Assembly: GCA_024743275.1 (NCBI GenBank)
Contig: JANSWW010000004.1
Coordinates: 186,001-250,000 of the forward strand
Length of the DNA: 64,000 bases
Reading direction: 5' to 3'
DNA from: Alphaproteobacteria bacterium
GTDB lineage: Bacteria; Pseudomonadota; Alphaproteobacteria; JANSWW01
Positions 1 to 64,000 of the stretch are shown here, piece after piece. The position numbers and the translations under genes were made by a program. The notes under the pieces are model-generated. The model made no database searches. It had not been told where the DNA came from and saw only the letters and a program-made list of their open reading frames with translations. Numbering within the stretch: the first letter of the stretch is position 1; the number at the start of each line of letters is the position of its first letter.

Positions 1-54
1 GAGGAAGCACGGTCCCGCCTCGACCTCAAGGGTGGCGACAAGGTCGGGTTCTGA
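1..54 (+). CDS. 3' end of an unidentified gene (cut by window start)
   Basis: An open frame in phase with base 1 runs for 17 codons and stops with TGA at 52-54. The tail is rich in charged residues (EEARSRLDL, then KGGDKVGF). It lies 32 bases before the creatininase-family gene on the same strand, so the two may share a transcript. The fragment is too short to name a family. That it is coding at all rests on its position and the lack of another explanation for these bases. Confidence 0.4.
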   Translation, partial: EEARSRLDLKGGDKVGF

Positions 55-86
55 GAGAGTTTTCGAAACGATAAGGATCGATATCG

Positions 87-830
87 ATGCAGCTTCAGCT
101 TTCAACCTGGCAGGAGGTCGAGAAGTATCTCGAGACCTCGACCGGGATCATTCTACCCATCGGCTCGACGGAACAGCATGGGCCGAACGGTCTGATCGGC
201 ACCGACGCGATCTGTCCGGAGGTGATCGGCCGCGAGATCGGCAACCGCACCGGCGCCCTGGTCGGCCCGACCATCTCCGTCGGCATGGCCCAGCATCATC
301 TGGCCTTCGCGGGCTCCATGACGCTCCGTCCGTCGACCATGATCGCGATGCTGTCGGACTATGTGACCTCGCTCGCCAAGCATGGCTTCCGGCGCTTCTA
401 TTTCCTGAACGGCCATGGCGGCAACATCCAGCCGGTCAACACCGCGTTTTCCGAGATCTACGCCAACCGCTCGCTCGGCGCCGACATGCCGCAGCTTCGC
501 CTGAAGCTGCGCAACTGGTTCGATTCGGAGAAGGTCCGGGCCTATTCGAAGGAGCATTTCGGCGATCTCGAGGGGATGCACGCCACGATCTCCGAAGTGT
601 CGGTGACCCAATACGCCTATCCCGATGCGATCAAGGATGTCGGCCCGATGGAGAAGGCCGGGCACGCCGGGCGTCCCTTCGGCGATTGCGACGATTATCG
701 GACGCTCTATCCGGACGGCCGTATGGGTTCCAAGCCGGATCTCGCCACGCCGGAGCATGGCAAGGCCCTGGTCGAGGCGTCGGTCAGCGATCTGGTCGAG
801 GACTACAAGGCGTTCATGGCCCAGGCATAG
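87..830 (+). CDS. Creatininase-family amidohydrolase
   Basis: The 247-residue product matches the creatininase/creatinine amidohydrolase family in length and motifs. Residues 24-30 read PIGSTEQHG, the typical metal-binding segment with Glu and His, followed by the conserved TDA. NGHGGN near residue 107 is the second family signature. Relatives hydrolyse creatinine, N-formyl or lactam-type amides with two metal ions in the cytoplasm. Members also include MftE and FAPy-deformylases, so the substrate cannot be set from sequence. An AAGGAT sequence lies about 10 bases before the ATG. The next gene (AraC regulator) converges on it from the other strand. Confidence 0.85.
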   Translation: MQLQLSTWQEVEKYLETSTGIILPIGSTEQHGPNGLIGTDAICPEVIGREIGNRTGALVGPTISVGMAQHHLAFAGSMTLRPSTMIAMLSDYVTSLAKHGFRRFYFLNGHGGNIQPVNTAFSEIYANRSLGADMPQLRLKLRNWFDSEKVRAYSKEHFGDLEGMHATISEVSVTQYAYPDAIKDVGPMEKAGHAGRPFGDCDDYRTLYPDGRMGSKPDLATPEHGKALVEASVSDLVEDYKAFMAQA

Positions 831-856
831 GCGCCTCCGGACCCGCCAAGCCCCCC

Positions 857-1645
857 TCAGGCCCGATAGGCCGAAGGGGGTCGGCCGGCGACCTTGAGGA
901 ACATGGCGGAAAAGGCGCTCGGGCTCTCATAGCCGAGATCGAGCGCCACCGTCGTCACCGCCTCACCGGCGGTGAGCCGCTCGATGGCGGTCAGCACCAG
1001 AAGCCGTTTCAGCCACTGCCCCGGTGTCAGCCCGCATTCACGACGGAACAGCCGCGTCGCCGTCGCCGGGGCCAGACCGGCCGCCCGAATGAGACCGGCG
1101 AGATCCACATCCTGCCGCCCCTGGGCGATCAGCCCATCGGCCAACCGCCGGGCCCTTACGTCGTCGGGCATCGGCAACGCCAGATCGGAGCGGGGCAGCG
1201 CCAGGATCCGGTCGACCAGCACCTCCGCCAGCCGGCCGTCCGGGCCGTCGGCGTCGTATTCCATGGGCAGTTTCGACATCGCCTCCAACAACGCCTGAAC
1301 CAGCGGCGACAGCGTCAGCAGCGCCGGCGCGTCCGGCCCGTCATCGGCCCGTGGCGGGGCGATCAGAACCGTCCGCCAGTCGAGATCGTCGTGGATATCG
1401 ATCGCATGTTCGACGCCCGCCGGGATCCAGATCCCCTGCCCCGTCACCACAAGGAACAAGCCTTGGGCGGTCTTTAACCGCATCGCCCCGTTCAGCGCAT
1501 GAATGAACTGCGCCCGCCTGTGATGATGGGGCGGAATGCGCGTCCCCGCCGGATAGCGGGTCAGATAGGCCGAGACCGGCCGCCCGGAGGCTTCGGCGGC
1601 CCGAGCCTTGGCAAGATTGTTTTGCGATAGTCTTTGATCGTTCAT
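857..1645 (-). CDS. AraC-family transcriptional regulator
   Basis: The 262-residue product has an N-terminal cupin-like sensing half, with PPHHHRRAQF near residue 38 and a following beta-rich stretch. The C-terminal half is an AraC/XylS double helix-turn-helix (from about residue 165, with GLTPGQWLKRLLVLTAIERL and ending in GYESPSAFSAMFLKVAGRPPSAYR). It is transcribed divergently from the MFS transporter gene, 65 bases away. That arrangement commonly means the regulator controls the transporter. The inducer is unknown. No good ribosome-binding site is visible before the chosen ATG, so the true start could differ slightly. Confidence 0.88.
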   Translation of the reverse strand: MNDQRLSQNNLAKARAAEASGRPVSAYLTRYPAGTRIPPHHHRRAQFIHALNGAMRLKTAQGLFLVVTGQGIWIPAGVEHAIDIHDDLDWRTVLIAPPRADDGPDAPALLTLSPLVQALLEAMSKLPMEYDADGPDGRLAEVLVDRILALPRSDLALPMPDDVRARRLADGLIAQGRQDVDLAGLIRAAGLAPATATRLFRRECGLTPGQWLKRLLVLTAIERLTAGEAVTTVALDLGYESPSAFSAMFLKVAGRPPSAYRA

Positions 1646-1650
1646 CGCAA

Positions 1651-1660
1651 GATGATCATC
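1651..1660. promoter_or_regulatory. Palindrome in the araC-type/MFS divergent promoter region
   Basis: GATGATCATC is a perfect 10-bp palindrome in the short gap between the divergent regulator and transporter starts. It could be an operator of the AraC-type protein, but AraC proteins usually bind direct repeats. The assignment therefore rests on position only. Confidence 0.2.
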
Positions 1661-1710
1661 GCCTATCGGGCTATTGTCGAGGGTGAGAGAGATATAGAGG
1701 ATATCCGACC

Positions 1711-2973
1711 ATGACCCTTTCCCCCACCGCCAAGCGTGATCTTCTATTCCTCAATGTCGGTCATTTCGCCAACCATTATCTGATGCTGATCTTCCCGACG
1801 GCGGTGCTCGCCATGGCACCGGCGATGGGGGTGGCCTATGGCGACCTGCTGGCGCTGACGACCGGCGCCTTCATCGCGTTCGGGGTGGGCACGATCCCCG
1901 CCGGCTGGCTCGCCGACCGCTGGAGCAAGGAGGCGATGGTCGGGGTCTATTTCATTGGCGCGGGGCTGGCCGCGGTGCTGACCGGCCTGACCGACGGTCC
2001 GGTCATGCTCGCGGTGTGCCTGACGCTGATCGGCCTGTTCGCGGCGATCTACCATCCGGTCGGGATCGCGCTCCTGGCCGACCGGGCGCAACCAACCGGC
2101 AAGGTCGGTCTGGCGCTCGGCGTCAACGGGGTATGGGGCAATCTGGGGGTTGCCGGGGCGGGCCTCGCGACCGCCTGGATCGCCGACTCCTTCGGCTGGC
2201 GCGCCGCCTTCATGGCGCCCGGCGCGCTGGTCGCCCTGATCGGGCTGGTTTGGGTGATGAAGGTCCGCAAGCAGCCAAAGCCGGAAAAGCCCCACGCCAA
2301 GGCGGCGGCCCAGTTCGCCATCGACAAATGGCGGTTGGTCGCCGTGTTGGCCATCGCCACGGCCATCGGCGGCTTGGTCTTTCAGATCACGACCATCGGT
2401 CTGCCCAAGCTGTTCGCCGACCGGATCGGCGGCGGAGCGCAAGGGGTCGCGATCGACCTCTCCGACATCGGCCTGCTGGTCGGGTTGGTGTTCAGCGGGG
2501 CGGCCGTCGCCCAAATCGTCGTCGGCAAGCTTCTGGACAGGATGGCGATACGCCCCCTGTTCGTGGCCATCACCCTTTTACAGATCCCTCTGCTGGCGAT
2601 GGCCGCGACCCAGGAGGGCATGGTTCTGCTGATCTCGGCCCTGGTCCTGATGGCCCTCGTCTTCGGGGAGATCCCGCTCCACGACGCGCTGGTCGCCCGT
2701 TATGCCAAGCCGGCCTGGCGATCCCGGGTCTTCGCGGTGAAGTATTTCGGGTCCTTTGGCGTCAGTTCCGCCGCCGTGCCGGCCATCGCCCTGATGCACG
2801 GCGCGGGCGGGATCGACGGGGCCAGTGTCGGCGGGGCCAGTGTCGAAGGGGCCGGCGTCGGCGGGTTCACCACCCTGTTCCTGGTGCTCGCGGTGTCGGT
2901 TCCGCTGATCACCCTGTCCGGCCTGCTGCTGCCCGGGCGCGACCGGGCACCGGAACCGGTCCCGGCGGAGTGA
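1711..2973 (+). CDS. MFS transporter
   Basis: The 420-residue integral membrane protein shows about 12 hydrophobic segments in two halves joined by a basic cytoplasmic loop (around residues 185-205, KVRKQPKPEKPHAKAAA). The loop between helices 2 and 3 carries GWLADRWSK, the MFS signature. Near residue 370 there is a small glycine/alanine-rich tandem repeat (GASVGGASVEGAGVGG), unlike the rest of the protein. A GAGGAT ribosome-binding site precedes the ATG. Substrate unknown; the divergent AraC regulator suggests induced efflux or uptake of a small molecule. Confidence 0.88.
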   Translation: MTLSPTAKRDLLFLNVGHFANHYLMLIFPTAVLAMAPAMGVAYGDLLALTTGAFIAFGVGTIPAGWLADRWSKEAMVGVYFIGAGLAAVLTGLTDGPVMLAVCLTLIGLFAAIYHPVGIALLADRAQPTGKVGLALGVNGVWGNLGVAGAGLATAWIADSFGWRAAFMAPGALVALIGLVWVMKVRKQPKPEKPHAKAAAQFAIDKWRLVAVLAIATAIGGLVFQITTIGLPKLFADRIGGGAQGVAIDLSDIGLLVGLVFSGAAVAQIVVGKLLDRMAIRPLFVAITLLQIPLLAMAATQEGMVLLISALVLMALVFGEIPLHDALVARYAKPAWRSRVFAVKYFGSFGVSSAAVPAIALMHGAGGIDGASVGGASVEGAGVGGFTTLFLVLAVSVPLITLSGLLLPGRDRAPEPVPAE

Positions 2974-2989
2974 CGGCCCAGGTCATGAC

Positions 2990-3616
2990 CTAACCCAGCC
3001 GCTTCTGGATTTCCTTGACCAGCGCCTTGATCTCCTTGGCGGCGGTGGAGGAGGAGCGGTGCTCGGTGATGCCCTTGCCCTCCATCATGGCGGCGGCGAG
3101 CGCCACCCGATTGCCGAGCGTGGTTTTCGCGACCGGCAGGCCCAGTTCCTTCACCTTGCCGGTGATCAGATCGGCCAGATTGGCCCGCGGCGGCACCCGG
3201 TTCAGAACCACCAGCGCATCGGTCTTCTCCGACGCGGCGGCGTGCACCGTGGCGGATGTGGCCCAGAGATCCATCGGGCTCGGCTGGACCGGGATGACCA
3301 CGATGTCCGCGACCCGGATCGCCGTCTTGGCGTCGGTTTCGGCATGGGGCGGGCTGTCGATCACCACATAGTCGAAATCCCGGCGCAGGCGGTCGACCTC
3401 TGTCGATACCCGCCAGCCGGTGACCGTCCGGATTTCCGGATTGTCGGCGCCCTCGTCGCGCATCTCGAACCAGTTGGAGAGACTGCCCTGGGGATCGATA
3501 TCGACGGCGACCACCTTCTTCTTCAGCCCGGCGAGGGCGACGGCCAAATGGGCGGCCAAGGTGGTTTTCCCGGCCCCGCCCTTCTGTTGGGCAATGGTGA
3601 TGACCTGCGCCGACAT
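2990..3616 (-). CDS. ParA/MinD-family ATPase, orphan
   Basis: The 208-residue protein begins MSAQVITIAQQKGGAGKTT, with a deviant Walker A motif at residues 11-18. It also has the ParA switch (DIDPQGSLSNW near residue 44) and DSPPHAETD (Walker A'/B region) near residue 85. An open frame continues upstream, but ATG 3616 has a strong GGGGGAG ribosome-binding site and sits at the family's normal N-terminus. No parB or parS-like site adjoins it, so it is probably not the chromosome-partition ParA. Orphan ParAs position cell-surface or chemotaxis machinery or plasmids. It is divergent from the TsaC/Sua5 gene. Confidence 0.9.
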   Translation of the reverse strand: MSAQVITIAQQKGGAGKTTLAAHLAVALAGLKKKVVAVDIDPQGSLSNWFEMRDEGADNPEIRTVTGWRVSTEVDRLRRDFDYVVIDSPPHAETDAKTAIRVADIVVIPVQPSPMDLWATSATVHAAASEKTDALVVLNRVPPRANLADLITGKVKELGLPVAKTTLGNRVALAAAMMEGKGITEHRSSSTAAKEIKALVKEIQKRLG

Positions 3617-3727
3617 GGTCTTTGCTCCCCCTCGATTACCACATCTTGTAGTATAACGCCGTTGGGCCACAAGAGTCACCGGGATTCTTGATGCATTGCG
3701 GCATGATCGGGCATAGGAAGGGCCACC

Positions 3728-4708
3728 ATGACGACCCCGCCGCCCTTTCCCGACAGCACGCCCATCCTGCCGATCAACGGGCGAAATCTGGCCTACGCGG
3801 CCCATCTGTTGCGCGCGGGCGGACTGGTCGCCTTCCCGACCGAGACGGTCTACGGCCTTGGGTGCGACGCAACGAACGGCGCGGCGGTGGCCCGGCTCTA
3901 CGCGGCCAAGGGGCGGCCGCATTTCAACCCGCTGATCAGCCACGTCCCGACCGTGGAGGCGGCGTTCCGCATTGGCAAACCAACCCCGCTCGCGCGCCTG
4001 TTGGCCGAGAATTTCTGGCCCGGCCCGCTCACCCTGGTGCTCGAAAGACAGCCAGACTGCCCGGTGGCGGACCTCGCGACGGCGGGCCTGGACAGTGTTG
4101 CCGTCCGGGTGCCAGCCCGCGACGACGCCCGCGATTTCCTCGCCGCCATCGGCCGGCCGGTGGCCGCCCCGAGCGCCAACGCCTCCGGCCAGATCAGCCC
4201 GACCGACGCGGAAGCCGTGAAGGCCAGCCTTGACGGGCGGATCTCACTGATCCTCGACGGCGGCGCCACCGCCGTCGGTCTCGAAAGTACGATCCTGGAC
4301 GCCCGCGGGGAAACTCCGGTCCTGCTGCGGCCCGGCGGGGTCTCCCTGGAGGAGATCGCCTCGGTGACAGGCCCGATCACCCGCCCGGCGAAAGTCGACC
4401 AACAGGCGCCGGACGCCCCCGGCATGCTGACCAGCCACTACGCCCCCTGCAAGCCGGTCAGGCTGAACGCGACAGAGGTCTCCGAGGACGAGGCGTTGCT
4501 CGCCTTCGGGAAGCCGCTGAGCGGTGCGGCGGCGGTCGAGAATCTCAGTCGGGACGGCGACCTGATCGAAGCCGCGGCCAATCTCTTTCGGTTGCTGCGC
4601 CTGCTCGACCGGACCGAGACCGCCCGGATCGCCGTCATGCCGATCCCGGACACGGGCCTCGGCCATGCGATCAACGACCGGCTGACGCGCGCCGCCGCCC
4701 CCCGTTGA
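3728..4708 (+). CDS. Threonylcarbamoyl-AMP synthase (long Sua5 form)
   Basis: The 326-residue protein makes L-threonylcarbamoyladenylate from Thr, bicarbonate and ATP, the first step of t6A37 modification of ANN-decoding tRNAs. The YrdC domain spans about residues 20-205, with FPTETVYGLGCDA and the KGRPHFNPL motif (KxR/SxN-type substrate site) and LESTILD. The extra C-terminal Sua5 domain follows the linker SHYAPCKPVR near residue 237. The length (over 300) matches Sua5 rather than the short TsaC. It is divergent from the orphan parA. Confidence 0.93.
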   Translation: MTTPPPFPDSTPILPINGRNLAYAAHLLRAGGLVAFPTETVYGLGCDATNGAAVARLYAAKGRPHFNPLISHVPTVEAAFRIGKPTPLARLLAENFWPGPLTLVLERQPDCPVADLATAGLDSVAVRVPARDDARDFLAAIGRPVAAPSANASGQISPTDAEAVKASLDGRISLILDGGATAVGLESTILDARGETPVLLRPGGVSLEEIASVTGPITRPAKVDQQAPDAPGMLTSHYAPCKPVRLNATEVSEDEALLAFGKPLSGAAAVENLSRDGDLIEAAANLFRLLRLLDRTETARIAVMPIPDTGLGHAINDRLTRAAAPR

Positions 4709-4772
4709 GGGCGCGTACCATTGCGATATCGACCGCCATACCACCTCCCCTTCCGAAAGGTGGCCGAAAGAG

Positions 4773-4890
4773 ACCCCTCACCCCTCGCTTTTCCTTGCCG
4801 CACGCTCACACGCCGCGCGACAAGCGCTCGGACCTCTCCCAAGGGAGAGGTAACAAACCCTCTCCCCGGGGAGAGGGAAGGGTGAGGGGG
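4773..4890. repeat. Intergenic palindromic repeat element
   Basis: This element fills most of the 347-bp gap between the Sua5 and FAD-dehydrogenase genes. CCCCTCACCC near 4774 is complementary to GGGTGAGGGG at 4880-4889, forming an outer stem. Inside are CCTCTCCC/GGGAGAGG (4833-4850, 2-base loop) and the perfect 20-base palindrome 4858-4877 (CCCTCTCCCC then GGGGAGAGGG). A further hairpin (CTTCTC...GAGAAG) lies near 5003-5020. A related CCCTCTCCC/GGGAGAGGG hairpin recurs at 62557-62579. Repeated short palindromes like these are typical non-coding intergenic elements of alphaproteobacteria. No gene is seen in the gap. Confidence 0.7.
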
Positions 4891-5055
4891 TGTCGCCGAC
4901 ATGCGCCGCCGCTCCCTGTTGAGGCATCTCGCCTCTTGAAGTCGACGCCCGGGATTCTCTATCCCACCATCGAACCTCGCCCAATTCCCTGCCCCCTTCT
5001 CCCATTTGGGCGAGAAGGCTAGGGTGAGGGCTATCCGTTCGTTTGAGGAAAGACC

Positions 5056-6492
5056 ATGCCGCTCGATACCGCCGCGCTGCCCGAACCCCTGGCCCAAATC
5101 CATGCCGTCGTCGGCGACAGGGGCCTCGTTCTCGACCCCGTCGACATGGAGGCCAATCTCGTCGAGTGGCGGGGCATGTGGCGCGGCAAGGCCCGGGCGG
5201 TGGTGAAGCCGGGCACCCCGGAAGAGGTCGCGGCGGTTCTGAAGGTCTGCAACGATCACAAGGTCGCCGTCGTGCCCCAGGGCGGCAACACCTCGCTGTG
5301 CGGCGGTTCGGTCCCGTTCGAGAGCGGCGAGGAAATCGTGCTGTCGACCCAGCGGCTCAACCGCATCCGGGCCATCGACCCGCTCAACTACACCATGACC
5401 GTGGATGCCGGCGTGGTGCTGGAAACGATCCACCAGGCGGCCCTGGACGCCGACCGCTTCTTCCCGCTGAGCCTCGCGGCCCAGGGCACCTGCCAGATTG
5501 GCGGCAACCTTTCGACCAATGCCGGTGGGGTCAACGTGCTGCGCTACGGCAACACCCGGGACCTGGTGCTCGGGCTGGAGGTCGCTTTGCCGGACGGGCG
5601 GCTGTGGGACGGGCTCCGCGGCCTGCGCAAGGACAACACCGGCTATGACATGAAACATCTCTTCGTCGGGGCCGAGGGCACCTTGGGCATCATCACCGGG
5701 GCGGTCCTCAAGCTGTTTCCCCGGCCGCGTCACCGGGCGACCGCGTTCCTTGCCGTGCCCGATCCGGAGGCGGCCATCGCGCTCCTCGCCGAGGCCCGGG
5801 CGCATACCGCCGATGCGGTTTCCTCCTTCGAGCTGATCCCCCGCCTGGCCCTCGACTTCGTGCTCGGCGCCATCGACGGCACCAGCGACCCGCTGGACGG
5901 CCGCTACGATCACTATGTCCTGATGGAGGTCGTCTCGACGGCCACCGGCGAGAGCGATCTTCTGGAAAAGACCGAGGCCTTCCTGGGCGAGATGTTCGAA
6001 AAGCAACTGGTGCTCGACGGCACGCTGGCCCAGTCGGACGCCCAGGCGGATGCGCTCTGGAAGCTGCGGGAATCCATCTCGGAGGCCCAGAAGGACTATG
6101 GCGCGTCGATCAAGCACGACATCTCCGTGCCGGTGAGCCGGATGCCGGACTTCCTCAAGGTCGCCGGCGAGCGGGTCGTGGCGGCCCTTCCGGGCATCCG
6201 GGTCTGTGCCTTCGGCCATGCCGGGGACGGTAACGTGCACTTCAATCTCAGCCGTCCCGAGGACTGGGAGGACAAGCCGTTCCTCGCCGAATGGGAACGG
6301 ATCGCCAAGGTCGTCCACGACACGGTCGCCGAGATGGGCGGCTCGATCTCCGCCGAGCACGGCCTCGGCCGCCTGAAGCGCGAGGAGGTCCTGCGCTACA
6401 AGTCCGAGACCGAGATGGAGATGATGCGGGCGGTCAAACGGGTCTTCGACCCCAACGGCATCATGAACCCGGGCAAGGTCCTCGACGCCTAA
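5056..6492 (+). CDS. FAD-binding D-2-hydroxyacid dehydrogenase (GlcD/D2HGDH-like)
   Basis: The 478-residue protein fits the FAD-linked oxidase C family (glycolate oxidase GlcD, D-lactate and D-2-hydroxyglutarate dehydrogenases). The N-terminal PCMH-type FAD domain has [15 protein letters not shown] near residue 75 and [19 protein letters not shown] near residue 153. The C-terminal domain carries [10 protein letters not shown] near residue 392 and [10 protein letters not shown] near residue 432, which hold the substrate/metal histidines. It has no adjacent glcE/glcF, so it resembles the stand-alone D-2-hydroxyglutarate/D-lactate type. Its 3' end overlaps the convergent ugpC-like gene by 4 bases. 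Confidence 0.88.
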
Positions 6493-7508
6493 ATCCGCCG
6501 ACCCGTGTCTTTGTCGAAGAGGTGAACCGCGGCCTCGTCCTTCGGGGCGAGCGACAGGGTCGTGCCTTGCGTCACCTTCGCGTTCCCCGGCAGACGGATC
6601 AGCAGGGCGTCGCCCGTGGGCAGTTGCGCGTGGACGATGGTGTCGGCCCCGAGGGGCTCCACCAGATCGACCGTCGCGCCGATCGGCCCGCCGTCGGCGA
6701 CGACCAGGTGCTCCGGCCGGATCCCGACCGTGAGCGGCCCCCTATCGGTCGGCAGCGAAAGACCGGGAAACGCCGCCGCGTCCAGCAGGTTCATCGCCGG
6801 CGAGCCGATGAAGCCGGCGACGAACACGGTTTCCGGATGCTCGTAGAGATCGATGGGCGAGCCGATCTGCTCCGCCACGCCGGCGTTCATCACGATGAGC
6901 CGGTCGGCCATGGTCATCGCCTCGACCTGATCATGGGTCACATAAAGGCTCGTCGTGCCGAGGCGTCGCTGTAGCTTGCGGATCTCGACCCGCATCTGGA
7001 CCCGCAGCTTGGCGTCGAGATTGGACAACGGTTCGTCGAACAGGAAAACCGAGGGCTCCCGCACGATCGCCCGGCCCATGGCGACGCGCTGGCGCTGGCC
7101 GCCGGAGAGCTGGCGCGGGCGCCGCTCGAGATAGGGCCGGAGCTGCAGCAGATCGGCCGCTTCCTCGACCTTGGCGCGGATCTCGTCCTTCGGCAGCTTC
7201 CGCAGTTTCAGGCCATAGGCCATGTTGTCGAAGACGCTCATATGCGGATAGAGCGCGTAATTCTGGAACACCATGGCGATATCCCGGTCTCGCGGCTCCA
7301 GGTTGTTGACCAGCTTCTCCGCGATATGGATTTCCCCGTCGGAGATCTCCTCCAGGCCGGCCACCATGCGCAGCAAGGTCGACTTACCACAGCCGGACGG
7401 GCCGACGACCACGATGAACTCGCCGGTCTGGATTTCCATGGAAACGCCATGGATGACGGGCGTGTCGCCATAGGCCTTCTTCACATCCCGAAGGGTCACG
7501 GTGCTCAT
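6489..7508 (-). CDS. ugpC: ABC importer ATPase, UgpC/MalK type
   Basis: The 339-residue ATPase drives the sugar/glycerol-3-phosphate importer encoded just upstream. It has Walker [10 protein letters not shown] (residues 36-44), the Q-loop [14 protein letters not shown], the signature [10 protein letters not shown], Walker [13 protein letters not shown] and the switch His in [16 protein letters not shown]-type regulatory domain follows after residue 235 (GIRPEHL). It is the last gene of the minus-strand ugpB-ugpA-ugpE-ugpC order, directly after ugpE. The symbol rests on gene order and similarity; a related carbohydrate phosphate or glycerol substrate is possible. Confidence 0.85.
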
Positions 7509-8357
7509 TTATTTCTCCGCATCGATAAGGCCTTTGACGAACAGGCCCTGCATGGCGATGACCACGACCACCGGCGGGATCATGGCAAGGAAGGTGGTGG
7601 TCATGATGATGTTCCATTCGGGCACGGACTCGCCGACCCGCAGCATCCGCTGGATGCCCATCACCACGGTGTAGAAATCGCTCTCGGTCGTGACCAGCAG
7701 CGGCCAGAGATACTGGTTCCATCCGAAGATAAACAGGATGACGAAAAGGGCCGCGATGTTGGTCCGGCTCATCGGCACCACCACGTCGACCAGGAAACGC
7801 ATGGCGCTCGCCCCGTCGATGCGGGCCGCCTCCATCAACTCGTCCGGAATGGTCATGAACACCTGGCGGAACAGGAAGGTCGCGGTCGCCGACGCGATCA
7901 GCGGCAGGATCAGGCCGGTATAGCTGTTGAGCAGGTTGAGGCCGGCGACCACCTCGAAGGTCGGCAGAATCCGCACCTCGACCGGCAGCATCAGGGTGAT
8001 GAAGATCATCCAGAAGAACAGCATCCGGAAGGGAAACCTGAAATAGACGATGGCGAAGGCCGACAGGATCGAGATCACGATCTTGCCGACCGTGATGCCG
8101 ATCGCCATCACCAGACTGTTGACCATCATCAGCCAGGTCGGCGGCGTGCCGGAGGTCGACCGGCCGACGAACAGCACCTCGTTGAGGTTGTTCCAGAGCT
8201 GATCGCCGGGCAGCAGCGGGATCGGCACCTGGAGCAGCGCCTGCGGCCCATGGGTCATCGCGATGACGGTGACATAAATCGGAAACGCGACGACCGCGAC
8301 GCCGAGCACCAGGAAGGCGTGGGACAGGAAGGTGAGATAGGGGCGGCGTTCGACCAT
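7509..8357 (-). CDS. ugpE: ABC importer inner-membrane permease, UgpE type
   Basis: The 282-residue permease has about six transmembrane segments. The EAA cytoplasmic loop that docks on the ATPase reads [24 protein letters not shown] near residue 186. This EAA...G pattern and the 280-residue length are standard for the MalG-type partner. It overlaps ugpA by one base and abuts ugpC, indicating one transcript with translational coupling. Confidence 0.86.
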
Positions 8358-9238
8358 CAGTAGGACACCTTCCGTTCGATGAAGCGGAACTGCACGACCG
8401 TCAGCCCGATGACGATGGCCATCAGGATCACCGACTGGGCGGCGGAGCCGCCGAGGTCGAGGCCGACGAAGCCGTCGCTATAGACCTTGTAGACCAGGAT
8501 GTTGGTGGCCCCCGCCGGGCCGCCCTTGGTCACCGCGTCGATGATCCCGAAGGTATCGAAGAAGGCATAGACCACGTTGACCACCAGAAGGAAGAAAGTG
8601 GTCGGCGACAGCAGCGGGAAGGTCACGGTCCAGAAGCGGCGCAGCGGGCCGGCGCCGTCGATGGCGGCCGCCTCCAGAAGCGAGCGGGGGATCGCCTGCA
8701 GACCCGCGACGAAGAACAGGAAATTATAGCTGATCTGCTTCCAGGTGGCGGCGATCACGACCAGCGTCATGGCCTCGTTGCCGTTGAGCTTGTGGTTCCA
8801 GTCATAGCCGAACAACGCCATCGCATAGGTGATGATCCCGATGGTCGGGTCGAACAGGAAGACCCAGAGCGCGCCCGCCACGGCGGGGGCGACGGCATAG
8901 GGCCAGATCAGGAAGGTCCGGTAGCCGGTCGCCCCCTTGATGATCCGGTCGGCGGCCAAGGCCAGCAGCAATGCGATGATCAAGCCGGAGAAGGTGGTGG
9001 CGACGGAAAAGAGGATCGTGGTCTGGAAACTGTCGAGATAGATGGGGTCATTGAACAGCCGCTCGAAATTCTGCATGCCGACGAAGCGTGTGTTCCCGCC
9101 GAACGGATTCTCACGCATCACCGATAGCTTCAGCGCCTGGGCCGCCGGCCAGATGAAAAACACCAGGGTGACGATGATCTGCGGTGCCACCAGCAGATAG
9201 GGAAACAGCCGGGCACGGAAATAGACGCGCTTTTCCAT
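8357..9238 (-). CDS. ugpA: ABC importer inner-membrane permease, UgpA type
   Basis: The 293-residue MalF-type permease has six predicted transmembrane helices and the EAA loop ([25 protein letters not shown], near residue 190). The N-terminus ([20 protein letters not shown]) is short and basic, as in UgpA. It is the second gene of the operon, 110 bases after ugpB; that gap holds a stem-loop. Confidence 0.86.
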
Positions 9239-9292
9239 AGAAGACCTTTGGGAACGACCTTTAGCGGAAGACCTTCAGCGGCAACGGCGAAA

Positions 9293-9322
9293 CCCCGCCG
9301 GAACCATAAGGCTCCGACGGGG
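9293..9322 (-). terminator. Stem-loop between ugpB and ugpA, likely attenuator or mRNA stabiliser
   Basis: On the minus strand CCCCGTCGGA pairs with TCCGGCGGGG (10 bp, one G-T pair) around a 10-base loop, followed by TTTCG. It stands between the binding-protein gene and the permease genes. Such hairpins usually leave more binding-protein mRNA than permease mRNA, either by partial termination or by blocking 3' decay. No long U-run follows, so full termination is unlikely. Confidence 0.5.
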
Positions 9323-9348
9323 CGTTCGAAAGCGTGATCCTAGAAGGA

Positions 9349-10677
9349 TCAGCCGCCGGTGTTGTCGGCCTCGAACTGACGCAGCAGGTCGTTGCCACGA
9401 CGCTGGGCGTCGGCAAGACCCTCGGCGGCGGTCTTCTGACCGGACCAGATCGCTTCCATCTCTTCGTTGATGATGTCACGGATCTGGACGAAGTTGCCGA
9501 AGCGCAGGCCGCGGCTGTTCGGGGTCGGCTGGTTGAGGCTGAGCTGGACGATCGCCGTGTCGGTGCCCGGATTGCTCTCGTAGAAGCCCTGCTCCTTGGA
9601 GAGATCGTAGGCGCCGGTGGTGATCGGAACATAGCCGGTGGCCTGGTGCCAGTCGGCCTGGACCTCGGCGGAGCTCAGATATTTGAAGAACTCGGCGACG
9701 CCCTTGTACTCGGGGCTTTCGTGGCCCTGCAGCACCCACAGGGTGGCACCGCCGATGATGGAGTTCTGCGGCGCACCGGCGACGTCGGCGTGGTACGGCA
9801 GCTGACCCTGGCCGAATTCGAACTGCGCCTGGGCGACCATCGACGCGTAATAGGCGGAGGAGTTCATCCACATGGCGCATTCGCCGTTGGTGAACTTCGG
9901 CAGGCTCTCGCCACGACGCCCGCCATAGTCGAAGACACCGTCCTTGGCGTATTGGGCGAGCATCTCGAAGTGCTTCACGGTCTCCGGCTGGTCGGCGAAG
10001 ACGAACTCGGCGCCGAGGCCGGCGAAGCCGTTCTCCATCGTGCCGAGCGGCAGGTTGTGCCAGGCGGAGAAGTTCTCGAGCATGACCCAGGACTGCCAAC
10101 CGAAGGAGAACGCGCACTCGTTACCGGCGGCCATCAGCTTCTCGGAGGCGGCGGCCATGTCGGCCCAGGTCTTCGGCGGGTTTTCCGGATCGAGACCGGC
10201 CGCCTTGAACGCATCCTTGTTGTACCACAGCACCGGGGTGGAGCTGTTGAACGGCAGGGAGAGAAGCTTGTTGTCCGTGGTCTGATAGTAGGAGATCACG
10301 GCCGGCAGATATTCGGACTGGTCGAAGGCAACGCCCGCGTCTTCCATCAGCTCGTAGACCGGATAGATGGCGCCCTCGGCGGCCATCATCGTGGCGGTGC
10401 CGACCTCGAAGACCTGAACGATATGCGGCTGTTCGCCCGCCCGGAAGGCGGCGATCGTGCTCGTCATCGTTTCCGTGTAGTTGCCCTTGTTGACCGGGAC
10501 GACCTTGTAGTCGGACTGGCTGGCATTGAACCCGTTGGCGAGTTCTTCGACCTTCTCGCCGAGTTTCCCGCCCATGGCGTGCCACCACTGGATTTCGGTC
10601 GCGGCCAAGCTGGGGGCGGCGAATACGGTCGTCATCAGACCGACCGTCGCCGTCTTGAACCAAGAACGCAGCATCAT
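9349..10677 (-). CDS. ugpB: ABC importer periplasmic binding protein, UgpB type
   Basis: The 442-residue solute-binding protein starts with a Sec signal peptide ending near PSLAA (residue 26). The mature protein begins TEIQWWHAMGGKLGEKVEELA, a start typical of UgpB. The rest fits a family 1 extracellular binding protein, with NGECAMWMNSSAYYASMV near residue 266. It is the first gene of the operon. It likely captures sn-glycerol-3-phosphate or glycerophosphodiesters for UgpAEC, but a related sugar cannot be excluded. Confidence 0.87.
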   Translation of the reverse strand: MMLRSWFKTATVGLMTTVFAAPSLAATEIQWWHAMGGKLGEKVEELANGFNASQSDYKVVPVNKGNYTETMTSTIAAFRAGEQPHIVQVFEVGTATMMAAEGAIYPVYELMEDAGVAFDQSEYLPAVISYYQTTDNKLLSLPFNSSTPVLWYNKDAFKAAGLDPENPPKTWADMAAASEKLMAAGNECAFSFGWQSWVMLENFSAWHNLPLGTMENGFAGLGAEFVFADQPETVKHFEMLAQYAKDGVFDYGGRRGESLPKFTNGECAMWMNSSAYYASMVAQAQFEFGQGQLPYHADVAGAPQNSIIGGATLWVLQGHESPEYKGVAEFFKYLSSAEVQADWHQATGYVPITTGAYDLSKEQGFYESNPGTDTAIVQLSLNQPTPNSRGLRFGNFVQIRDIINEEMEAIWSGQKTAAEGLADAQRRGNDLLRQFEADNTGG

Positions 10678-10717
10678 TTTCGAGCCTCTACGGTTTGGGG
10701 AATGGAACCGGGAAACT

Positions 10718-10757
10718 AGTTAACCGTGAACAAGGTAATGAGACAGTTTGGTTAACT
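10718..10757. promoter_or_regulatory. Inverted repeats in the ugpB/ada divergent promoter region
   Basis: AGTTAACC (10718-10725) and GGTTAACT (10750-10757) are perfect inverted arms 24 bases apart, 40-80 bases before the ugpB start. A second palindrome, ACCACAAGTGGT, lies at 10767-10778. The 218-bp gap is AT-richer than the flanking genes. Either element could be an operator for the ugp operon or for ada. No Pho-box repeat (CTGTCAT) is seen, although ugp genes are often phosphate-controlled. Confidence 0.3.
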
Positions 10758-10895
10758 TTTTGTGACACCACAAGTGGTATTTGCCTTCTGTACAAAACGC
10801 TAAAGTTCGCCATTTCGGCCGCAAAAGACGGATATCGGCTGACTTTCCAGGCCTCTAATCTGCCCTCATGATGACTGGACAAGGGTTGATAGGAC

Positions 10896-11966
10896 ATGCT
10901 GATGACAGCCTTCAAAACCGATACGGATCGAAACTGGCAAAGAGTCCTCGACCGGGACCGGACCGCCGACGGCAGCTTCGTCTATGCCGTCAAGACGACC
11001 GGCATCTACTGCCGGCCATCCTGCCCCAGCCGTAAACCGAAACGTGAAAACGCGGTCTTCTTCGCCCTGCCGGAAGCGGCCCGCCAGGCCGGCTATCGCC
11101 CCTGCAAACGGTGCCGCCCGCAGACCGTCGTGCTGGCGGATGGCCCGCTTGCCCGAATCCACCGGGCCTGCGAAATTCTCGACGCCGCCGAGGATCCGGT
11201 GACGCTGGAAGACCTGGGCGCGGCGGTCGGCCTGAGCCCGACCCATCTACAACGCAGTTTCACCCAAACGGTCGGCGTCTCGCCCAAGGCCTATTGGGAT
11301 CAAAGGCGGGCCAACAGATTGAAACGGGACCTGAAATCGGAGGCGTCGGTGACGACGGCACTTTACGACGCGGGCTACGGCTCGTCGTCGCGGCTCTATG
11401 AGAAGGCCGACAAAATCCTCGGCATGACCCCGGCCACCTATGGCAAGGGCGGGGCCGGCGCCAGGATCACCTACGGCACCGCCCCGACCGATCTCGGCCT
11501 GCTGCTCATCGCCGCGACGGAGAAGGGCGTCTGTTTCCTCGGCATCGTCGACGCCGACGATCAAGCGGACGCGGAGATCGCCCGCGAGTTTCCGAAGGCC
11601 GAACGGATCCGCGACAATGGCGGCATCGCGGCCGCCGTCGCGACGATCGGCGACTATCTCAAAGGCAAGACGCCCCATCCGGACCTGCCGCTCGACGTCC
11701 GGTGGACCGCCTTCCAGCGCCAGGTCTGGGCCCATCTCGTGACAATCCCGCCCGGTGAGACCCGAACCTATACTGAAGTGGCCGAGGCCCTCGGAAAGCC
11801 GGCGGCGATCCGAGCGGTGGCGCGGGCCTGCGCCACCAATCCCGTCTCGCTCGTCGTGCCCTGTCACCGGGTGTTTCGGACCGACGGATCGCTTGCCGGA
11901 TACCGTTGGGGCCTGGAGCGCAAGGCGACCCTGCTCAAGCGGGAGCGCGCGAGAGCCGGCGGTTGA
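10896..11966 (+). CDS. ada: Bifunctional DNA repair methyltransferase/regulator Ada
   Basis: The 356-residue protein has the full three-part Ada layout. The N-terminal zinc domain repairs methylphosphotriesters, with ligands Cys39, Cys43, Cys70 and Cys73 (GIYCRPSCPSR, PCKRCRP). A central AraC-type helix-turn-helix spans about residues 85-180. The C-terminal O6-alkylguanine methyltransferase has the acceptor Cys323 in VVPCHRVF. After self-methylation Ada activates alkylation-repair genes. A second ATG two codons on is possible; the GATAGGAC sequence favours the first. It is divergent from ugpB. Confidence 0.95.
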   Translation: MLMTAFKTDTDRNWQRVLDRDRTADGSFVYAVKTTGIYCRPSCPSRKPKRENAVFFALPEAARQAGYRPCKRCRPQTVVLADGPLARIHRACEILDAAEDPVTLEDLGAAVGLSPTHLQRSFTQTVGVSPKAYWDQRRANRLKRDLKSEASVTTALYDAGYGSSSRLYEKADKILGMTPATYGKGGAGARITYGTAPTDLGLLLIAATEKGVCFLGIVDADDQADAEIAREFPKAERIRDNGGIAAAVATIGDYLKGKTPHPDLPLDVRWTAFQRQVWAHLVTIPPGETRTYTEVAEALGKPAAIRAVARACATNPVSLVVPCHRVFRTDGSLAGYRWGLERKATLLKRERARAGG

Positions 11967-12016
11967 CCGGAAAATTCGCCACGCCGTTGCCATGAAGAGT
12001 GTGATACCTACGGCGC

Positions 12017-14089
12017 ATGTCGTCCTCCTTCCGCCATCCCGCGAAGAAAAGAAAGTCCGGCGCCAAGGGCGGTTCCCCGGGCAACGCCGCCTCGAAGACG
12101 GGGACCGCGTCGCCAGCGGCCGCCAAGCGCAAACCTTCGCTCGCCCGCCGTCTGCTGGTTTGGGGCGCCATCGCCCTATTCTGGGGGGTCGTCGCCGCCT
12201 CGGCCGGCCTGACGGCCATCGCCCTCACCCTGCCCCCGCTCGACACCCTGGAAGCGAAACCGCGCAAGGCCTCCGCCCGTGTGATCGCCGCCGACGGCGG
12301 GACGATCGCCAGCTATGGCGAATTCCAGGCCGATGTCCTGGCGGTCGGACAGATGGCCCCGCCCCTGGTCCAAGCGGTGCTCGCCATCGAAGACCGCCGG
12401 TTCTACGACCACTGGGGCGTCGACCCCATCGGGCTCGCCCGGGCGATGGTCAGCAACGTCCGGGCCGGCGGCATCGTCCAGGGCGGCAGCACCATCACCC
12501 AGCAGGTGGCCAAGAACCTGTTTCTGACCTCCGACCGGACCCTGCTGCGCAAGGCACAGGAGGTGATCGTCGCCGGCTGGCTCGAACAAAGGCTCAGCAA
12601 GGACGAGATTCTGGCGCTCTATCTCAACCGGGTCTATTTCGGCGCTGGCGCCTATGGCGTAGACGCCGCCGCCCACAAGTATTTCGGCCGCTCCGCGCGG
12701 GAGGTTTCGGTTTATGAGGGGGCCATGATCGCCGGTCTGCTCAAGGCGCCCTCGCGGCTCAATCCGGCGAATAGCCGCGCGCGGGCCGAGGGACGGGCGG
12801 ATGTCGTGCTCTCGGCGATGGTCGCGTCCGGTTTCCTGACCGACGCCGAGGCACAAGCGGCGAAAGCCGAGGGCGCGCGGTATCGGGGGGCGGCCTTCGA
12901 AAGCGACGACAGCCGCTACTTCACCGACTGGGTCTATCGCCGGGCCAGGGCCTACACCGACGCGGAAGGAACCGATCTCGTCATCGAGACGACCCTCGAC
13001 CGACGGATTCAGAAGATCGCGGTCGAGGAGGTCGAAAAGCTGCTCGCCAAGGCCGGCGACGATTTCGATGTCGGCCAGGCCGCGGTGGTCGTGATGTCGC
13101 CGGACGGAGCGGTCCGGGCCATGGTCGGCGGCCGGGACTATGGGGCCAGCCAGTTCAACCGTGCGGTCCTGGCGAAACGCCAACCCGGTTCCGTCTTCAA
13201 GCCGTTGGTCTATCTGGCCGCCATCGAGCAGGGCCTGTCACCGGACGACCGCGTCGTCGACCGGCCCGTCTCCATCGACGGCTGGACACCCCGGAACAAC
13301 AGCGGCCAATACAATGGTGAGATGTCGGCCACCGAGTCCCTCACACGCTCGGTCAACACCGTGCCGGCCCAACTGATGGAAACGGTCGGCCGTCGCAGGG
13401 TGATCGATCTCGCACGCCGCATGGGGATCGCCTCCCCCCTGCCGGACGCCCCCAGCCTCGCCCTCGGCGTCGCCGAGACGAGCCCGCTGGAAATGACCCA
13501 GGCCTTCGCGGTGATCGCCAATAGCGGCAAGGCGGCGGATGCCCGCGGCATCGAGCGGGTCCGTTCCAAGGCCGGCAAGAGCCTCTATGCCCCGGTCCAA
13601 ATGCGGCCGCCGCAAATCGTCTCGCCGGCCGATGCCTCCCGCCTGACACGAATGCTGGAACGCGTGGTGCGCGACGGGACCGGCGCGCGCGCCCGTCTCG
13701 ACCGGCCGGCGGCGGGCAAGACCGGCACCACCCAGGAGGCTCGGGACGCCTGGTTCGTCGGCTTCACCGGCGACTATGTGGCCGGGGTATGGCTCGGCAA
13801 CGACGACGGCACGCCGATGAACGATGTCTCCGGCGGCGGCTGGGCGGCGATCCTCTGGCAGCGGATCATGCGCCGGGTCCATGAGGGCAAGCCGGTCGCG
13901 GCTTTGCCCATCTTCGACGAGCGCCCGCGGCTGGAGACGGTGTTCCAGGTCGATCTGGAGAAGCTGGCACGGGACGCCGATGGATTCTTCGGCTGGCTCG
14001 ACCGCACCATAAGGGATCTGGGTGGAGACGGCGGTGCCCCGCCCCCCGCGCGGCGGGACGACGAGCCCTCCTTCGGGGTCGACCGTTAG
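12017..14089 (+). CDS. Class A penicillin-binding protein (PBP1A family)
   Basis: The 690-residue bifunctional enzyme polymerises and cross-links peptidoglycan. A Lys-rich cytoplasmic tail (residues 1-48) precedes one membrane anchor (about 49-75). The GT51 glycosyltransferase has the catalytic Glu in EDRRFYDHWG near residue 125 and GGSTITQQVAKN near 156. The transpeptidase has SVFK (catalytic Ser near residue 392), SVN in TRSVNTVPAQ, and KTGTT near 568. At 690 residues it is shorter than E. coli PBP1A and lacks its large inserted domain, like PBP1C/2A-type alphaproteobacterial forms. It ends two bases before the convergent SOUL gene. Confidence 0.92.
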   Translation: MSSSFRHPAKKRKSGAKGGSPGNAASKTGTASPAAAKRKPSLARRLLVWGAIALFWGVVAASAGLTAIALTLPPLDTLEAKPRKASARVIAADGGTIASYGEFQADVLAVGQMAPPLVQAVLAIEDRRFYDHWGVDPIGLARAMVSNVRAGGIVQGGSTITQQVAKNLFLTSDRTLLRKAQEVIVAGWLEQRLSKDEILALYLNRVYFGAGAYGVDAAAHKYFGRSAREVSVYEGAMIAGLLKAPSRLNPANSRARAEGRADVVLSAMVASGFLTDAEAQAAKAEGARYRGAAFESDDSRYFTDWVYRRARAYTDAEGTDLVIETTLDRRIQKIAVEEVEKLLAKAGDDFDVGQAAVVVMSPDGAVRAMVGGRDYGASQFNRAVLAKRQPGSVFKPLVYLAAIEQGLSPDDRVVDRPVSIDGWTPRNNSGQYNGEMSATESLTRSVNTVPAQLMETVGRRRVIDLARRMGIASPLPDAPSLALGVAETSPLEMTQAFAVIANSGKAADARGIERVRSKAGKSLYAPVQMRPPQIVSPADASRLTRMLERVVRDGTGARARLDRPAAGKTGTTQEARDAWFVGFTGDYVAGVWLGNDDGTPMNDVSGGGWAAILWQRIMRRVHEGKPVAALPIFDERPRLETVFQVDLEKLARDADGFFGWLDRTIRDLGGDGGAPPPARRDDEPSFGVDR

Positions 14090-14091
14090 AT

Positions 14092-14745
14092 CTATTGCCG
14101 ACGGGCCACCGGGACGACCACCTCGTTGCGGCGCAGGGGCGGCAAGGTCCAGGGGGGATCGTAGAAATAGGCGAATGGCTCGCCCACAGGACGCCAATCG
14201 GTCGTCTCGAGACGGGTCATCAGCGCCTGTTTCTTGCTCTTGACCGTGCTGTCGAAGCCGAGGCCCGCAAAACTGAACACGGCCACGGTCTGGCCGGGGA
14301 CGGTGATCAGGGAGACCCGAGGGTCGGTCGGTTCCGGAGCCGTCTCGGAGGTGAATTCCGACGGCAGGAAGAAGCGCATCAGGGTCTTGCCGTCCGCCTC
14401 CGCCCGCTTTTCCACCGGCGCCGTCATCGCGATCTTCTGACTGTCGGAGACCATCTCGACCGGGACCGTCATCGCGACCTTCCGGGCGCCGCGATTTGCG
14501 CCCGAGATGTAATCGAACAGCATACGGAAGGCGTCGGAACTCCGATCGTCCCCGTCCGCGTCGGGCTCGACCAGGGCCTGGGCGGCGAGACGGGGGCCGT
14601 ATTGCCGGATTTCGAGCTTGTCGGCGAGGCGCTCGACCACCTCATAGGACGTTTCCTCGGTCCCGTCGCGGACCCCGAACACGGTACAGGCGGACAGGAG
14701 GGTGGAGAGGATCATGGCGCCGGCCACTAGTGAGAGCTTCTTCAT
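14092..14745 (-). CDS. SOUL/HBP-family heme-binding-like lipoprotein
   Basis: The 217-residue product starts with a lipoprotein signal; the lipobox LLSAC puts the lipidated Cys at residue 20. The mature part matches the SOUL heme-binding family: YEVVERLADKLEIRQYGPRLAAQ, then the repeated MTVPVEM/MTAPVEK pair near residues 93 and 107. The C-terminus reads FAYFYDPPWTLPPLRRNEVVVPV, the usual family end. Bacterial SOUL proteins are of uncertain function, and heme binding is shown only for some animal members. Export to the periplasm or outer membrane is supported by the lipobox. Confidence 0.88.
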   Translation of the reverse strand: MKKLSLVAGAMILSTLLSACTVFGVRDGTEETSYEVVERLADKLEIRQYGPRLAAQALVEPDADGDDRSSDAFRMLFDYISGANRGARKVAMTVPVEMVSDSQKIAMTAPVEKRAEADGKTLMRFFLPSEFTSETAPEPTDPRVSLITVPGQTVAVFSFAGLGFDSTVKSKKQALMTRLETTDWRPVGEPFAYFYDPPWTLPPLRRNEVVVPVARRQ

Positions 14746-14812
14746 AGCCCTCTATACGTCGGCACACCCCGTTTCGATCAATGGCCCGATAAACGAACAG
14801 CCAGAAGGCGGC

Positions 14813-15007
14813 TCAGTGCCCGGCACCGCCGGTCGCGCCCGCCTTCAGCCGGAACTCCCGACCGCAATAGGGGCAGGCGACGTGGTTCTCGTCGCCCATT
14901 TCGAGATAGATCATCGGATGCCCCAGCGCGGCGTTCCCGCCGTCGCAGGCGACACGCTTTTCTTCGACCTCGATGATTTCCGGCGGGGATGCGGACGCGG
15001 CGGACAT
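14813..15007 (-). CDS. CHCC zinc-finger protein (NDUFS6-like)
   Basis: The 64-residue protein carries one CHCC zinc finger: Cys21 (VACDGG), His29 (LGHPMIYL) and the pair CPYC near residues 45-48. This is the zf-CHCC fold of the mitochondrial complex I subunit NDUFS6 (13 kDa). In alphaproteobacteria this small protein is the likely complex I accessory subunit. I chose the ATG at 15007 because it gives the family's normal length; the frame stays open upstream with low-complexity basic sequence. Confidence 0.85.
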   Translation of the reverse strand: MSAASASPPEIIEVEEKRVACDGGNAALGHPMIYLEMGDENHVACPYCGREFRLKAGATGGAGH

Positions 15008-15144
15008 GGCGGGGCTCCCGGAGCTAAACTTGCGTTCACGTGGCGGCCGCATATCTCCTTTACTTGGACCTCGGCGTCCGCGCGGCGATATTACCCGGAG
15101 TTCGCCCGCGATCAATCGCCTTCCCCGACCCTAGGACCCGAATC

Positions 15145-16128
15145 TTGGCCCAGCCCGATCTCGCCCCCGCCCAAAACCCCGAACCGAACAGCGCCGGTCT
15201 GCCGGAGAACGCCATCGAGGTGACCGGCGTCCATAAGACCTATCGCGGCCGGGGCGGCACCAAGACCGCGCTGACCGACCTGTCGCTGGCCATTCCCCGG
15301 GGCAGCATCTTCGGCCTGTTGGGCCCGAACGGTGCCGGCAAATCCACCTTCATCAACATTCTGGCCGGTCTGGTCACCAAGACCAGCGGCTCCGTCCGGA
15401 TCTGGGAAACCGATCTCGACAAAAACCCGCGCCAGGCGGCGGCCTCCATCGGCATCGTGCCGCAGGAGCTCAATCTCGACGCCTTCTTCACCCCCTTCGA
15501 GACCCTGGAGGTGCAGGCCGGCCTCTATGGGGTCCCGAAAGAGGAGCGCCACAGCGACGCGCTTCTGGAGATGGTCGGGCTTTCGGACAAACGGGACGCC
15601 TATGCGCGCACCCTGTCCGGAGGGATGCGCCGGCGGCTCCTCGTCGCCAAGGCCATGGTCCATTCCCCGCCGATCCTGGTGCTCGACGAACCGACCGCCG
15701 GGGTCGATATCGAACTGCGCGCCCAACTCTGGCGGCAAGTCAAGAAGTTGAACGAGGCGGGCGTGACCATCGTCCTAACAACCCATTATCTCGAAGAGGC
15801 GGAGGAACTGTGCGACCGGATCGGGATCATCAATCACGGCCGCCTGGTCGCCTGCGAGGACACACCGAAGCTGCTCTCCCGGCTCGACACCAAAACCATC
15901 CGGCTCGTGGTCGACAGCCTCCCCGATCCTCTGCCGCGGGCCCTCACCGATCTGGGCGCCGCCACCGAGGGCGCCGACAGCCTGGTGGTGACCTATAAGC
16001 CGAGCCGGCTCGGCGTCCAGACCATCCTGGACGCGGTCCAGGAGGCCGGGATCAAGGTGCGCGACCTGTCGACGGAAGAGGCGGATCTGGAGGATGTGTT
16101 CCTGCAATTGACCGGCAGCCGGGACTAA
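15145..16128 (+). CDS. ABC transporter ATPase (ABC-2/CcmA type), no adjacent permease
   Basis: The 327-residue ATPase has Walker A LLGPNGAGKST near residue 67, signature TLSGGMRRRLLVAKA, Walker B ILVLDEPTAGVD and switch His in LTTHYLEEAEEL. The C-terminal 100 residues match the ABC-2 drug/polysaccharide exporter ATPases. The frame is open from 15040. A TTG at 15145 (LAQPDLAPAQ), preceded by CTAGGACC, is the better start because the earlier ATG lies inside the divergent zinc-finger gene's promoter. The partner permease is not next to it, so it must lie elsewhere or the ATPase is shared. Confidence 0.85.
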   Translation: MAQPDLAPAQNPEPNSAGLPENAIEVTGVHKTYRGRGGTKTALTDLSLAIPRGSIFGLLGPNGAGKSTFINILAGLVTKTSGSVRIWETDLDKNPRQAAASIGIVPQELNLDAFFTPFETLEVQAGLYGVPKEERHSDALLEMVGLSDKRDAYARTLSGGMRRRLLVAKAMVHSPPILVLDEPTAGVDIELRAQLWRQVKKLNEAGVTIVLTTHYLEEAEELCDRIGIINHGRLVACEDTPKLLSRLDTKTIRLVVDSLPDPLPRALTDLGAATEGADSLVVTYKPSRLGVQTILDAVQEAGIKVRDLSTEEADLEDVFLQLTGSRD

Positions 16129-16146
16129 GCCGGCCATGATGAAACG

Positions 16147-17163
16147 ATGATGAGAAGAGGCGCCGCCTTTCTCGCGGTCCTGCTGCTGGCCGCCTGTGCG
16201 GCACCACCGCCGCCCCTGGGCACGGAGATCGTCCCGGCAAAGCTCGAAAACAGCGTGGACCGCTTCACGCTCACCGTCTCGGACGGCATCGAGCTGCCGG
16301 GCCGGATCTGGCGGGCCGAGGACCCGGCCCTCGTCGCCATCGCGTTGCACGGCTTCAACGACTATTCCGCCGCCTTCGACACGGTCGGTCCCGCCCTGGC
16401 GGCGGAAGGCATCACCGTCTACGCCTATGACCAGCGCGGCTATGGGGAAGCGCCCGGCCGCACCGCCTGGCCGGGGGCCACCCGGATGCTCGAAGACCTG
16501 ATGGACATGGCGACGACCGTCCGGGCCCGCCATCCCGGCCTGCCACTCGCCCTCATCGGCGAGAGCATGGGCGGAGCCCTGGCCCTCGACGGGGCGGCGC
16601 GGCCGAACGTGACGGCGGCGGACCGAGTGGTGCTGATCGCGCCGGCGGTCTGGGGCCGCAGCAGCATGCGGGACTGGGCCTGGGACATCCTCGATTGGGC
16701 GCACCGGCACATCCCCGGCTATCATCTCACCTTCCAGAGCTATATCCGCCCGTCGGACAATCCGGAGACCCTGCGCCGGCTGGCCGACGACCCGCTGGTC
16801 ATCAAGGGGGCCAGAATCGACGCGGTGCACGGCCTGGTCGGGCTGATGGAGACGGGATACCGCGAGGCCGCCCGGCTGGAGGTCCCGGCCCTGATCCTCT
16901 ACGGCGCCCGGGATGTGATCGTGCCGAGAAAGCCAACCTGCCGCATGCTGGCGAAACTGCCGTCGGGACATCGGACCCGCGTCGCCGCCTATCCGGACGG
17001 CCATCATCTGCTGACAAGGGATACGAACGGCACCCGGGTGATCGCCGACATCGCCGCCTTCCTCAAGGCCCCGGCGGCTCCGCTGCCCTCGGGCGCCGAG
17101 GCCGCGAACGCGTGGCCCGACGCGATCTGCGGGCCGCGCCCGCGGGCCGGCAACCCGGAATAA
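16147..17163 (+). CDS. Alpha/beta hydrolase (monoglyceride lipase-like) lipoprotein
   Basis: The 338-residue protein starts with a lipoprotein signal (LLLAAC, lipidated Cys near residue 18). The serine hydrolase domain of the monoacylglycerol lipase/lysophospholipase type (Hydrolase_4) has [11 protein letters not shown] near residue 67, the nucleophile elbow GESMGG (Ser near 140) and an acid/His end in [11 protein letters not shown] near 281. It probably cleaves lipid esters at the envelope. It follows the ABC ATPase gene by 18 bases, so the two may be co-transcribed. Confidence 0.85.
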
Positions 17164-17248
17164 TGGCTTTACAGCGCCGCCTGTCTCCTCTATTCACCCC
17201 GGCTCTGGCTCTCGGCGGAGAATCGCTGTATGAAGGCCGGACGGATAA

Positions 17249-17325
<77 letters not shown>

Positions 17326-17373
17326 TTTCCTTCGGAGTGGCGCCCTCTTCAAAATGACAATGGTTCTAACTTT

Positions 17374-17527
17374 GTTCGAACGGGTGCGCCCCCCGGCTCG
17401 AAGCGCGACAGCGCGTGAAACCGAATCAAAAATCCGGTTAGAGCTTCCTCCGTCCAGGCGCGCCACCCCGTCTCGAAGCATGTCAGCGCGTGAGAGCAAA
17501 TGAAGAGCGGGTCCGGGCTTTCTTGAG
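17374..17527. repeat. tRNA 3'-end echo and two imperfect direct repeats
   Basis: Bases 17374-17390 (GTTCGAACGGGTGCGCC) copy the T-loop and acceptor 3' end of the tRNA-Arg just upstream, with the CCTCT stem deleted. Two imperfect direct copies of about 68-71 bases follow: 17385-17452 and 17457-17527. Both contain GCGCC, then CTCGAAGC, CAGCGCGTGA and a closing gg-t--gagctt/gggctt block. They fill the gap before the end of the caspase-like gene and look like a scar of repeated tRNA-targeted events. No integrase is present. Confidence 0.5.
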
Positions 17528-17563
17528 AAGGTCCCGCCACTCCTCACGCCCATAGGGCACCCA

Positions 17564-19804
17564 CTAAGGCTTCAGCACCCTGAAGCCGACGGTCTGCAGA
17601 CGCCTGGTCTGGGGCATTTTGTGGCGGTTGGCCGAGCGCAGCGATTTCGCCGTGTTGATCCAGGCGCCGCCGCGCACGGACCGCGCCTGGCATTGGGCGG
17701 CGCCGGACGCGCCGGTCCCGTCCAGGGAGGCGTTCTCCAGCCCGCCCGTGAAACAATCCAACGTCCATTCCCAGACATTGCCGGCCATGTCGTAGAGACC
17801 GTAGCCATTGGCCCGGAACTGGCCCACCGGGGCGGTCGTCGCAAAACCGTCGTCGCAGCGCCCGGCACCGGCCTCCGCCCCCCGTCCATTGGCATGGTCG
17901 CAGACCCGGCCGGCGTCGTCGCCCCAGGGATAGGCGGACTCCGCCCCGCCCCGTGCCGCATACTCCCACTCCGCCTCGCTCGGCAAACGGTAGGTCTCAC
18001 CGGTCTCCGCGCTCAGCCAGTCGGCATAGGCGACCGCGTCCTCCCAACTGACGCAGACCACCGGATGGTGCGGGCTTTGGGCAAAACCGGGATCACGCCA
18101 GGACAGGGCCGGGTCGAGCACCAGCCCGCCCGGCGCGGGTTTGTAGCAGCCCTTACCGGGCGCGCGGCCGGTCGCCTCGACGAAGGCGGAGAATTCGGCC
18201 ACGGTCACCTCATGGGCGCCGATATCGCGGGGCGCCGGCACGCGGATGCGGGTCCGCGGCCCCTCGTCGGCGTTGCGGCCCCGCTCGCTGGGCGGCGAGC
18301 CCATCATGAAACTGCCCGCCGGGATTGGCGCCAGAACCGGGCAATGGGGGCAGTCCCGGCCGGGGGCGCCGGACGGAGCGGGAGCGGACGATCGGGTGAC
18401 GGCGGCCAATTGGGCGCTGCCGCCACCGCCGGAACCAGTCCCGCCCTGACGGGCCGCCTCGTCGCTGAAAGTGCCTTGCGGCATCATCACGAGGTAGATA
18501 TCGGCGCCCGCCTTGCCCTGATCCTTGACGGTCTCCCAGAGGTCGACATCCGCCTCCAACCCGTCGAGCGGCCGGACCTTGCGCTGCAGGCCGGCGGTGA
18601 CATCGCCGCTCGGGACAAAACCGCTGAGCCCGCCCCGGCCGATGACCAGCGTCCAGCCGCCCCCCTCGCCGCCCCCTCCAATGGGACCCCAGACCTTGAC
18701 CACCTCGCCGGGGTCGACGGCGGCCCTGGCGGCGGATCCGCTCTGGGGCAGGGCCACCAATAGGATCGGGCCCGCACCGCCCCCGGAGGACGCGGACGAG
18801 GGAGCGGCGGAGCCGAGGGCACTCTTGGCGAGCGACGGCGTGCGGATCTCCTCGATCAGAGCCTTCGCCTCGTCGCGGTAGAAGCCGTTGGGATAGCGGT
18901 CGAGATAGCGTTCGATGTATTCGGCGTCACCGGTGTCCTTGACCGCGTTCCACAATACCCGCTCGGCATTGTCCGGGGCCGCCGGTTTGGACGGTAATGC
19001 GGCGGTGACCTGCGGCACAGGGGGCGGAGCGTTGCCGGCCGAGCCGGCGAAATAGAAGTCGGTCAACAGCGAGGAACTGTCCCAGGGGCGCTGCTGGCCC
19101 TCGGTTTCCTGCAGGACCGAGGCGCGGACCCGAGTCAGCATCTGGCGGACTTCGAGACCGGGCTGTTCGATATAGTCGAGCAGCGCACCGGTAAACGGAC
19201 TGTTCGCCCCGTCGCCGTCATAGGCGACATTGCCGGGCTCGGTCGCATAGGCGATCAGGGTGCCGATCCCGCCCTCCACCTTGGCGAGCCCCCGCGTCGC
19301 CCCCGAGGACCGGGTTCCGAAACGCCGGGTCATCTGGGCCGAGAACGGATTGTCGCGGCAGGCGTCGAGGAAGATCAGCGCGGTATCGACCGCCGCCTCC
19401 ATCGGACCGACCAGGGCCTGCATTTCGAGCGCTTCCCAACGCAGATCGTCCTCATGGGCCAGGGTTGCGTCGACCGGGATGAGATAATTCGACCCACCGA
19501 CCTGCATGGCGTGGCCAGCATAGAAGAGCAGCCCGACATCGGCGCCGCGCAGGATGTCGATGAACCCCCGGACCCGTTTTTCCAGCGATGCCTTGTCGGC
19601 GTCGATTACCTTATGGACCTCGAAACCGAGACGTCCGAGGGAGTCCGCCACCGCATCGGCGTCCCGCCGAGGGTTCACCAAAGACGGGGCGTTCGCATAG
19701 GTGCCGTTGCCGATCACCAGGGCGACCCGCCGCTCGGCATGGCCGGGCGCGGTCAGCGCGAAGCAGACAAGGAACCCGACGACGGCGACCAGAAGAAAAC
19801 GCAT
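17564..19804 (-). CDS. Secreted caspase-like protease fused to a formylglycine-enzyme-like domain
   Basis: The 746-residue protein starts at ATG 19804, which gives a clean signal peptide ending GHA (residue 23). A caspase (C14) domain spans about 25-250, with His98 in FYAGHAMQ and Cys149 in FLDACRDNPF as the catalytic dyad. Two related motifs follow (WNAVKDTGDAEY...YPNGFYRDEA near 310, and LWETVKDQG...MPQGTFSDEA near 440), with SH3-like sequence between. The C-terminal domain (about 480-744) resembles FGE-sulfatase/SUMF1: FMMGSPPSE, LPSEAEWEYAARGG, DMAGNVWEWT, GFRVLKP. It lacks the paired active-site cysteines (SLRSANRHK instead), so it may bind rather than modify. It is the last gene of the six-gene export cluster. 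Confidence 0.88.
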   Translation of the reverse strand: MRFLLVAVVGFLVCFALTAPGHAERRVALVIGNGTYANAPSLVNPRRDADAVADSLGRLGFEVHKVIDADKASLEKRVRGFIDILRGADVGLLFYAGHAMQVGGSNYLIPVDATLAHEDDLRWEALEMQALVGPMEAAVDTALIFLDACRDNPFSAQMTRRFGTRSSGATRGLAKVEGGIGTLIAYATEPGNVAYDGDGANSPFTGALLDYIEQPGLEVRQMLTRVRASVLQETEGQQRPWDSSSLLTDFYFAGSAGNAPPPVPQVTAALPSKPAAPDNAERVLWNAVKDTGDAEYIERYLDRYPNGFYRDEAKALIEEIRTPSLAKSALGSAAPSSASSGGGAGPILLVALPQSGSAARAAVDPGEVVKVWGPIGGGGEGGGWTLVIGRGGLSGFVPSGDVTAGLQRKVRPLDGLEADVDLWETVKDQGKAGADIYLVMMPQGTFSDEAARQGGTGSGGGGSAQLAAVTRSSAPAPSGAPGRDCPHCPVLAPIPAGSFMMGSPPSERGRNADEGPRTRIRVPAPRDIGAHEVTVAEFSAFVEATGRAPGKGCYKPAPGGLVLDPALSWRDPGFAQSPHHPVVCVSWEDAVAYADWLSAETGETYRLPSEAEWEYAARGGAESAYPWGDDAGRVCDHANGRGAEAGAGRCDDGFATTAPVGQFRANGYGLYDMAGNVWEWTLDCFTGGLENASLDGTGASGAAQCQARSVRGGAWINTAKSLRSANRHKMPQTRRLQTVGFRVLKP

Positions 19805-19831
19805 GGTCCAGTCCTCAGCGAAAGCGCCCAC

Positions 19832-20575
19832 TCATTGGCCGGGCAGGATGTGAAACTCCACCCGGCGGTTGATGCCGTCCGCGGGTTTGGTGGGATCGTA
19901 GGGCTCCGCCATCCCTCTGCCGATGGCCGCCAGGCGGGTCTGATCGATCTTCAGCGCCGTCAGCAGATCCCGGACGGCCTTCGCCCGCTTGTCCGAGAGC
20001 TGCTGATTGTAGGCGGCACCGCCCAGCGCATCTGTATGCCCTTCGATCACGAAGGAGCAGTTGGACAGTTGCGCACTGTTCATGGCCCCGGCGAGCTGCG
20101 CGACCGTCGCGATCGCCTCGGGTGTCAGCTCATAGGAATCGAACTCGAAGGCGATCTGAAGGGCCAACGCGCCCTCCTGGCAGGACGGGGCCGGGGCAGC
20201 CGCTTGCTGTTGCGTCTGCGCTTCCGCCTGCGCTTGCGTCTGCGCTTGTGTCTCTTGGGCCGGTTGCTCCGCCGGTTGTTCGGCGGCGGCTTCCTGTTGG
20301 GGCGCCTGCTGCTGCGGGGCGGGCTTCTCGTCGTGGAAACGGATCGAGCGCCAGGAGCGGCTGACCATCGGTTTGGCGCCGGTCTCGGTTTCGGATGACG
20401 CGCCCTCGGATGGCGCTTGGGGCACCGTCCAACCGCGGGTCAGCGCGCGGACCATCTGGTCCTGTCCGGCATCCGGGGAAAGCATGACCGGCGGCGTATC
20501 GCCGGCACCGGCCGGTGTTGCGGTCAAAAGGCCTCCCAGGCCGCAGACAACGGCGAAACCAAAGATCTTCTTCAT
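19832..20575 (-). CDS. OmpA-domain secreted protein
   Basis: The 247-residue protein has a Sec signal (MKKIFGFAVVCGLGG..., cleavage near AGA, residue 25). A Gln/Ala/Glu-rich linker covers about residues 85-135 (PQQQAPQQEAAAEQPAEQ). A C-terminal OmpA peptidoglycan-binding domain (about 140-247) has FEFDSYELTPEA, IEGHTDALGG and the family end INRRVEF. The start MKKIF is chosen over an upstream ATG because AGGAGGAGAGACC directly precedes it. It is 27 bases before the caspase-like gene and is likely co-transcribed. It probably anchors the cluster's products to the wall. Confidence 0.88.
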   Translation of the reverse strand: MKKIFGFAVVCGLGGLLTATPAGAGDTPPVMLSPDAGQDQMVRALTRGWTVPQAPSEGASSETETGAKPMVSRSWRSIRFHDEKPAPQQQAPQQEAAAEQPAEQPAQETQAQTQAQAEAQTQQQAAAPAPSCQEGALALQIAFEFDSYELTPEAIATVAQLAGAMNSAQLSNCSFVIEGHTDALGGAAYNQQLSDKRAKAVRDLLTALKIDQTRLAAIGRGMAEPYDPTKPADGINRRVEFHILPGQ

Positions 20576-20633
20576 GGTCTCTCCTCCTTCATTCATTCCG
20601 TCCCGAAGGACAGCAAATACCGCGCCATCCTCC

Positions 20634-20972
20634 CTATGACCCCTGGTTCAAGACCCGGCACGTCGCATCGCCGATCGAGAGGATCGTCACGGTCCGCCGG
20701 GCACCGCCGGCGTCGGCCAGCGAGATCCGGTTGCCGGACAAAGCGTCGGTCGCCGAAACGGTTCCATTGTCGACCCGTTCCCGCAGGATTTCCTCGCCGT
20801 CCTGCCAACAGGTGACCTCGACCGTCCCCGGTGTGCCCGGGAAGGTCAGGGCGCCCGCGCCAAGGCTTTCGGCCTGGGTTTTGGGCGCCGCCGAGGCGGG
20901 TCCGCCGAGAAAGGCCACCGCCAGCAGGGTCAGGACCAGACCGGAGATCGGGAGGGTGGGTCGTGTGTGCAT
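20634..20972 (-). CDS. Small secreted protein of unknown function
   Basis: The 112-residue product has a clear signal peptide (hydrophobic residues 9-25, cleavage after PASA). The mature part is about 84 residues with two cysteines (VTCWQDG near 55 and DATCRVL near 105) that could form a disulfide, and beta-rich sequence between. I do not recognise a family. It lies between the CsgG-like gene and the OmpA gene with 9- and 58-base gaps, so it is part of the same transcript. A periplasmic accessory role, like CsgE/CsgF, is a guess from context only. Confidence 0.7.
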   Translation of the reverse strand: MHTRPTLPISGLVLTLLAVAFLGGPASAAPKTQAESLGAGALTFPGTPGTVEVTCWQDGEEILRERVDNGTVSATDALSGNRISLADAGGARRTVTILSIGDATCRVLNQGS

Positions 20973-20981
20973 GGAGTCCTC

Positions 20982-22529
20982 CTAACCCGCGATCCGGATC
21001 GGCAGGCGGACATGGGTGAGGCCGACCGGGTCGATCCGCTGGAATTCACCGAGCACGCGGTCGAGGGACGTGACATTCGGGATCGGCCGCAGATCCTGCT
21101 CCATCATCCAGGGCGGCAGACCGATGCCGAGTTCCCGCTTGGACGCGACGCAGTCGACCGCCTCCTCCGCGCCGGGAAACTCCGCGAGGATGCTGAACTT
21201 GCCGTGGCTGCCGGGAATGTCGATCCGCTTGCCGGGATTGACATAGGCGTTGGGCTGGAACCGGTTCGGGAAGATGCGGGAGATCAGGCCCGCCCCGTCG
21301 AGATAGTAGCAGTACATGTAGGCCCCCTCCTGCGGCTGGAAGGAGACGGTGATCTCCTCGCCGATGCCGAAGGTCGGGGTGCGCCCCTTATTGGTTGTCA
21401 GGCCGAAGGCGACCTGCTGGCCAAGCGGCGCCGCGGCGCCGCTATCGTCCGTGCTGGCCGGGAACAGTTGCGCGCCGGCGTCGAGCTTGTCCTCGATCAC
21501 CAGCAGATCGCGCTGCAGCATGTCGAAGAAGACCGCGAAGTCCAGGCGTCCGTTGGGGATCAGATCCGCCTCCGCCTGGAAGCGGCTGATGGCCCGCCGG
21601 GTCGCGTCGTCGAGCCGGCCGCTGGGAGCCCCCGAGTAGTAGCCGGCGCCGATCAATGCGGTTTGGACCGCCGCGACGATGTCGGTCTCCGGGGTCGAAT
21701 CGAACCATTCGCGCGCCTCCGCCATGATCGCCGGATTGGTCGCCGGAATATCGAGGCAGCGCCAATAGGGAACCTTGGTCAGCTTGCCCATGAGCTCGAT
21801 CAGCGATAGCTCGACCAGCGTGCGAACCGACTGATGGGTCCCTTCGCTGCGGTCCATCGACAGTTCGAAGAAGATGCCGACCTTCCCGATCAGCCCGTCG
21901 AAATCGCCGCCGGTGCCCGACCGGGTGACGGTGATGGAATTCGTCGCGGAGATGCCCGGCAGGATCTGTCTGGTGATCATGTCGCCCATATTCAGGTCCA
22001 TGCCGATCACCGAGGCGATCCGGTCCGTCGCCGCCCCGACCGCGACACCGCCATAGGCGACCCCACCACCGGCGGAGTCTGCCGTGACGCCGGAATCGAG
22101 CTGGGTGATCGCACCCCTGATGTAGTAGCGCGGCACGTCGAAGCCGAGATCGGTGCGAATACCGATCAGATTATGGAGGTCCTGAACCCCGATCTGGGTC
22201 GGATCATAGTCGACGAAGCGAAAGGCGTTGCTCTTCACCGACATCTTGGAGATGGCGGAGATCATCATCTCTTTCGTCCCGGCCTGAATAAGGCCGGTGG
22301 CGTCCGGCAACCCGGCGCTGGTGATGATGATGTCGCTCTTGCCATAGCGGGCAAACAGATCGTCCATGCAGCGCAGCGCCGGCGTAAAGCTGGTCACCGT
22401 CTTCACCGGCGGCGTCTTGGGCTGCGCGACAATGGTCGCGGTCTCCGGGTCGGCGAAGGTGGAACACGCCGCCAGGAGAAGAAGCGCGCCGGCCGACATC
22501 ACGCCCGAGACTAGTCTGCTGCTACCCAC
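20982..22529 (-). CDS. CsgG/HfaB-like lipoprotein with peptidoglycan-binding and DUF4384-like domains
   Basis: The 515-residue protein starts at GTG 22529 after GGGAG. The lipobox LLAAC puts the lipidated Cys at residue 22. Residues about 45-265 follow the CsgG pattern (DATGLIQAGTKEMMISAI, PRYYIRGAITQLDSGV, VIGMDLNMGDMITRQIL, SVRTLVELSLIELMGKL); CsgG/HfaB forms the outer-membrane channel for curli or holdfast-anchor subunits. A peptidoglycan-binding_1-type domain follows (about 280-345), then a DUF4384-like domain (about 385-470, FGIGEEITVSFQPQEGAYMY). CsgG alone is about 270 residues, so the two added domains are unusual. It likely exports the repeat protein encoded upstream. Confidence 0.8.
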   Translation of the reverse strand: MGSSRLVSGVMSAGALLLLAACSTFADPETATIVAQPKTPPVKTVTSFTPALRCMDDLFARYGKSDIIITSAGLPDATGLIQAGTKEMMISAISKMSVKSNAFRFVDYDPTQIGVQDLHNLIGIRTDLGFDVPRYYIRGAITQLDSGVTADSAGGGVAYGGVAVGAATDRIASVIGMDLNMGDMITRQILPGISATNSITVTRSGTGGDFDGLIGKVGIFFELSMDRSEGTHQSVRTLVELSLIELMGKLTKVPYWRCLDIPATNPAIMAEAREWFDSTPETDIVAAVQTALIGAGYYSGAPSGRLDDATRRAISRFQAEADLIPNGRLDFAVFFDMLQRDLLVIEDKLDAGAQLFPASTDDSGAAAPLGQQVAFGLTTNKGRTPTFGIGEEITVSFQPQEGAYMYCYYLDGAGLISRIFPNRFQPNAYVNPGKRIDIPGSHGKFSILAEFPGAEEAVDCVASKRELGIGLPPWMMEQDLRPIPNVTSLDRVLGEFQRIDPVGLTHVRLPIRIAG

Positions 22530-22559
22530 TACGCTCTCCCATGGATGATCGAATTATTC

Positions 22560-22877
22560 TTAATTACAGAGGCTTATCACGTCGCCTCGGATTATCGTCG
22601 TGACTTCGCGGGGCGCTCTCTGGCCCTCTTCAACCTCGACATTGCCTACATTCGTATTGCAGTCGCGGGTAACCAAGCCGGGCTGGCTGCGGACGGCCCC
22701 GGTCGCCTTGGCCCGCGACGAGGACATGGAACGTCCGATCTTGGCCTTGTCCTTCGGTTTCACCATCGACCGCTGATTGATCTGCTGCGCCTCCGCGACG
22801 GTCGCCGCCGGGGGCGCGACCACGAGGAGCCCGGTCACCATGAGAAGGGCCGCTACGACCGAGATCGTTCTTTTCAT
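22560..22877 (-). CDS. Small secreted protein of unknown function
   Basis: The 105-residue product begins MKRTISVVAALLMVTGLLVV with a signal cleavage likely after AEA (residue 30). The mature part is basic (KPKDKAKIGRSMSSSRAKATG) and then has a beta-like section with DCNTNVGNVEVEEGQRAPRE and ends ISLCN, giving two cysteines about 30 residues apart. It sits between the repeat protein and the CsgG-like gene on the same strand. The NTNVGNVEV wording recalls the repeat protein's beta-type sequence. No family recognised. It could be a minor fibre subunit or nucleator. Confidence 0.7.
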   Translation of the reverse strand: MKRTISVVAALLMVTGLLVVAPPAATVAEAQQINQRSMVKPKDKAKIGRSMSSSRAKATGAVRSQPGLVTRDCNTNVGNVEVEEGQRAPREVTTIIRGDVISLCN

Positions 22878-22985
22878 GTGGACACCTCCCCGGGGTGTTG
22901 CAGATGAACGGCAGGGGCCGGGGGCACCCCAACACAGTACCCCCGGCCCGCTGTGGATTGTCGAGTTTCCGTTCAGGAGACCCGA

Positions 22986-23393
22986 TCAGTCGCCGATGCC
23001 ACCGATCTTGGTGGTGGACTTGGCACCCCGGCCGACGGCGGCATTGGTGGAGCTGTTGACGACGGTGGTCTGCTCGACGTCACCGCGGACCTTGGCGTTG
23101 CGGACATCCCCGATCGAGGTCGTCGCCTCGGCACCACGGCCGGCCGCGACATTGGCGCTCTCGCCGACGACGGTGGTCTGCTCGACATCGCCACCGACAT
23201 CGGTGCCGCCGCCGACCGTGCCGATCGTCGTGGTCGCTTCAGAACCCGTGCCGAGGGAGACGTTGGCGTTCTGATCGACAACAGTGGTCTGCTCGGCATC
23301 CCCGCCGATCTTCACACCGCCCGACTGCTGGGCCAGGGCCGGAGCGGCGAAAAGGGTGGCGCTGACGGCGGCGGCAAAAAAGAGCTTGTTCAT
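22986..23393 (-). CDS. Small secreted protein with three ~36-residue repeats (candidate fibre subunit)
   Basis: The 135-residue product has a signal peptide cleaved after ALA (residue 21). The rest is three repeats: EQTTVV occurs at residues 34, 71 and 107, each preceded by GD and followed by (S/N)ANV, a GxG turn and a TTxIG strand. Alternating Thr/Val strands with Asn/Gly turns suggest stacked beta-solenoid rungs, as in curli CsgA and HfaA-like proteins, although the motif is not the CsgA S-x5-Q-x-G-x4-N-x5-Q pattern. It is the first gene of the cluster, with SD GAGGAG before the ATG. Function is inferred from the CsgG-like neighbour. Confidence 0.75.
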   Translation of the reverse strand: MNKLFFAAAVSATLFAAPALAQQSGGVKIGGDAEQTTVVDQNANVSLGTGSEATTTIGTVGGGTDVGGDVEQTTVVGESANVAAGRGAEATTSIGDVRNAKVRGDVEQTTVVNSSTNAAVGRGAKSTTKIGGIGD

Positions 23394-23748
23394 TCCGATA
23401 TCTCCTCACGTAGATGACTGATTGAGTGGACTATCCAAAAGTATAACTAGACACTCTTTTTGAGTGCCGGACCCGAATTGCTATTTTTGTGCCAACTCAC
23501 TCTGCCCTTTTGTTCCTTAAATTATGCTTAATTTTCTATATATGTTTAATATCCGTATTAAGACGAATCAAATTATATTCTCCTCCGTCATTCTCATTTG
23601 GTTAAAAACCCGCATCGCGCGTGATTGCGGTCGTATTTCTTTGCGACGACTTCATTTCGAGATTCACTATTTTTCAGAAAGATAACGCCGTGCCCTCATG
23701 TTAAGACTCAAGGGAAACGAGGGCACATCATCCTCTGTGGACAAACTC
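23394..23748. other. AT-rich intergenic region with promoter of the export cluster
   Basis: This 355-bp gap is clearly AT-richer than the surrounding genes. On the minus strand TATACT (plus 23440-23445) is a good -10 hexamer for the repeat-protein gene, with a weak CACTCA about 17 bases upstream. Imperfect arms GAGTGGACTA and TAGACACTC surround it and might be an operator. No open frame with coding character is seen. A stem-loop near 23690 ends the region on the yedE side. Confidence 0.45.
23690..23726 (-). terminator. Possible terminator downstream of yedE-like gene
   Basis: GTGCCCTC and GAGGGCAC pair over 8 bp with a 21-base loop, starting 22 bases beyond the stop of the minus-strand transporter gene. 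There is no U-run directly after the stem on that strand, so efficiency is doubtful. It also separates the transporter from the convergent-side AT-rich region. Confidence 0.35.
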
Positions 23749-24819
23749 CTAGATCGGGGAGCGGGTCACGGGGGCGGCTCCGGCCGCGCCCGCCACGCCG
23801 CGCCGGTCGATGAGGGCGTCCGCCGCTCCGGCCCCGATCCACATGGCCAGGAGCGCCACCCAGGCGGTGGCAGACATTACCGACCCACCGGTAATTCCTG
23901 CCCCCACGGCGCACCCGCCGGCCAGCATCCCGCCGAATCCCATCAAGACCGCCCCCGCCAGATAGCGCCGCATACCGCTTTGCGCGTCGAAGGTCTGGAC
24001 CTTGAACTCCCGGCGGCCGACGGACATCAAGAACGATCCCGCGAACACGCCCGGCACCAGCCCGAGACCGAATTCCGGCTCGAGAGCCGGCATTGTAATC
24101 AGGGCCATCAGCGTATCGGCCGACGGGCCGGTGAAGGTGACGCTGCCCACCGGGACCGGATCGAAGGCGACCTCCGCCAGCGCCGCCGTGAACGCCCAAC
24201 CGGCCGCCACGGAGCCGCCGACCAGGGCCGACGCCACGACCGTCGTCCAGGCGAGCCGATGCCGCCAGGCCAGCGCCAGGGCGAGGATCACCGTGCCGGC
24301 CCCGAGGACCAGGCCGCCGCCGGCGGGAAGATGCAGCATCAGATTGCGCGTTTCGGGACCGACGATCCACCAGGCCGACAGCGCCTCTCTTGCCGGCGAC
24401 AGAACGCCGGTCAGGGCCGCCTGGGCGACCACCGTCACCAAAAGGCCGGTCACCAGGGCCCGCAGATTGCCGGTCGCCGAGAGCACCAGCAGGCGGCTGG
24501 CACAGCCCCGCGCCAGGATCATCCCGACCCCGAACATCAGCCCGCCCAGAATCGCGCCCGACATCGTTCCGGCGGCGGAGAGCTGCCTGATCTCGGTTTC
24601 CGGCAGCCTGCCGTCCGCCATCAAGGCTTGGACGGCGAACAGCGCGGTCCCGAACACGAACAGCCACACGGCCACCTTCGGTCCGAGGTTGCCGCGCCAG
24701 AACTCGATACAGGCGCTCCGCAGGCAAAACCTGCTGGATTGGGCGAAAGCCCCGAAGATCAACCCGACCGCCAATCCACCGATCCAGGCCTTCGCCGGAT
24801 CGGACAGCGCGTCGCTCAT
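23749..24819 (-). CDS. YeeE/YedE-family (thiosulfate/sulfur) transporter
   Basis: The 356-residue membrane protein has about nine to ten hydrophobic segments and the YeeE/YedE signature cysteines: ARGCASRLLVL near residue 104, AGGCAVGAGITGG near 310 and SRFCLRSACIE near 30. TsuA-type members pass thiosulfate through such cysteines. ATG 24819 (MSDALSDPAKAW) is chosen over upstream frames because GGAAGAG precedes it. Its promoter region carries an FNR-type box, and a 93%-identical copy of that region with the first six codons lies at 26995-27109. Some family members move selenium or sulfide forms. Confidence 0.82.
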   Translation of the reverse strand: MSDALSDPAKAWIGGLAVGLIFGAFAQSSRFCLRSACIEFWRGNLGPKVAVWLFVFGTALFAVQALMADGRLPETEIRQLSAAGTMSGAILGGLMFGVGMILARGCASRLLVLSATGNLRALVTGLLVTVVAQAALTGVLSPAREALSAWWIVGPETRNLMLHLPAGGGLVLGAGTVILALALAWRHRLAWTTVVASALVGGSVAAGWAFTAALAEVAFDPVPVGSVTFTGPSADTLMALITMPALEPEFGLGLVPGVFAGSFLMSVGRREFKVQTFDAQSGMRRYLAGAVLMGFGGMLAGGCAVGAGITGGSVMSATAWVALLAMWIGAGAADALIDRRGVAGAAGAAPVTRSPI

Positions 24820-24916
24820 CAACCACTCTTCCAAGCCATCTCTCCCCGGGGGGCGACCCCTCCACCGGTTAATCCTAGAGAAGCCGCCGGCCGCACCGCC
24901 TTGACCCACATCAAGG
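24802..24916. repeat. 115-bp direct repeat, left copy (yedE start and promoter)
   Basis: These 115 bases, covering the first six yedE codons, its ribosome-binding site and its promoter, recur without gaps at 26995-27109 with 8 mismatches (about 93% identity). The pair brackets the island. Confidence 0.85.
24901..24914. promoter_or_regulatory. FNR/FixK-type box upstream of yedE-like gene
   Basis: TTGACCCACATCAA matches the FNR consensus TTGAT-N4-ATCAA with one change. Its centre is 88 bases before the yedE ATG, compatible with an activator at about -41 of a transcript with a short leader. It suggests control by low oxygen through an FNR, FixK or FnrL protein. Confidence 0.6.
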
Positions 24917-24935
24917 CGCAGGAGGGACCGCAATG

Positions 24936-24971
24936 GCCGTGTTGCGGCATGCTGCCGTGTTGCGGCATGCT
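24936..24971. repeat. Perfect 18-bp tandem duplication
   Basis: GCCGTGTTGCGGCATGCT occurs twice without a gap (24936-24953 and 24954-24971), just inside the left end of the island. Each unit contains the short palindrome GCATGC. It may be a recombination scar or part of a binding site. Confidence 0.8.
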
Positions 24972-24990
24972 ACGTCTCTTGTTCCCGTAG

Positions 24991-25122
24991 CCCGCCCCCG
25001 CGCCCTTCATCGACGGCATCCGCGCGGCGCGCGAGAAGATCGTCGCGCTGTCGAAGCCGCAGCAGGATCGGCGGCTGGTCATCGAGGGGAAGGCGAAGGT
25101 GTTGTTGGAGAGGGCAACGTAA
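24991..25122 (+). pseudogene. 43-codon 3' remnant of an unidentified gene
   Basis: An open frame directly after an in-frame TAG (24988) runs 43 codons to TAA at 25120. It is plausible protein: IDGIRAAREKIVALSKPQQDRR, then LVIEGKAKVLLERAT. It has no start codon or ribosome-binding site, so it looks like the C-terminal end of a gene lost on the left. I do not recognise the family. Confidence 0.4.
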
Positions 25123-25124
25123 AC

Positions 25125-25463
25125 CTACGCGCCTGTTTTATCCCATGCGAAAGGACCGAAAGACAGAAATGTCCAAGCCAAGCCGAAAAGATCCACATAG
25201 GTCTCAGGGTAGCGGTCGGTCTCATATACAAAATGAAGCGCGACAGAGTTGCGCGAACTGGAAAAAACAGTCTGTGGAGATTCGGCGAAATGGATACGAA
25301 GGCTTCGAGCATAGATAGTGCCGTTGAGTGCCCGCCATAGGTTTGTCTCGATCTATTGTGATCCACTCATCTGGTAGTTCCAACGCCTCGCCAAAGTCTC
25401 TGCAGGCTGGCCGTCTACTTCGAAGCACCGGCGAGGATTTAACGCAAACGCGACGTCAATTTA
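25125..25463 (-). pseudogene. Low-GC relic gene with in-frame stop
   Basis: One minus-strand phase reads 35 codons (IDVAFALNPRRCFEVDGQPA...), a TAG at 25353-25355, then 75 more codons (NLWRALNGTIYARSLRIHF, VYETDRYPETYVDLFGLAW) to TAG at 25125. The two pieces look like one protein broken by a stop. It has no credible start codon. The DNA from about 25125 to 25620 is visibly AT-richer than the genome around it, which suggests transfer. The rest of the stretch to the RES gene shows no coding pattern. Confidence 0.35.
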
Positions 25464-25623
25464 TAGAGGCTTGGCGGAAGCCAGATCGTGGACTTCCTAT
25501 GGAAATACTGTTCTAAAGTATGCCAATAAATCAATCGCGTTTCGTTGTGCCTCTGTTCTTGCCATACTTAGTATTGCGTTCGGTACAGACATCTTGACTC
25601 ATCATCATTCTAGCGATGCGCAA

Positions 25624-26313
25624 TTAGACCCCCTCGATCGTGAACTCGGGCGCACCTTGCCAGATCAGGTTCCAACTCGCGCCCGGACGGACATTCTGGA
25701 TGATGCCCGGATCGAAGGCGACAAAGCATCGTCCGCCCGCGTGGCGCACCGAGGGGTAGATCAGCCCGCGATGCCCCTCTGATCTCAGATCCGCGGCGAG
25801 GTGCTGCCCGGCCGGGTAGCCCCCCTCGGGGACCGGATCGAGCGCTGGATGCGCCTCCCCGTGCAGATCGGGGAAATCCCCGATGAAATCCGCGAGCAAC
25901 TCGACGTAGCGTGCCTTGTCCTCGTAGCGGCCGATGAAGCCCAACTCGCGGGTCCGGTGAAACCCAACTTCCTGCGCGCTCGTCAGCATGTCCCAGGCGC
26001 AGTACCACGCGCCGCGCTCGCCGGTGTTGAACCGGTTGCCCGAGGGTCGCGTGTAGGTGAATGCCGCGTTGATATGGCTTTGCCCATAAAGGGTCAGGTC
26101 ATGCGACCGCCGCACGAAGGCCAGTTCGCGACGGTCGAGTGCTGGGCTGCCCTCGCGCTCCGCGATCAGGCGGGCACTGGTCTCGCCTTCGATCTCGGCG
26201 AGGATGTCCGCCTCCTCGTCGCTGTCCACCAGTCCCCGCAGAACGGGCGGCTTGTGGTGAGTCTCGGAGATCAGTCGGACAAGAGCGCGGTCGTTGACCG
26301 ACGTGACCCTCAA
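25624..26313 (-). CDS. RES-domain toxin (NAD+-degrading type)
   Basis: The 229-residue protein carries an RES domain over about residues 70-225: RPSGNRFNTGERGAWYCAWD (Arg and Tyr of the active site), then Glu in AQEVGFHRTRE, and PSVRHAGGRCFVAFDP (Ser). Members such as MbcT and Res are NAD+ phosphorylases or glycohydrolases that stop growth by depleting NAD+. The likely start is TTG at 26313, overlapping the TGA of the antitoxin gene (TTGA). That order and coupling are usual for Xre-RES pairs. At 229 residues it is somewhat longer than typical (150-180) because of an N-terminal extension. Confidence 0.88.
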   Translation of the reverse strand: MRVTSVNDRALVRLISETHHKPPVLRGLVDSDEEADILAEIEGETSARLIAEREGSPALDRRELAFVRRSHDLTLYGQSHINAAFTYTRPSGNRFNTGERGAWYCAWDMLTSAQEVGFHRTRELGFIGRYEDKARYVELLADFIGDFPDLHGEAHPALDPVPEGGYPAGQHLAADLRSEGHRGLIYPSVRHAGGRCFVAFDPGIIQNVRPGASWNLIWQGAPEFTIEGV

Positions 26314-26699
26314 ACCCCGCCCCGCAGCGCATCGACATATCCCCGCACGCGCAGGATCTTAGGCAATCCCCCTTCGATCATCGCGTCCACGGGCCGCGCG
26401 CCGTCGAACTCGGGACCCCGGTTCGGCAGCTTCACCCAGTCGCGCGAGATCGGCTCGTTGAAATAGAGCTCGAGCGACTTGTAGAGGCCGATGAGCGCGG
26501 AAAGGCGCAGCATCTGGTCGCGCGTCAGATCACCGGCAAACCCGGGCTTCTTGGCCCGTTTCCAAGTGGATTCGGACATATCCGCCAGTGCCGCCGCCTC
26601 TCGCAGGGTAAGCGACCAGGCCTCGGCGATCCGCGCGAAGGCCTTGAGAGCAACCCCTTGCCGATCCGGCGCAGGACGCTCCAGAACAAGGTCTTCCAT
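26310..26699 (-). CDS. Xre/MbcA/ParS-family antitoxin
   Basis: The 129-residue protein has an Xre-like helix-turn-helix (about 30-70, LTLREAAALADMSESTWKRA) and a C-terminal DUF2384-type toxin-binding domain (about 75-129, ending RVRGYVDALRGGV). It neutralises the RES toxin encoded downstream with a 4-base overlap, and would repress the operon. AAAGGAG precedes the ATG. An inverted repeat 40-68 bases upstream is a candidate operator. Confidence 0.87.
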   Translation of the reverse strand: MEDLVLERPAPDRQGVALKAFARIAEAWSLTLREAAALADMSESTWKRAKKPGFAGDLTRDQMLRLSALIGLYKSLELYFNEPISRDWVKLPNRGPEFDGARPVDAMIEGGLPKILRVRGYVDALRGGV

Positions 26700-26739
26700 G
26701 TGTTGGCGCTCCTTTGTGGTTTGAGAAACAAGATAAGGC

Positions 26740-26767
26740 CATATGGCTTTAATTAGAAGTCCATATG
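26740..26767 (-). promoter_or_regulatory. Candidate operator of the Xre-RES operon
   Basis: CATATGG (26740-26746) and CCATATG (26761-26767) are perfect 7-bp inverted arms with a 14-base AT-rich spacer, upstream of the antitoxin start. Xre antitoxins autoregulate through such palindromes. The location overlaps where the promoter should be. Confidence 0.45.
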
Positions 26768-26869
26768 ATCATTCTTGGCACAGCTAGAGTGAGAGGGGTG
26801 CCGGGATTTCCGTGACGGGTTTGGAGATCGGGAGAGAGGCTCCCGGCTGGCCCGTCCGGAGGTATCCCG

Positions 26870-26994
26870 ATGACCAAGCAACAGAAAATCACCCTCAGCG
26901 CCTCGCGCGACATCCCCTTCAACAAGCTGATGCTCAGCCCGTCGAACGTGCGCCACGTCAAGGCGGGCGTGTCGATCGAGGAACTGGCCGAAGA
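26870..26994 (+). pseudogene. Truncated plasmid-type parB (N-terminal 41 codons)
   Basis: MTKQQKITLSASRDIPFNKL followed by SPSNVRHVKAGVSIEELAE is the N-terminus of a ParB/Srx-fold nuclease-like protein of alphaproteobacterial plasmids and integrative elements. A GGAGGTATCCCG sequence precedes the ATG. The reading then enters the right 115-bp repeat (from 26995) and continues as meaningless sequence to a TGA at 27095. About 90% of the gene is missing. Bases 26768-26869 hold only its leader. Confidence 0.65.
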
Positions 26995-27109
26995 GGACAG
27001 CGCGTCGCTCATCAACCACTCTTCCAAGCAATCTCTCCCCGGAGGGCGCCCCCTCCACCGGTCAATCCCGGAGAAGCCGCCGGCGCCGCCGCCTTGACCC
27101 ACATCAAGG
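26995..27109. repeat. 115-bp direct repeat, right copy
   Basis: This copy has 107 of 115 bases in common with 24802-24916 and is in the same orientation. It holds the first six codons and promoter of a yedE-like gene, now ending in the parB fragment. It lies just upstream of the site-2 protease gene. The remaining bases to 27218 are that gene's leader. Confidence 0.85.
27094..27107. promoter_or_regulatory. FNR/FixK-type box upstream of site-2 protease gene
   Basis: TTGACCCACATCAA, identical to the box at 24901, lies 112 bases before the protease ATG. It is in a suitable place to activate that gene under low oxygen. Both copies are fully conserved although the repeats differ elsewhere. Confidence 0.55.
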
Positions 27110-27218
27110 ACGCGGGTGCGCGCGAGTGCTGCTCTGGCGTGATCAAGCACACCGCCCGCGCACGGCCCAGGACGCCCTCGTTCAGGTCCCGACGGCGGCA
27201 CCTTTTCAGGAGGACTCC

Positions 27219-28349
27219 ATGTTCGGCCACAGCGTCAGCCTGTTCCGTATCTTCGGCTTCGAGATCCGGGTCGACATCACCTGGGCCTTTCTGGCGATCC
27301 TGATCGCGGTGTCGCTGGCCCGAGGGTTCTTCCCGGCGACCTATGAGGGCTGGCCCACCGTCACCTACTGGTGGATGGCGGCGGTCGGCATCGTCGGTGT
27401 CTTCATGTCGATCGTGCTGCACGAACTCGCCCATTCCGTCGCGGCCCGCTTCATGGGCCTGCAGATGAAGGGCATCACCCTTTTCCTGTTCGGCGGCGTC
27501 GCCGAGATGGGGGACGAGCCGAAGACCGCCAAGACCGAACTCGTCATGGCGATCGCCGGCCCGATCATGAGCCTGGTGCTGGCCGGCCTTCTGTTCGCCA
27601 CGGCGAACGTCCTGCGGCCGGAGGACGGTGTCACCCCCCTGGTCGCGGTGATCGACTATCTCGGCTGGCTCAACATGATCGTCGCCATTTTCAACATGGT
27701 GCCGGCCTTCCCCTTGGACGGCGGCCGGGTGTTGCGGGCGTTTCTCTGGTGGCTCAAGGGCGACAAGAGATCGGCGACCCTCTACGCGTCGCGCGGCGGG
27801 GAACTGTTCGGCCTGCTGCTGATCGGTCTCGGCATCTTCGCGGCGATCAGCGGCGCCTTCGGCCAGGGCCTGTGGTATGTGCTGATCGGCATGTTCGTGC
27901 GCTGGGCGGCGCGCAGCAGCTATCAGCAATTGGAGGTCCGCCGGGTGATGCGGGACGTCACCGCCCAGGATCTGATGCTGCCCCGCCAGGATATGGTCCC
28001 GCCGGACATCAGCGTCGCCGAACTGGTTCAGCACCATGTCTACCAGTTTCAGCAGCCGGTCTTTCCGGTGATCGACCGGGACGAGCTGATCGGCACCGTC
28101 GGCCTGGACGAGATCCGGGTCGTGCCCCAGGAGAACTGGCCGCTCGCCACCGTCCGGCAGATCATGCGGCCGGTCGACGAGACCACCATCGTCGCCCCGG
28201 ACACCAGCGCACTCGACGCCATGCGGCAGTTGCAGCAGGCGGAGGTCGAAGCCCTCATCGTCGCCCGCGACCACCACCCCCTCGGCGTGGTCTCCCAATC
28301 GGATATCTTGAAACTTATCGGCCTCAGAATGGATCTCGAGACGCGTTAA
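27219..28349 (+). CDS. Site-2-protease (M50) membrane peptidase with CBS pair
   Basis: The 376-residue protein has several transmembrane segments. The zinc motif HELAH (His68-Glu-x-x-His72) lies in the third, and NMVPAFPLDGGRVLRA near residue 160 supplies the third ligand (Asp). The C-terminal half (about 250-376) is a CBS pair (VQHHVYQFQQPVFPVIDRDELIG; LVVSQSDILKLIGL-like end) that may sense adenine nucleotides. The ATG at 27219 follows AGGAGG at ideal distance. Members cleave membrane-bound regulators. An FNR-type box upstream suggests oxygen control. Confidence 0.92.
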   Translation: MFGHSVSLFRIFGFEIRVDITWAFLAILIAVSLARGFFPATYEGWPTVTYWWMAAVGIVGVFMSIVLHELAHSVAARFMGLQMKGITLFLFGGVAEMGDEPKTAKTELVMAIAGPIMSLVLAGLLFATANVLRPEDGVTPLVAVIDYLGWLNMIVAIFNMVPAFPLDGGRVLRAFLWWLKGDKRSATLYASRGGELFGLLLIGLGIFAAISGAFGQGLWYVLIGMFVRWAARSSYQQLEVRRVMRDVTAQDLMLPRQDMVPPDISVAELVQHHVYQFQQPVFPVIDRDELIGTVGLDEIRVVPQENWPLATVRQIMRPVDETTIVAPDTSALDAMRQLQQAEVEALIVARDHHPLGVVSQSDILKLIGLRMDLETR

Positions 28350-28490
28350 ATTTCCTCTATCGGGGCATTTGAAAAATTTTTCCACCTTGACGCTTCCGTC
28401 CCCCCCCTTATGTCGGCTAACTGTCAAACGACATGAAAATCAGAGTCCGCCCCCTATACGGGAGAGGCCGGACCCTATCGGAGGATCACA

Positions 28491-30050
28491 GTGACCGACA
28501 CGCTCAACGCCCTGATCGCGGATCACGCGGCGGACGCTCCCGCCATTGGCGGACTCGACCGGCCGTGGCTGACCTATGACGCCCTCAGGGGCCTCGGCGT
28601 CAAGACCGCCGCCGCCCTGCACGGCGCCGGGATCGGCCGCGGCGACCGGGTCGCGATCGTGTTGGCCAACGGCCCGGAAATGGCGACCGCCTTCGTGACG
28701 ATCGCCCAGGCCGCCACAACGGCGCCGCTCAATCCCGCCTATAAACAGGATGAGTACGAATTCTATCTCGAGGATCTCAAGGCCAAGGCGATCGTGCTGG
28801 CTGACGGCGATACCGGCCCGGCCCATGCGGCGGCCAAGACCCTCGGCATTCCAATCCTGCGTCTCACGACCGGCGCCGAGCGCCCGGCGGGCGATTTCGA
28901 CCTGGCGGCGGAGGAGAAGATCGCCGGCACGCCGGATACGAGCCTGCCGGGGGCCGGCGACGTCGCCCTGATCCTGCACACCTCCGGCACCACATCGCGG
29001 CCGAAGATCGTGCCGCTGCTGCAGTCCAACCTCGCCGCCTCGGCCCGCAATATCGGCGCCGCCCTGGCCCTGACACCGGAGGATCGCTGCCTCAACGTCA
29101 TGCCGCTGTTCCATATCCACGGCCTGATCGCGGCGATTTCCTCCTCGCTCGCCGCCGGCGGTTCGATCTGGTGCGCCCCGGGCTTCGACGCGATCCGTTT
29201 CTTCGGGTGGCTGACCACCGCCGATCCGACCTGGTACACGGCGGTCCCGACCATGCATCAGACGATCCTGGCGCGCGCCGGCCGCAATAAGGAGGTGATC
29301 GAGAAATCCCGGCTGCGGCTGCTGCGCTCCTCCTCCGCCTCCCTGCCGCCGCAGGTGATGACGGCCCTGACCGAGACCTTCGACGCCCCGGTGATCGAAA
29401 GCTATGGCATGACCGAGGCCTGCCACCAGATGACCTCGAACCCGATGCCGCCCCGGGCGCAGAAGCCCGGAAGCGTCGGGGTGCCGGCCGGGCCGGAGGT
29501 GCGGATCGCCCACGAGACCGAGAACCGGCTGCTCGGCGATCACGATCTCGGCGAGGTTTCGATCTCCGGGCCGAATGTCACGCCGGGCTATGAGAGCAAT
29601 CCGGACGCCAATCTGAAGAACTTCTTCGAGGCGGACGGCAAGCGCTGGTTCCGCACCGGCGACCAGGGCACCTTCGACGAGGACGGCTATCTCAACCTGA
29701 CCGGCCGGTTGAAGGAGATCATCAACCGGGGCGGCGAGAAGGTCAGCCCGCTCGAGGTCGACGCGGTCCTGATGGACCATCCGGCGGTGACGCAGGTCGT
29801 CACCTTCGCGATGCCTCATCCGAAGCTGGGCGAGGAGGTCGCCGCCGCCTGCGTGCTGAAAGAGGGCGAAGACGCCAGCGAAAGCGATATCCGCGCCTTC
29901 GCCGCCGAGAAGCTCGCCGCCTTCAAGGTCCCACGTAAGGTGGTCATCCTCGACGAAATCCCGAAAGGGGCGACCGGCAAGCTGCAGCGGATCGGGCTTG
30001 CCGAGAAGCTTGGCCTTGCCGGTGAAAAGGGGACGGGAGACGCGGCATGA
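28491..30050 (+). CDS. Acyl-CoA (oxalyl-CoA-like) synthetase
   Basis: The 519-residue AMP-forming ligase has HTSGTTSRPK (P-loop) near residue 163, YGMTE near 304, the RTGD motif near 385 and the catalytic Lys in GATGKLQR near 498. Overall wording resembles the short oxalate-CoA ligase/AAE3-Fat2 group. GTG is the likely start, after GGAGG. The stop overlaps the next gene's ATG (ATGA), so it forms an operon with the PanE-like reductase. It activates a carboxylate to its CoA ester in the cytoplasm; the exact acid is not fixed by sequence. Confidence 0.85.
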   Translation: MTDTLNALIADHAADAPAIGGLDRPWLTYDALRGLGVKTAAALHGAGIGRGDRVAIVLANGPEMATAFVTIAQAATTAPLNPAYKQDEYEFYLEDLKAKAIVLADGDTGPAHAAAKTLGIPILRLTTGAERPAGDFDLAAEEKIAGTPDTSLPGAGDVALILHTSGTTSRPKIVPLLQSNLAASARNIGAALALTPEDRCLNVMPLFHIHGLIAAISSSLAAGGSIWCAPGFDAIRFFGWLTTADPTWYTAVPTMHQTILARAGRNKEVIEKSRLRLLRSSSASLPPQVMTALTETFDAPVIESYGMTEACHQMTSNPMPPRAQKPGSVGVPAGPEVRIAHETENRLLGDHDLGEVSISGPNVTPGYESNPDANLKNFFEADGKRWFRTGDQGTFDEDGYLNLTGRLKEIINRGGEKVSPLEVDAVLMDHPAVTQVVTFAMPHPKLGEEVAAACVLKEGEDASESDIRAFAAEKLAAFKVPRKVVILDEIPKGATGKLQRIGLAEKLGLAGEKGTGDAA

Positions 30051-31021
30051 AGATCTGTATTTTCGGGGCCGGCGCCATCGGCGGCTATATGGGCGTGAAA
30101 CTGGCCCAGGCCGGCGCGGATCTCAGCCTGGTCGCGCGCGGCCCGCATCTCGCGGCCATGAAGGAAAAGGGCCTCACCCTGATCGAGGAGGGCGAAACCG
30201 TCACCGTGCCGGTCACCGCCTCGGACGACCCGGCGGACCTCGGCGAACAGGACTATATCATCGTCACCCTAAAGGCCCATTCGGTGCCGCCGGTGGTCGA
30301 CAAGATGCAGCCGCTGATCGGTGAAAACACGACCATCGTCAGCGGCGTCAACGGCGTGCCTTGGTGGTACTTTCATAAGCTCGACGGACCGTTGGAGGGC
30401 ACCCGCCTCGCCTCGGTGGATCCGGGCGACGCCCAGTGGAACGGCTTCGGCCCGGACCGGGTCCTCGGCTGCGTCGTCTATCCGGCGGCCGAGGTCGTCG
30501 AGCCGGGTACGATCAAGCATATCGAGGGCAACCGCTTCTCCCTCGGCGAGCCGGACGGCAGCAAGTCGGAGCGGGCGATGGCCCTCTCCAAGGCACTCAG
30601 CGCGGCCGGCCTCAAGGCGCCGGTCCGGCCCCGGCTGCGCGACGAGATCTGGGTCAAGCTATGGGGCAACCTCTCCTTCAACCCGATCTCGGCGCTGACC
30701 CATGCGACCCTGGACGTGCTGTGCACCGACCCGGGCACGCGGGCGGTCGCCAAGGGCATGATGCTGGAAGCCCAGGAGATCGCCGAGAAACTCGGTGTGA
30801 AGTTCCCGATCGATGTGGAAAAGCGGATCGACGGCGGCGCCGCCGTCGGGGCCCATCGCACCTCGATGCTGCAGGACCTGGACCAGGGCCGGCCGATGGA
30901 GATCGACGCCCTGGTCGGCTCGGTTCAGGAATTGGGCCGGGTGACCGAAACGCCGACCCTGACCATCGACACGGTGCTCGCCCTCATCAGGCTGCGGGCG
31001 AAGACGGCCGGTCTCGCCTGA
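30047..31021 (+). CDS. 2-dehydropantoate 2-reductase family protein
   Basis: The 324-residue protein begins MKICIFGAGAIGGYMGVKLA, the NAD(P)H Rossmann motif of PanE/ApbA. The C-terminal helical domain has EIWVKLWGNLSFNPISALT near residue 200 (catalytic Lys and Asn) and ends with the usual EIDALVGSVQELGR. PanE reduces 2-dehydropantoate to pantoate for CoA, but several paralogues act on other 2-oxo acids. Coupling to an acyl-CoA ligase gene, not panB, favours a catabolic paralogue, so no symbol is given. Confidence 0.88.
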   Translation: MKICIFGAGAIGGYMGVKLAQAGADLSLVARGPHLAAMKEKGLTLIEEGETVTVPVTASDDPADLGEQDYIIVTLKAHSVPPVVDKMQPLIGENTTIVSGVNGVPWWYFHKLDGPLEGTRLASVDPGDAQWNGFGPDRVLGCVVYPAAEVVEPGTIKHIEGNRFSLGEPDGSKSERAMALSKALSAAGLKAPVRPRLRDEIWVKLWGNLSFNPISALTHATLDVLCTDPGTRAVAKGMMLEAQEIAEKLGVKFPIDVEKRIDGGAAVGAHRTSMLQDLDQGRPMEIDALVGSVQELGRVTETPTLTIDTVLALIRLRAKTAGLA

Positions 31022-31051
31022 TAGGCCCGGGGAATCGGCGGACCGGCGGAC

Positions 31052-31576
31052 TCAGTGCACCGCCTGGCTGAGGATGGCCAACGCGGCCATCGGCTCCCTA
31101 TCCGGTTTTAGGCCCGAGTTTGGACCCGGTTGCGGGGTCCGCACCGCCATGCCCGCGCGCGACAGGGCGTTGGCGTAATCCGACAGGGGCTGCCAGATGA
31201 TCCGGCGGGCGGCCGGGATGATCATGTCGTTCAGGATCTTGTGAGCGACATGGGCGTCGCGGTTCTGAAAGGCCTCGATCAGGCTTTGGAAGGCGAGCTC
31301 GTCCCGGCTGACGCCTTGGCAATGGGGCAGGTGGACCGATAGTCCTCGCTGGTGCCCGGCGACGAACAGCATCATGGCCAGTTCGAACGGGGCGACCGCC
31401 TTCCGGGCATGGGCATAGCCATAGGCCTGGTCGAGATGCTCCGTCGCGGACGCGCCCTCGGAGAAGCACCGGAACCAGTGGCGCAGCGACCAAAGAACAA
31501 GCTGATTAGCCGTGGATAGCCCGGCGACTCCGCCGTGAACCGTCGTCTCCTCGTTCGAAAACCGCATATGGCCCAT
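31052..31576 (-). CDS. Iron-regulated protein of unknown function
   Basis: The 174-residue protein (start MGHMRFSNEE at 31576, 8 bases after GGGGAGG) is mainly helical and soluble, with no signal peptide. It contains several His/Cys residues (RHWFRCFSEG, PHCQGVSRDEL, HVAHKI). No family is recognised. Two Fur-like boxes lie within 105 bases upstream, the best clue: it is likely induced by iron limitation. It follows the chemoreceptor gene on the same strand but a strong terminator lies between, so it has its own promoter. Confidence 0.65.
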   Translation of the reverse strand: MGHMRFSNEETTVHGGVAGLSTANQLVLWSLRHWFRCFSEGASATEHLDQAYGYAHARKAVAPFELAMMLFVAGHQRGLSVHLPHCQGVSRDELAFQSLIEAFQNRDAHVAHKILNDMIIPAARRIIWQPLSDYANALSRAGMAVRTPQPGPNSGLKPDREPMAALAILSQAVH

Positions 31577-31607
31577 GAATTGTCCTCCCCGTCTCACGGT
31601 TCTGTAA

Positions 31608-31626
31608 ATGCAAATCATTCTCAAAT
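31608..31626 (-). promoter_or_regulatory. Fur-like box 1
   Basis: On the minus strand the site reads ATTTGAGAATGATTTGCAT, close to the Fur/iron-box core TGAGAATGATTTGCA. It is 32 bases upstream of the chosen ATG, placed to block the promoter when iron is bound. Confidence 0.6.
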
Positions 31627-31662
31627 TTGATAAGACGCATATTCGAGGCCGTCAACAAGTTT

Positions 31663-31679
31663 TTGAGAATCACTCGCAA
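31663..31679 (+). promoter_or_regulatory. Fur-like box 2
   Basis: TTGAGAATCACTCGCAA on the plus strand repeats the box 1 core (TTGAGAAT-A-T-GCA) in the opposite orientation. Two such boxes 36 bases apart are typical of strongly iron-repressed promoters in alphaproteobacteria. Confidence 0.5.
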
Positions 31680-31682
31680 AAG

Positions 31683-31717
31683 AAAGGCCGTGCCATCGCG
31701 AAGACGGCACGGCCTTT
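31683..31717 (-). terminator. Intrinsic terminator after the chemoreceptor gene
   Basis: AAAGGCCGTGCC pairs with GGCACGGCCTTT over 12 bp around an 11-base loop. On the minus strand it is followed by TTTCTTTT and lies 28 bases after the receptor stop. It should insulate the iron-regulated gene from readthrough. Confidence 0.85.
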
Positions 31718-31745
31718 TCAGGACGCGGTGGTGGCTTGAGGAAGG

Positions 31746-33428
31746 TTAGGCCCGTTCACGGCCGAGATCGGCGATGAAGCCGGCTACGTCCTGTTTCAGG
31801 CCCTGGGATTGACCGACCAGCCGTTCGGCCGCGGACTTGAGGGAACCCGCCATGTCCCCGACCTGACCGGCCACCGCCTGCACATCGGTGAGATTACGGG
31901 CGACATCGGCCGCCCCTGACGCCGCCGCGTTCGCGTTGGACGCGATCTCCTGTGTCGCCGAGGTCTGCTGCTCGACGGCCGACGCGATGTTGCCGGAGAT
32001 CTCGTTGATGCGGGCGACGGTCTCCCGCGCCGCCGAGATCGCCTTGGACGTGCTCGCGGTCGACTGCTGCATCATCTCGATCTGGCTCGCGATCTGGTCG
32101 GTCGCCGTCGCGGTCTGGGTCGCCAGCGACTTGACCTCGGTGGCGACGACCGCGAAGCCCTTTCCGGCGTCCCCGGCCCGCGCCGCCTCGATGGTCGCGT
32201 TGAGGGCCAGGAGGTTCGTCTGCTCCGCGATATCGTTGATCAACTGGATGATCCCGCCAATCTCGGCGGCCAGTCCGTCGAGCTTCGCGACCGAGACGGT
32301 GGTTTCCTCCATCTCGTCCGCCGCCTTCTGGGCGACCGTCGCGCTTTCCACGAGCTGACGGCTGATTTCCTGGATCGAGGAGGTCAGTTCGTCGGACGCG
32401 CTGGCCACCGTGGTGACGTTCTGGGAGGATTCCTGGACCGCGATGGAAGCCGCCTTGGTCCGGTCCGTGCCATGGGCGGCGGAATTGGCGAGCTCGTCGG
32501 AATTGTCCTTCAGCTCCTCCGCGGCGGACAGCACCGAGCCGACCACGACGCCCACGGATTTCTCGAAGTCCTCGGCCGTCCGACGCAGGGTGTCCCGCCG
32601 GGCCCGTTCCATCTCGGCCTTGCCCTCCTCCTGCTGGCGCCGCAGCCGCTCGTTCTCGGCGAGCTTCTCCCGGAACACACTCAAGGCGGACGCCATGACG
32701 CCGAGCTCGTCACGCCGGTGATCGTCGACGACCTCGATATCGAGGTCGTTGTCGGCGAGCCGGTTGATCGCGGCGGTCACCCGGGCGAGCGGGCCGGAAA
32801 TGTTGCGGGAAATCGCGATCCCGAGGCCGACCAACGCAACAAGGACAATCGCCACGCCGATCGCGAGATCGCGATAGATATCCATCAATTCGGCCTGAAG
32901 ATCGTCGTCATAGATCCCGGTCCCTATGGTGATATCCCAGGGCGCGAAACGCTTCACATAGGAGGTCTTCGGCACCGGCGTTTCGGATTGTCCCTTGGGC
33001 CACATGTACTGGACGACCCCGCCCGCCGGATCGGCCTTGGCCACCTTCACGATTTCGCGCAAGAGAAAGAGGCCGGTCGGATCCTGGACGTCCCACAGAT
33101 TCTTGCCGATCAACGCCGGCTTCGCGCCATGGGCGATCCCGGTGCCGTCCGAGAGATAGGCGAAGATATACTCGTTGCCCCGAAAGCGCAGCGGCTGGAC
33201 CACGGCGCGGAACGTATCGAGCTTCTCTTCCCGGGTCAGATCGCGGCTATCGATGTCCGCCATGATCGACTCGACGCTGTCGATGACGCTTTTCAATTCG
33301 GTGACCCGGCTCTGGGTCAAGGTGCGCGTCTCCAGTACGGCGGCGAACACCGACAGGGCAACCAATCCGATCACCGACAGGGTCACCAGAAGATAGATTT
33401 TCGGCGCGACCTTCAGCCTATTCAGCAT
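31746..33428 (-). CDS. Methyl-accepting chemotaxis protein with Cache-type sensor
   Basis: The 560-residue receptor starts at ATG 33428 after TGGAGGAG. It has two membrane segments (about 10-30 and 185-207) around a periplasmic single-Cache (sCache_2) domain, with [15 protein letters not shown] and [21 protein letters not shown] domain follows (about 208-262), then a cytoplasmic signalling coil. The CheA/CheW-binding hairpin tip reads [32 protein letters not shown]. Cache_2 sensors often bind small organic acids. No che genes adjoin it. Confidence 0.95.
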
Positions 33429-33878
33429 TTCTCTCCTCCACAAAATCTCGAACGCCTTGGAATGAGGGGAGATAAGCCACCACATATGAACAGTTCGTAA
33501 ACAAGATTCAAAAAAATGAATAATAACCACGCTTCGTATAAATCAAAAATCAGAACTCCTTATCGAAAAATGACATTTTTTTAAAATACCTCACCCGATA
33601 TAATGAAATAAACGCAAAACCCCTTCTATTTATTTAAAAATAACACGACAAATTCCGAAATTGAAATTATATTACAGGAAGTTCCGGGCTATGCCACCAA
33701 GCTGCGGCCCACGCGCCTCGCACGCGTCGAGGCTACAACACGACGCTTCACAAGCCAGTGAAACCAGCCCGCCGCACCTATGGGCCGACCCCGTCTTGCC
33801 CTAGTGAGAAAGGTGACATCCGACTCGCGACCCCGCGGGTCGCCCCGAAAAGGGTCCCTTCCAGTTGGAGGAAATACC
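33429..33878. other. AT-rich intergenic region between divergent receptor and P460-like genes
   Basis: This 450-bp gap is strongly AT-rich from about 33480 to 33680, with long A and T runs, then returns to high GC. It must hold the divergent promoters of the chemoreceptor and the P460-like gene. A 7-bp stem-loop with a 3-base loop (GCGACCC/GGGTCGC, 33827-33843) lies about 23 bases before the P460-like ribosome-binding site and could affect leader folding. No gene or RNA family is seen. Confidence 0.5.
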
Positions 33879-34487
33879 ATGAAACGCGCTCCCAAATCTC
33901 TCTGGTCCATTGCGCTGGTCGCCGCGGGCCTGTTCCTGGCCACCCCGTCCGCCCATGCCGCCTGCACCACCGACAAGCCACGCGACAGCCTCACCTATGA
34001 GGACGCCCAGGCAATCTACGATTGCCTGAAAGACGGCATGTACGAGAACTACAACAAAGGCCAGAAGCGCTGGATCCCGGCCAATATCGTGAAAGACTAT
34101 CGGAGCTGGAAGCTGGCCAGCACCCTGCCGGCCGATCCCGGATTTCACAGCGAGCGTTATCTCCTCGCCTATGTGAACCCGGTCGGCTATGACGCCTATA
34201 CCCAATTCGCCGAGGACCCGACGATCCCCGAGGGAACCGTCATCGTGAAGGAATCCTTCTCCATCACGCAGAGTGGCAAAGGCAAAGCCGGCCCACTCTT
34301 CATCATGCAGAAGGCTAAAGCGGGCAGTTCGCCGAAGACCATGGATTGGTACTACATGATGGTGAGCGCCAAGGGCGTTCCGCAGGCGATCAACGTCTAC
34401 CAAGCCTGCAATGAATGTCATGTGGACAGTTTCGGCTTCCAGGGCGGGCTCGGCTATCCGGTGGAAGAAGTCCGAGTCACCAACTGA
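33879..34487 (+). CDS. Cytochrome P460-like periplasmic heme protein
   Basis: The 202-residue protein has a Sec signal cleaved after AHA (residue 27). The C-terminal region holds one c-type heme motif, CNECH (Cys177 to His181). The pattern YLLAYVNPVGYDAY, then IPEGTVIVKESF, GPLFIMQKAKAG and WYYMMVS matches the cytochrome P460 domain. P460 proteins oxidise hydroxylamine or bind NO in the periplasm; cytochrome c'-beta relatives bind NO/CO without catalysis. The ATG follows TTGGAGGAAATACC. The cross-linking Lys of true P460 cannot be judged by eye. Confidence 0.85.
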   Translation: MKRAPKSLWSIALVAAGLFLATPSAHAACTTDKPRDSLTYEDAQAIYDCLKDGMYENYNKGQKRWIPANIVKDYRSWKLASTLPADPGFHSERYLLAYVNPVGYDAYTQFAEDPTIPEGTVIVKESFSITQSGKGKAGPLFIMQKAKAGSSPKTMDWYYMMVSAKGVPQAINVYQACNECHVDSFGFQGGLGYPVEEVRVTN

Positions 34488-34505
34488 CCCGCCACCAACA
34501 GGACC

Positions 34506-34553
34506 GAAAGGGTAACTCGGCGGCTCCGACCGGGGCCGCCGTACGACCCTTTC
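34506..34553. terminator. Bidirectional terminator-like double stem
   Basis: GAAAGGGT/ACCCTTTC (8 bp) encloses CGGCGGC/GCCGCCG (7 bp) with a symmetrical 4-base internal bulge and a 10-base loop. It sits between the P460-like gene and the convergent DUF4347-like gene, as expected for shared termination. The runs of T and A after the outer stem are short. Confidence 0.65.
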
Positions 34554-34571
34554 CAGGCATTGGGACAGGGA

Positions 34572-35108
34572 TCAGAACGAATAGGGATAGCTCTCCAACA
34601 ACTCCTCGGTGAAACACAGCGAGATATCCCGCTGCAGCCCCTCGAACCAGTAGTTGTGGCCGTCGGTTTCCCGGCCGACCCGTTGTTTGCTGGCGATCAC
34701 CCGGCCACCGCACAGATTGGCGAGGTCGCGGCAGAATTTGTCCCCCGCGACGCCATCGGCCACGCGGCTGCCGTAGAGGACCAGTTCTTCCGGCGGATTA
34801 CTGCCGAAGAATATCGAAAACTCCCCCGCCGTTTCGGCATCGAGGGTGTTGCCCGACAGGGTGATCCGACCCGGCCGGCCCCATCCGACCAGATGGACGC
34901 GGACCGGCTTCTCCGTCGCGCACATCAACGCCCAAGCGAGATCGCCCACTTGCTCGTTCAACCGATCCGGCTCGACCAGATGGTGCTGGAAACCGGACTT
35001 CAGGCCGGCCGTGAGCATCTCCATCCCGTCGAGATCGTTCGACAGCAGAACCAGGTTTGCGAACAGGGAGTCCGGATCGTCTAACTTGAAGGACAAAGCT
35101 CTCTCCAT
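34572..35108 (-). CDS. DUF4347-like protein of unknown function
   Basis: The 178-residue protein resembles the DUF4347 domain found at the N-terminus of large secreted alphaproteobacterial proteins: VHLVGWGRPGRITLSGNTLD, then VLYGSRVADGVAGDKFCRDL and GGRVIASKQRVG. Here the domain stands alone, with no signal peptide and no large C-terminal part. The start at 35108 (MERALSFKLDD) is uncertain because the frame is open to 35189 and no clear ribosome-binding site is seen. It converges on the P460-like gene. Confidence 0.55.
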   Translation of the reverse strand: MERALSFKLDDPDSLFANLVLLSNDLDGMEMLTAGLKSGFQHHLVEPDRLNEQVGDLAWALMCATEKPVRVHLVGWGRPGRITLSGNTLDAETAGEFSIFFGSNPPEELVLYGSRVADGVAGDKFCRDLANLCGGRVIASKQRVGRETDGHNYWFEGLQRDISLCFTEELLESYPYSF

Positions 35109-35219
35109 TCCGAAGAACGCCCAGACGACACCCTGACTACCTAGGTGTTGCCTGCACTTCCGTATAGGAGAAAAGCCGTTCAAAAACAATCAATAAGAGA
35201 TTTGCATATACAAGCAAGC

Positions 35220-35242
35220 AACCATGCAAGGAAAGCATGGTT
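35220..35242 (-). terminator. Stem-loop at the purD stop
   Basis: AACCATGC and GCATGGTT pair over 8 bp with a 7-base loop. The stem overlaps the purD stop codon (35241-35243) by two bases. On the minus strand GCTTGCTTGT follows, a weak U-rich tail. Confidence 0.4.
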
Positions 35243-36512
35243 AAACAGCGCGCCACCCGATATCCCGGCGACAGAAGCCCTGTGGCCATTCAATTTTATC
35301 CACCGCCGCATAGGCGTTGTCCCGCGCGTCGCGTGGTGTCGCCCCCAGGGCCGTGATCCCCAGCACCCGCCCACCAACGGCGATCACGGTGCCGTCGGCG
35401 CGCCGGTCCGTCCCGGCATGGAACACGACGAGGTCGGCGGTCTCCGAAAGGTTATCCAAGCCACCGATCACGGTGCCCTTCTCATAGGATCCGGGATAGC
35501 CCTCCGCCGCCATGACCACGGTCATCGCCGTCTCGTCGCGCCAACGCAGTGTCATGTGGGAAAGGGTGCCGTCCACGGTCGCCATCAGGGCGGGCAGAAG
35601 GTCGCTCTTCAACCGCATCATGAGACCTTGGCATTCGGGATCGCCGAAGCGGACATTGTACTCGACGACCCGAGGCCCCTTCACCGGGTCGATCATCAAC
35701 CCGACGAACAGAACGCCCTTGAACGGCATCCCTTCCGCCGCCATGCCGGCCGTCGTCGGCCGGACGATCTCCGCCATGATCCGCTCCGCCATCGCGTCGT
35801 CGACGACTGGGGCCGGCGAGTAGGCGCCCATGCCACCGGTATTCGGCCCCTCGTCCCCGTCATAGGCGCGTTTATGGTCCTGGGCCGCCGCCAGCGGCAG
35901 CGCCGTCGTCCCGTCGATCAGCGCGAAGAAACTCGCCTCTTCCCCGTCGAGGAACTCCTCGATCACCACTTCCTCCCCGGCGCCCCCGAACGCGCCGCCG
36001 GCCATCATGTCATCGACGGCGGCGAGCGCCTCGTCGACCGTCGTCGCGACAACCACGCCCTTGCCGGCGGCGAGGCCATCGGCCTTGACCACGATGGGCG
36101 CGCCCTGCGCCCGGATGTAGGCCTTGGCCTCCTCCAGATCGGCAAACCGCCCATAGGCCGCGGACGGGATACCGTGCCGGGCCAGAAAGTCCCGGGTGAA
36201 GCCCTTCGACCCCTCCAGCCGGGCCGCCGCCGCCGTCGGCCCGAACGCCTTGATTCCCGCCTCGGTCAGGCGGTCGACAAGGCCGGCCACCAGGGGTGCC
36301 TCCGGCCCGACCACGACCAGATCGACGTCATGGTCCCGGGCGGCCGCGACGATCCCATCGATATCCTCCGCCTTCACCGGCAGGCAGGTGGCGAGGGCGG
36401 CGATTCCCGGATTGCCGGGCGCGCAATACAGCGCATCGCACAGCGGCGAATCCGCGATCGCCCAACACAGCGCATGCTCGCGGCCGCCGCCGCCCACCAC
36501 CAGAACCTTCAT
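35241..36512 (-). CDS. purD: Phosphoribosylamine-glycine ligase
   Basis: The 423-residue enzyme joins phosphoribosylamine and glycine with ATP in purine synthesis. The start is [17 protein letters not shown], the family N-terminus. ATP-grasp motifs follow: [17 protein letters not shown] near residue 112, [14 protein letters not shown] near 145, [19 protein letters not shown] near 187 and [15 protein letters not shown] near 290. The length is standard (about 425). It is divergent from xseA. Confidence 0.97.
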
Positions 36513-36572
36513 CGCCTCAAATCCTTTTTCCCGGCCTTCATAGAAGAGCGGTTCTGTAGCATAGTCTCCGCC

Positions 36573-38102
36573 ATGAATGACACTGGCCTTCCTTGGGAGG
36601 ACGCCGATCCGGGCAATGTGCCCGAATTGTCGGTCTCGGAGATCTCCGGCGCGATCAAGCGGACCATGGAGGACGCCTTCGGCAGAGTCCGGGTGCGCGG
36701 CGAGATCGGCCGCGTCAGCCGCCCGGCCTCGGGGCATGTCTATCTCAGCCTGAAGGACGAAAAGGCCGTCTTGGACGGCGTTGTCTGGCGCGGCAACGCG
36801 GCCCGGCTCTCGATCCAGCCGGAACAGGGTATGGAGGTGGTGGCGACCGGGAAACTCACCACCTTCCCCGGTCAGTCGAAATATCAGATCGTGATCGAGC
36901 GGATGGAGTTGGCGGGCGAGGGCGCGCTGCTCAAGCTGCTCGAGGAGCGTAAGAAGAAACTCGCCGCCGAGGGACTGTTCGCCGAAGAGCGCAAGCAACC
37001 GATCCCGACCCTGCCGGAGGTGATCGGCGTCGTGACCTCCCCCTCCGGCGCGGTGATCCGCGACATCCTCCACCGGATCGGCGAACGCTTTCCGCGCCGC
37101 GTCCTGCTGTGGCCGGTCCCGGTTCAGGGCGAGACGGCGGCCCCGCAGATCGCGGCGGCCATCGCCGGCATGGACTCGCTGGTCGGCGGACCGGGAGAAG
37201 ATCTCCCGCGGCCGGACGTGCTGATCGTCGCCCGAGGCGGCGGCAGCCTGGAAGATCTCTGGCCGTTCAATGAAGAGGTGGTGGCCCGGGCGGTCGCCGC
37301 CTGCCGCATCCCGGTGATTTCGGCTGTGGGTCACGAGACCGATACGACGCTGATCGACTATGTCGCCGACCTGCGCGCGCCCACCCCGACCGGCGCGGCG
37401 GAAAAGGCCGTCCCCGTCCGCGCCGATCTGATCGCCCGCACGGCGGAGAACGGCAACCGCCTGATCCAGGGCATGACGCGGCGGCTGCGCGACTCCCGGC
37501 GGGAGATCGACGGCTTGGCCCGCGGCCTCGGCGATCCGGCCCTGGTGCTCGGACCGCAGCAGCAACGGGTCGACTTCCTGGCCGGCCGTCTCTCCACCGG
37601 TACGAAAACCATACTGACGGCGGGCCGCCAGCGGCTCGCACGCACCTCCGCGGCCCTACGCCACCCGGCCGAAAGGGTCCGCGCCAATGGCGACCGGTTG
37701 GCAGCGCTCGGCGGGCGCCTCGAGCGGGCCTTGGACGTCTCGATCCGCCGCCAGCGGGAGACCGCGACCGGAATCTCCCGCCGGCTCCGCCCCGAGATGC
37801 TGGACCGCCGGATCCGGGCCGGCCGAGACGGGTTGGAGGCGACCGGGCGTCTGCTCGACAGCCTTTCCTTCGAGCGGGTCCTCGAGCGCGGCTATGTCCT
37901 GGTCCGTGACGACGCCGGCCGGCCGGTCACCCGCAAGGAGAAGGTGCCGGAAGACGGCCGCATGACGCTGCGCTTCGCCGACGGCGAGCTGCAGGCGACC
38001 GCCGGGGTATCGGACGCGGCGCCGCCGGCGCGCAAGAAGAAACCGGCGCCCGCGAAGCCCAGCCCCCCCAAAACGACTTCCGGGCAGGGAGACCTTTTCT
38101 GA
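36573..38102 (+). CDS. xseA: Exodeoxyribonuclease VII large subunit
   Basis: The 509-residue subunit degrades single-stranded DNA with XseB. An OB-fold (about residues 15-115; [22 protein letters not shown]) is followed by the catalytic core: [48 protein letters not shown] and [11 protein letters not shown] long coiled helix comes next, then the C-terminal [13 protein letters not shown] segment. A Pro/Lys-rich tail ([15 protein letters not shown]) ends the protein. It overlaps the next gene (TGATG). xseB is not in the window. Confidence 0.97.
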
Positions 38103-38923
38103 TGCGGCTTCTTCTGCTCCTCGCCTTGCTTCTCGCCGCCCTGCCGGCGGACGCCCTGGACCTTAAGGGCCGGTCGACCCAGGGTGGTTTCCTGGTCGGC
38201 AAGACCGATCCGGGGAACGTCGTGATGCTGGATGGCGACAGCGTGCCCGTCGGGCCAGCGGGAAACTTCGTCATCGGATTCGGGCGCGACTATAAGAGGG
38301 TCGCCGAAATAACGGTCCGATCGCCGAACGGCACCGAGCAGACGCTCCGGGAACCGATCACCCCCCGGACCTATGACATCCAGGAAATCACCGGTGTGCC
38401 CCAGAAATACGTCACCCCGCCGGAGGAGGCCCTGGCCCGGATCGCCCAGGACATCCAACAGGTCAAGGTGGCCCGGTCGAAAATGACCCCCGTCGCCTGG
38501 TTCGAGGGCGGTTTCGGCTGGCCCGTCTACGGCACGATCACCGGGGTCTATGGCAGCCAGCGGGTGTTCAACGGCGAACCTCGACGCCCCCATTTCGGGA
38601 TCGATATCGCCGCCCCGGAAGGAACGCCGGTGACCGCCGCCGCCGACGGCATCGTCACCCTGGCCCATGAGGACATGTACTATTCCGGCGGGACGGTCAT
38701 CATCGACCACGGCTACGGCCTGAATACGACCTATCTCCACCTTTCGCGGCTTGCGGTGAGCGAGGGCGACATCGTCCGCCAGGGCGATCCGATCGGTGCC
38801 GTGGGTGCCACCGGCCGCAGCACGGGACCCCATCTCGATGTCCGGCTGAACTGGTTCCAGGAACGGCTCGACTTCCGGCTGGCCGCCGGCGAAATGTTTC
38901 AGCGCCCCCAACCCCTGCAGTAA
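38102..38923 (+). CDS. M23 peptidase with HxD variant
   Basis: The 273-residue protein has a signal peptide (cleaved near ADA, residue 18). An N-terminal beta domain (about 20-110) is followed by a LytM/M23 lysostaphin-type domain (about 140-265). The zinc ligands His and Asp are in PHFGIDIAAP near 175, and catalytic His in TTYLHLSRL near 221. The usual HxH end is HLD (GPHLDVRLNWF near 245), so an Asp replaces the last zinc His. The same change is common in alphaproteobacterial relatives, so activity is likely retained. It shares one base with the xseA stop (TGATG). Confidence 0.9.
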   Translation: MRLLLLLALLLAALPADALDLKGRSTQGGFLVGKTDPGNVVMLDGDSVPVGPAGNFVIGFGRDYKRVAEITVRSPNGTEQTLREPITPRTYDIQEITGVPQKYVTPPEEALARIAQDIQQVKVARSKMTPVAWFEGGFGWPVYGTITGVYGSQRVFNGEPRRPHFGIDIAAPEGTPVTAAADGIVTLAHEDMYYSGGTVIIDHGYGLNTTYLHLSRLAVSEGDIVRQGDPIGAVGATGRSTGPHLDVRLNWFQERLDFRLAAGEMFQRPQPLQ

Positions 38924-38936
38924 CGTGCAGGAACCG

Positions 38937-39854
38937 TCAGACGGTCCCTCTCCAACGATTGTGGAGCCAGAGCCATTGTTCCGGATGGCGCCGGATCCAG
39001 GCCTCGATCCGCTCGGTCACCGCCTGGGTCAGCAGCGCCACGTCCCGGTCGGCGTCGCCCGTGTCGGGTAGTTCCAAGGGATCCTCCACCTCGATCCGGT
39101 AGCGGCAGAGACCGGTTCGAAACACGGCCACCGGACGGACCGGGCAGCGGAAATGCAGGGCGTATTTCGCCACCATGGTGCTGGTCATGGCGGGGCGTCC
39201 GAAGAAGGTGGTGGGGATGCCCTCGTTCAGCTTCTGGTCCATCATCACCACGAGATGCCGGCCCTTGCGCATGGCCGAGAAGACCTTCCGGGCACCCTGA
39301 TCGCTCTTCGGAACCAGAGCATCCTCCGGCCACCCCCGGGCCTTCCGGAACAACCTTTCCACAAAGGGATTGTTGGCCCGGCGGTAGACCCCGATCATGC
39401 CGATGCCGCGCTGCAGGGCGGCCAACGGCGGCACCTCCCAATTGGCGAGATGGGCGGAGAACATGATCCCCGTTTCCCCATCGTCCCTCAGCAGCTCGAA
39501 CCCGGCCTCGTTCCGAATATCGACACGCGCCGGATCGTGGGTATCGAACCGGTCCATGAAAGGGAACTCCGCCGCCGTTTGACCGAGATGCTCCCACATC
39601 CCGGCAACGATCCCGTCGATCTCCGCCGTCGTCTTTTCCGGAAAGGCATAGATCAGGTTTTCGCGGGCCTGCCGGCTGACCCTCAGCCGGGGGCCGAGCC
39701 AGCGGGCCACCCGCCCACCGATCCGGGCGGCGGTCGTCACCGGCAGCAGGCGGAACCCGTGGAATAGGACGGACGCCAGCACGCCCTCCAGGGGATAGCG
39801 AATCCACCGCTTAAAGGGCTGCTCGCCCAGCACGTCCGGTTGCGTAAGGCTCAT
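38937..39854 (-). CDS. Lipid A acyltransferase (LpxL/LpxM family)
   Basis: The 305-residue HtrB/LpxL-type enzyme adds secondary acyl chains to lipid A at the inner membrane. An N-terminal hydrophobic segment (about 25-50) precedes the acyltransferase motif HLANWE near residue 134. GRHLVVMMDQKLNEGI near 197 and ALHFRCPVRPVAVFR near 233 are further family blocks. It is the last gene of the minus-strand lipid A block, 6 bases after lpxK. LpxL versus LpxM cannot be told by eye. Confidence 0.9.
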   Translation of the reverse strand: MSLTQPDVLGEQPFKRWIRYPLEGVLASVLFHGFRLLPVTTAARIGGRVARWLGPRLRVSRQARENLIYAFPEKTTAEIDGIVAGMWEHLGQTAAEFPFMDRFDTHDPARVDIRNEAGFELLRDDGETGIMFSAHLANWEVPPLAALQRGIGMIGVYRRANNPFVERLFRKARGWPEDALVPKSDQGARKVFSAMRKGRHLVVMMDQKLNEGIPTTFFGRPAMTSTMVAKYALHFRCPVRPVAVFRTGLCRYRIEVEDPLELPDTGDADRDVALLTQAVTERIEAWIRRHPEQWLWLHNRWRGTV

Positions 39855-39860
39855 GGAAAA

Positions 39861-40838
39861 TCAGGCGTGATCGAGGATCCGGCCCATCAACCGCTCGACC
39901 GCTTCCGGCCGGCGCCAGGACAGCGCCACATCCACCACCTCGACCATATCGCGGGCGACCGGCGGCAGGCGCACCCAGTCCTTGCGGGTGGTCACGGGGA
40001 CCGCCTGCATGGCCGCCGCCTCCTCGATCAGCTTCATGATCTCCATGGGTTTGTAGAGGTAATGGTCCGGGAAGGCACGCCAGTCGGCGAGATCGGCGCC
40101 GATGTCGATCAGCGTCCCGAAGAACTTGCCGGGCCGGGCGATACCGGCAAAGGCGAAGACCCGCTTTCCGGCCAAATGCGCGCTGCCCGGTTCCGGCAGA
40201 AGGGCGGCCCGGACCAAGGGAACCCGGCCGCGGATATGGCTGGCGACATCATGGTCGTCGGCCCCGATCAGCACCACCGCGTCGGCGCGGGAAAGGCCGG
40301 CATCGGGGGATTCCCGAAGGGGACCCGCCGGCATCAGGCGACCGTTGCCGAGCCCATAGGCGCCGTCGATCACCAGGATATTCAGATCCTTCTTGAGGCT
40401 GGGATTTTGAAAGCCATCGTCCATAACGATGACGTCCGCACCGGCGGCGACCGCTTCCTCCGCCCCGGCGACCCGGTCCCGCGAGACCCAGGTGTTGCTG
40501 TCGGACGCCAGCAACAGCGCCTCGTCGCCCACATCCTGGGCGGTGTGACGATCCGGATTGACCCGGGTCGGCCCGGGATGGGTCCCGCGATATCCCCGTG
40601 TCAAATAGGCGACCCGCTGCCCCTGCGCCCGGAGCATCGATCCCAAGGACAGCGCCGTCGGCGTCTTGCCGGCCCCGCCGGCGACGAGATTCCCGACACA
40701 GATGACGGGAACGCGCACGCGCTTGGGCTGGACCGAGCGTTGCCGGATCGCCCCGCCCAGGCCATAGAGCCAGGCGGCCGGCGCGAGCATTCTCGCCTGC
40801 CATCCATCGGTCCGCCAAAAATCCGGCGCCTGCATCAT
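39861..40838 (-). CDS. lpxK: Tetraacyldisaccharide 4'-kinase
   Basis: The 325-residue kinase adds the 4'-phosphate to the lipid A disaccharide. After an N-terminal amphipathic/membrane segment, the P-loop reads CVGNLVAGGAGKTPT near residue 49. YLTRGYRG near 78 and VIVMDDGFQNPSLKKD near 135 are family signatures. Its ATG overlaps the end of waaA by four bases (ATGA). Confidence 0.95.
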   Translation of the reverse strand: MMQAPDFWRTDGWQARMLAPAAWLYGLGGAIRQRSVQPKRVRVPVICVGNLVAGGAGKTPTALSLGSMLRAQGQRVAYLTRGYRGTHPGPTRVNPDRHTAQDVGDEALLLASDSNTWVSRDRVAGAEEAVAAGADVIVMDDGFQNPSLKKDLNILVIDGAYGLGNGRLMPAGPLRESPDAGLSRADAVVLIGADDHDVASHIRGRVPLVRAALLPEPGSAHLAGKRVFAFAGIARPGKFFGTLIDIGADLADWRAFPDHYLYKPMEIMKLIEEAAAMQAVPVTTRKDWVRLPPVARDMVEVVDVALSWRRPEAVERLMGRILDHA

Positions 40839-42142
40839 ACCCTGTCCTTATGCCCGGGCCCCTGGCCGGCCCTCGTGCCCTCCCCCTCAATATAAGGCGA
40901 AATCATCGTCAGGGTGGAGTCAAGAACCGCCTCGAAATTGCCCATGACATGTTTCACCCGGTCCTTGAGCAAGTCGACACGCTCCGGATGGGCGAAAAGC
41001 CCGGCCACGGCGATGGCCAGTTCCTCCGGCGTGTCGACGACCAGGAGGGCGCCGGCCTGGTCCAGCACCTCGGCGGGACGCTGATTGTTGCGCCGATCCG
41101 GCCCCATCAGGATCGCGACGTCGAAGGGCGCAGCCTCCAGCGGGTTATGCCCACCCTTCGGCGTCAACGATGCGCCGATGAAGGCGACCTGGGCGAGGGT
41201 GAAGAACAGGCCCAACTCGCCAAGGGTATCGGCCAGATAGAAATCGGTCTTACCGGTGACGACATCGCCGGCACTGCGCCGGGCCACCTCGTAGCCGCAG
41301 GAGGCGAGGAAGAAATGAATATCGTCGCCCCTCAGCGGATGACGGGGAACGATCACGGTCAGCAGATCGGGCGTTCGCTCCCGGGTCGCGATATGCGCCT
41401 TGATCGCCGCCTGTTCCTCCCCGTCATGGGTACTGGCCGCCAGGAAGACCGGCCGGTCGCCAACCGCTTCCCGCAATTCCGCCAGAGCCTCCTGGTCGAC
41501 CGGCAGCGGTAGCGCCGCCAGCTTCAGATCGCCGAGCGCCTTCACCGACCGCGCCCCGAGGGCCTCGAAGCGTTCGGCGGCGAGATCGCTGCGGGCCAGC
41601 ACCAGATCGAAGGCGCCGATCACCGAACGCCGGAAACCGGGGAGCCACCGCCAGCGCTTGAAGGAGGTGAGCGAGATCCGCGCGTTGAGCAGCACCATGG
41701 GAATGCCGCGGGCGTGGGTGGCGGTGACGAGACCGGGCCATAGTTCGGATTCCACCCAGAAGGCCGCATCGGGACGCCAATGATCGAGGAAACGCCCGAT
41801 CCAGCCCGGAATATCCGCCGGGACATATTGATGGATACAGCGTTCGGGCAGGCGCTGGGCGGCCATCTCGGCCGAGGTGACGGTCCCACTGGTCACCAGG
41901 ACCGAGATTTCCGGGTAGTCACGCCGGATCCGGTCGATCACGGCGAGGACCGAGACCATCTCGCCGACACTGGCGCCATGGAACCAGACAAGACGGCCGG
42001 GCGGCCGGGGAACACCGGCATGACCGCGCCGTTCCTCCGCCCGTGCCGGATCCTCCTTGCCCCGGCGCATCCGTGCCTTCAGCCACTGATCGACCAGTGG
42101 GGCGATGGCCCAACCGAGGGCGCGGTAGAGAGGGATGATCAT
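40835..42142 (-). CDS. waaA: Kdo transferase
   Basis: The 435-residue GT30 enzyme attaches Kdo to lipid A. An N-terminal anchor (about 1-22) is followed by the KDO-transferase N domain with RLVWFHGASVGEMVSVL near residue 49 and FWVESELWPGLVTATH near 130. The GT-B C-terminal half has GGHNPLEAAPFDVAILMGP near 338. The basic insert before residue 45 (MRRGKEDPARAEERRGH) is typical. It overlaps lpxK by 4 bases. Confidence 0.95.
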   Translation of the reverse strand: MIIPLYRALGWAIAPLVDQWLKARMRRGKEDPARAEERRGHAGVPRPPGRLVWFHGASVGEMVSVLAVIDRIRRDYPEISVLVTSGTVTSAEMAAQRLPERCIHQYVPADIPGWIGRFLDHWRPDAAFWVESELWPGLVTATHARGIPMVLLNARISLTSFKRWRWLPGFRRSVIGAFDLVLARSDLAAERFEALGARSVKALGDLKLAALPLPVDQEALAELREAVGDRPVFLAASTHDGEEQAAIKAHIATRERTPDLLTVIVPRHPLRGDDIHFFLASCGYEVARRSAGDVVTGKTDFYLADTLGELGLFFTLAQVAFIGASLTPKGGHNPLEAAPFDVAILMGPDRRNNQRPAEVLDQAGALLVVDTPEELAIAVAGLFAHPERVDLLKDRVKHVMGNFEAVLDSTLTMISPYIEGEGTRAGQGPGHKDRV

Positions 42143-42155
42143 CGTGGCATCGCCG

Positions 42156-42872
42156 TCATGTCTTGACCTTGGTGTCGATCGGGGCCGGCGCGATCGGTTC
42201 GGCGCCGACCAGCCGGTCGGCCTCGTCGGACAGCTCGGTCAGGCGGGTTTCGACCAGCAGGCGCAGGCGCTCCATCTCCGCCTCGTCCGCCTGCCGGGGA
42301 ACCCGGATCGGATCGCCGACGACGAAGGCGCCGCGTCCGAAGGGCAACGCGAAAATGAACCGGTCCCAACTGCCAAGGACCTTGCGGTTGCCGACAGACA
42401 GCGAGGCGGGAAGGATCGGCGTTCCAGCCAGTCGCGCGGCGGCGACCACCCCGGCGCTGGCCCGCATCCGGGGGCCGCGCGGCCCGTCCGGCGTGATCGC
42501 GACGCAGCGTCCCGCCTTCATGCGGTCGACGACGGCCTTGAGGGCCTTGATCCCGCCCTTGCTGGTGGATCCTTCGACCGTACCGATCCCAAGGCGGCCG
42601 ATGACCCGGCTGACGATCCGGCCGTCGCCATGGGCGGAGATCATCATGTCGATGGGGACCGACTTCGGCCAGATAAACGGCATCAGCATCAACCGATTAT
42701 GCCAGAAGGCACCGATGGCGCCTTCGGACCCATGGGCGATCCGATCGAGATGATCACGCCCCCGCCAGGTCCAGCGTGTCGTGGCGAACACCAGACGCGC
42801 GTAATTCACCAGGACCCAGGACAGGACGGCGATGACGATCGGGTGGTTCTGCAGTTTCTTGCGGCGGCTCAT
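42156..42872 (-). CDS. DUF374 acyltransferase-like protein
   Basis: The 238-residue protein has an N-terminal hydrophobic segment (about 11-31) and the DUF374 pattern: FWHNRLMLMPF near residue 56 (HxxxxD-like acyltransferase motif), ISAHGDGRIVSRVI, STSKGGIKALK and AITPDGPRGPR near 128. Relatives act on lipid A or phospholipid-like acceptors. It lies between msbA and waaA in the lipid A operon, which supports a role in lipopolysaccharide assembly. Confidence 0.85.
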   Translation of the reverse strand: MSRRKKLQNHPIVIAVLSWVLVNYARLVFATTRWTWRGRDHLDRIAHGSEGAIGAFWHNRLMLMPFIWPKSVPIDMMISAHGDGRIVSRVIGRLGIGTVEGSTSKGGIKALKAVVDRMKAGRCVAITPDGPRGPRMRASAGVVAAARLAGTPILPASLSVGNRKVLGSWDRFIFALPFGRGAFVVGDPIRVPRQADEAEMERLRLLVETRLTELSDEADRLVGAEPIAPAPIDTKVKT

Positions 42873-42883
42873 AGGGGCACTTC

Positions 42884-44779
42884 CTACCGATCCGCCACCG
42901 CCGCGGCCTTGGCCTCCGGCCCCATCTGCAGGGTGACCAGCCGGGCATAGGCCCCGCCCTTCGCCACGAGCGCGTCGTGAACCCCTTGTTCGATGATCCG
43001 ACCCTTGTCGACGACATAAATCACATCGGCCGTCCGAACGGTCGACAGCCGGTGGGCGATGACCAGCGTGGTGCGGCCGACCATCAGCCGGTCGAGGGCG
43101 TCCTGCACGGCATGCTCGGCCTCGGAATCGAGGGCGCTCGTCGCCTCGTCCAAGAGCAGGATGGGCGCGTTCTTGAGGATCGCCCGCGCGATGGCGATGC
43201 GTTGGCGCTGGCCGCCGGAAAGCCGCGCCCCCGCCTCTCCGACCTGCGTGTCGTAGCCCGCCGGCAAGGACAGGATGAAGTCGTGGGCCGACGCGGCCTT
43301 GGCGGCCTCGACGATTTCCTCTTCGGAGGCCCCGGGCCGACCATAGGCGATGTTGCCCCGCACACTATCGTCGAACAGCATCACCTCCTGGCTCACCAGG
43401 GCGACGGCATCGCGCAAGGAGGCGAGCGTCACGTCACGCACATCCTGTCCGTCCACCGTCACCCGCCCGCCGGAGACGTCGTAGAAGCGCGGGATGAGAT
43501 TGAGGACGGTGGATTTGCCGGCGCCCGACAGCCCGACCAGGGCGGCGCGTTGACCAGGTGGCACCGTCAGACTCAGGCCATTCAAGGCCGGCGCCTCCTC
43601 GCCATAATGGAAGGTCACGTCCTCCAGCGCGATCCCGCCGCCGGAGACCGCCAAGGGAACGGCCTCTTCGTCGTCGCGGATGGCCGGTTCCACATCGAGA
43701 AAGGCGTAGATCCGCTCCGCCGCCGCGAGACCCGTCTGGATCTCCGCATTGATGTTGAAGAGCCGCTTCAAAGGCTCATAGGCGAGCAACAGCGCGGTGA
43801 TGAAACTGAACAGCTCGCCGGTGGTGCGGGTCCCCTCGATCACCGCCCAGCCGCCATAGCCGATGACGACGACGATGGCGACCCCGCCCAGGGTCTCCAT
43901 GATCGGATGGCCCAGCGCCCGGATGCGGGCGGCACGGAAGATCAGCCCGCCGAGATCGTCGATCGTCCGGGCGGCGCGGCCCTGCTCGCGCCCTTCCATG
44001 CGGTAGCTCATCACCACCCGGATGCCGGTGAAGATCTCGTTCAGGGTCCCCAAAAGGCTTGCTGTCTGCTCCTGGGTATTGGCGGAGACCTTCCGGATTC
44101 GGCGGCCGATCCGATAGACCGGATAGAACGCGGTGGGAAAGATGAAAAAGGCGACGCCGGCCAGCACCGGATCCTGCCAGACCATGACGCCGATCAGCAG
44201 AATGAGGGTCAGGGCATCCTTGCCGGCGCTGGTCAGCGCCTTGCCGACGGCCTGACGCAGGGCCATGACGTCGTTGAGGATGCGGCTCACGAGATCGCTG
44301 GTCGCGGCCGAGGAAAAGAAGGCCACGTCCAGGGTCAGCAGATGGGCGAACAGGCGTTTGCGGATATCGTCGACGATCCGCTGGCTCACCTGCTCCATGA
44401 CGTAGACCTGACCGTAATTGGCCATGCCCTTGACGACGAAGAGCCCGAAGATGAGACCGACCACCCAGGGCAGGGCCGCCGTGTTGCGCGCCTCGAACAC
44501 CTCGTCGAGCACCGGCTCCATCATTTTGGCGAGGCCGGCGGTCGCCGCGGCGACCATCGCCATCAGCAAGAGGGCAAGCGCGAAACGCGGCCAATAGTGG
44601 ACAACGTGATCGGAGATGATACGCCGAGCCAGACCGCGCCGGATTTCCGGCGGCAGTATCGCGGGTTTATCGGGCGCTTGCTTGTCGGGCGCTTGCTTAT
44701 CGGATGCTGGCTTGTCGGGTGCGGGCTGGGCCACTGGTCGAACCGGTCCTGGCAACTGTCGAAACGTGGGCCAAGACAT
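42884..44779 (-). CDS. msbA: Lipid A/phospholipid flippase MsbA
   Basis: The 631-residue half-transporter has a hydrophilic N-terminal extension (residues 1-50) with near-identical DKPA/DKQAPDKQAP repeats, then six transmembrane helices (about 60-330). The ATPase domain has GLSGAGKST near residue 426, the signature [15 protein letters not shown], Walker B ILLLDEATSALD and HRLSTV. It flips lipid A across the inner membrane. Its place before the acyltransferase, waaA, lpxK and lpxL genes supports the name. Confidence 0.92.
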   Translation of the reverse strand: MSWPTFRQLPGPVRPVAQPAPDKPASDKQAPDKQAPDKPAILPPEIRRGLARRIISDHVVHYWPRFALALLLMAMVAAATAGLAKMMEPVLDEVFEARNTAALPWVVGLIFGLFVVKGMANYGQVYVMEQVSQRIVDDIRKRLFAHLLTLDVAFFSSAATSDLVSRILNDVMALRQAVGKALTSAGKDALTLILLIGVMVWQDPVLAGVAFFIFPTAFYPVYRIGRRIRKVSANTQEQTASLLGTLNEIFTGIRVVMSYRMEGREQGRAARTIDDLGGLIFRAARIRALGHPIMETLGGVAIVVVIGYGGWAVIEGTRTTGELFSFITALLLAYEPLKRLFNINAEIQTGLAAAERIYAFLDVEPAIRDDEEAVPLAVSGGGIALEDVTFHYGEEAPALNGLSLTVPPGQRAALVGLSGAGKSTVLNLIPRFYDVSGGRVTVDGQDVRDVTLASLRDAVALVSQEVMLFDDSVRGNIAYGRPGASEEEIVEAAKAASAHDFILSLPAGYDTQVGEAGARLSGGQRQRIAIARAILKNAPILLLDEATSALDSEAEHAVQDALDRLMVGRTTLVIAHRLSTVRTADVIYVVDKGRIIEQGVHDALVAKGGAYARLVTLQMGPEAKAAAVADR

Positions 44780-44811
44780 GACCGTCCCGCCGCCGGATTA
44801 CAAGATTTTCG

Positions 44812-45939
44812 TCAGGAAGCCGAAACGGGCGCCAGGTTGTTCAGGAAAAGCCGGGCACAAGCGTCCCAGCTATAGCCGAGGGCGTGGTCCCGGCAATCGG
44901 CCGGATCGAGGGTCAGCGCCCGCTCGATCGCCCGGTCGAGATCCTCGTCCATCGCCCCGACCTTCGGGGTCAGAACATCGAGCGGACCGGTCACCGGATA
45001 GGCCGCCACGGGAAGGCCGCAGGACAGCGCTTCGATTTGCACCAGTCCGAAAGTGTCGGTGAGGCTCGGGAACACGAACAGGTCGCCGGCGGCGATATGA
45101 CGGGCGAGATCCTCGCCGAATTTCGGACCGAGAAAGACCGCATCGGGATAGCGCTGCTTGAGGCTGTCCATCTGCGGTCCGCCGCCGATCAGGACCTTGG
45201 TCGCCACCGCGGTCGTTTTGAGGAAGGCCTCGATATTCTTCTCGACCGCGATGCGGCCGACATAAACGCCGATCGGTCTCGGATACGGCAACAGCCGATC
45301 ACGGTCGGCGGGATCGTCGAGCGGCTTGAAGAGATCGACCGCCACCCCCCGTGTCCACGGCCGGACATTCCGGAAGCCCTTGCCCTCAAGATCGCGGGCG
45401 AGGCTCGGGGTCGCGACCATCACGCCGGACGACGGGCCGTGGAACCAGCGGATCAGCCGGGTCCCGAAGCTGACCGGGACCGGGAACCGGGCGGAGAGAT
45501 ATTCCGGGAATTTGGTGTGATAGGCGGTGGTGAAGGGAATGCCGCGCTTCAGTGCCCAAGAGCGGGCGGCGAAACCCAGCGGTCCCTCGGTCACGATGTG
45601 AAAGGCGTCGGGGGCGATACCCTTGAGCGCGTCGCGCACCACCTTGCCGGGCCGGACGCAGAGCCGGATTTCGGGATAGGTCGGCATCGGCACCGTGGTC
45701 TGTCCCTCCGGCGTGATCGTCACCACCCGGTAGCCGTACTCCCGCAGCCGTTCGACCAGGGTCGACATGGTGGTGACCACACCGTTTACCTGAGGGAACC
45801 AGGCGTCCGTCGCGATAACGAGCGTCGACCCGGGCGGCAGTCGCTCCGGGAAGCCTTCCGGAACCTTGGGTTGGTTGGTCTCCGGGTCGAAAGGCGCCAG
45901 AGAAGTCAAAGCAGCGCCAACTGACGGACATTCGTCCAT
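44812..45939 (-). CDS. GT4 glycosyltransferase (glycolipid type)
   Basis: The 375-residue GT-B enzyme begins with an unusually long polar leader (residues 1-40) before VIATDAWFPQVNGVVTTMSTL, the acceptor loop seen in diacylglycerol glycosyltransferases (MgdA/SqdX type). TTAYHTKFPEYL follows. The donor end has YVGRIAVEKNIEAFL near 218 and SLTDTFGLVQIEALSCGLPV near 290 (EX7E motif). It overlaps the phosphoesterase gene by 34 bases and lies 32 bases before msbA, all on one strand. It probably glycosylates a membrane lipid; sugar and acceptor are unknown. Confidence 0.85.
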   Translation of the reverse strand: MDECPSVGAALTSLAPFDPETNQPKVPEGFPERLPPGSTLVIATDAWFPQVNGVVTTMSTLVERLREYGYRVVTITPEGQTTVPMPTYPEIRLCVRPGKVVRDALKGIAPDAFHIVTEGPLGFAARSWALKRGIPFTTAYHTKFPEYLSARFPVPVSFGTRLIRWFHGPSSGVMVATPSLARDLEGKGFRNVRPWTRGVAVDLFKPLDDPADRDRLLPYPRPIGVYVGRIAVEKNIEAFLKTTAVATKVLIGGGPQMDSLKQRYPDAVFLGPKFGEDLARHIAAGDLFVFPSLTDTFGLVQIEALSCGLPVAAYPVTGPLDVLTPKVGAMDEDLDRAIERALTLDPADCRDHALGYSWDACARLFLNNLAPVSAS

Positions 45940-46676
45940 TCGAGGATTTCCATGCGGCCGTCGTAATGCTCGACCAGGGCGGTACAGCTCTCCACCCAGT
46001 CGCCGTCATTCATATAAAGAACATCGTCGATCCGGCGCATCTCCGCCTTGTGGATATGGCCGCAGATCACGCCGTCCACGCCACGCTCCTTCGCCTCGCT
46101 GACCACCGCGTTCTCGAACTCGCCGATGAACTGGACGGCGGTCTTGACCCGCTGTTTCAGGAATTGGCTGAGCGACCAGTAGGGGCGGTTGAGCTTGCGC
46201 CGGACGACGTTGATGACATGGCTGATCCGCAGGAGCCAGTTGTAGGCCCAGTCGCCGAGCAGGGCGAGCCACTTCGCGTAGCGCACCACCGCGTCGTATT
46301 TGTCGCCGTGAAGGACGAGAAACCTCTTGCCGTCGATCGTCGTGTGAATGGTCTCGTCGACGATGTCGATCTCGCCGAAATTGACGCCGAGATAGTCGCG
46401 GAAGATCTCGTCGTGATTGCCTGGCAGATAGACGACCTTGGTGCCTTTGCGCGCCTTGCGGAGGATCTTCTGAATGACGTCGTTATGGCTTTGGATGAAG
46501 TACCAGGATTTCTGCAGGCGCCAGACATCGAGAATGTCGCCGACCAGATAGAGATACTCGCTCTCCGTCTCGCGGAGGAAGTCGAGAAGATACTCCGCCT
46601 TGCTGCCGCGGGTGCCGAGATGGACATCGGAAATCCATATCGCCCGATACTGCCGGATGGGGGCTTGGGTATTCAT
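45906..46676 (-). CDS. LpxH-like UDP-2,3-diacylglucosamine diphosphatase family protein
   Basis: The 256-residue calcineurin-like phosphoesterase has the metal motifs in order: SDVHLG (near 16), GDILDVW, PGNHDE (near 91), HGD, and GHIHKAE near 210. The family is annotated as LpxH-like, which removes UMP in lipid A synthesis, but its sequence group also occurs beside glycolipid glycosyltransferases. MNTQAPIRQY is the likely start. No Shine-Dalgarno is visible before it, so a start up to 31 codons earlier is possible. It overlaps the glycosyltransferase gene. Confidence 0.85.
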   Translation of the reverse strand: MNTQAPIRQYRAIWISDVHLGTRGSKAEYLLDFLRETESEYLYLVGDILDVWRLQKSWYFIQSHNDVIQKILRKARKGTKVVYLPGNHDEIFRDYLGVNFGEIDIVDETIHTTIDGKRFLVLHGDKYDAVVRYAKWLALLGDWAYNWLLRISHVINVVRRKLNRPYWSLSQFLKQRVKTAVQFIGEFENAVVSEAKERGVDGVICGHIHKAEMRRIDDVLYMNDGDWVESCTALVEHYDGRMEILEWTNVRQLALL

Positions 46677-46764
46677 CGAAGGAGGGTGTCCCTTCGTGCC
46701 GACAAAAGGAAAGCGTTGCCCAAGGGGCCGATTTCCATATCTTGTGGCGCAAGAGTTACTACTG

Positions 46765-46784
46765 TCCACATACTGTATTGTGGA
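46765..46784. promoter_or_regulatory. Inverted repeat in the phosphoesterase/lipid-kinase divergent region
   Basis: TCCACA (46765-46770) and TGTGGA (46779-46784) flank TACTGTAT in the 224-bp AT-rich gap between divergent genes. The gap also has repeated ACTGTAT/CAGTATAT. It may be an operator; no known regulator is matched. Confidence 0.25.
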
Positions 46785-46900
46785 TAAAACACGAGGGCAG
46801 TATATGGTTTTATGTTACAGTTCGATGAACATTCGTTGACTATTGCTCGACAATTACGAAATCTGCGAAGCTTGAGTTTCGGAAAACAATCAAGAGACCG

Positions 46901-47803
46901 ATGAAAAACACCCAGTTCTCCCGCAAACGGGCCGCGATCGTCTTCAATCCCACCGCCGGTGCGGCCAAAACCCGCCGCCTCGACAAAGTGCGCGTGGCCC
47001 TCGAAGAACGCGGGATCGCCCTGGAGATGCATGGCACGACCTGCGCCGGCGACGCGACGCGTTTGGCAGCCCGGATCGTGGCCGAGAACAGGGTCGACCT
47101 GGTCATCGCCGCCGGCGGCGACGGCACCATCAATGAGGTCGCGAACGGCCTCGCCGGGTCGTCCATGCCGCTCGCCATTCTGCCGCTGGGGACGGCCAAT
47201 GTGCTGGCCGCCGAGATCGGTGTCGGCCGCCGCGCCCGGGAGATCGCCGAGGCGATCGCCACGGCCCCGATCAAGCCGACATGGCTCGGGGTCGCCAATG
47301 GGCGCCGCTTCGTGCTGATGGCCGGGGTCGGCTTCGATGCCGGCGTCGTCGAGAGTGTCGATCTCGCCCTCAAGCGAAAGATCGGAAGGGGCGCCTATTT
47401 CCTGACAATCCTGCGGAACTGGCTGCGGTTCCAAAACCGCCGCTACCGGGTGACCGTGGACGGTGAGACGCGCTTCGCGGCATCGGCCATCATCTCGCGG
47501 GCACGCTATTATGGTGGGACCTATGTGGTCTCCCCCAAGGCGAGCCTGGACAAGGATTCGATGGAGGTCTGCCTGTTCTTGAAGCCCGGCCGCTGGCGGG
47601 CGCTCCGCCATATGGTCTGGCTGGCCTTGGGGCGGCTCGAGAAGCTGCCCGACGTGGAATGGCTCAGCGGCCGGTCGATCGAAATCGTCGCCGCCGACGA
47701 TCTCGGCCATGACGGCCCGGTGCAGGGCGACGGCGATGTCATCGCCCGCCTGCCCCTGAAGATCGAGATGTCGCCGGAGCCGGTCGCTCTGGTCAGGCCT
47801 TAG
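46901..47803 (+). CDS. Diacylglycerol-kinase-family lipid kinase
   Basis: The 300-residue cytosolic kinase has the DAGK catalytic pattern: AAIVFNPTAGAAKTRRL near residue 12, IAAGGDGTINEVANGLAGS near 68 (ATP-binding GGDGT), LPLGTANVLAAEI and GVGFDAGVVESV. Members include YegS and DgkB and phosphorylate lipids with ATP. It is divergent from the glycolipid phosphoesterase, suggesting a shared lipid theme. The exact lipid is unknown. Confidence 0.9.
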   Translation: MKNTQFSRKRAAIVFNPTAGAAKTRRLDKVRVALEERGIALEMHGTTCAGDATRLAARIVAENRVDLVIAAGGDGTINEVANGLAGSSMPLAILPLGTANVLAAEIGVGRRAREIAEAIATAPIKPTWLGVANGRRFVLMAGVGFDAGVVESVDLALKRKIGRGAYFLTILRNWLRFQNRRYRVTVDGETRFAASAIISRARYYGGTYVVSPKASLDKDSMEVCLFLKPGRWRALRHMVWLALGRLEKLPDVEWLSGRSIEIVAADDLGHDGPVQGDGDVIARLPLKIEMSPEPVALVRP

Positions 47804-47832
47804 AACAAAGGCCTAGGGTCAGGCCCCACAGA

Positions 47833-49176
47833 TCACTCGCCGCCGCCGATCGTCAGGCCCTCGACCCGGACCGTCGGCACAAAGGTCGCCCCACGCATAT
47901 CGAGATCGTTGGCCGGGGTCAGGCTGGCGAAGACCTCCTTGAGGTTGCCGGCGAGCGTCAGGTCGGCCACCGGCTCGGCGAGCTTGCCGTCGCGGATCCG
48001 GAAGCCGGCGGCGGACCGGCTGTAATCCCCGGTGACCAGCCGCACGCCCATGCCCATCAGCTCGGTGACATAGAGACCGTCGGAAACCTCCCCGATCAGT
48101 TCCCCGGCGCTGAGCGGCCCCGGCTGCAGCACGAGATTGGTCGGCCCGGGCGACGGCGGACCCGACGTGCCCCGGCCGGCGTGACCGGTGGGGGCGAGCC
48201 CAAGTTGCCGCGAGGACGAGAGGTCGAGCAACCAGGTGGTCAGAGCCCCGTCGTCGATAATGTTGCGGCCCCGGGTCGGCAACCCCTCCCCGTCGAAGGG
48301 CTTGGAGCGGAACCCGCGGTCGCGATGGGGGTCCTCGCTGACGACAATGCCCTCGGCGAAGATCCGCTCGCCCATCATTTCCTTAAGGAAAGAGGTGCCC
48401 CGGGTGATCGACGGGCCGGAAATCGCCCCCATCAGATGGCCGATCAGGGAGCGGGCGGTCTTCGGCTCGAACAGGACGGGCAGGCGCGCGGACGGCATGC
48501 GCTGGGGGTCGAGCCGGTCGAGGGTGCGTTGGGCGGCCCGCTCGCCGACCGTTTCGCAGTCTTCGAGATCGCCGTCGAACACTGCACTGGAAAAGTCGCC
48601 GTCCCGTTGCATCCGGTCGCCTTCGCCGGCGATCACCACGGCGCTGATATAGGAACTGGTCCGCTCATAGCCGCCGAGGAAGCCGTTGCTGGCGGCCAAC
48701 GTGACCGCGGTCCGGGACCAGCCGGCGTCGCCACCGTCGGAGTTGGTGATCCCGGCGCGCGACCGGGCCGCATCCTCCACCGCCCTCGCCCGCTCGGCCA
48801 GGGTTTCCGGCGACGGCTCGGAGGGATCCGCCATCTCGATCTCCGGCCGGTCGCTGACCAGTTGGTCCGGGTCGGCGAGCCCGCAATAGGGATCCTCCGG
48901 TGCTGCCTTGGCCATGGCGACCGCCCGCTCGACCAGTTCGTCGATGGCGTCGGGCGCGAGATCGGTGGTCGAGACGGAAGCCTGGCGTTTACCTACGAGG
49001 ACCCGTAGGCCGATATCGTGCCCTTCCGACCGCTCGACCATCTCCGGCGCGCCGAGGCGGCAGGAGGCGGACAGCGACGTGCCGGCGATATGCACGGCGT
49101 CGGCGGCGTCGGCGCCGCGCTTGACGGCCTTTTCGATGAGCGACGCGATAAGATCGGAATGCTGGGTCGTGGACAT
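47833..49176 (-). CDS. pmbA: TldD/PmbA-family metalloprotease
   Basis: The 447-residue protein fits PmbA (TldE), the partner of TldD in processing of modified peptides such as microcins and in CcdA degradation. It has ALIEKAVKRGADAADAV-type start, GLRVLVGKRQASVSTTD near 55, and family end SLTPANDLDMRGATFVPTVRVEGLTIGG. PmbA lacks the HExxH catalytic motif that TldD has, and none is seen here. The start at 49176 is the ATG that gives the family length. tldD is not in the window. Confidence 0.92.
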   Translation of the reverse strand: MSTTQHSDLIASLIEKAVKRGADAADAVHIAGTSLSASCRLGAPEMVERSEGHDIGLRVLVGKRQASVSTTDLAPDAIDELVERAVAMAKAAPEDPYCGLADPDQLVSDRPEIEMADPSEPSPETLAERARAVEDAARSRAGITNSDGGDAGWSRTAVTLAASNGFLGGYERTSSYISAVVIAGEGDRMQRDGDFSSAVFDGDLEDCETVGERAAQRTLDRLDPQRMPSARLPVLFEPKTARSLIGHLMGAISGPSITRGTSFLKEMMGERIFAEGIVVSEDPHRDRGFRSKPFDGEGLPTRGRNIIDDGALTTWLLDLSSSRQLGLAPTGHAGRGTSGPPSPGPTNLVLQPGPLSAGELIGEVSDGLYVTELMGMGVRLVTGDYSRSAAGFRIRDGKLAEPVADLTLAGNLKEVFASLTPANDLDMRGATFVPTVRVEGLTIGGGE

Positions 49177-49414
49177 GAAGCCTCTCGACGGTTTAGGGCG
49201 GGTCCCGCGAATACGGGCTTTAAGACATAGCCATTCGCCGGCAGATCGCAAAGTGGCTTCTCCGAAGCCGCGATGTCGCAAGGATCGCGCTGGGCCGCGG
49301 TAGATCCGGCCGAGGGGTCCCCCGATATCCGACCATCATCGAAGCCATTCGCCGGTATGGGGCGCGCCGATCGGTTGCCACCAAAGGTTTCGACGCTGAC
49401 TTAGGGTCACAACG

Positions 49415-50410
49415 ATGTTAACCAAAGCTGTGTCCCCTAAGATCAGCACCCAAAAGGCCACCCGAATGGAACATGCGCTATCCTTGTTCTTGTACTCCCT
49501 TACCGGCGGAAAACCCTATCTCTCGGAGGCGTTCGCGGGTCAGCAGCCCGACGCGTTCCGGACACTTTTTATGCAATCTTTGATTGATTATATAGAAGAG
49601 GAACAGAATCCCGAGAGTTTTGAAGCCGTCGAAGTCGGAAGCTGGGTCGGGGCGTCCACCCTCAATTGGCTGGATTCGTTCGCCCATCATGGCTGGGACA
49701 GGGCGCATATCACCTGCTGCGACGCGTGGGAAAACACTTACGGACTGGCGGGCTTGGAAGGGCACTATCCCGCCCCGATACCGCTGGACGACACATTGGC
49801 GGTCATGGCGACCGCCCTCAACACCGGCGTCGCCGAAGCCTTGTTCCGCCACAACATCGCCGTGTCCGGCCATAAGGAGAAGGTCACGATCGTCAAAGGC
49901 CTGTCCCAGCGAACCCTGCCACGCTTGCGCAGCGAGGGATTCGACATGGTCTTCATCGACGCCTCCCACGCCTACACACAGGTCCGGAGCGACATTCACG
50001 AGGCGAAAAGGCTGGTCAAGGACGGCGGCTTCGTGTGCGGCGACGATCTGGAACTCCAATGGTCGGAATGCGATCGAACCGCCGTCGAGCCCTACATCGA
50101 GAAAGATTGCATCGTCGATCCGGGCGCCGACCGATACTTTCATCCGGGCGTCAGCAAGGCGGTCGATGAGGCATTCGGCTCCGTTTCCGTCTATTGGGGG
50201 TTTTGGGTCATGCAGCGGGTCGGGGACGAATGGCGGAAGGTCGATTTGACCGGCCTTCCCTTGCGACTGCCCCGCGGTATCGGCGACAAGGAGAAAGATC
50301 TGATCGGCTCTTTTCTCCAGGCCTATCAAGACAGTTTCAAGCTCGGGGACGCGGGCAGGCAGCTCAGGCGCCAATTCTCCTCCGGGAAATTCCATACGAC
50401 CGGAGCCTGA
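49415..50410 (+). CDS. Class I SAM-dependent methyltransferase (Methyltransf_24 type)
   Basis: The protein of up to 331 residues has a SAM-binding Rossmann core: EAVEVGSWVGASTLNWL near residue 70, VTIVKGLSQRTLP near 157, and FDMVFIDASHAYTQVRSDIHEAKRLVKDGGFVCGDD-type strands near 175-210. This is the Methyltransf_24 (O-methyltransferase-like) wording. The C-terminal 100 residues have no known domain. The start may instead be M18 (MEHALSLFLYS). Substrate unknown; neighbours give no clear pathway. The 238 bp upstream show no feature. Confidence 0.75.
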   Translation: MLTKAVSPKISTQKATRMEHALSLFLYSLTGGKPYLSEAFAGQQPDAFRTLFMQSLIDYIEEEQNPESFEAVEVGSWVGASTLNWLDSFAHHGWDRAHITCCDAWENTYGLAGLEGHYPAPIPLDDTLAVMATALNTGVAEALFRHNIAVSGHKEKVTIVKGLSQRTLPRLRSEGFDMVFIDASHAYTQVRSDIHEAKRLVKDGGFVCGDDLELQWSECDRTAVEPYIEKDCIVDPGADRYFHPGVSKAVDEAFGSVSVYWGFWVMQRVGDEWRKVDLTGLPLRLPRGIGDKEKDLIGSFLQAYQDSFKLGDAGRQLRRQFSSGKFHTTGA

Positions 50411-50564
50411 AACGGCCCGCGACGCTGTCTCCGGTCGCCTCCAAGGCGCGCGGATCCGCGGCTGCTTCTCCCGAATTCCGCGGGAAGGACCGCCGGCGCG
50501 GCCCTCTTGCCCAGCGGTTTGCGCTCTGATAGGCCATGCTGCGGTATAACGAGCGAGGTGGGCC

Positions 50565-50936
50565 ATGGCACGGTATTGGGTGGTCGGCGGCGAATACACC
50601 GACACGAATTTCTCGACGATGGCGGAGGGCAAGACCGAGGAACGGCACGGCCCCTATCCCGACTACGAGGCGGCGCGCAAGGAATGGCAGCGCCTCGCCA
50701 TGTCCTTCATCGACGACGCCTGCGTGCGCTATACGATCGAGAAGGAGGAAAGCAGCTCCTTCTGGGTCGTTGGCGGGGTCTACACGGACACCAGCTTCAC
50801 GGAGATCGTCGAGGGCGGCACCGAAGAACGCTTCGGACCCTATGACAGCTACGACGCGGCCAAACAGATGTGGCAGACCAAGGCCTGGGCCGGGGTCGAC
50901 GACGCCAATTGCCGGTACCGGATCGAACAACTTTGA
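50565..50936 (+). CDS. Tandem DUF4170 protein
   Basis: The 123-residue protein consists of two DUF4170 domains in tandem. Residues 1-58 (YWVVGGEYTDTNFSTM, GPYPDYEAARKEW) and 64-123 (FWVVGGVYTDTSFTEI, GPYDSYDAAKQMW) are nearly identical in pattern. DUF4170 proteins of alphaproteobacteria usually have one domain of about 70-80 residues and unknown function. The next gene begins inside its stop region (TTG overlapping TGA), so they are translationally coupled. Confidence 0.85.
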   Translation: MARYWVVGGEYTDTNFSTMAEGKTEERHGPYPDYEAARKEWQRLAMSFIDDACVRYTIEKEESSSFWVVGGVYTDTSFTEIVEGGTEERFGPYDSYDAAKQMWQTKAWAGVDDANCRYRIEQL

Positions 50937-51706
50937 AAGACGACCCGCTTCTCAAGCTCAGTGACGCCGAACGGATCGCCTGGGCGAAATCCTATCCCTT
51001 CGACCCGCCCCGCGACGGCTATGTCTACCGCCATGGCGAGGTCCATCCGATCACCCCGGATGTCGACCTCGACGGCCGCACGCCGGTGATCGCGGTCGGT
51101 TCCAACCGGGGGCCGCGCCAGCTTAAACGGAAATATGGCGACAACGCCGTCGTTCCGGTGACCCGGATCGAGATCGACCACGCCGACGTGGTCTATTCCG
51201 CCAGCATCGCGCCCTATGGCTCGGTCCCGGCGACGCTCTATCCGTCCGAGGGCACGACGGTCCATCTCCATGCGACCTGGCTCGACGCCCCACAGCTTGA
51301 GGCGATGCATTTGACGGAAGGCATCGGTCAGCCTGGCGGCTATCAGTTCGGCACCATCGATCTGCCGGTGCGCTGCGAGGTGACCGGCACCATCGACCGG
51401 CCCCACATGTATCTCTCCGGCCGGGGGGTGTTCTGGATCGACGGGGGACCGGTGGCGTTCGAGGCGATCCAGGCCGACAACCGGCGCTATCCGACCCTGC
51501 GTCAGGAAGAGGCGATCGCCATGGTCCTGGGCCGGCTCGCGCCCGAAGACGCCCAGGACGACACGCTGGACGGCACGCTGGACGACATGCTGGATGAGGG
51601 AATCCTGAAGGTCCTGAAGCATGAGGGGCACCGGGAGAGCCTGCTCAACCGGCTGAAGGACCACGCCAGCCCCATCGCCATGCCGGGTTTCACAGTAATT
51701 CGCTGA
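50933..51706 (+). CDS. Conserved protein of unknown function
   Basis: The 257-residue protein starts at TTG 50933, sharing bases with the DUF4170 stop (TTGA); the first residues are (M)KDDPLLKLSDAERIAWAK. VIAVGSNRGPRQLKRKYG near residue 53 resembles the gamma-glutamylcyclotransferase-like phosphate loop, but the expected catalytic Glu is not obvious. Acidic repeats (DDTLDGTLDDMLDEG) lie near 210. It converges on the next hydrolase gene, overlapping by 17 bases. Function is not known; the cyclotransferase idea is weak. Confidence 0.65.
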   Translation: MKDDPLLKLSDAERIAWAKSYPFDPPRDGYVYRHGEVHPITPDVDLDGRTPVIAVGSNRGPRQLKRKYGDNAVVPVTRIEIDHADVVYSASIAPYGSVPATLYPSEGTTVHLHATWLDAPQLEAMHLTEGIGQPGGYQFGTIDLPVRCEVTGTIDRPHMYLSGRGVFWIDGGPVAFEAIQADNRRYPTLRQEEAIAMVLGRLAPEDAQDDTLDGTLDDMLDEGILKVLKHEGHRESLLNRLKDHASPIAMPGFTVIR

Positions 51707-52466
51707 CCGTCTTGTAGAGCCGCTCCAGACTGGCGTCGTCCGACAGCCGATGGTCGCCGTCCTTGATCAGGGTGAGCGTCGCGTCGTCGCTGGCGAGCCT
51801 TTCCAGCAGCATGGCGGAGCGCTGCCACGCGACATCCACATCGGCGGTGCCGTGCAGCAGCCGGACCGGGCAGGCGACCGGGATCGGCGTCTTCGTCAGG
51901 ACGAGGTGCTTCTTACCGTCGGCGAGCAACGCCCGGGTGATCGGATAGCCCTCCCAATCATAGTCGGAGGGCCGGATCCACACCCCCTTTTCCATGATCT
52001 CCTTGAGGACGGCCTCCGGTAGGCGGTTGTCGAGCAGGTCCTGGGTGTAGTCGGGCGCCGAGGCGATCCCGACCATACCGGCGACCCGGTCAGGATAGGT
52101 CATCGCCACATGAACGGCGATCCAACCACCCATGGAGGAGCCGACGACGATCTGCGGGCCTTCGGTCTCGGCGTCGAAGATCCGCTTGGCGTCGTCGATC
52201 CAGTCGCCGGTGACATGTTTGTCGAAATCACCGGAGGACTGTCCGTGCCCGCGGTAATCGAAACGCAGGAAGGCGAGCCCGCGCTCGATGGCGAACCGCT
52301 CCATCGCCTGGGCCTTGAGACCGGTCATGTCGGAGTGGAAGCCGCCGAGAAAGACCATCCCGGGGCCTTTGCCCGGGCTCTTCGCGGGCGTCTTGTGGAA
52401 GGCGAGCCGGCCGCCGTCGGGACGATTGAAGTAGGAAGGGGGCCTGTCTTCCGCTACACCGTTCAT
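51690..52466 (-). CDS. Alpha/beta hydrolase
   Basis: The 258-residue serine hydrolase has an RLAFHKTPAKS-type start, VFLGGFHSDMTGLKAQAM near residue 40 (oxyanion loop), RFDYRGHGQSSGDF, nucleophile elbow GSSMGGWI (Ser near 111), acid in LHGTADVDVAWQRS near 207, and His in DGDHRLSDD near 240. This matches the palmitoyl-protein thioesterase ABHD10-like/esterase group in alphaproteobacteria. It is divergent from the glycosyltransferase gene (23 bases). Confidence 0.85.
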   Translation of the reverse strand: MNGVAEDRPPSYFNRPDGGRLAFHKTPAKSPGKGPGMVFLGGFHSDMTGLKAQAMERFAIERGLAFLRFDYRGHGQSSGDFDKHVTGDWIDDAKRIFDAETEGPQIVVGSSMGGWIAVHVAMTYPDRVAGMVGIASAPDYTQDLLDNRLPEAVLKEIMEKGVWIRPSDYDWEGYPITRALLADGKKHLVLTKTPIPVACPVRLLHGTADVDVAWQRSAMLLERLASDDATLTLIKDGDHRLSDDASLERLYKTVSELL

Positions 52467-52489
52467 ATCCGGTACCCTTGGACCAGTTG

Positions 52490-53671
52490 ATGTCAGAGAC
52501 CTTCAGCATAGCCCAGCGCTTTGGCGGACGCAGCACCCCCCCGACGATTTTGCAGGTTCTTCCCGCCCTCGAAACGGGTGGCGTGGAACGCGGCACGGTG
52601 GACATGGCGAAGGCGATGGCCGAGGCCGGTTGGACCCCGCTGGTCGCTTCCGCCGGCGGGCCGATGGTGCGCGAACTGGACCGTGCCGGCGTCGAGCACA
52701 TCGAGCTGCCGGTCGACAGCAAGAATCCGATCCGCATGCGGATCAACGCCGACAGGCTGACCGACCTCTGTTACGCCCGGCAGGTCGATATCATCCATGC
52801 CCGCTCCCGGGCGCCCGCCTGGCCGGCGCTGTGGGCCGCGCGGCGGCGCAAGATCCCGTTCGTCACCACTTTCCACGGCACCTACGGCCACAGCAACGCG
52901 CTGAAAAGGCTCTATAATTCAGTGATGGTCCGGGGCGACCGGGTGATCGCGGTCAGCCATTTCATCGCCGACCATATCGCCCAGGTCTATCATGCCGAGG
53001 CGAAGAAGGTCCGGATCATCCCGCGCGGCATCGACCTCACCGTCTTCGATCCGGACCGGACGACCGCCGAGCGGATGATCCGGCTCTCCACCGAATGGCA
53101 GCTCCCGGACGGCATGCCCATCGTCATGCTGCCGGGAAGGCTCACCGGCTGGAAGGGCCAGACGGTGCTGATCGAAGCGATGGCCAAGCTGAAGGATCGG
53201 GGAGTTTTGGCCCTGCTGGTCGGCTCGGATCAGGGCCGGGAGGCGTATTCGGCGGACCTCCACAAGCTGATCAAGGACCGCGACCTGCAGGGCAAGGTCC
53301 GGCTGGTCGGCGACTGCCGCGACATGGCGGCGGCCTATAAGCTCTCCGACGTGGTGGTCAGCGCCTCGACGGAGCCTGAAGCGTTCGGCCGGGTGGCGGT
53401 GGAGGGCCAGGCCATGGGCCGCACCGTGGTCGCGACCCAGCATGGCGGCGCGACCGAGACGGTGCAGCACGGCAAGACCGGCTTCCTGGTGACCCCGGGG
53501 GACGCCGACGCGCTCGCCGAGACGATCGCCAAGGCCCTCGACATGGACGACGCCGCCCGGACCCGGATGCGCGACGCCGCCCGGCGCCACGCGGTGAAGG
53601 TCTACGACAAGCAACTGATGGCGATGCGCACGCTCGCCGTCTACGAGGAGCTGCTGGAGGGACCCTCTTGA
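52490..53671 (+). CDS. GT4 glycosyltransferase
   Basis: The 393-residue GT-B enzyme has an N-terminal domain with LQVLPALETGGVERGTVDMAKA, typical of lipopolysaccharide-type family 4 transferases. HARSRAPAWPAL and FVTTFHGTYGHSNALKRLYN follow. The donor domain has MLPGRLTGWKGQTVLIEAM near 215 and STEPEAFGRVAVEGQAMGR near 300 (EX7E). ATG 52490 is chosen; an in-frame TTG four codons earlier is possible. Probably envelope polysaccharide synthesis; sugar unknown. Confidence 0.87.
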   Translation: MSETFSIAQRFGGRSTPPTILQVLPALETGGVERGTVDMAKAMAEAGWTPLVASAGGPMVRELDRAGVEHIELPVDSKNPIRMRINADRLTDLCYARQVDIIHARSRAPAWPALWAARRRKIPFVTTFHGTYGHSNALKRLYNSVMVRGDRVIAVSHFIADHIAQVYHAEAKKVRIIPRGIDLTVFDPDRTTAERMIRLSTEWQLPDGMPIVMLPGRLTGWKGQTVLIEAMAKLKDRGVLALLVGSDQGREAYSADLHKLIKDRDLQGKVRLVGDCRDMAAAYKLSDVVVSASTEPEAFGRVAVEGQAMGRTVVATQHGGATETVQHGKTGFLVTPGDADALAETIAKALDMDDAARTRMRDAARRHAVKVYDKQLMAMRTLAVYEELLEGPS

Positions 53672-53804
53672 GATCGCGGCGAAGGCGACACAGCGAGCTA
53701 CCCGCCTTGAACAACGCGGGATTGCCCTCTTCCGCCTTGACCAAACGGGCGCGAATCGTACTCTGCGCGATCCGTAGCCAAACAGCGATTTGTAGAGAGT
53801 TTCC

Positions 53805-55718
53805 ATGCCCGTGATCACCCTGCCCGACGGCAGCACCAGATCCTATGACGGCCCGGTCCGCGGCGACGAGATCGCCGCCTCCATCGGCGCCGGCCTCGCG
53901 AAAGCCGCCCTCGCCGTCCGTGTCGAAGGCACGCTGAAGGATCTGGACACGACGATCACGGAAGACAGCACCGTCGCCATCGTCACCGCCAAGGACCCCG
54001 ACGCGCTGGAACTCATGCGCCATGACGCCGCCCATCTCTTGGCCGAGGCGGCGAAGGAACTGTTCCCCGACGTGCAGGTGACCTTCGGCCCGGCGACGGA
54101 AAACGGCTTCTATTATGACTTCGCCCGCGAGGACCCGTTCTCGACCCACGATCTCGAAAAGCTGGAACAGCGCATGCGCGAGATCGTCGACCGGAACGAG
54201 CCGATCACCCGCGAGGTGTGGAGCCGGGACCAGGCGATCGAGTACTTCTCCTCCATCGGCGAGAAGTATAAGGCCGAATGGATCCCCGAGATCCCCCAGG
54301 GCGAGGAGCTGAAGGTCTACTCCCAGGGCGCGTTCACCGATCTCTGCCGCGGTCCCCACCTGCCGTCCACAGGCAAGCTCGGCAAGGCGTTCAAGCTGTT
54401 GCGCGTCTCCGGCGCCTATTGGCGGGGCGATGCAAACAACGATCAGCTTCAGCGGATCTACGGCACCTGCTTCCCGACCCAGAAGGAGCTGGACGCCTAT
54501 CTCCACATGCTGGAGGAGGCCGAGAAGCGCGACCACCGCAGGATCGGCCGGGAGATGGACCTGTTCCACATGCAGGAGGAGGCGCTCGGCTCGACCTTCT
54601 GGCATCCGCGCGGCTGGACGCTCTATCGCGAGATCGAGGGCTATATGCGGCGCAAGCTGGACAGGGCCAACTATCACGAGATCAAGACGCCGCAATTGGT
54701 CGACCGGTCCCTGTGGGAGGCCTCGGGCCATTGGGAGAAGTTTCGCGAGAACATGTTCTCCAGCCACACCGAGGACGGCCGCATCTTCGCGCTGAAGCCG
54801 ATGAACTGCCCGGGCCATGTCCAGGTGTTCAAGCAGGGCATCAAGAGCTACCGCGATCTGCCGCTGCGCTTCGCCGAGTTCGGCTCCTGCCATCGCTACG
54901 AGCCCCATGGCGCGCTGCACGGCATCATGCGGGTGCGGAACTTTACCCAGGACGATGCCCACATCTTCTGCACCGAGGATCAGATCACGGCGGAATCGAT
55001 CGACTTCTGCGACCTCCTGCAGGACATCTACCGCGACTTCGGTTACCAGGACGTCCGGGTGAAGTTCTCCGACCGGCCGGAAAAGCGGGCCGGCAGCGAC
55101 GAGACCTGGGACCGCGCCGAAGGGGCGCTCAAGGAGGCGGTCGAGGCCGCCGGCCTGCCCTACACCATGAACCCCGGCGAAGGCGCCTTCTACGGCCCGA
55201 AGCTGGAGTTCGTCTTGCGCGACGCCATCGGCCGGGACTGGCAGTGCGGCACCCTGCAGGTCGATTTCGTGCTGCCGGAAAGGCTCGATGCCCATTACAC
55301 CGGGGAGGACGGGGAACGGCATCGTCCGGTGATGCTGCACCGGGCCATCCTCGGCTCGTTCGAGCGCTGGATCGGCATCCTGATCGAGCAGCACGCCGGC
55401 CGCTTCCCGCTGTGGCTCGCCCCGACCCAGGCCGTGGTCGCGACGATCACCTCGGACGCGGACGACTATGCGACGGAGGTCCGCGACGCCCTGCGCGCGG
55501 CCGGCATCCGGGCCGAGACCGATCTGCGCAATGAGAAGATCAACTACAAGGTCCGAGAACACAGTCACGCCAAGACCCCGGCGATCTTCGTGGTCGGCAA
55601 GCGGGAAGCGGAGGAAAAAACCGTCGCGATCCGCCGATTGGGTACGCAAAAGCAGGAAGTTCTTGCGCTTAGCGACGCGGTGACTAGATTCTGCGAGGAA
55701 GCACAGCCGCCGGCGTGA
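53805..55718 (+). CDS. thrS: Threonyl-tRNA synthetase
   Basis: The 637-residue class II synthetase has an N-terminal TGS domain (1-60), an editing domain with [10 protein letters not shown] near residue 73, and the catalytic core. Zinc ligands are Cys in [10 protein letters not shown] near 335, His in YEPHGALHG near 368 and His in [11 protein letters not shown] near 512. A C-terminal anticodon-binding domain (about 530-637) follows. The length is standard. It lies 127 bases before infC on the same strand, the usual order. Confidence 0.97.
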
Positions 55719-55832
55719 TTTGGGGTGCCTGTTGGGGTATAGTACCCCGCCGGGTCAGTCATGGGCCGGAAGTTGCCCGTATCGTTTTGAACAGGATAAT
55801 CGCACGCCCTTTCCAGGGATGGACGGGCGACG

Positions 55833-55841
55833 TAAGGAGGT
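55833..55841 (+). promoter_or_regulatory. Perfect Shine-Dalgarno that sets the infC start
   Basis: TAAGGAGGT is fully complementary to the 16S anti-SD over nine bases. It lies 4 bases before an in-frame ATA codon and 19 before the first downstream ATG. This spacing supports initiation at ATA 55846. Confidence 0.8.
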
Positions 55842-55845
55842 ATCC

Positions 55846-56382
55846 ATAGCTAGAGGACCAATGGGCGCGCCGCCGCAAAAAGAAGGGCCGCGCGTCAATG
55901 ATATGATCACCGCAGATCCCGTCCGTCTCGTCGACGCCGACGGGGAACAGGCCGGCGTCGTTCCGCTGCGACAGGCCCTGATGGCCGCCGACGAGGTGGG
56001 TCTCGATCTGGTGGAAGTCTCACCGGGCGCACAGCCGCCCGTGTGCAAGATCCTCGATTACGGCAAGTATAAATACGAGGCCCAGAAAAAGAAAAACGAG
56101 GCCCGTAAGAAGCAAAAGACCATCGAGGTCAAGGAAATCAAAATGCGGCCCAACATCGACACGCATGACTATGACGTGAAGATGCGGGCGGTGAACAAGT
56201 TCCTCGACGAAGGCGACAAGGTGAAAGTCACCATGCGATTCCGGGGCCGGGAAATGGCCCACCAGGACATCGGCATGGGCGTCCTCCAGCGGGTCAAGGA
56301 AGCCGTGGACGAAAAGGCCAAGGTGGAACAGCACCCGAAAATGGAAGGCCGTCAGATGATCATGGTGATCGCGCCGCGTTAG
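55846..56382 (+). CDS. infC: Translation initiation factor IF-3 (ATA start)
   Basis: The 178-residue IF-3 binds the 30S subunit and checks initiator tRNA and start codon. N-domain GPRVNDMI (residues 20-27), [25 protein letters not shown] linker entry near 58-80, the Lys-rich linker [11 protein letters not shown], and the C-domain end ([12 protein letters not shown]) are all present. The start is ATA, 4 bases after a perfect SD; the next ATG is six codons on and poorly placed. infC is known for AUU, AUC or AUA starts that let IF-3 repress its own synthesis. rpmI and rplT, usually next, are absent here. Confidence 0.9.
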
Positions 56383-56510
56383 GCGCACGATTGTAAACGG
56401 GACCGGAGTCCGGCGCCGAATAGGGACGGCCGGGTCCGGCCCGAATACTTCTTTTCCTCCCCCATCCGTTCCGCTAGGCTTTTGACGCGTAAAGGTTTTC
56501 GGGAGCGCCG

Positions 56511-57809
56511 ATGAACCGGCCCGATGCGATCGTCAAGGTCCCCTGGTCAACACCTGTCTATCGAGAATTCAGCGGGCCCCATCCGATGATGATGAGCCTT
56601 GCGGGATCCTTTCCGGGTATCCGCTTCGATTTCGATCTGCCGGAGCCCGGGCCGGACGACCTGGAGCGGGCCGCCGACGAGCAACGTGCGCTCACCCGGG
56701 CGCTGACCCCTCTCGCCGCCCCCGATCTGGTGGCCCGTTTCGTCGAGTCCCGCGGGCTCGCCTCCCAGGCGATGATCCGTCCGCCCCACGATCTGGTGCT
56801 GCACCACAGCATGCCGTTCACCTTCGGCCAATCGCCCTGGTGCATCCATATCGAGGAAATCGTCACGCTTTTCGCCCCGTTCCTGTGGCACGGCAAGTCC
56901 GCCGGGGTCGCGGCCCGGGACGTGCCGGTGATGCCGCTTGTCCGCGCCCTGCTGGAGTCGCCGGCCTGCCGGTTCATCTCCAGTCACCTCTCCCACAGCG
57001 CCGACTGGCTCGGGACTGTTTTCGACAGTGAGATCATCCGGGCGAAGTCCCGCCACATCCCCTTCGGCGTCGACTTCCCCGAGACCCCGGCCCAGGCCAT
57101 CGACGCCGAGATCGCCAGGCGAAACGCGAAGGCGGACGATGCGCCGGTCCGCTTCCTGTTCACGAATTCTTGGTCGCAGGATCCGAACAGTCTTTTGGTA
57201 CGGGGCGGTCTCGATGCGCTGCTCGCCTTCGCCGAGGTGCTGAAAAACCGCCCGGACTGGACGCTCACCGTCCGTTCCAGGCTCCCGACCGAGCTGCTCG
57301 GCGAGGATTTCGGGGGTTTCGTGAAGAGCATCCCCAATCTCAGCATCATCGACACGCCGATCTCGGATGCGGAGATGGCGGCCCTCTACCTCGATGCCGA
57401 TATCTATCTCCTACCCTCCGTCGGCCTGCATACGGTATCGATCTTGCAGGCGATGTATTTCGGCGCCGTCCTCATCGCGTCGGACGCCCCGGCGGTCGAC
57501 GAATATGTCACACAAGACGTCAACGCCGCGGTGGTCCCGGGCCGGGAGAATGTCTTCTCCTGGTATGGCGAGGACGGGCTGTTGAACCAGACCTTCGATC
57601 CCCTCTTCCAGGGGGTCGATCAGAAATTCACGGAGCGTTTGTTCCAGACCATGTTGACCCTGGGCGACGATAGAGCGCGGCAGAAAAGGCTGCGGAACAC
57701 GGCAAGGCGGTTCGTGCTGGACCGCCACGGGCTCGGCCCCTGGCAGTCCGGGTTCGAGAAACTGTTGCGCGATGCCCTCGGTACCGGTGGAAAAGGGGCG
57801 CGGGCATGA
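56511..57809 (+). CDS. Glycosyltransferase-like protein (GT-B)
   Basis: The 432-residue protein has a GT-B outline. A divergent N-terminal half has VLHHSMPFTFGQSPWCIHIEE near residue 98 and CRFISSHLSHSADWLG. The donor half has FLFTNSWSQDPNSLLVRGG near 215, LSIIDTPISDAEMAALYLDADIYLLPSVGLHTVSIL near 285 and the EX7E-like region is weak. It overlaps the epimerase gene by 4 bases (ATGA), so the pair likely builds and attaches one sugar. No signal peptide. Confidence in the exact family is modest. Confidence 0.65.
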   Translation: MNRPDAIVKVPWSTPVYREFSGPHPMMMSLAGSFPGIRFDFDLPEPGPDDLERAADEQRALTRALTPLAAPDLVARFVESRGLASQAMIRPPHDLVLHHSMPFTFGQSPWCIHIEEIVTLFAPFLWHGKSAGVAARDVPVMPLVRALLESPACRFISSHLSHSADWLGTVFDSEIIRAKSRHIPFGVDFPETPAQAIDAEIARRNAKADDAPVRFLFTNSWSQDPNSLLVRGGLDALLAFAEVLKNRPDWTLTVRSRLPTELLGEDFGGFVKSIPNLSIIDTPISDAEMAALYLDADIYLLPSVGLHTVSILQAMYFGAVLIASDAPAVDEYVTQDVNAAVVPGRENVFSWYGEDGLLNQTFDPLFQGVDQKFTERLFQTMLTLGDDRARQKRLRNTARRFVLDRHGLGPWQSGFEKLLRDALGTGGKGARA

Positions 57810-58798
57810 CGAGGGCGAGCACTCCGCGCCGCCGGTTGTTGGTGACAGGGAGCACGGGCGTACTCGGCGCCGCCTTTAAGACCGTGCAGCAGGAGTATCC
57901 CGGCTACACTTTCCTGTTCGCGACGCGATCCGATGTCGACCTCACCGATCCGGCGGCGACCACGGCCTATTTCCGGGACCAGGCTGTGGACGACGTCATC
58001 CATCTGGCGGCGATCAGCGGCGGCATTCAGCTCACCAGCCGCTACCCCGCCCAGATCCTCCGCGAGAACGTCCTCATGACCCTAAACGTCATGGAAGCCG
58101 CAAGGGCGACCGGAGTCGGGCGGCTGGTCATGACGCTCTCCAACGGGATGTATCCGGCGGACCGGGACGCCTTTTATTCGGAGGACCGTATCCATGACGG
58201 CCCGCCCCATGACTCCAACTATTCATACGCCTTCGCCAAGCGCCTGATCGAACCGGCGATCCGGGCCTATCGCACCCAATACGCCATGCGGGTGATCGGC
58301 TTGGTCCCAAGCGGGATATTCGGCGAGGACGACAACTACAACGCCCATGACGCGACCTGGATCGCCGGGCTGATCAGCCGTTTCTGCGAGGCCGCCGACA
58401 GCGGCGGCGACGTGGTGATCTGGGGCGACGGATCGCCGGTGCGGGAACTGACCTACGCGCCGGAGATGGCACGCGCCTATATGTGGTGTCTGGAAAACCA
58501 TGATTCGGCCCGGATCCTCAACATCGGCTCGTCCCAGGCCTATTCCATCGCCGAGGTCGCCCAGATGATCGCCGACATCCTCGGCATCGATCGGGCGCGT
58601 CTGAGATTCGACGTTTCGAAGGCCCGTGGCGTCGACCGCCGGGTCTGCGACAACGGTGCTTTCATCGGACTGTCGGGCTTCCGGTTCGGCGATCTCAGAT
58701 CCGGCCTGACGAAGACCCTGGACTGGTACCGCGCCCGCCTCGCGGACGCGCCGGCGGAGATCCGCAAGCAACCCCGCATGCGGGCGGAAGACGGCTGA
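57806..58798 (+). CDS. NAD-dependent epimerase/dehydratase (GDP-fucose synthase-like)
   Basis: The 330-residue SDR enzyme has the NAD(P) motif LLVTGSTGVLGAAF near residue 11, VIHLAAISGG near 65, and the catalytic YxxxK in SYAFAKRL near 140. NIGSSQAYSIAEVAQMI is the extended SDR C-terminal pattern. The overall wording resembles GDP-L-fucose synthase (WcaG/Fcl) and related sugar reductases. It overlaps the glycosyltransferase-like gene. It may make a deoxysugar for a surface glycan. Confidence 0.85.
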   Translation: MTRASTPRRRLLVTGSTGVLGAAFKTVQQEYPGYTFLFATRSDVDLTDPAATTAYFRDQAVDDVIHLAAISGGIQLTSRYPAQILRENVLMTLNVMEAARATGVGRLVMTLSNGMYPADRDAFYSEDRIHDGPPHDSNYSYAFAKRLIEPAIRAYRTQYAMRVIGLVPSGIFGEDDNYNAHDATWIAGLISRFCEAADSGGDVVIWGDGSPVRELTYAPEMARAYMWCLENHDSARILNIGSSQAYSIAEVAQMIADILGIDRARLRFDVSKARGVDRRVCDNGAFIGLSGFRFGDLRSGLTKTLDWYRARLADAPAEIRKQPRMRAEDG

Positions 58799-58810
58799 CC
58801 GACCTACCCC

Positions 58811-60445
58811 CTAAAGTGCCCGGGCCTGATCGCGCAGCACGAATTTCTGCACCTTGCCGGTCGACGTCTTCGGCAGCTCCTGGAAGATCACCGTCTTTGG
58901 ACATTTGTAATGGGCGAGATTGTCCCGACAGAAGGCGATGATCTCCTCGGCCGTGGCGTCCTGCCCGGACTTCAGGGTGACGAAGGCGCAGGGGGTCTCG
59001 CCCCACTTCTCGTCCGGCCGGGCGACCACCGCCGCCTCCGCCACCGCGTGGTGCCGGTAGAGTACGCCCTCCACCTCGATGGTCGAGATATTCTCCCCGC
59101 CAGAGATGATGATGTCCTTCGAGCGATCCTTGAGCTCGACATAGCCGTCCGGATGCATGACGCCGAGATCGCCGGTGTGGAACCAGCCACCGGCGAAGGC
59201 CTCCTCGGTGGCGGTCGGGTTCTTGAGATAGCCCTTCATGACGATATTGCCCCGGGTCATCACCTCGCCCATGGTCTCCCCGTCCGCCGGCACCGGCGCC
59301 ATGGTCTCCGGGTCGAGCACGGCAAGGTTCTCCTGGACGACATATTTGACCCCCTGCCGGGCCTTCACCTTGGCCTGATCCTCAACCGGCAGATCGTCCC
59401 AGGCCTCCTTCCAGGCGCAGACCACGGCCGGACCATAGATCTCGGTCAGCCCGTAGACATGGGTCACCTTGATGCCCAGCGTCTCCATCGCCTCGATGAC
59501 GCTGGCCGGCGGCGGCGCGGCGGCGGTCATCATTTCGACCGATTGGGGGAAGTCGCGCTTCTGATCGGCCGGCGCGTTGACCAGCATGCCCATGACGATG
59601 GGCGCGCCGCAGAGATGGGTCACCCCGTGATCGGCGAAGGCGTCGAACATATGGGGCGCGTCGACCTTGCGCAGGCAGACGCTGACCCCGGCGATGGCCG
59701 CCATGGTCCAGGGGAAGCACCAGCCATTGCAGTGGAACATCGGCAGGGTCCAGAGATAGCGGGCATGGTTCGGCATGCCCCAGGTCACCACATTGCCCAG
59801 CGCGTTGAGATAGGCGCCGCGATGGTGATAGACGACGCCCTTCGGGTTCCCCGTCGTCCCGCTCGTATAATTGAGGGCGATACAATCCCATTCGTCAGCC
59901 GGCGGCTTCCAGGCGAAGTCCGGATCGCCGGAGGCGATGAAGTCCTCGTATTCGATCTCGCCGAGGCGTTTCCCACCCGTCCCTCCGAAAGGTCCTTCCG
60001 GGTCGTCGGCATCGATGACAAGCGGTTTCTTCTTCACCATGGCCAGCGCCTCTTCGATCACCGGGGCGAACTCCGTGTCGGCGATCAGCACCTTGGCTTC
60101 GCCGTGTTCGAGGATGAAGGCGATGGTCGCGGCGTCGAGCCTGGTGTTGAGCGCGTTGAGGACGGCGCCGGTCATCGGCACGCCGAAATGCGCCTCATAG
60201 ATCGTCGGGGTGTTCGGCGCCATGACCGCCACCGTGTCCTCCCGCCCGATGCCCCGCTTGGCGAGCGCCGAGGCGAACCGGCGGCAGCGCGCATAGGTCT
60301 CGGCCCAGCTCCGTTGGGTCTCGCCGTGAATGAGCGCCGGATAATCGGGATAGACATGGGCCGACCGCTCCAGGAAGGAGAGCGGCGTCAGCTGCACGAA
60401 GTTCGCCGCGGTCTTATCAAGCCCATGGGCATAGGGTGACGTCAT
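58811..60445 (-). CDS. Acyl-CoA synthetase (DmdB/medium-chain type)
   Basis: The 544-residue AMP-forming ligase has YTSGTTGNPKGVVYHHRG near residue 190 (P-loop), YGLTEIYGP near 330, FHTGDLGVMHPDGY near 420, DRSKDIIISGGENIS and the catalytic Lys in KTSTGKVQK near 533. The pattern is that of 3-(methylthio)propionyl-CoA ligase DmdB and medium-chain fatty acid ligases. It is divergent from the propionyl-CoA synthetase-like gene, and both may serve short-chain acid use. Confidence 0.87.
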   Translation of the reverse strand: MTSPYAHGLDKTAANFVQLTPLSFLERSAHVYPDYPALIHGETQRSWAETYARCRRFASALAKRGIGREDTVAVMAPNTPTIYEAHFGVPMTGAVLNALNTRLDAATIAFILEHGEAKVLIADTEFAPVIEEALAMVKKKPLVIDADDPEGPFGGTGGKRLGEIEYEDFIASGDPDFAWKPPADEWDCIALNYTSGTTGNPKGVVYHHRGAYLNALGNVVTWGMPNHARYLWTLPMFHCNGWCFPWTMAAIAGVSVCLRKVDAPHMFDAFADHGVTHLCGAPIVMGMLVNAPADQKRDFPQSVEMMTAAAPPPASVIEAMETLGIKVTHVYGLTEIYGPAVVCAWKEAWDDLPVEDQAKVKARQGVKYVVQENLAVLDPETMAPVPADGETMGEVMTRGNIVMKGYLKNPTATEEAFAGGWFHTGDLGVMHPDGYVELKDRSKDIIISGGENISTIEVEGVLYRHHAVAEAAVVARPDEKWGETPCAFVTLKSGQDATAEEIIAFCRDNLAHYKCPKTVIFQELPKTSTGKVQKFVLRDQARAL

Positions 60446-60620
60446 TTCTTTCCTCCCGATCCGGTTTGTCCCGGCCGTCGCCGGTTGTGGGGTCCCGACC
60501 CTAGGTCATGATTATCAAAAAAGACCCTATTTCAAGCGGTGGACAGGTACGCTAAAGCTGTTTCATAAGAAAAATGGAAAGTGATGCGATCAGATGATGT
60601 CTCAGGGGGGAAGGTCATCC

Positions 60621-62525
60621 ATGTCCAGTTATCAAGAGGTCTATGACCGGGCGGCCGCCGATTTCGAAGGCTTCTGGGCCGAGGCAGCGCAGGAGATCGA
60701 CTGGTTCCAGCCGTGGACAAAGGTGCTGGACCGCTCCGGGGAACCGTTCAACAAGTGGTTCGTCGGGGCCGAAACGAACACCTGCTACAACTGCGTCGAC
60801 CGGCATGTGAAGAATGGGCGCGCCGATCAGATCGCCCTGATCTACGACAGCCCGGTCACGAACACGGTCAAGAAGTACACCTATGCCGAGGTTCTCGATC
60901 ACGTCTCCCGCCTGGCGGGCGCCATCGCTGCGGAAGGCGTGACCAAGGGCGACCGGGTGATCATCTATATGCCGATGATCCCGGAAGCGGCCTTCGCCAT
61001 GCTCGCCTGCGCCCGGCTCGGCGCGATCCACTCGGTCGTCTTCGGCGGCTTCGCCTCGAAGGAACTGGCGACCCGGATCGACGACGCGAAACCGAAGCTG
61101 ATCCTCTCGGCCTCCTGCGGGATCGAGGGCAACCGGATCGTCGAATACACCTCGCTGCTGCACGGCGCCGTCGATCTCGCAGAAAACAAGCCCGATGCCT
61201 GCCTGATCTTCGAGCGGCCGGAACACCCGGTCTCGCTCGACGGCATCTATAAGAACTGGGCCGCCGCCGTCGCCCATGCGGAGCCGGTGGACTGCACGCC
61301 CGTGCTCGCGACCGACCCGTCCTATGTGCTCTACACCTCCGGCACGACAGGGGTGCCGAAGGGCGTGGTCCGGGATACCGGCGGTCATATGGTGGCGCTC
61401 AAATGGTCGATGAAAAATGTCTACGACATCGATCCGGGGGAGGTGTTCTGGGCGGCGTCCGATGTCGGCTGGGTCGTCGGCCACAGCTATATCGTCTACG
61501 CCCCGCTGCTCCATGGCTGCACCACCATCCTGTTCGAGGGCAAGCCGGTCGGCACCCCGGATCCCGGCACCTTCTGGCGGGTGATCCAGGAGCACGGGGT
61601 GGTCAGCCTGTTCACCGCGCCGACCGCCTTCCGGGCGATCCGGCAGCAGGACCCGGAGGCGAAATATCTCGAGAAATACGACATCTCGAAAATGCGGGTG
61701 CTCTATCTCGCCGGCGAGCGCTGCGACACCGATACCCTGGAGTGGTCGAGCCAGACCCTCGGCATTCCGGTGATCGATCACTGGTGGCAGACCGAGCTCG
61801 GCTGGCCCTGCGTCACCAACCCGATGGGGATCGAGAAGCTGCCGGTCAAACCGGGCTCGCCGACCAAGCCGCTGCCCGGCTACGACATGCGGGTCCTGGA
61901 CGAGAACGGCAAGGAGATGGGTGCGGGCGAGATCGGATCGCTGGCGCTGAAATTGCCGCTGCTGCCCGGCACCTTCGCCACCCTGTGGGAGAACCCGGAG
62001 CGGTTCCGGTCGAGCTATTTCGAGGACTTCCCCGGCTATTACAAGACCGGCGATGCCGGCTATATCGACGAGGACGGCTATGTCTGGGTGATGGCCCGGA
62101 CCGACGACATCATCAATGTCGCCGGCCACCGGCTTTCCACCGGCGGCATGGAGGACGTGCTGGCCCAGCATCCGGACGTTGCCGAATGCGCGGTGCTCGG
62201 GATCTCCGACGCCCTCAAGGGCCAGGTGCCGCTCGGTCTGCTGGTCCTGAAGAATGGCGCCAACGAACCGCCGGAGGAGGTCCAGAAGGAGTGCATCGCC
62301 CTGGTCCGCGAGAAAATCGGCCCGGTCGCCGCCTTCAAGCTCGCGGTCGTGGTGCCGCGCCTGCCGAAGACCCGCTCCGGCAAGATCCTGCGGGCGACGA
62401 TCCAAAAGATCGCCGACGGCGAGCCGTTCAAGATGCCGGCGACCATCGACGATCCGGCGATCCTCGACGAAATCGCCGAGGCGCTGAAGCCGCTGGGCTA
62501 CGCCAAGGAAATGAAGGTGCTGTAG
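60621..62525 (+). CDS. prpE: Propionyl-CoA synthetase-like acyl-CoA synthetase
   Basis: The 634-residue ligase resembles PrpE/acetyl-CoA synthetase: YTSGTTGVPKGVVRDTGGH near residue 240, DVGWVVGHSYIVYAPLLHG near 285, WWQTELGWPC near 385, YYKTGDAGYIDEDGYVWVMARTDD near 473 and the acetylatable Lys in KTRSGKILRA near 590. The WFVGAETNTCYNCVDRHV start is typical of PrpE. The start MSSYQEVY at 60621 is preferred; AAGG precedes it. It activates propionate (possibly acetate) to the CoA ester. It is divergent from the other ligase gene. Confidence 0.87.
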   Translation: MSSYQEVYDRAAADFEGFWAEAAQEIDWFQPWTKVLDRSGEPFNKWFVGAETNTCYNCVDRHVKNGRADQIALIYDSPVTNTVKKYTYAEVLDHVSRLAGAIAAEGVTKGDRVIIYMPMIPEAAFAMLACARLGAIHSVVFGGFASKELATRIDDAKPKLILSASCGIEGNRIVEYTSLLHGAVDLAENKPDACLIFERPEHPVSLDGIYKNWAAAVAHAEPVDCTPVLATDPSYVLYTSGTTGVPKGVVRDTGGHMVALKWSMKNVYDIDPGEVFWAASDVGWVVGHSYIVYAPLLHGCTTILFEGKPVGTPDPGTFWRVIQEHGVVSLFTAPTAFRAIRQQDPEAKYLEKYDISKMRVLYLAGERCDTDTLEWSSQTLGIPVIDHWWQTELGWPCVTNPMGIEKLPVKPGSPTKPLPGYDMRVLDENGKEMGAGEIGSLALKLPLLPGTFATLWENPERFRSSYFEDFPGYYKTGDAGYIDEDGYVWVMARTDDIINVAGHRLSTGGMEDVLAQHPDVAECAVLGISDALKGQVPLGLLVLKNGANEPPEEVQKECIALVREKIGPVAAFKLAVVVPRLPKTRSGKILRATIQKIADGEPFKMPATIDDPAILDEIAEALKPLGYAKEMKVL

Positions 62526-62556
62526 GAGAACAAGGCCGAGCTTTCGCCTCCCCCAA

Positions 62557-62579
62557 CCCTCTCCCGCCAAGGGAGAGGG
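62557..62579. repeat. Palindromic intergenic repeat / possible terminator
   Basis: CCCTCTCCC and GGGAGAGGG (9 bp, 5-base loop) lie 31 bases after the prpE stop. The same core occurs in the 4773-4890 element. The hairpin could end prpE transcription but no U-run follows. Confidence 0.6.
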
Positions 62580-62622
62580 CGACTCGGTGCCAGCGAAGCC
62601 TGGTGACGGGGAACTCCTTGGC

Positions 62623-62946
62623 CTACGCCGAGGGGGAATAGTCGGTCGGGGTGAGGATGCGGTCCTCGACGGCGCCAACCAAGTCGCCATGTTCGGCCCC
62701 GGTCGTCCGCTTGATCTCCTTCCACTCCTCGTCGGCCATGAACCGGGCCCAACCGTCCTTCATGGCCGCCTCGTCCGGCCATTCGAGGAGATAGACGAAC
62801 TCGGTCCGGTCGCCGAACCGAGTCTCGTAGAGGCCGGTGATCCGGAACCCGTAGGTCTTCATGATGCGCCAGGCGTGGTCCCGGAATCGGGCGTGAAAGG
62901 CGTCCTTGTTGTGCTCGAAAATCTCATAGGTGCGCATCTGCAGCAT
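62623..62946 (-). CDS. NIPSNAP-family protein
   Basis: The 107-residue protein matches the NIPSNAP domain: LQMRTYEIFEHNKDAFHARF at the start, then FRITGLYETRFGDRTEFVYLLEWPDEAAMKDGWARF. These are small dimeric alpha/beta-barrel (ferredoxin-like) proteins of mostly unknown bacterial function. The start at 62946 gives the normal length (about 105). The AGG in GGCAGGCTATCCC precedes it. Confidence 0.87.
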   Translation of the reverse strand: MLQMRTYEIFEHNKDAFHARFRDHAWRIMKTYGFRITGLYETRFGDRTEFVYLLEWPDEAAMKDGWARFMADEEWKEIKRTTGAEHGDLVGAVEDRILTPTDYSPSA

Positions 62947-62985
62947 GGGATAGCCTGCCGGACGTTCGGTTGAAAAATATGGGCC

Positions 62986-63207
62986 ATGAGCAAGCATAGC
63001 AAGAAGTTGGCCGCGATGCGAGGCATCCCCGAGGGGATTGGACGCTCGACGATCTTTGTGCCGTTGCGGACCGCGTGGGACTGATCTACCGGCGGGGCGA
63101 CGGAACTGGAAGCGATCCAAGATGTTCGCAAGGCCGCCAAAGGCTTCATCGCGATGCTGATCGAGCAGGGCGACCCGGTCCCCCTGCCCGAAAAGCGATC
63201 GGCCTAG
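62986..63207 (+). pseudogene. Deletion-fused hicA-hicB toxin-antitoxin relic
   Basis: The frame from ATG 62986 reads MSKHSKKLAAMRGIPEG, a HicA N-terminus. After a frameshift near 63035 the next frame reads DWTLDDLCAVADRVGLIYRRG, the following HicA segment. A junction near 63105 then enters ELEAIQDVRKAAKGFIAMLI and a VPLPEKRSA end with TAG at 63205, which is the C-terminus of HicB. So the toxin's catalytic His part and the antitoxin's front are both missing. No functional product is expected. Confidence 0.65.
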
Positions 63208-63221
63208 GCTTTGAGCCCGCC

Positions 63222-64000
63222 TTAGGCCTCCAGCCCGAATGGGTCGTCGGCGGTGTGGGCCGGCTGGGTGAACCACCGCGGGCCGTCCTCGGTCATGTGG
63301 AAATGATCCTCCAGCCGGCAGCCGAACTCGCCATAGATGCAGATCGTCGGCTCATTGGAGAAGCACATGCCCGGCGCCAGCTCGGTCATGTCGCCCTTGA
63401 CCAGATAGGGCCATTCATGGACGTCGAGGCCTATGCCGTGCCCAGTGCGGTGGGGCAAACCGGGGGTACCGTAATTCGGCTCGAAGCCGGCATCCTCGAT
63501 CACCTTGCGGGCCGCCGCGTCGACCGCCTCGCAAGGGGCGCCGATCTTGGCTGCCTCGAAGGCCGCCGCCTGGGCCGCCTTTTCCGTGTCCCAGACGAAG
63601 CGCTGGCGGTCGGTCGGCTCGCCGAAGACATAGCTACGGGTGATATCGGAGACATAGCCGTCGACCGGCGCCCCGACGTCGATCAGTACCATGTCGCCCT
63701 CTTTCAGGGTCTGGGCATAGGGCACGCCGTGGGGATAGGCCGATGCCTCGCCGAACAGCACGATCCCGAAGGGCAGCGGCCCCTCGGCGCCGAGCCGCTT
63801 GTGGGCCTCCGACAGGAAGGCGTGGACCTCGGTGGTGGTGATCCCCTCCCGCATGATCCGGGCGGCCGCCTTGTGGACCTCCAGGGTGATGTTCTTGGCC
63901 GTCTGCATCAGGGCGATCTCGGCCGCCGACTTGACCCGGCGCAGGGGGGCCGTGATCTCGTTGCCGTTGACGAAGTCGAAGGCGTTGCCGGCCTTGCGGA
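63222..64000 (-). CDS. M24-family peptidase (Xaa-Pro dipeptidase-like), 5' end beyond window
   Basis: The frame runs from the window's right edge to the stop at 63222, so at least 259 C-terminal codons are present. The creatinase/aminopeptidase fold has metal ligands in VLIDVGAPVDGYVSDITRSYVFG (two Asp), GLPHRTGHGIGLDVHEWP (His), CFSNEPTICIYGEFGCRLEDHFHM (two Glu). VKSAAEIALM at the left is the linker before the catalytic domain. It could be a prolidase or a creatinase-type hydrolase. The N-terminal domain lies outside the window. Confidence 0.88.
   Translation of the reverse strand, partial: RKAGNAFDFVNGNEITAPLRRVKSAAEIALMQTAKNITLEVHKAAARIMREGITTTEVHAFLSEAHKRLGAEGPLPFGIVLFGEASAYPHGVPYAQTLKEGDMVLIDVGAPVDGYVSDITRSYVFGEPTDRQRFVWDTEKAAQAAAFEAAKIGAPCEAVDAAARKVIEDAGFEPNYGTPGLPHRTGHGIGLDVHEWPYLVKGDMTELAPGMCFSNEPTICIYGEFGCRLEDHFHMTEDGPRWFTQPAHTADDPFGLEA

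Follow-up and report, generated by a model that had tools for sequence, protein, structure and literature searches.

A locus of six codirectional minus-strand genes, lying in the 64,000-nucleotide stretch of alphaproteobacterial DNA that was analyzed (here called the window), probably encodes a curli-like (type VIII) export and surface assembly system with its own subunits, accessory proteins, and protease. The locus runs from position 23393 to position 17564, and each gene encodes a putative exported protein whose N terminus, judged by eye, resembles a signal peptide (six of six proteins). The intergenic gaps, from g1 to the caspase-FGE gene, measure 108, 30, 9, 58, and 27 nt. The initial annotation had reported six consecutive minus-strand genes for exported proteins, and all six open reading frames were recovered in place. 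The open reading frame of the OmpA gene opens at 20596 and that of the caspase-FGE gene at 19831; better starts are MKKIFG at 20575, which comes with a signal peptide, and MRFLLVAV at 19804. A scan of the locus for promoters and terminators returned matches near the chance level. The features of the locus are as follows.

22986 to 23393, minus strand: g1, exported repeat protein of 135 amino acids (open reading frame with signal peptide); proposed surface fiber subunit
22989 to 23095, minus strand: g1 repeat copy 3, C-terminal; reference copy in the DNA comparison
23097 to 23203, minus strand: g1 repeat copy 2; 72% identity to copy 3
23208 to 23314, minus strand: g1 repeat copy 1, N-terminal; 65% identity to copy 3
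22560 to 22877, minus strand: g2, small exported protein of 105 amino acids with two invariant cysteines; proposed secretion or assembly accessory
20982 to 22529, minus strand: CsgG-type lipoprotein of 515 amino acids, GTG start, CsgG domain at about residues 30 to 262; proposed outer membrane export channel
21531 to 21680, minus strand: peptidoglycan-binding domain of the channel protein, residues 284 to 333 (PF01471, PG_binding_1; E = 1e-10)
21135 to 21371, minus strand: DUF4384 domain of the channel protein, residues 387 to 465 (Pfam; E = 5e-17)
20634 to 20972, minus strand: g4, small exported two-cysteine protein of 112 amino acids, recurring in 10 of 31 loci
19832 to 20575, minus strand: OmpA-domain protein (PF00691; E = 1e-20); proposed peptidoglycan anchor
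17564 to 19804, minus strand: exported caspase-domain protein with a C-terminal FGE-sulfatase-type domain
19052 to 19732, minus strand: caspase domain (Peptidase_C14, PF00656; E = 6e-39), His-Cys dyad in AGHAMQ and LDACRDNP
17573 to 18328, minus strand: FGE-sulfatase-type domain (PF03781; E = 1e-61)

Profile-profile and fold comparisons identify the third gene product, the putative channel, as a remote homolog of CsgG. The Pfam CsgG model scored 16.4 bits (E = 0.006), under its cutoff of 20.8, whereas hhalign aligned the protein with CsgG over 223 columns, covering the whole domain, at a probability of 97%, and CsgG accounted for 14 of the 15 significant Foldseek matches in the PDB, including those at the top. 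Sequence searches of the PDB with the channel protein and with g1 returned nothing or chance matches only. The channel protein carries the lipobox LLLAAC, with Cys22 as the lipobox cysteine, and its CsgG domain is followed by the PG_binding_1 and DUF4384 domains; the initial annotation had described it as a CsgG/HfaB-like lipoprotein with extra domains, and its CsgG homology is borne out at this level of comparison.

Among the NCBIfam models, the best whole-domain match of the channel protein was HfaB (E = 1e-5), which anchors HfaA and HfaD at the cell surface, HfaD not being a classical curlin (PMC6707917). The locus resembles the Hfa system of Caulobacter in combining a CsgG-type outer membrane lipoprotein with small surface proteins in the Alphaproteobacteria, and by analogy a limited coat of repeat proteins could tether polysaccharide or an S-layer, with no long fibers being formed. 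The peptidoglycan-binding parts would suit such an anchor, and the subunits at most loci are short, with just two or three repeats each. A surface anchor of this kind is nevertheless rather unlikely. The HfaB score (24.8 bits) is far under the cutoff of 300, extra domains and extra partners set the locus apart from Hfa, and g1, g2, and g4 matched no Hfa model in NCBIfam, a collection that may not hold models of HfaA and HfaD. Moreover, the several paralogous repeat proteins found per locus, together with the subunits of six to eight repeats at locus L019, resemble the subunits of a polymer.

The CsgG constriction loop corresponds to a gap in 12 of 12 members of the channel family, so that substrate gating of the curli type would be impossible for this channel. 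The missing loop, the presence of DUF4384 with two peptidoglycan-binding modules, and the absence of the lipobox cysteine from the beta- and deltaproteobacterial members would also fit a periplasmic complex that forms no pore, in which the CsgG-domain lipoprotein, the OmpA-domain protein, g2, and g4 make up a scaffold bound to the wall, the caspase regulates this scaffold, and the repeat proteins are structural elements of the periplasm or cell wall. Other CsgG-fold lipoproteins remain on the periplasmic side, and the transmembrane hairpins of the channel protein are putative: its structure model has low confidence near TM1, and a hydrophobic-moment scan of the hairpins gave no clear signal either way. 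However, the hhalign alignment spans both CsgG hairpin segments, including the Gly-rich TM1, and small beta-repeat genes bearing signal peptides beside a CsgG homolog suit export better, which makes a poreless scaffold quite improbable.

The proposed subunit g1 consists of three repeats of about 36 amino acids, which are evident in the DNA as three 107-nt copies starting at 22989, 23097, and 23208; in the protein, a period of 37 residues stands above composition shuffles (z = 8.4). The small repeat-rich protein of the initial annotation is borne out by these copies. The AF2 model of g1 is all beta, with a pLDDT of about 95 across the repeats, and predicts beta-rich coils. The single Pfam match of g1 was below the cutoff (OMP_b-brl, 0.0013). 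A second repeat subunit gene, encoding a paralog 67% identical to g1, is found unlinked in the same genome. Among loci, the repeat period of 35 to 40 amino acids is conserved even where the sequence diverges.

Curli in Escherichia coli are built with two related subunits, CsgA and CsgB, and g1 and its paralog likewise provide two related subunits in one genome. The locus is also curli-like in that the gene for a CsgG-fold lipoprotein neighbors genes for small accessory proteins and for small exported subunits with beta repeats. It differs from curli in that the channel is remote, loopless, and furnished with peptidoglycan-binding and DUF4384 domains, in that the subunit repeats are 36 rather than 22 amino acids long, and in that genes for CsgC, CsgD, CsgE, and CsgF are missing from the locus, whereas OmpA and caspase genes are present in addition. 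The curlin motif QxGxxN is essentially absent from the g1 family. Classical curli encoded elsewhere in the genome were considered and rejected: the genome contains exactly one CsgG-family gene, the one at this locus, and neither PF07012 curlin repeats nor CsgA, CsgE, or CsgF were detected in it. CsgE and CsgF are absent from many alphaproteobacterial curli systems as well (PMC3521004). The initial annotation had seen in the locus neither curli nor Hfa, and its gene content agrees with that view.

Kinship of g1 with FapC, an amyloid protein of the Fap system of Pseudomonas, was suggested by the fold comparison, in which FapC was the top match of the g1 model but not a significant one, and by the motif N-V-A-A-G-x-G, which is common to the window repeats and to FapC repeats retrieved by a consensus query. 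The repeat lengths are close (38 to 39 amino acids in Fap and 35 to 38 here, with three repeats per subunit here), and both clusters encode a cysteine protease, although FapD and the caspase are of different kinds. However, the NVAAG motif is confined to window-type repeats and L068, and the published minimal repeat of Fap (X15 G X4 N X3 G X6 N X7) fits 0 of 37 g1-family proteins. Because the FapC motifs are not common to the g1 family, membership in Fap was dropped and the resemblance kept. The cluster differs from Fap also in lacking long linkers; no domains of FapF or of the C39-type protease FapD were found among the six genes of the locus.

The association of the channel, the repeat protein, and the accessories is conserved. 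Full-length relatives of the channel protein (38 to 49% identity) occur in the alpha-, beta-, gamma-, and deltaproteobacteria. A protein with repeats of 35 to 40 amino acids is encoded in 23 of 31 channel loci (18 of the g1 family and 5 divergent), g2 and the OmpA gene are present in 21 each, a caspase-domain protein is present in 15, and g4 is present in 10; the typing of neighboring genes leaves out locus L062. No recognizable repeat protein was found near the channel gene at loci L075 to L078, L064, and L066. Additional genes at the beta- and deltaproteobacterial loci, encoding a metallopeptidase-like HEISH protein and a DNRxKAR repeat protein, matched no Pfam family. In a sample of 399 genomes, the g1 profile, which was seeded without that sample and therefore gives a noncircular count, matched 8 genomes, all 8 of them channel positive (7 of 7 when the source genome is excluded; p about 1e-10, uncorrected for relatedness). 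A further 229 genomes of the class gave no match to the profile; within the sampled genomes, the g1 family occurs only alongside this channel. The g2 family was found in 12 of the 399 genomes, adjoining a channel gene in every one, a count that is partly circular in that some seeds came from the sample. The initial annotation had named co-occurrence as a test on which the locus could fail; this test did not refute the proposal, the genes being found together in four proteobacterial classes.

The C terminus of g2 resembles VxGDVINVCK, and neither g2 nor g4 matched a Pfam or NCBIfam family above chance. The OmpA-domain protein carries a short family motif, R-x-I-x-F/V, between the signal peptide and a Gln/Pro-rich linker.

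The product of gene 6 is, as judged from its sequence, a Peptidase_C14 caspase homolog with a His-Cys dyad and a predicted protease, and it is encoded by the only caspase-domain gene in the genome. It has the same domain architecture as the caspase-FGE metacaspases, which have long been known and are common (33 of 671 metacaspases) but were reported without a link to a CsgG-type channel (PMC3501461). Of the attached protease described in the initial annotation, the caspase domain recurs at 15 of 31 loci but is not universal, and the FGE fusion is limited to four loci, all alphaproteobacterial. This recurrence, along with dyad motifs in 16 of the 19 caspase-domain open reading frames, could point to a programmed-death or defense module built around the caspase, with the other genes acting as an envelope sensor. 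Such a module is highly improbable, given that the caspase carries a signal peptide, that half of the loci are without a caspase and yet retain the repeat proteins, g2, and the OmpA gene, and that the caspase-FGE architecture is so widespread.

The favored reading, an export and surface assembly system, builds on the gene association, the CsgG homology, and repeat subunits that bear signal peptides and have a confident beta prediction. Sec would export all six proteins, and oligomers of the CsgG-type lipoprotein would form an outer membrane channel that is tethered to the cell wall by its own peptidoglycan-binding domain and probably also by the OmpA-domain partner. Subunit g1 and its unlinked paralog would pass through this channel unfolded and, outside the cell, fold into a beta-rich stack, with stacks joining end to end into a surface fiber or adhesive layer. 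The accessories g2 and g4 may act as a chaperone, gate, cap, or nucleator, and the caspase-like protease may act on subunits at the surface or in the periplasm, trimming or removing them. Counting against this reading are the missing constriction loop, the low confidence of the channel model near TM1, the failure to detect homologs of CsgE, CsgF, and curlin, the loci with no recognizable repeat protein near the channel gene, and the beta- and deltaproteobacterial channel proteins that lack the lipobox cysteine.

It is plausible, and we suggest it tentatively, that these loci represent a separate class of surface fiber system, defined by a loopless, peptidoglycan-anchored CsgG-type exporter dedicated to a new family of beta-stack subunits with repeats of about 36 amino acids, by two small cysteine-containing accessories, and by a caspase-type processing protease, and present in no fewer than four proteobacterial classes. 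The literature searched, a body that excluded most subscription papers and bioRxiv, contained no account of these genes as a set. If the proposal is correct, it would add a further conserved route to surface fibers beside curli and Fap, one in which a curli-type exporter is joined to subunits of Fap-like repeat length. Comparison with the loopless channel could test how CsgG-type channels choose and retain unfolded substrates. The system would also give a substrate context to bacterial caspases, few of whose targets are known, and would offer small, regular subunits as candidate self-assembling biomaterials.

The six consecutive minus-strand genes that the initial annotation took to encode exported proteins are all present in series from 23393 down to 17564, separated by spacers of 108, 30, 9, 58, and 27 nt, and each has a signal-peptide-like N terminus. 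The start codons of the OmpA and caspase genes are better placed inward, at 20575 and 19804, respectively. In Pfam and NCBIfam, the third gene product (the channel protein) had a CsgG/HfaB match below threshold, together with clear matches to PG_binding_1 and DUF4384. An OmpA domain was assigned to the fifth product, and the sixth combined a caspase domain (Peptidase_C14) with an FGE-sulfatase-type domain C terminal to it. The products of the second and fourth genes (g2 and g4) had no family match in either database, and that of the first (g1, the repeat protein) had a single subthreshold match whose meaning is not clear. Immediately upstream of the operon lies a gene for a YeeE/TsuA-type sulfur transport protein (PF04143; 23749 to 24933, minus strand), which is not conserved at the other loci looked at, and a direct repeat of 137 nt with 88% identity (24780 to 24916 and 26973 to 27109) flanks both sides of the upstream stretch. 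The sole tRNA gene of the window, tRNA-Arg(CCG) (17249 to 17325, plus strand), lies directly downstream of the last gene in the opposite orientation.

The gene set, whose linkage had been proposed from this one locus, recurs across alpha-, beta-, gamma-, and deltaproteobacterial loci. One scan of 84,980 genomes found 11 loci with a full-length channel gene at 38 to 49% identity, in Roseicella, Marivibrio, Magnetospirillum fulvum, a Rhodospirillales MAG, gamma- and betaproteobacterial MAGs, and Desulfobulbaceae and deltaproteobacterial MAGs. Within the class, 14 of 385 genomes had channel matches at E values of ≤1e-20, and within the phylum, 19 of 399 did; part of these matches covered one domain only. 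Twenty more neighborhoods were taken, and all were scanned with iterated profiles, giving 31 distinct loci (two of them contig ends) as the denominator. Genes of the g1 family were found in 18 of the 31, frequently as adjacent pairs or triplets, and divergent repeat proteins in 5 further loci (L014 and L015 of Roseicella, L062, L065, and L079); g2 and an OmpA-domain gene were each present in 21 and g4 in 10. The gene order g1-g2-channel-(g4/OmpA) was commonest; the beta- and deltaproteobacterial loci place g1, g2, and OmpA downstream of the channel gene, in the same relative order and followed by more repeat proteins. Three of the latter loci (L020, L022, and L023) have three genes between channel and g1 that were not seen in alphaproteobacterial loci, encoding a DNRxKARxY-repeat protein, an exported protein of ~110 aa, and a protein of ~300 aa whose HEISHGEYYT motif is metallopeptidase-like, yet for which no Pfam family was found. 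In some alphaproteobacterial loci, a CHASE2-cyclase gene (L015) and Crp/Fnr-type regulator genes (L015 and L063) adjoin the channel gene (L015:4244-6857 and L063:7241-7966), hinting at cyclic-nucleotide control in those lineages.

The g1 profile was seeded only from the window and genome-contig loci, of which the 399-genome sample is independent. It matched 8 of the 399 genomes, all channel positive; with the source genome left out, 7 of 7 were channel positive (hypergeometric probability of about 1e-10, relatedness ignored). Among 230 genomes of the class, the source genome was the only match. The g2 profile, some of whose seeds came from the 399-genome sample itself, matched 12 of those genomes (4 of them not seeds), all channel positive and with g2 adjacent to the channel gene.

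The description of the third protein as a CsgG/HfaB-like lipoprotein fails on Pfam alone (16.4 bits against a cutoff of 20.8) and is upheld by profile and structure comparisons. An hhalign comparison of 12 aligned full-length channel relatives with Escherichia coli CsgG and ten strong alphaproteobacterial CsgG-family proteins gave 97% probability over 223 columns, spanning both transmembrane-hairpin segments. The AlphaFold2 model (pLDDT of 70, pTM of 0.56) is weak around TM1; in a PDB fold search, CsgG (4uv2/4uv3) made up 14 of 15 significant matches, with modest TM-scores of about 0.4 on the target. The channel domain is CsgG-like. The stretch of the CsgG constriction loop, which includes Tyr51, Asn55, and Phe56, aligned to a gap, all 12 members being short there. 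This loop is highly conserved in CsgG and narrows the pore (PMC4389571); with the loop absent, the alignments indicate that gating must differ from that of CsgG. The missing loop and two wall-binding modules also make a periplasmic complex that forms no pore a possible reading. In the channel relatives of L020, L022, and L024, the lipobox Cys is missing and the signal peptide is followed by an additional N-terminal segment (about DNDGFFTDGVTSDKERA).

The g1 repeats are visible in the DNA as three copies of 107 nt spaced by 108 and 111. Repeat proteins beside the channel keep a period of 35 to 40 residues (36 to 38 in most) even where the sequence has diverged past easy recognition. AlphaFold2 modeled g1 as all beta (pLDDT of ~95 over the repeats), with one 15-residue strand plus short strands per repeat, as expected of stacked coils; "solenoid-like" here describes the predicted secondary-structure pattern. 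The first fold match was FapC, the Pseudomonas amyloid subunit, which was not significant (E value of 0.003, probability of 0.47). The motif NVAAGxG is common to the window repeats and FapC and within the family is limited to the window type and locus L068. The published minimal repeats of Fap (PMC3792158) and curli (PMC3521004) fit essentially none of 37 g1-family members. The subunits thus form a family of their own, one that plausibly works like curlin or FapC. On another contig (C17, from which L101 was taken), the source genome (G000) has one more g1 gene, which shares 67% identity with the first:

L101:7682-8086 (G000, C17, about 49681-50085), minus strand, second g1 gene, alone and far from the channel gene

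On one side it is flanked by a SelO/YdiU-like gene and the small open reading frame downstream of that gene, and on the other by an ABC-transporter permease operon. Such a pair of subunit genes resembles the CsgA/CsgB pairing of curli or the FapB/FapC pairing of Fap. In L015, two nearly identical genes for 205-aa repeat proteins (754 to 1425 and 6941 to 7612, minus strand), about 6 kb apart in one channel locus, are a recent duplication of the subunit gene.

The g2 protein has two invariant Cys residues and a conserved C terminus, and it occupies the place of the small accessory factors of curli; such a role is a guess. The caspase protein has the dyad motifs and an export signal, from which one may guess that it processes or clears subunits; a probable cysteine protease, FapD, is likewise encoded in Fap (PMC3792158). 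Caspase-domain and CsgG-family genes each occur just once in the source genome, in both cases within the operon. The attached protease noted initially is not a constant part, a caspase-domain gene being present in 15 of the 31 loci. A death or defense function is unlikely, the caspase being among the least constant parts of the set. The FGE part is not core to the system, because caspase-FGE fusion is an old, common architecture (PMC3501461) and occurs in four loci only.

In the most likely scheme, Sec would export all six parts, and the CsgG-type lipoprotein would build an outer membrane channel, which its own peptidoglycan-binding domain, perhaps together with the OmpA partner, would tie to the wall; the repeat proteins would then cross the channel and stack outside the cell. 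The strongest rival is an Hfa-like surface anchor without long fibers; Hfa is an example of a CsgG-type protein put to use in surface display (PMC6707917). In tests of membership, the window operon did not qualify as curli, Hfa, or Fap proper. The observation is real and better supported than the window sequence allowed: this CsgG-linked set of genes is conserved and widespread and has a repeat-subunit family of its own, for which fibers are a proposal. Known here from genes and predicted structures, it is assigned to the CsgG-dependent kind of surface assembly, as a variant new within it.
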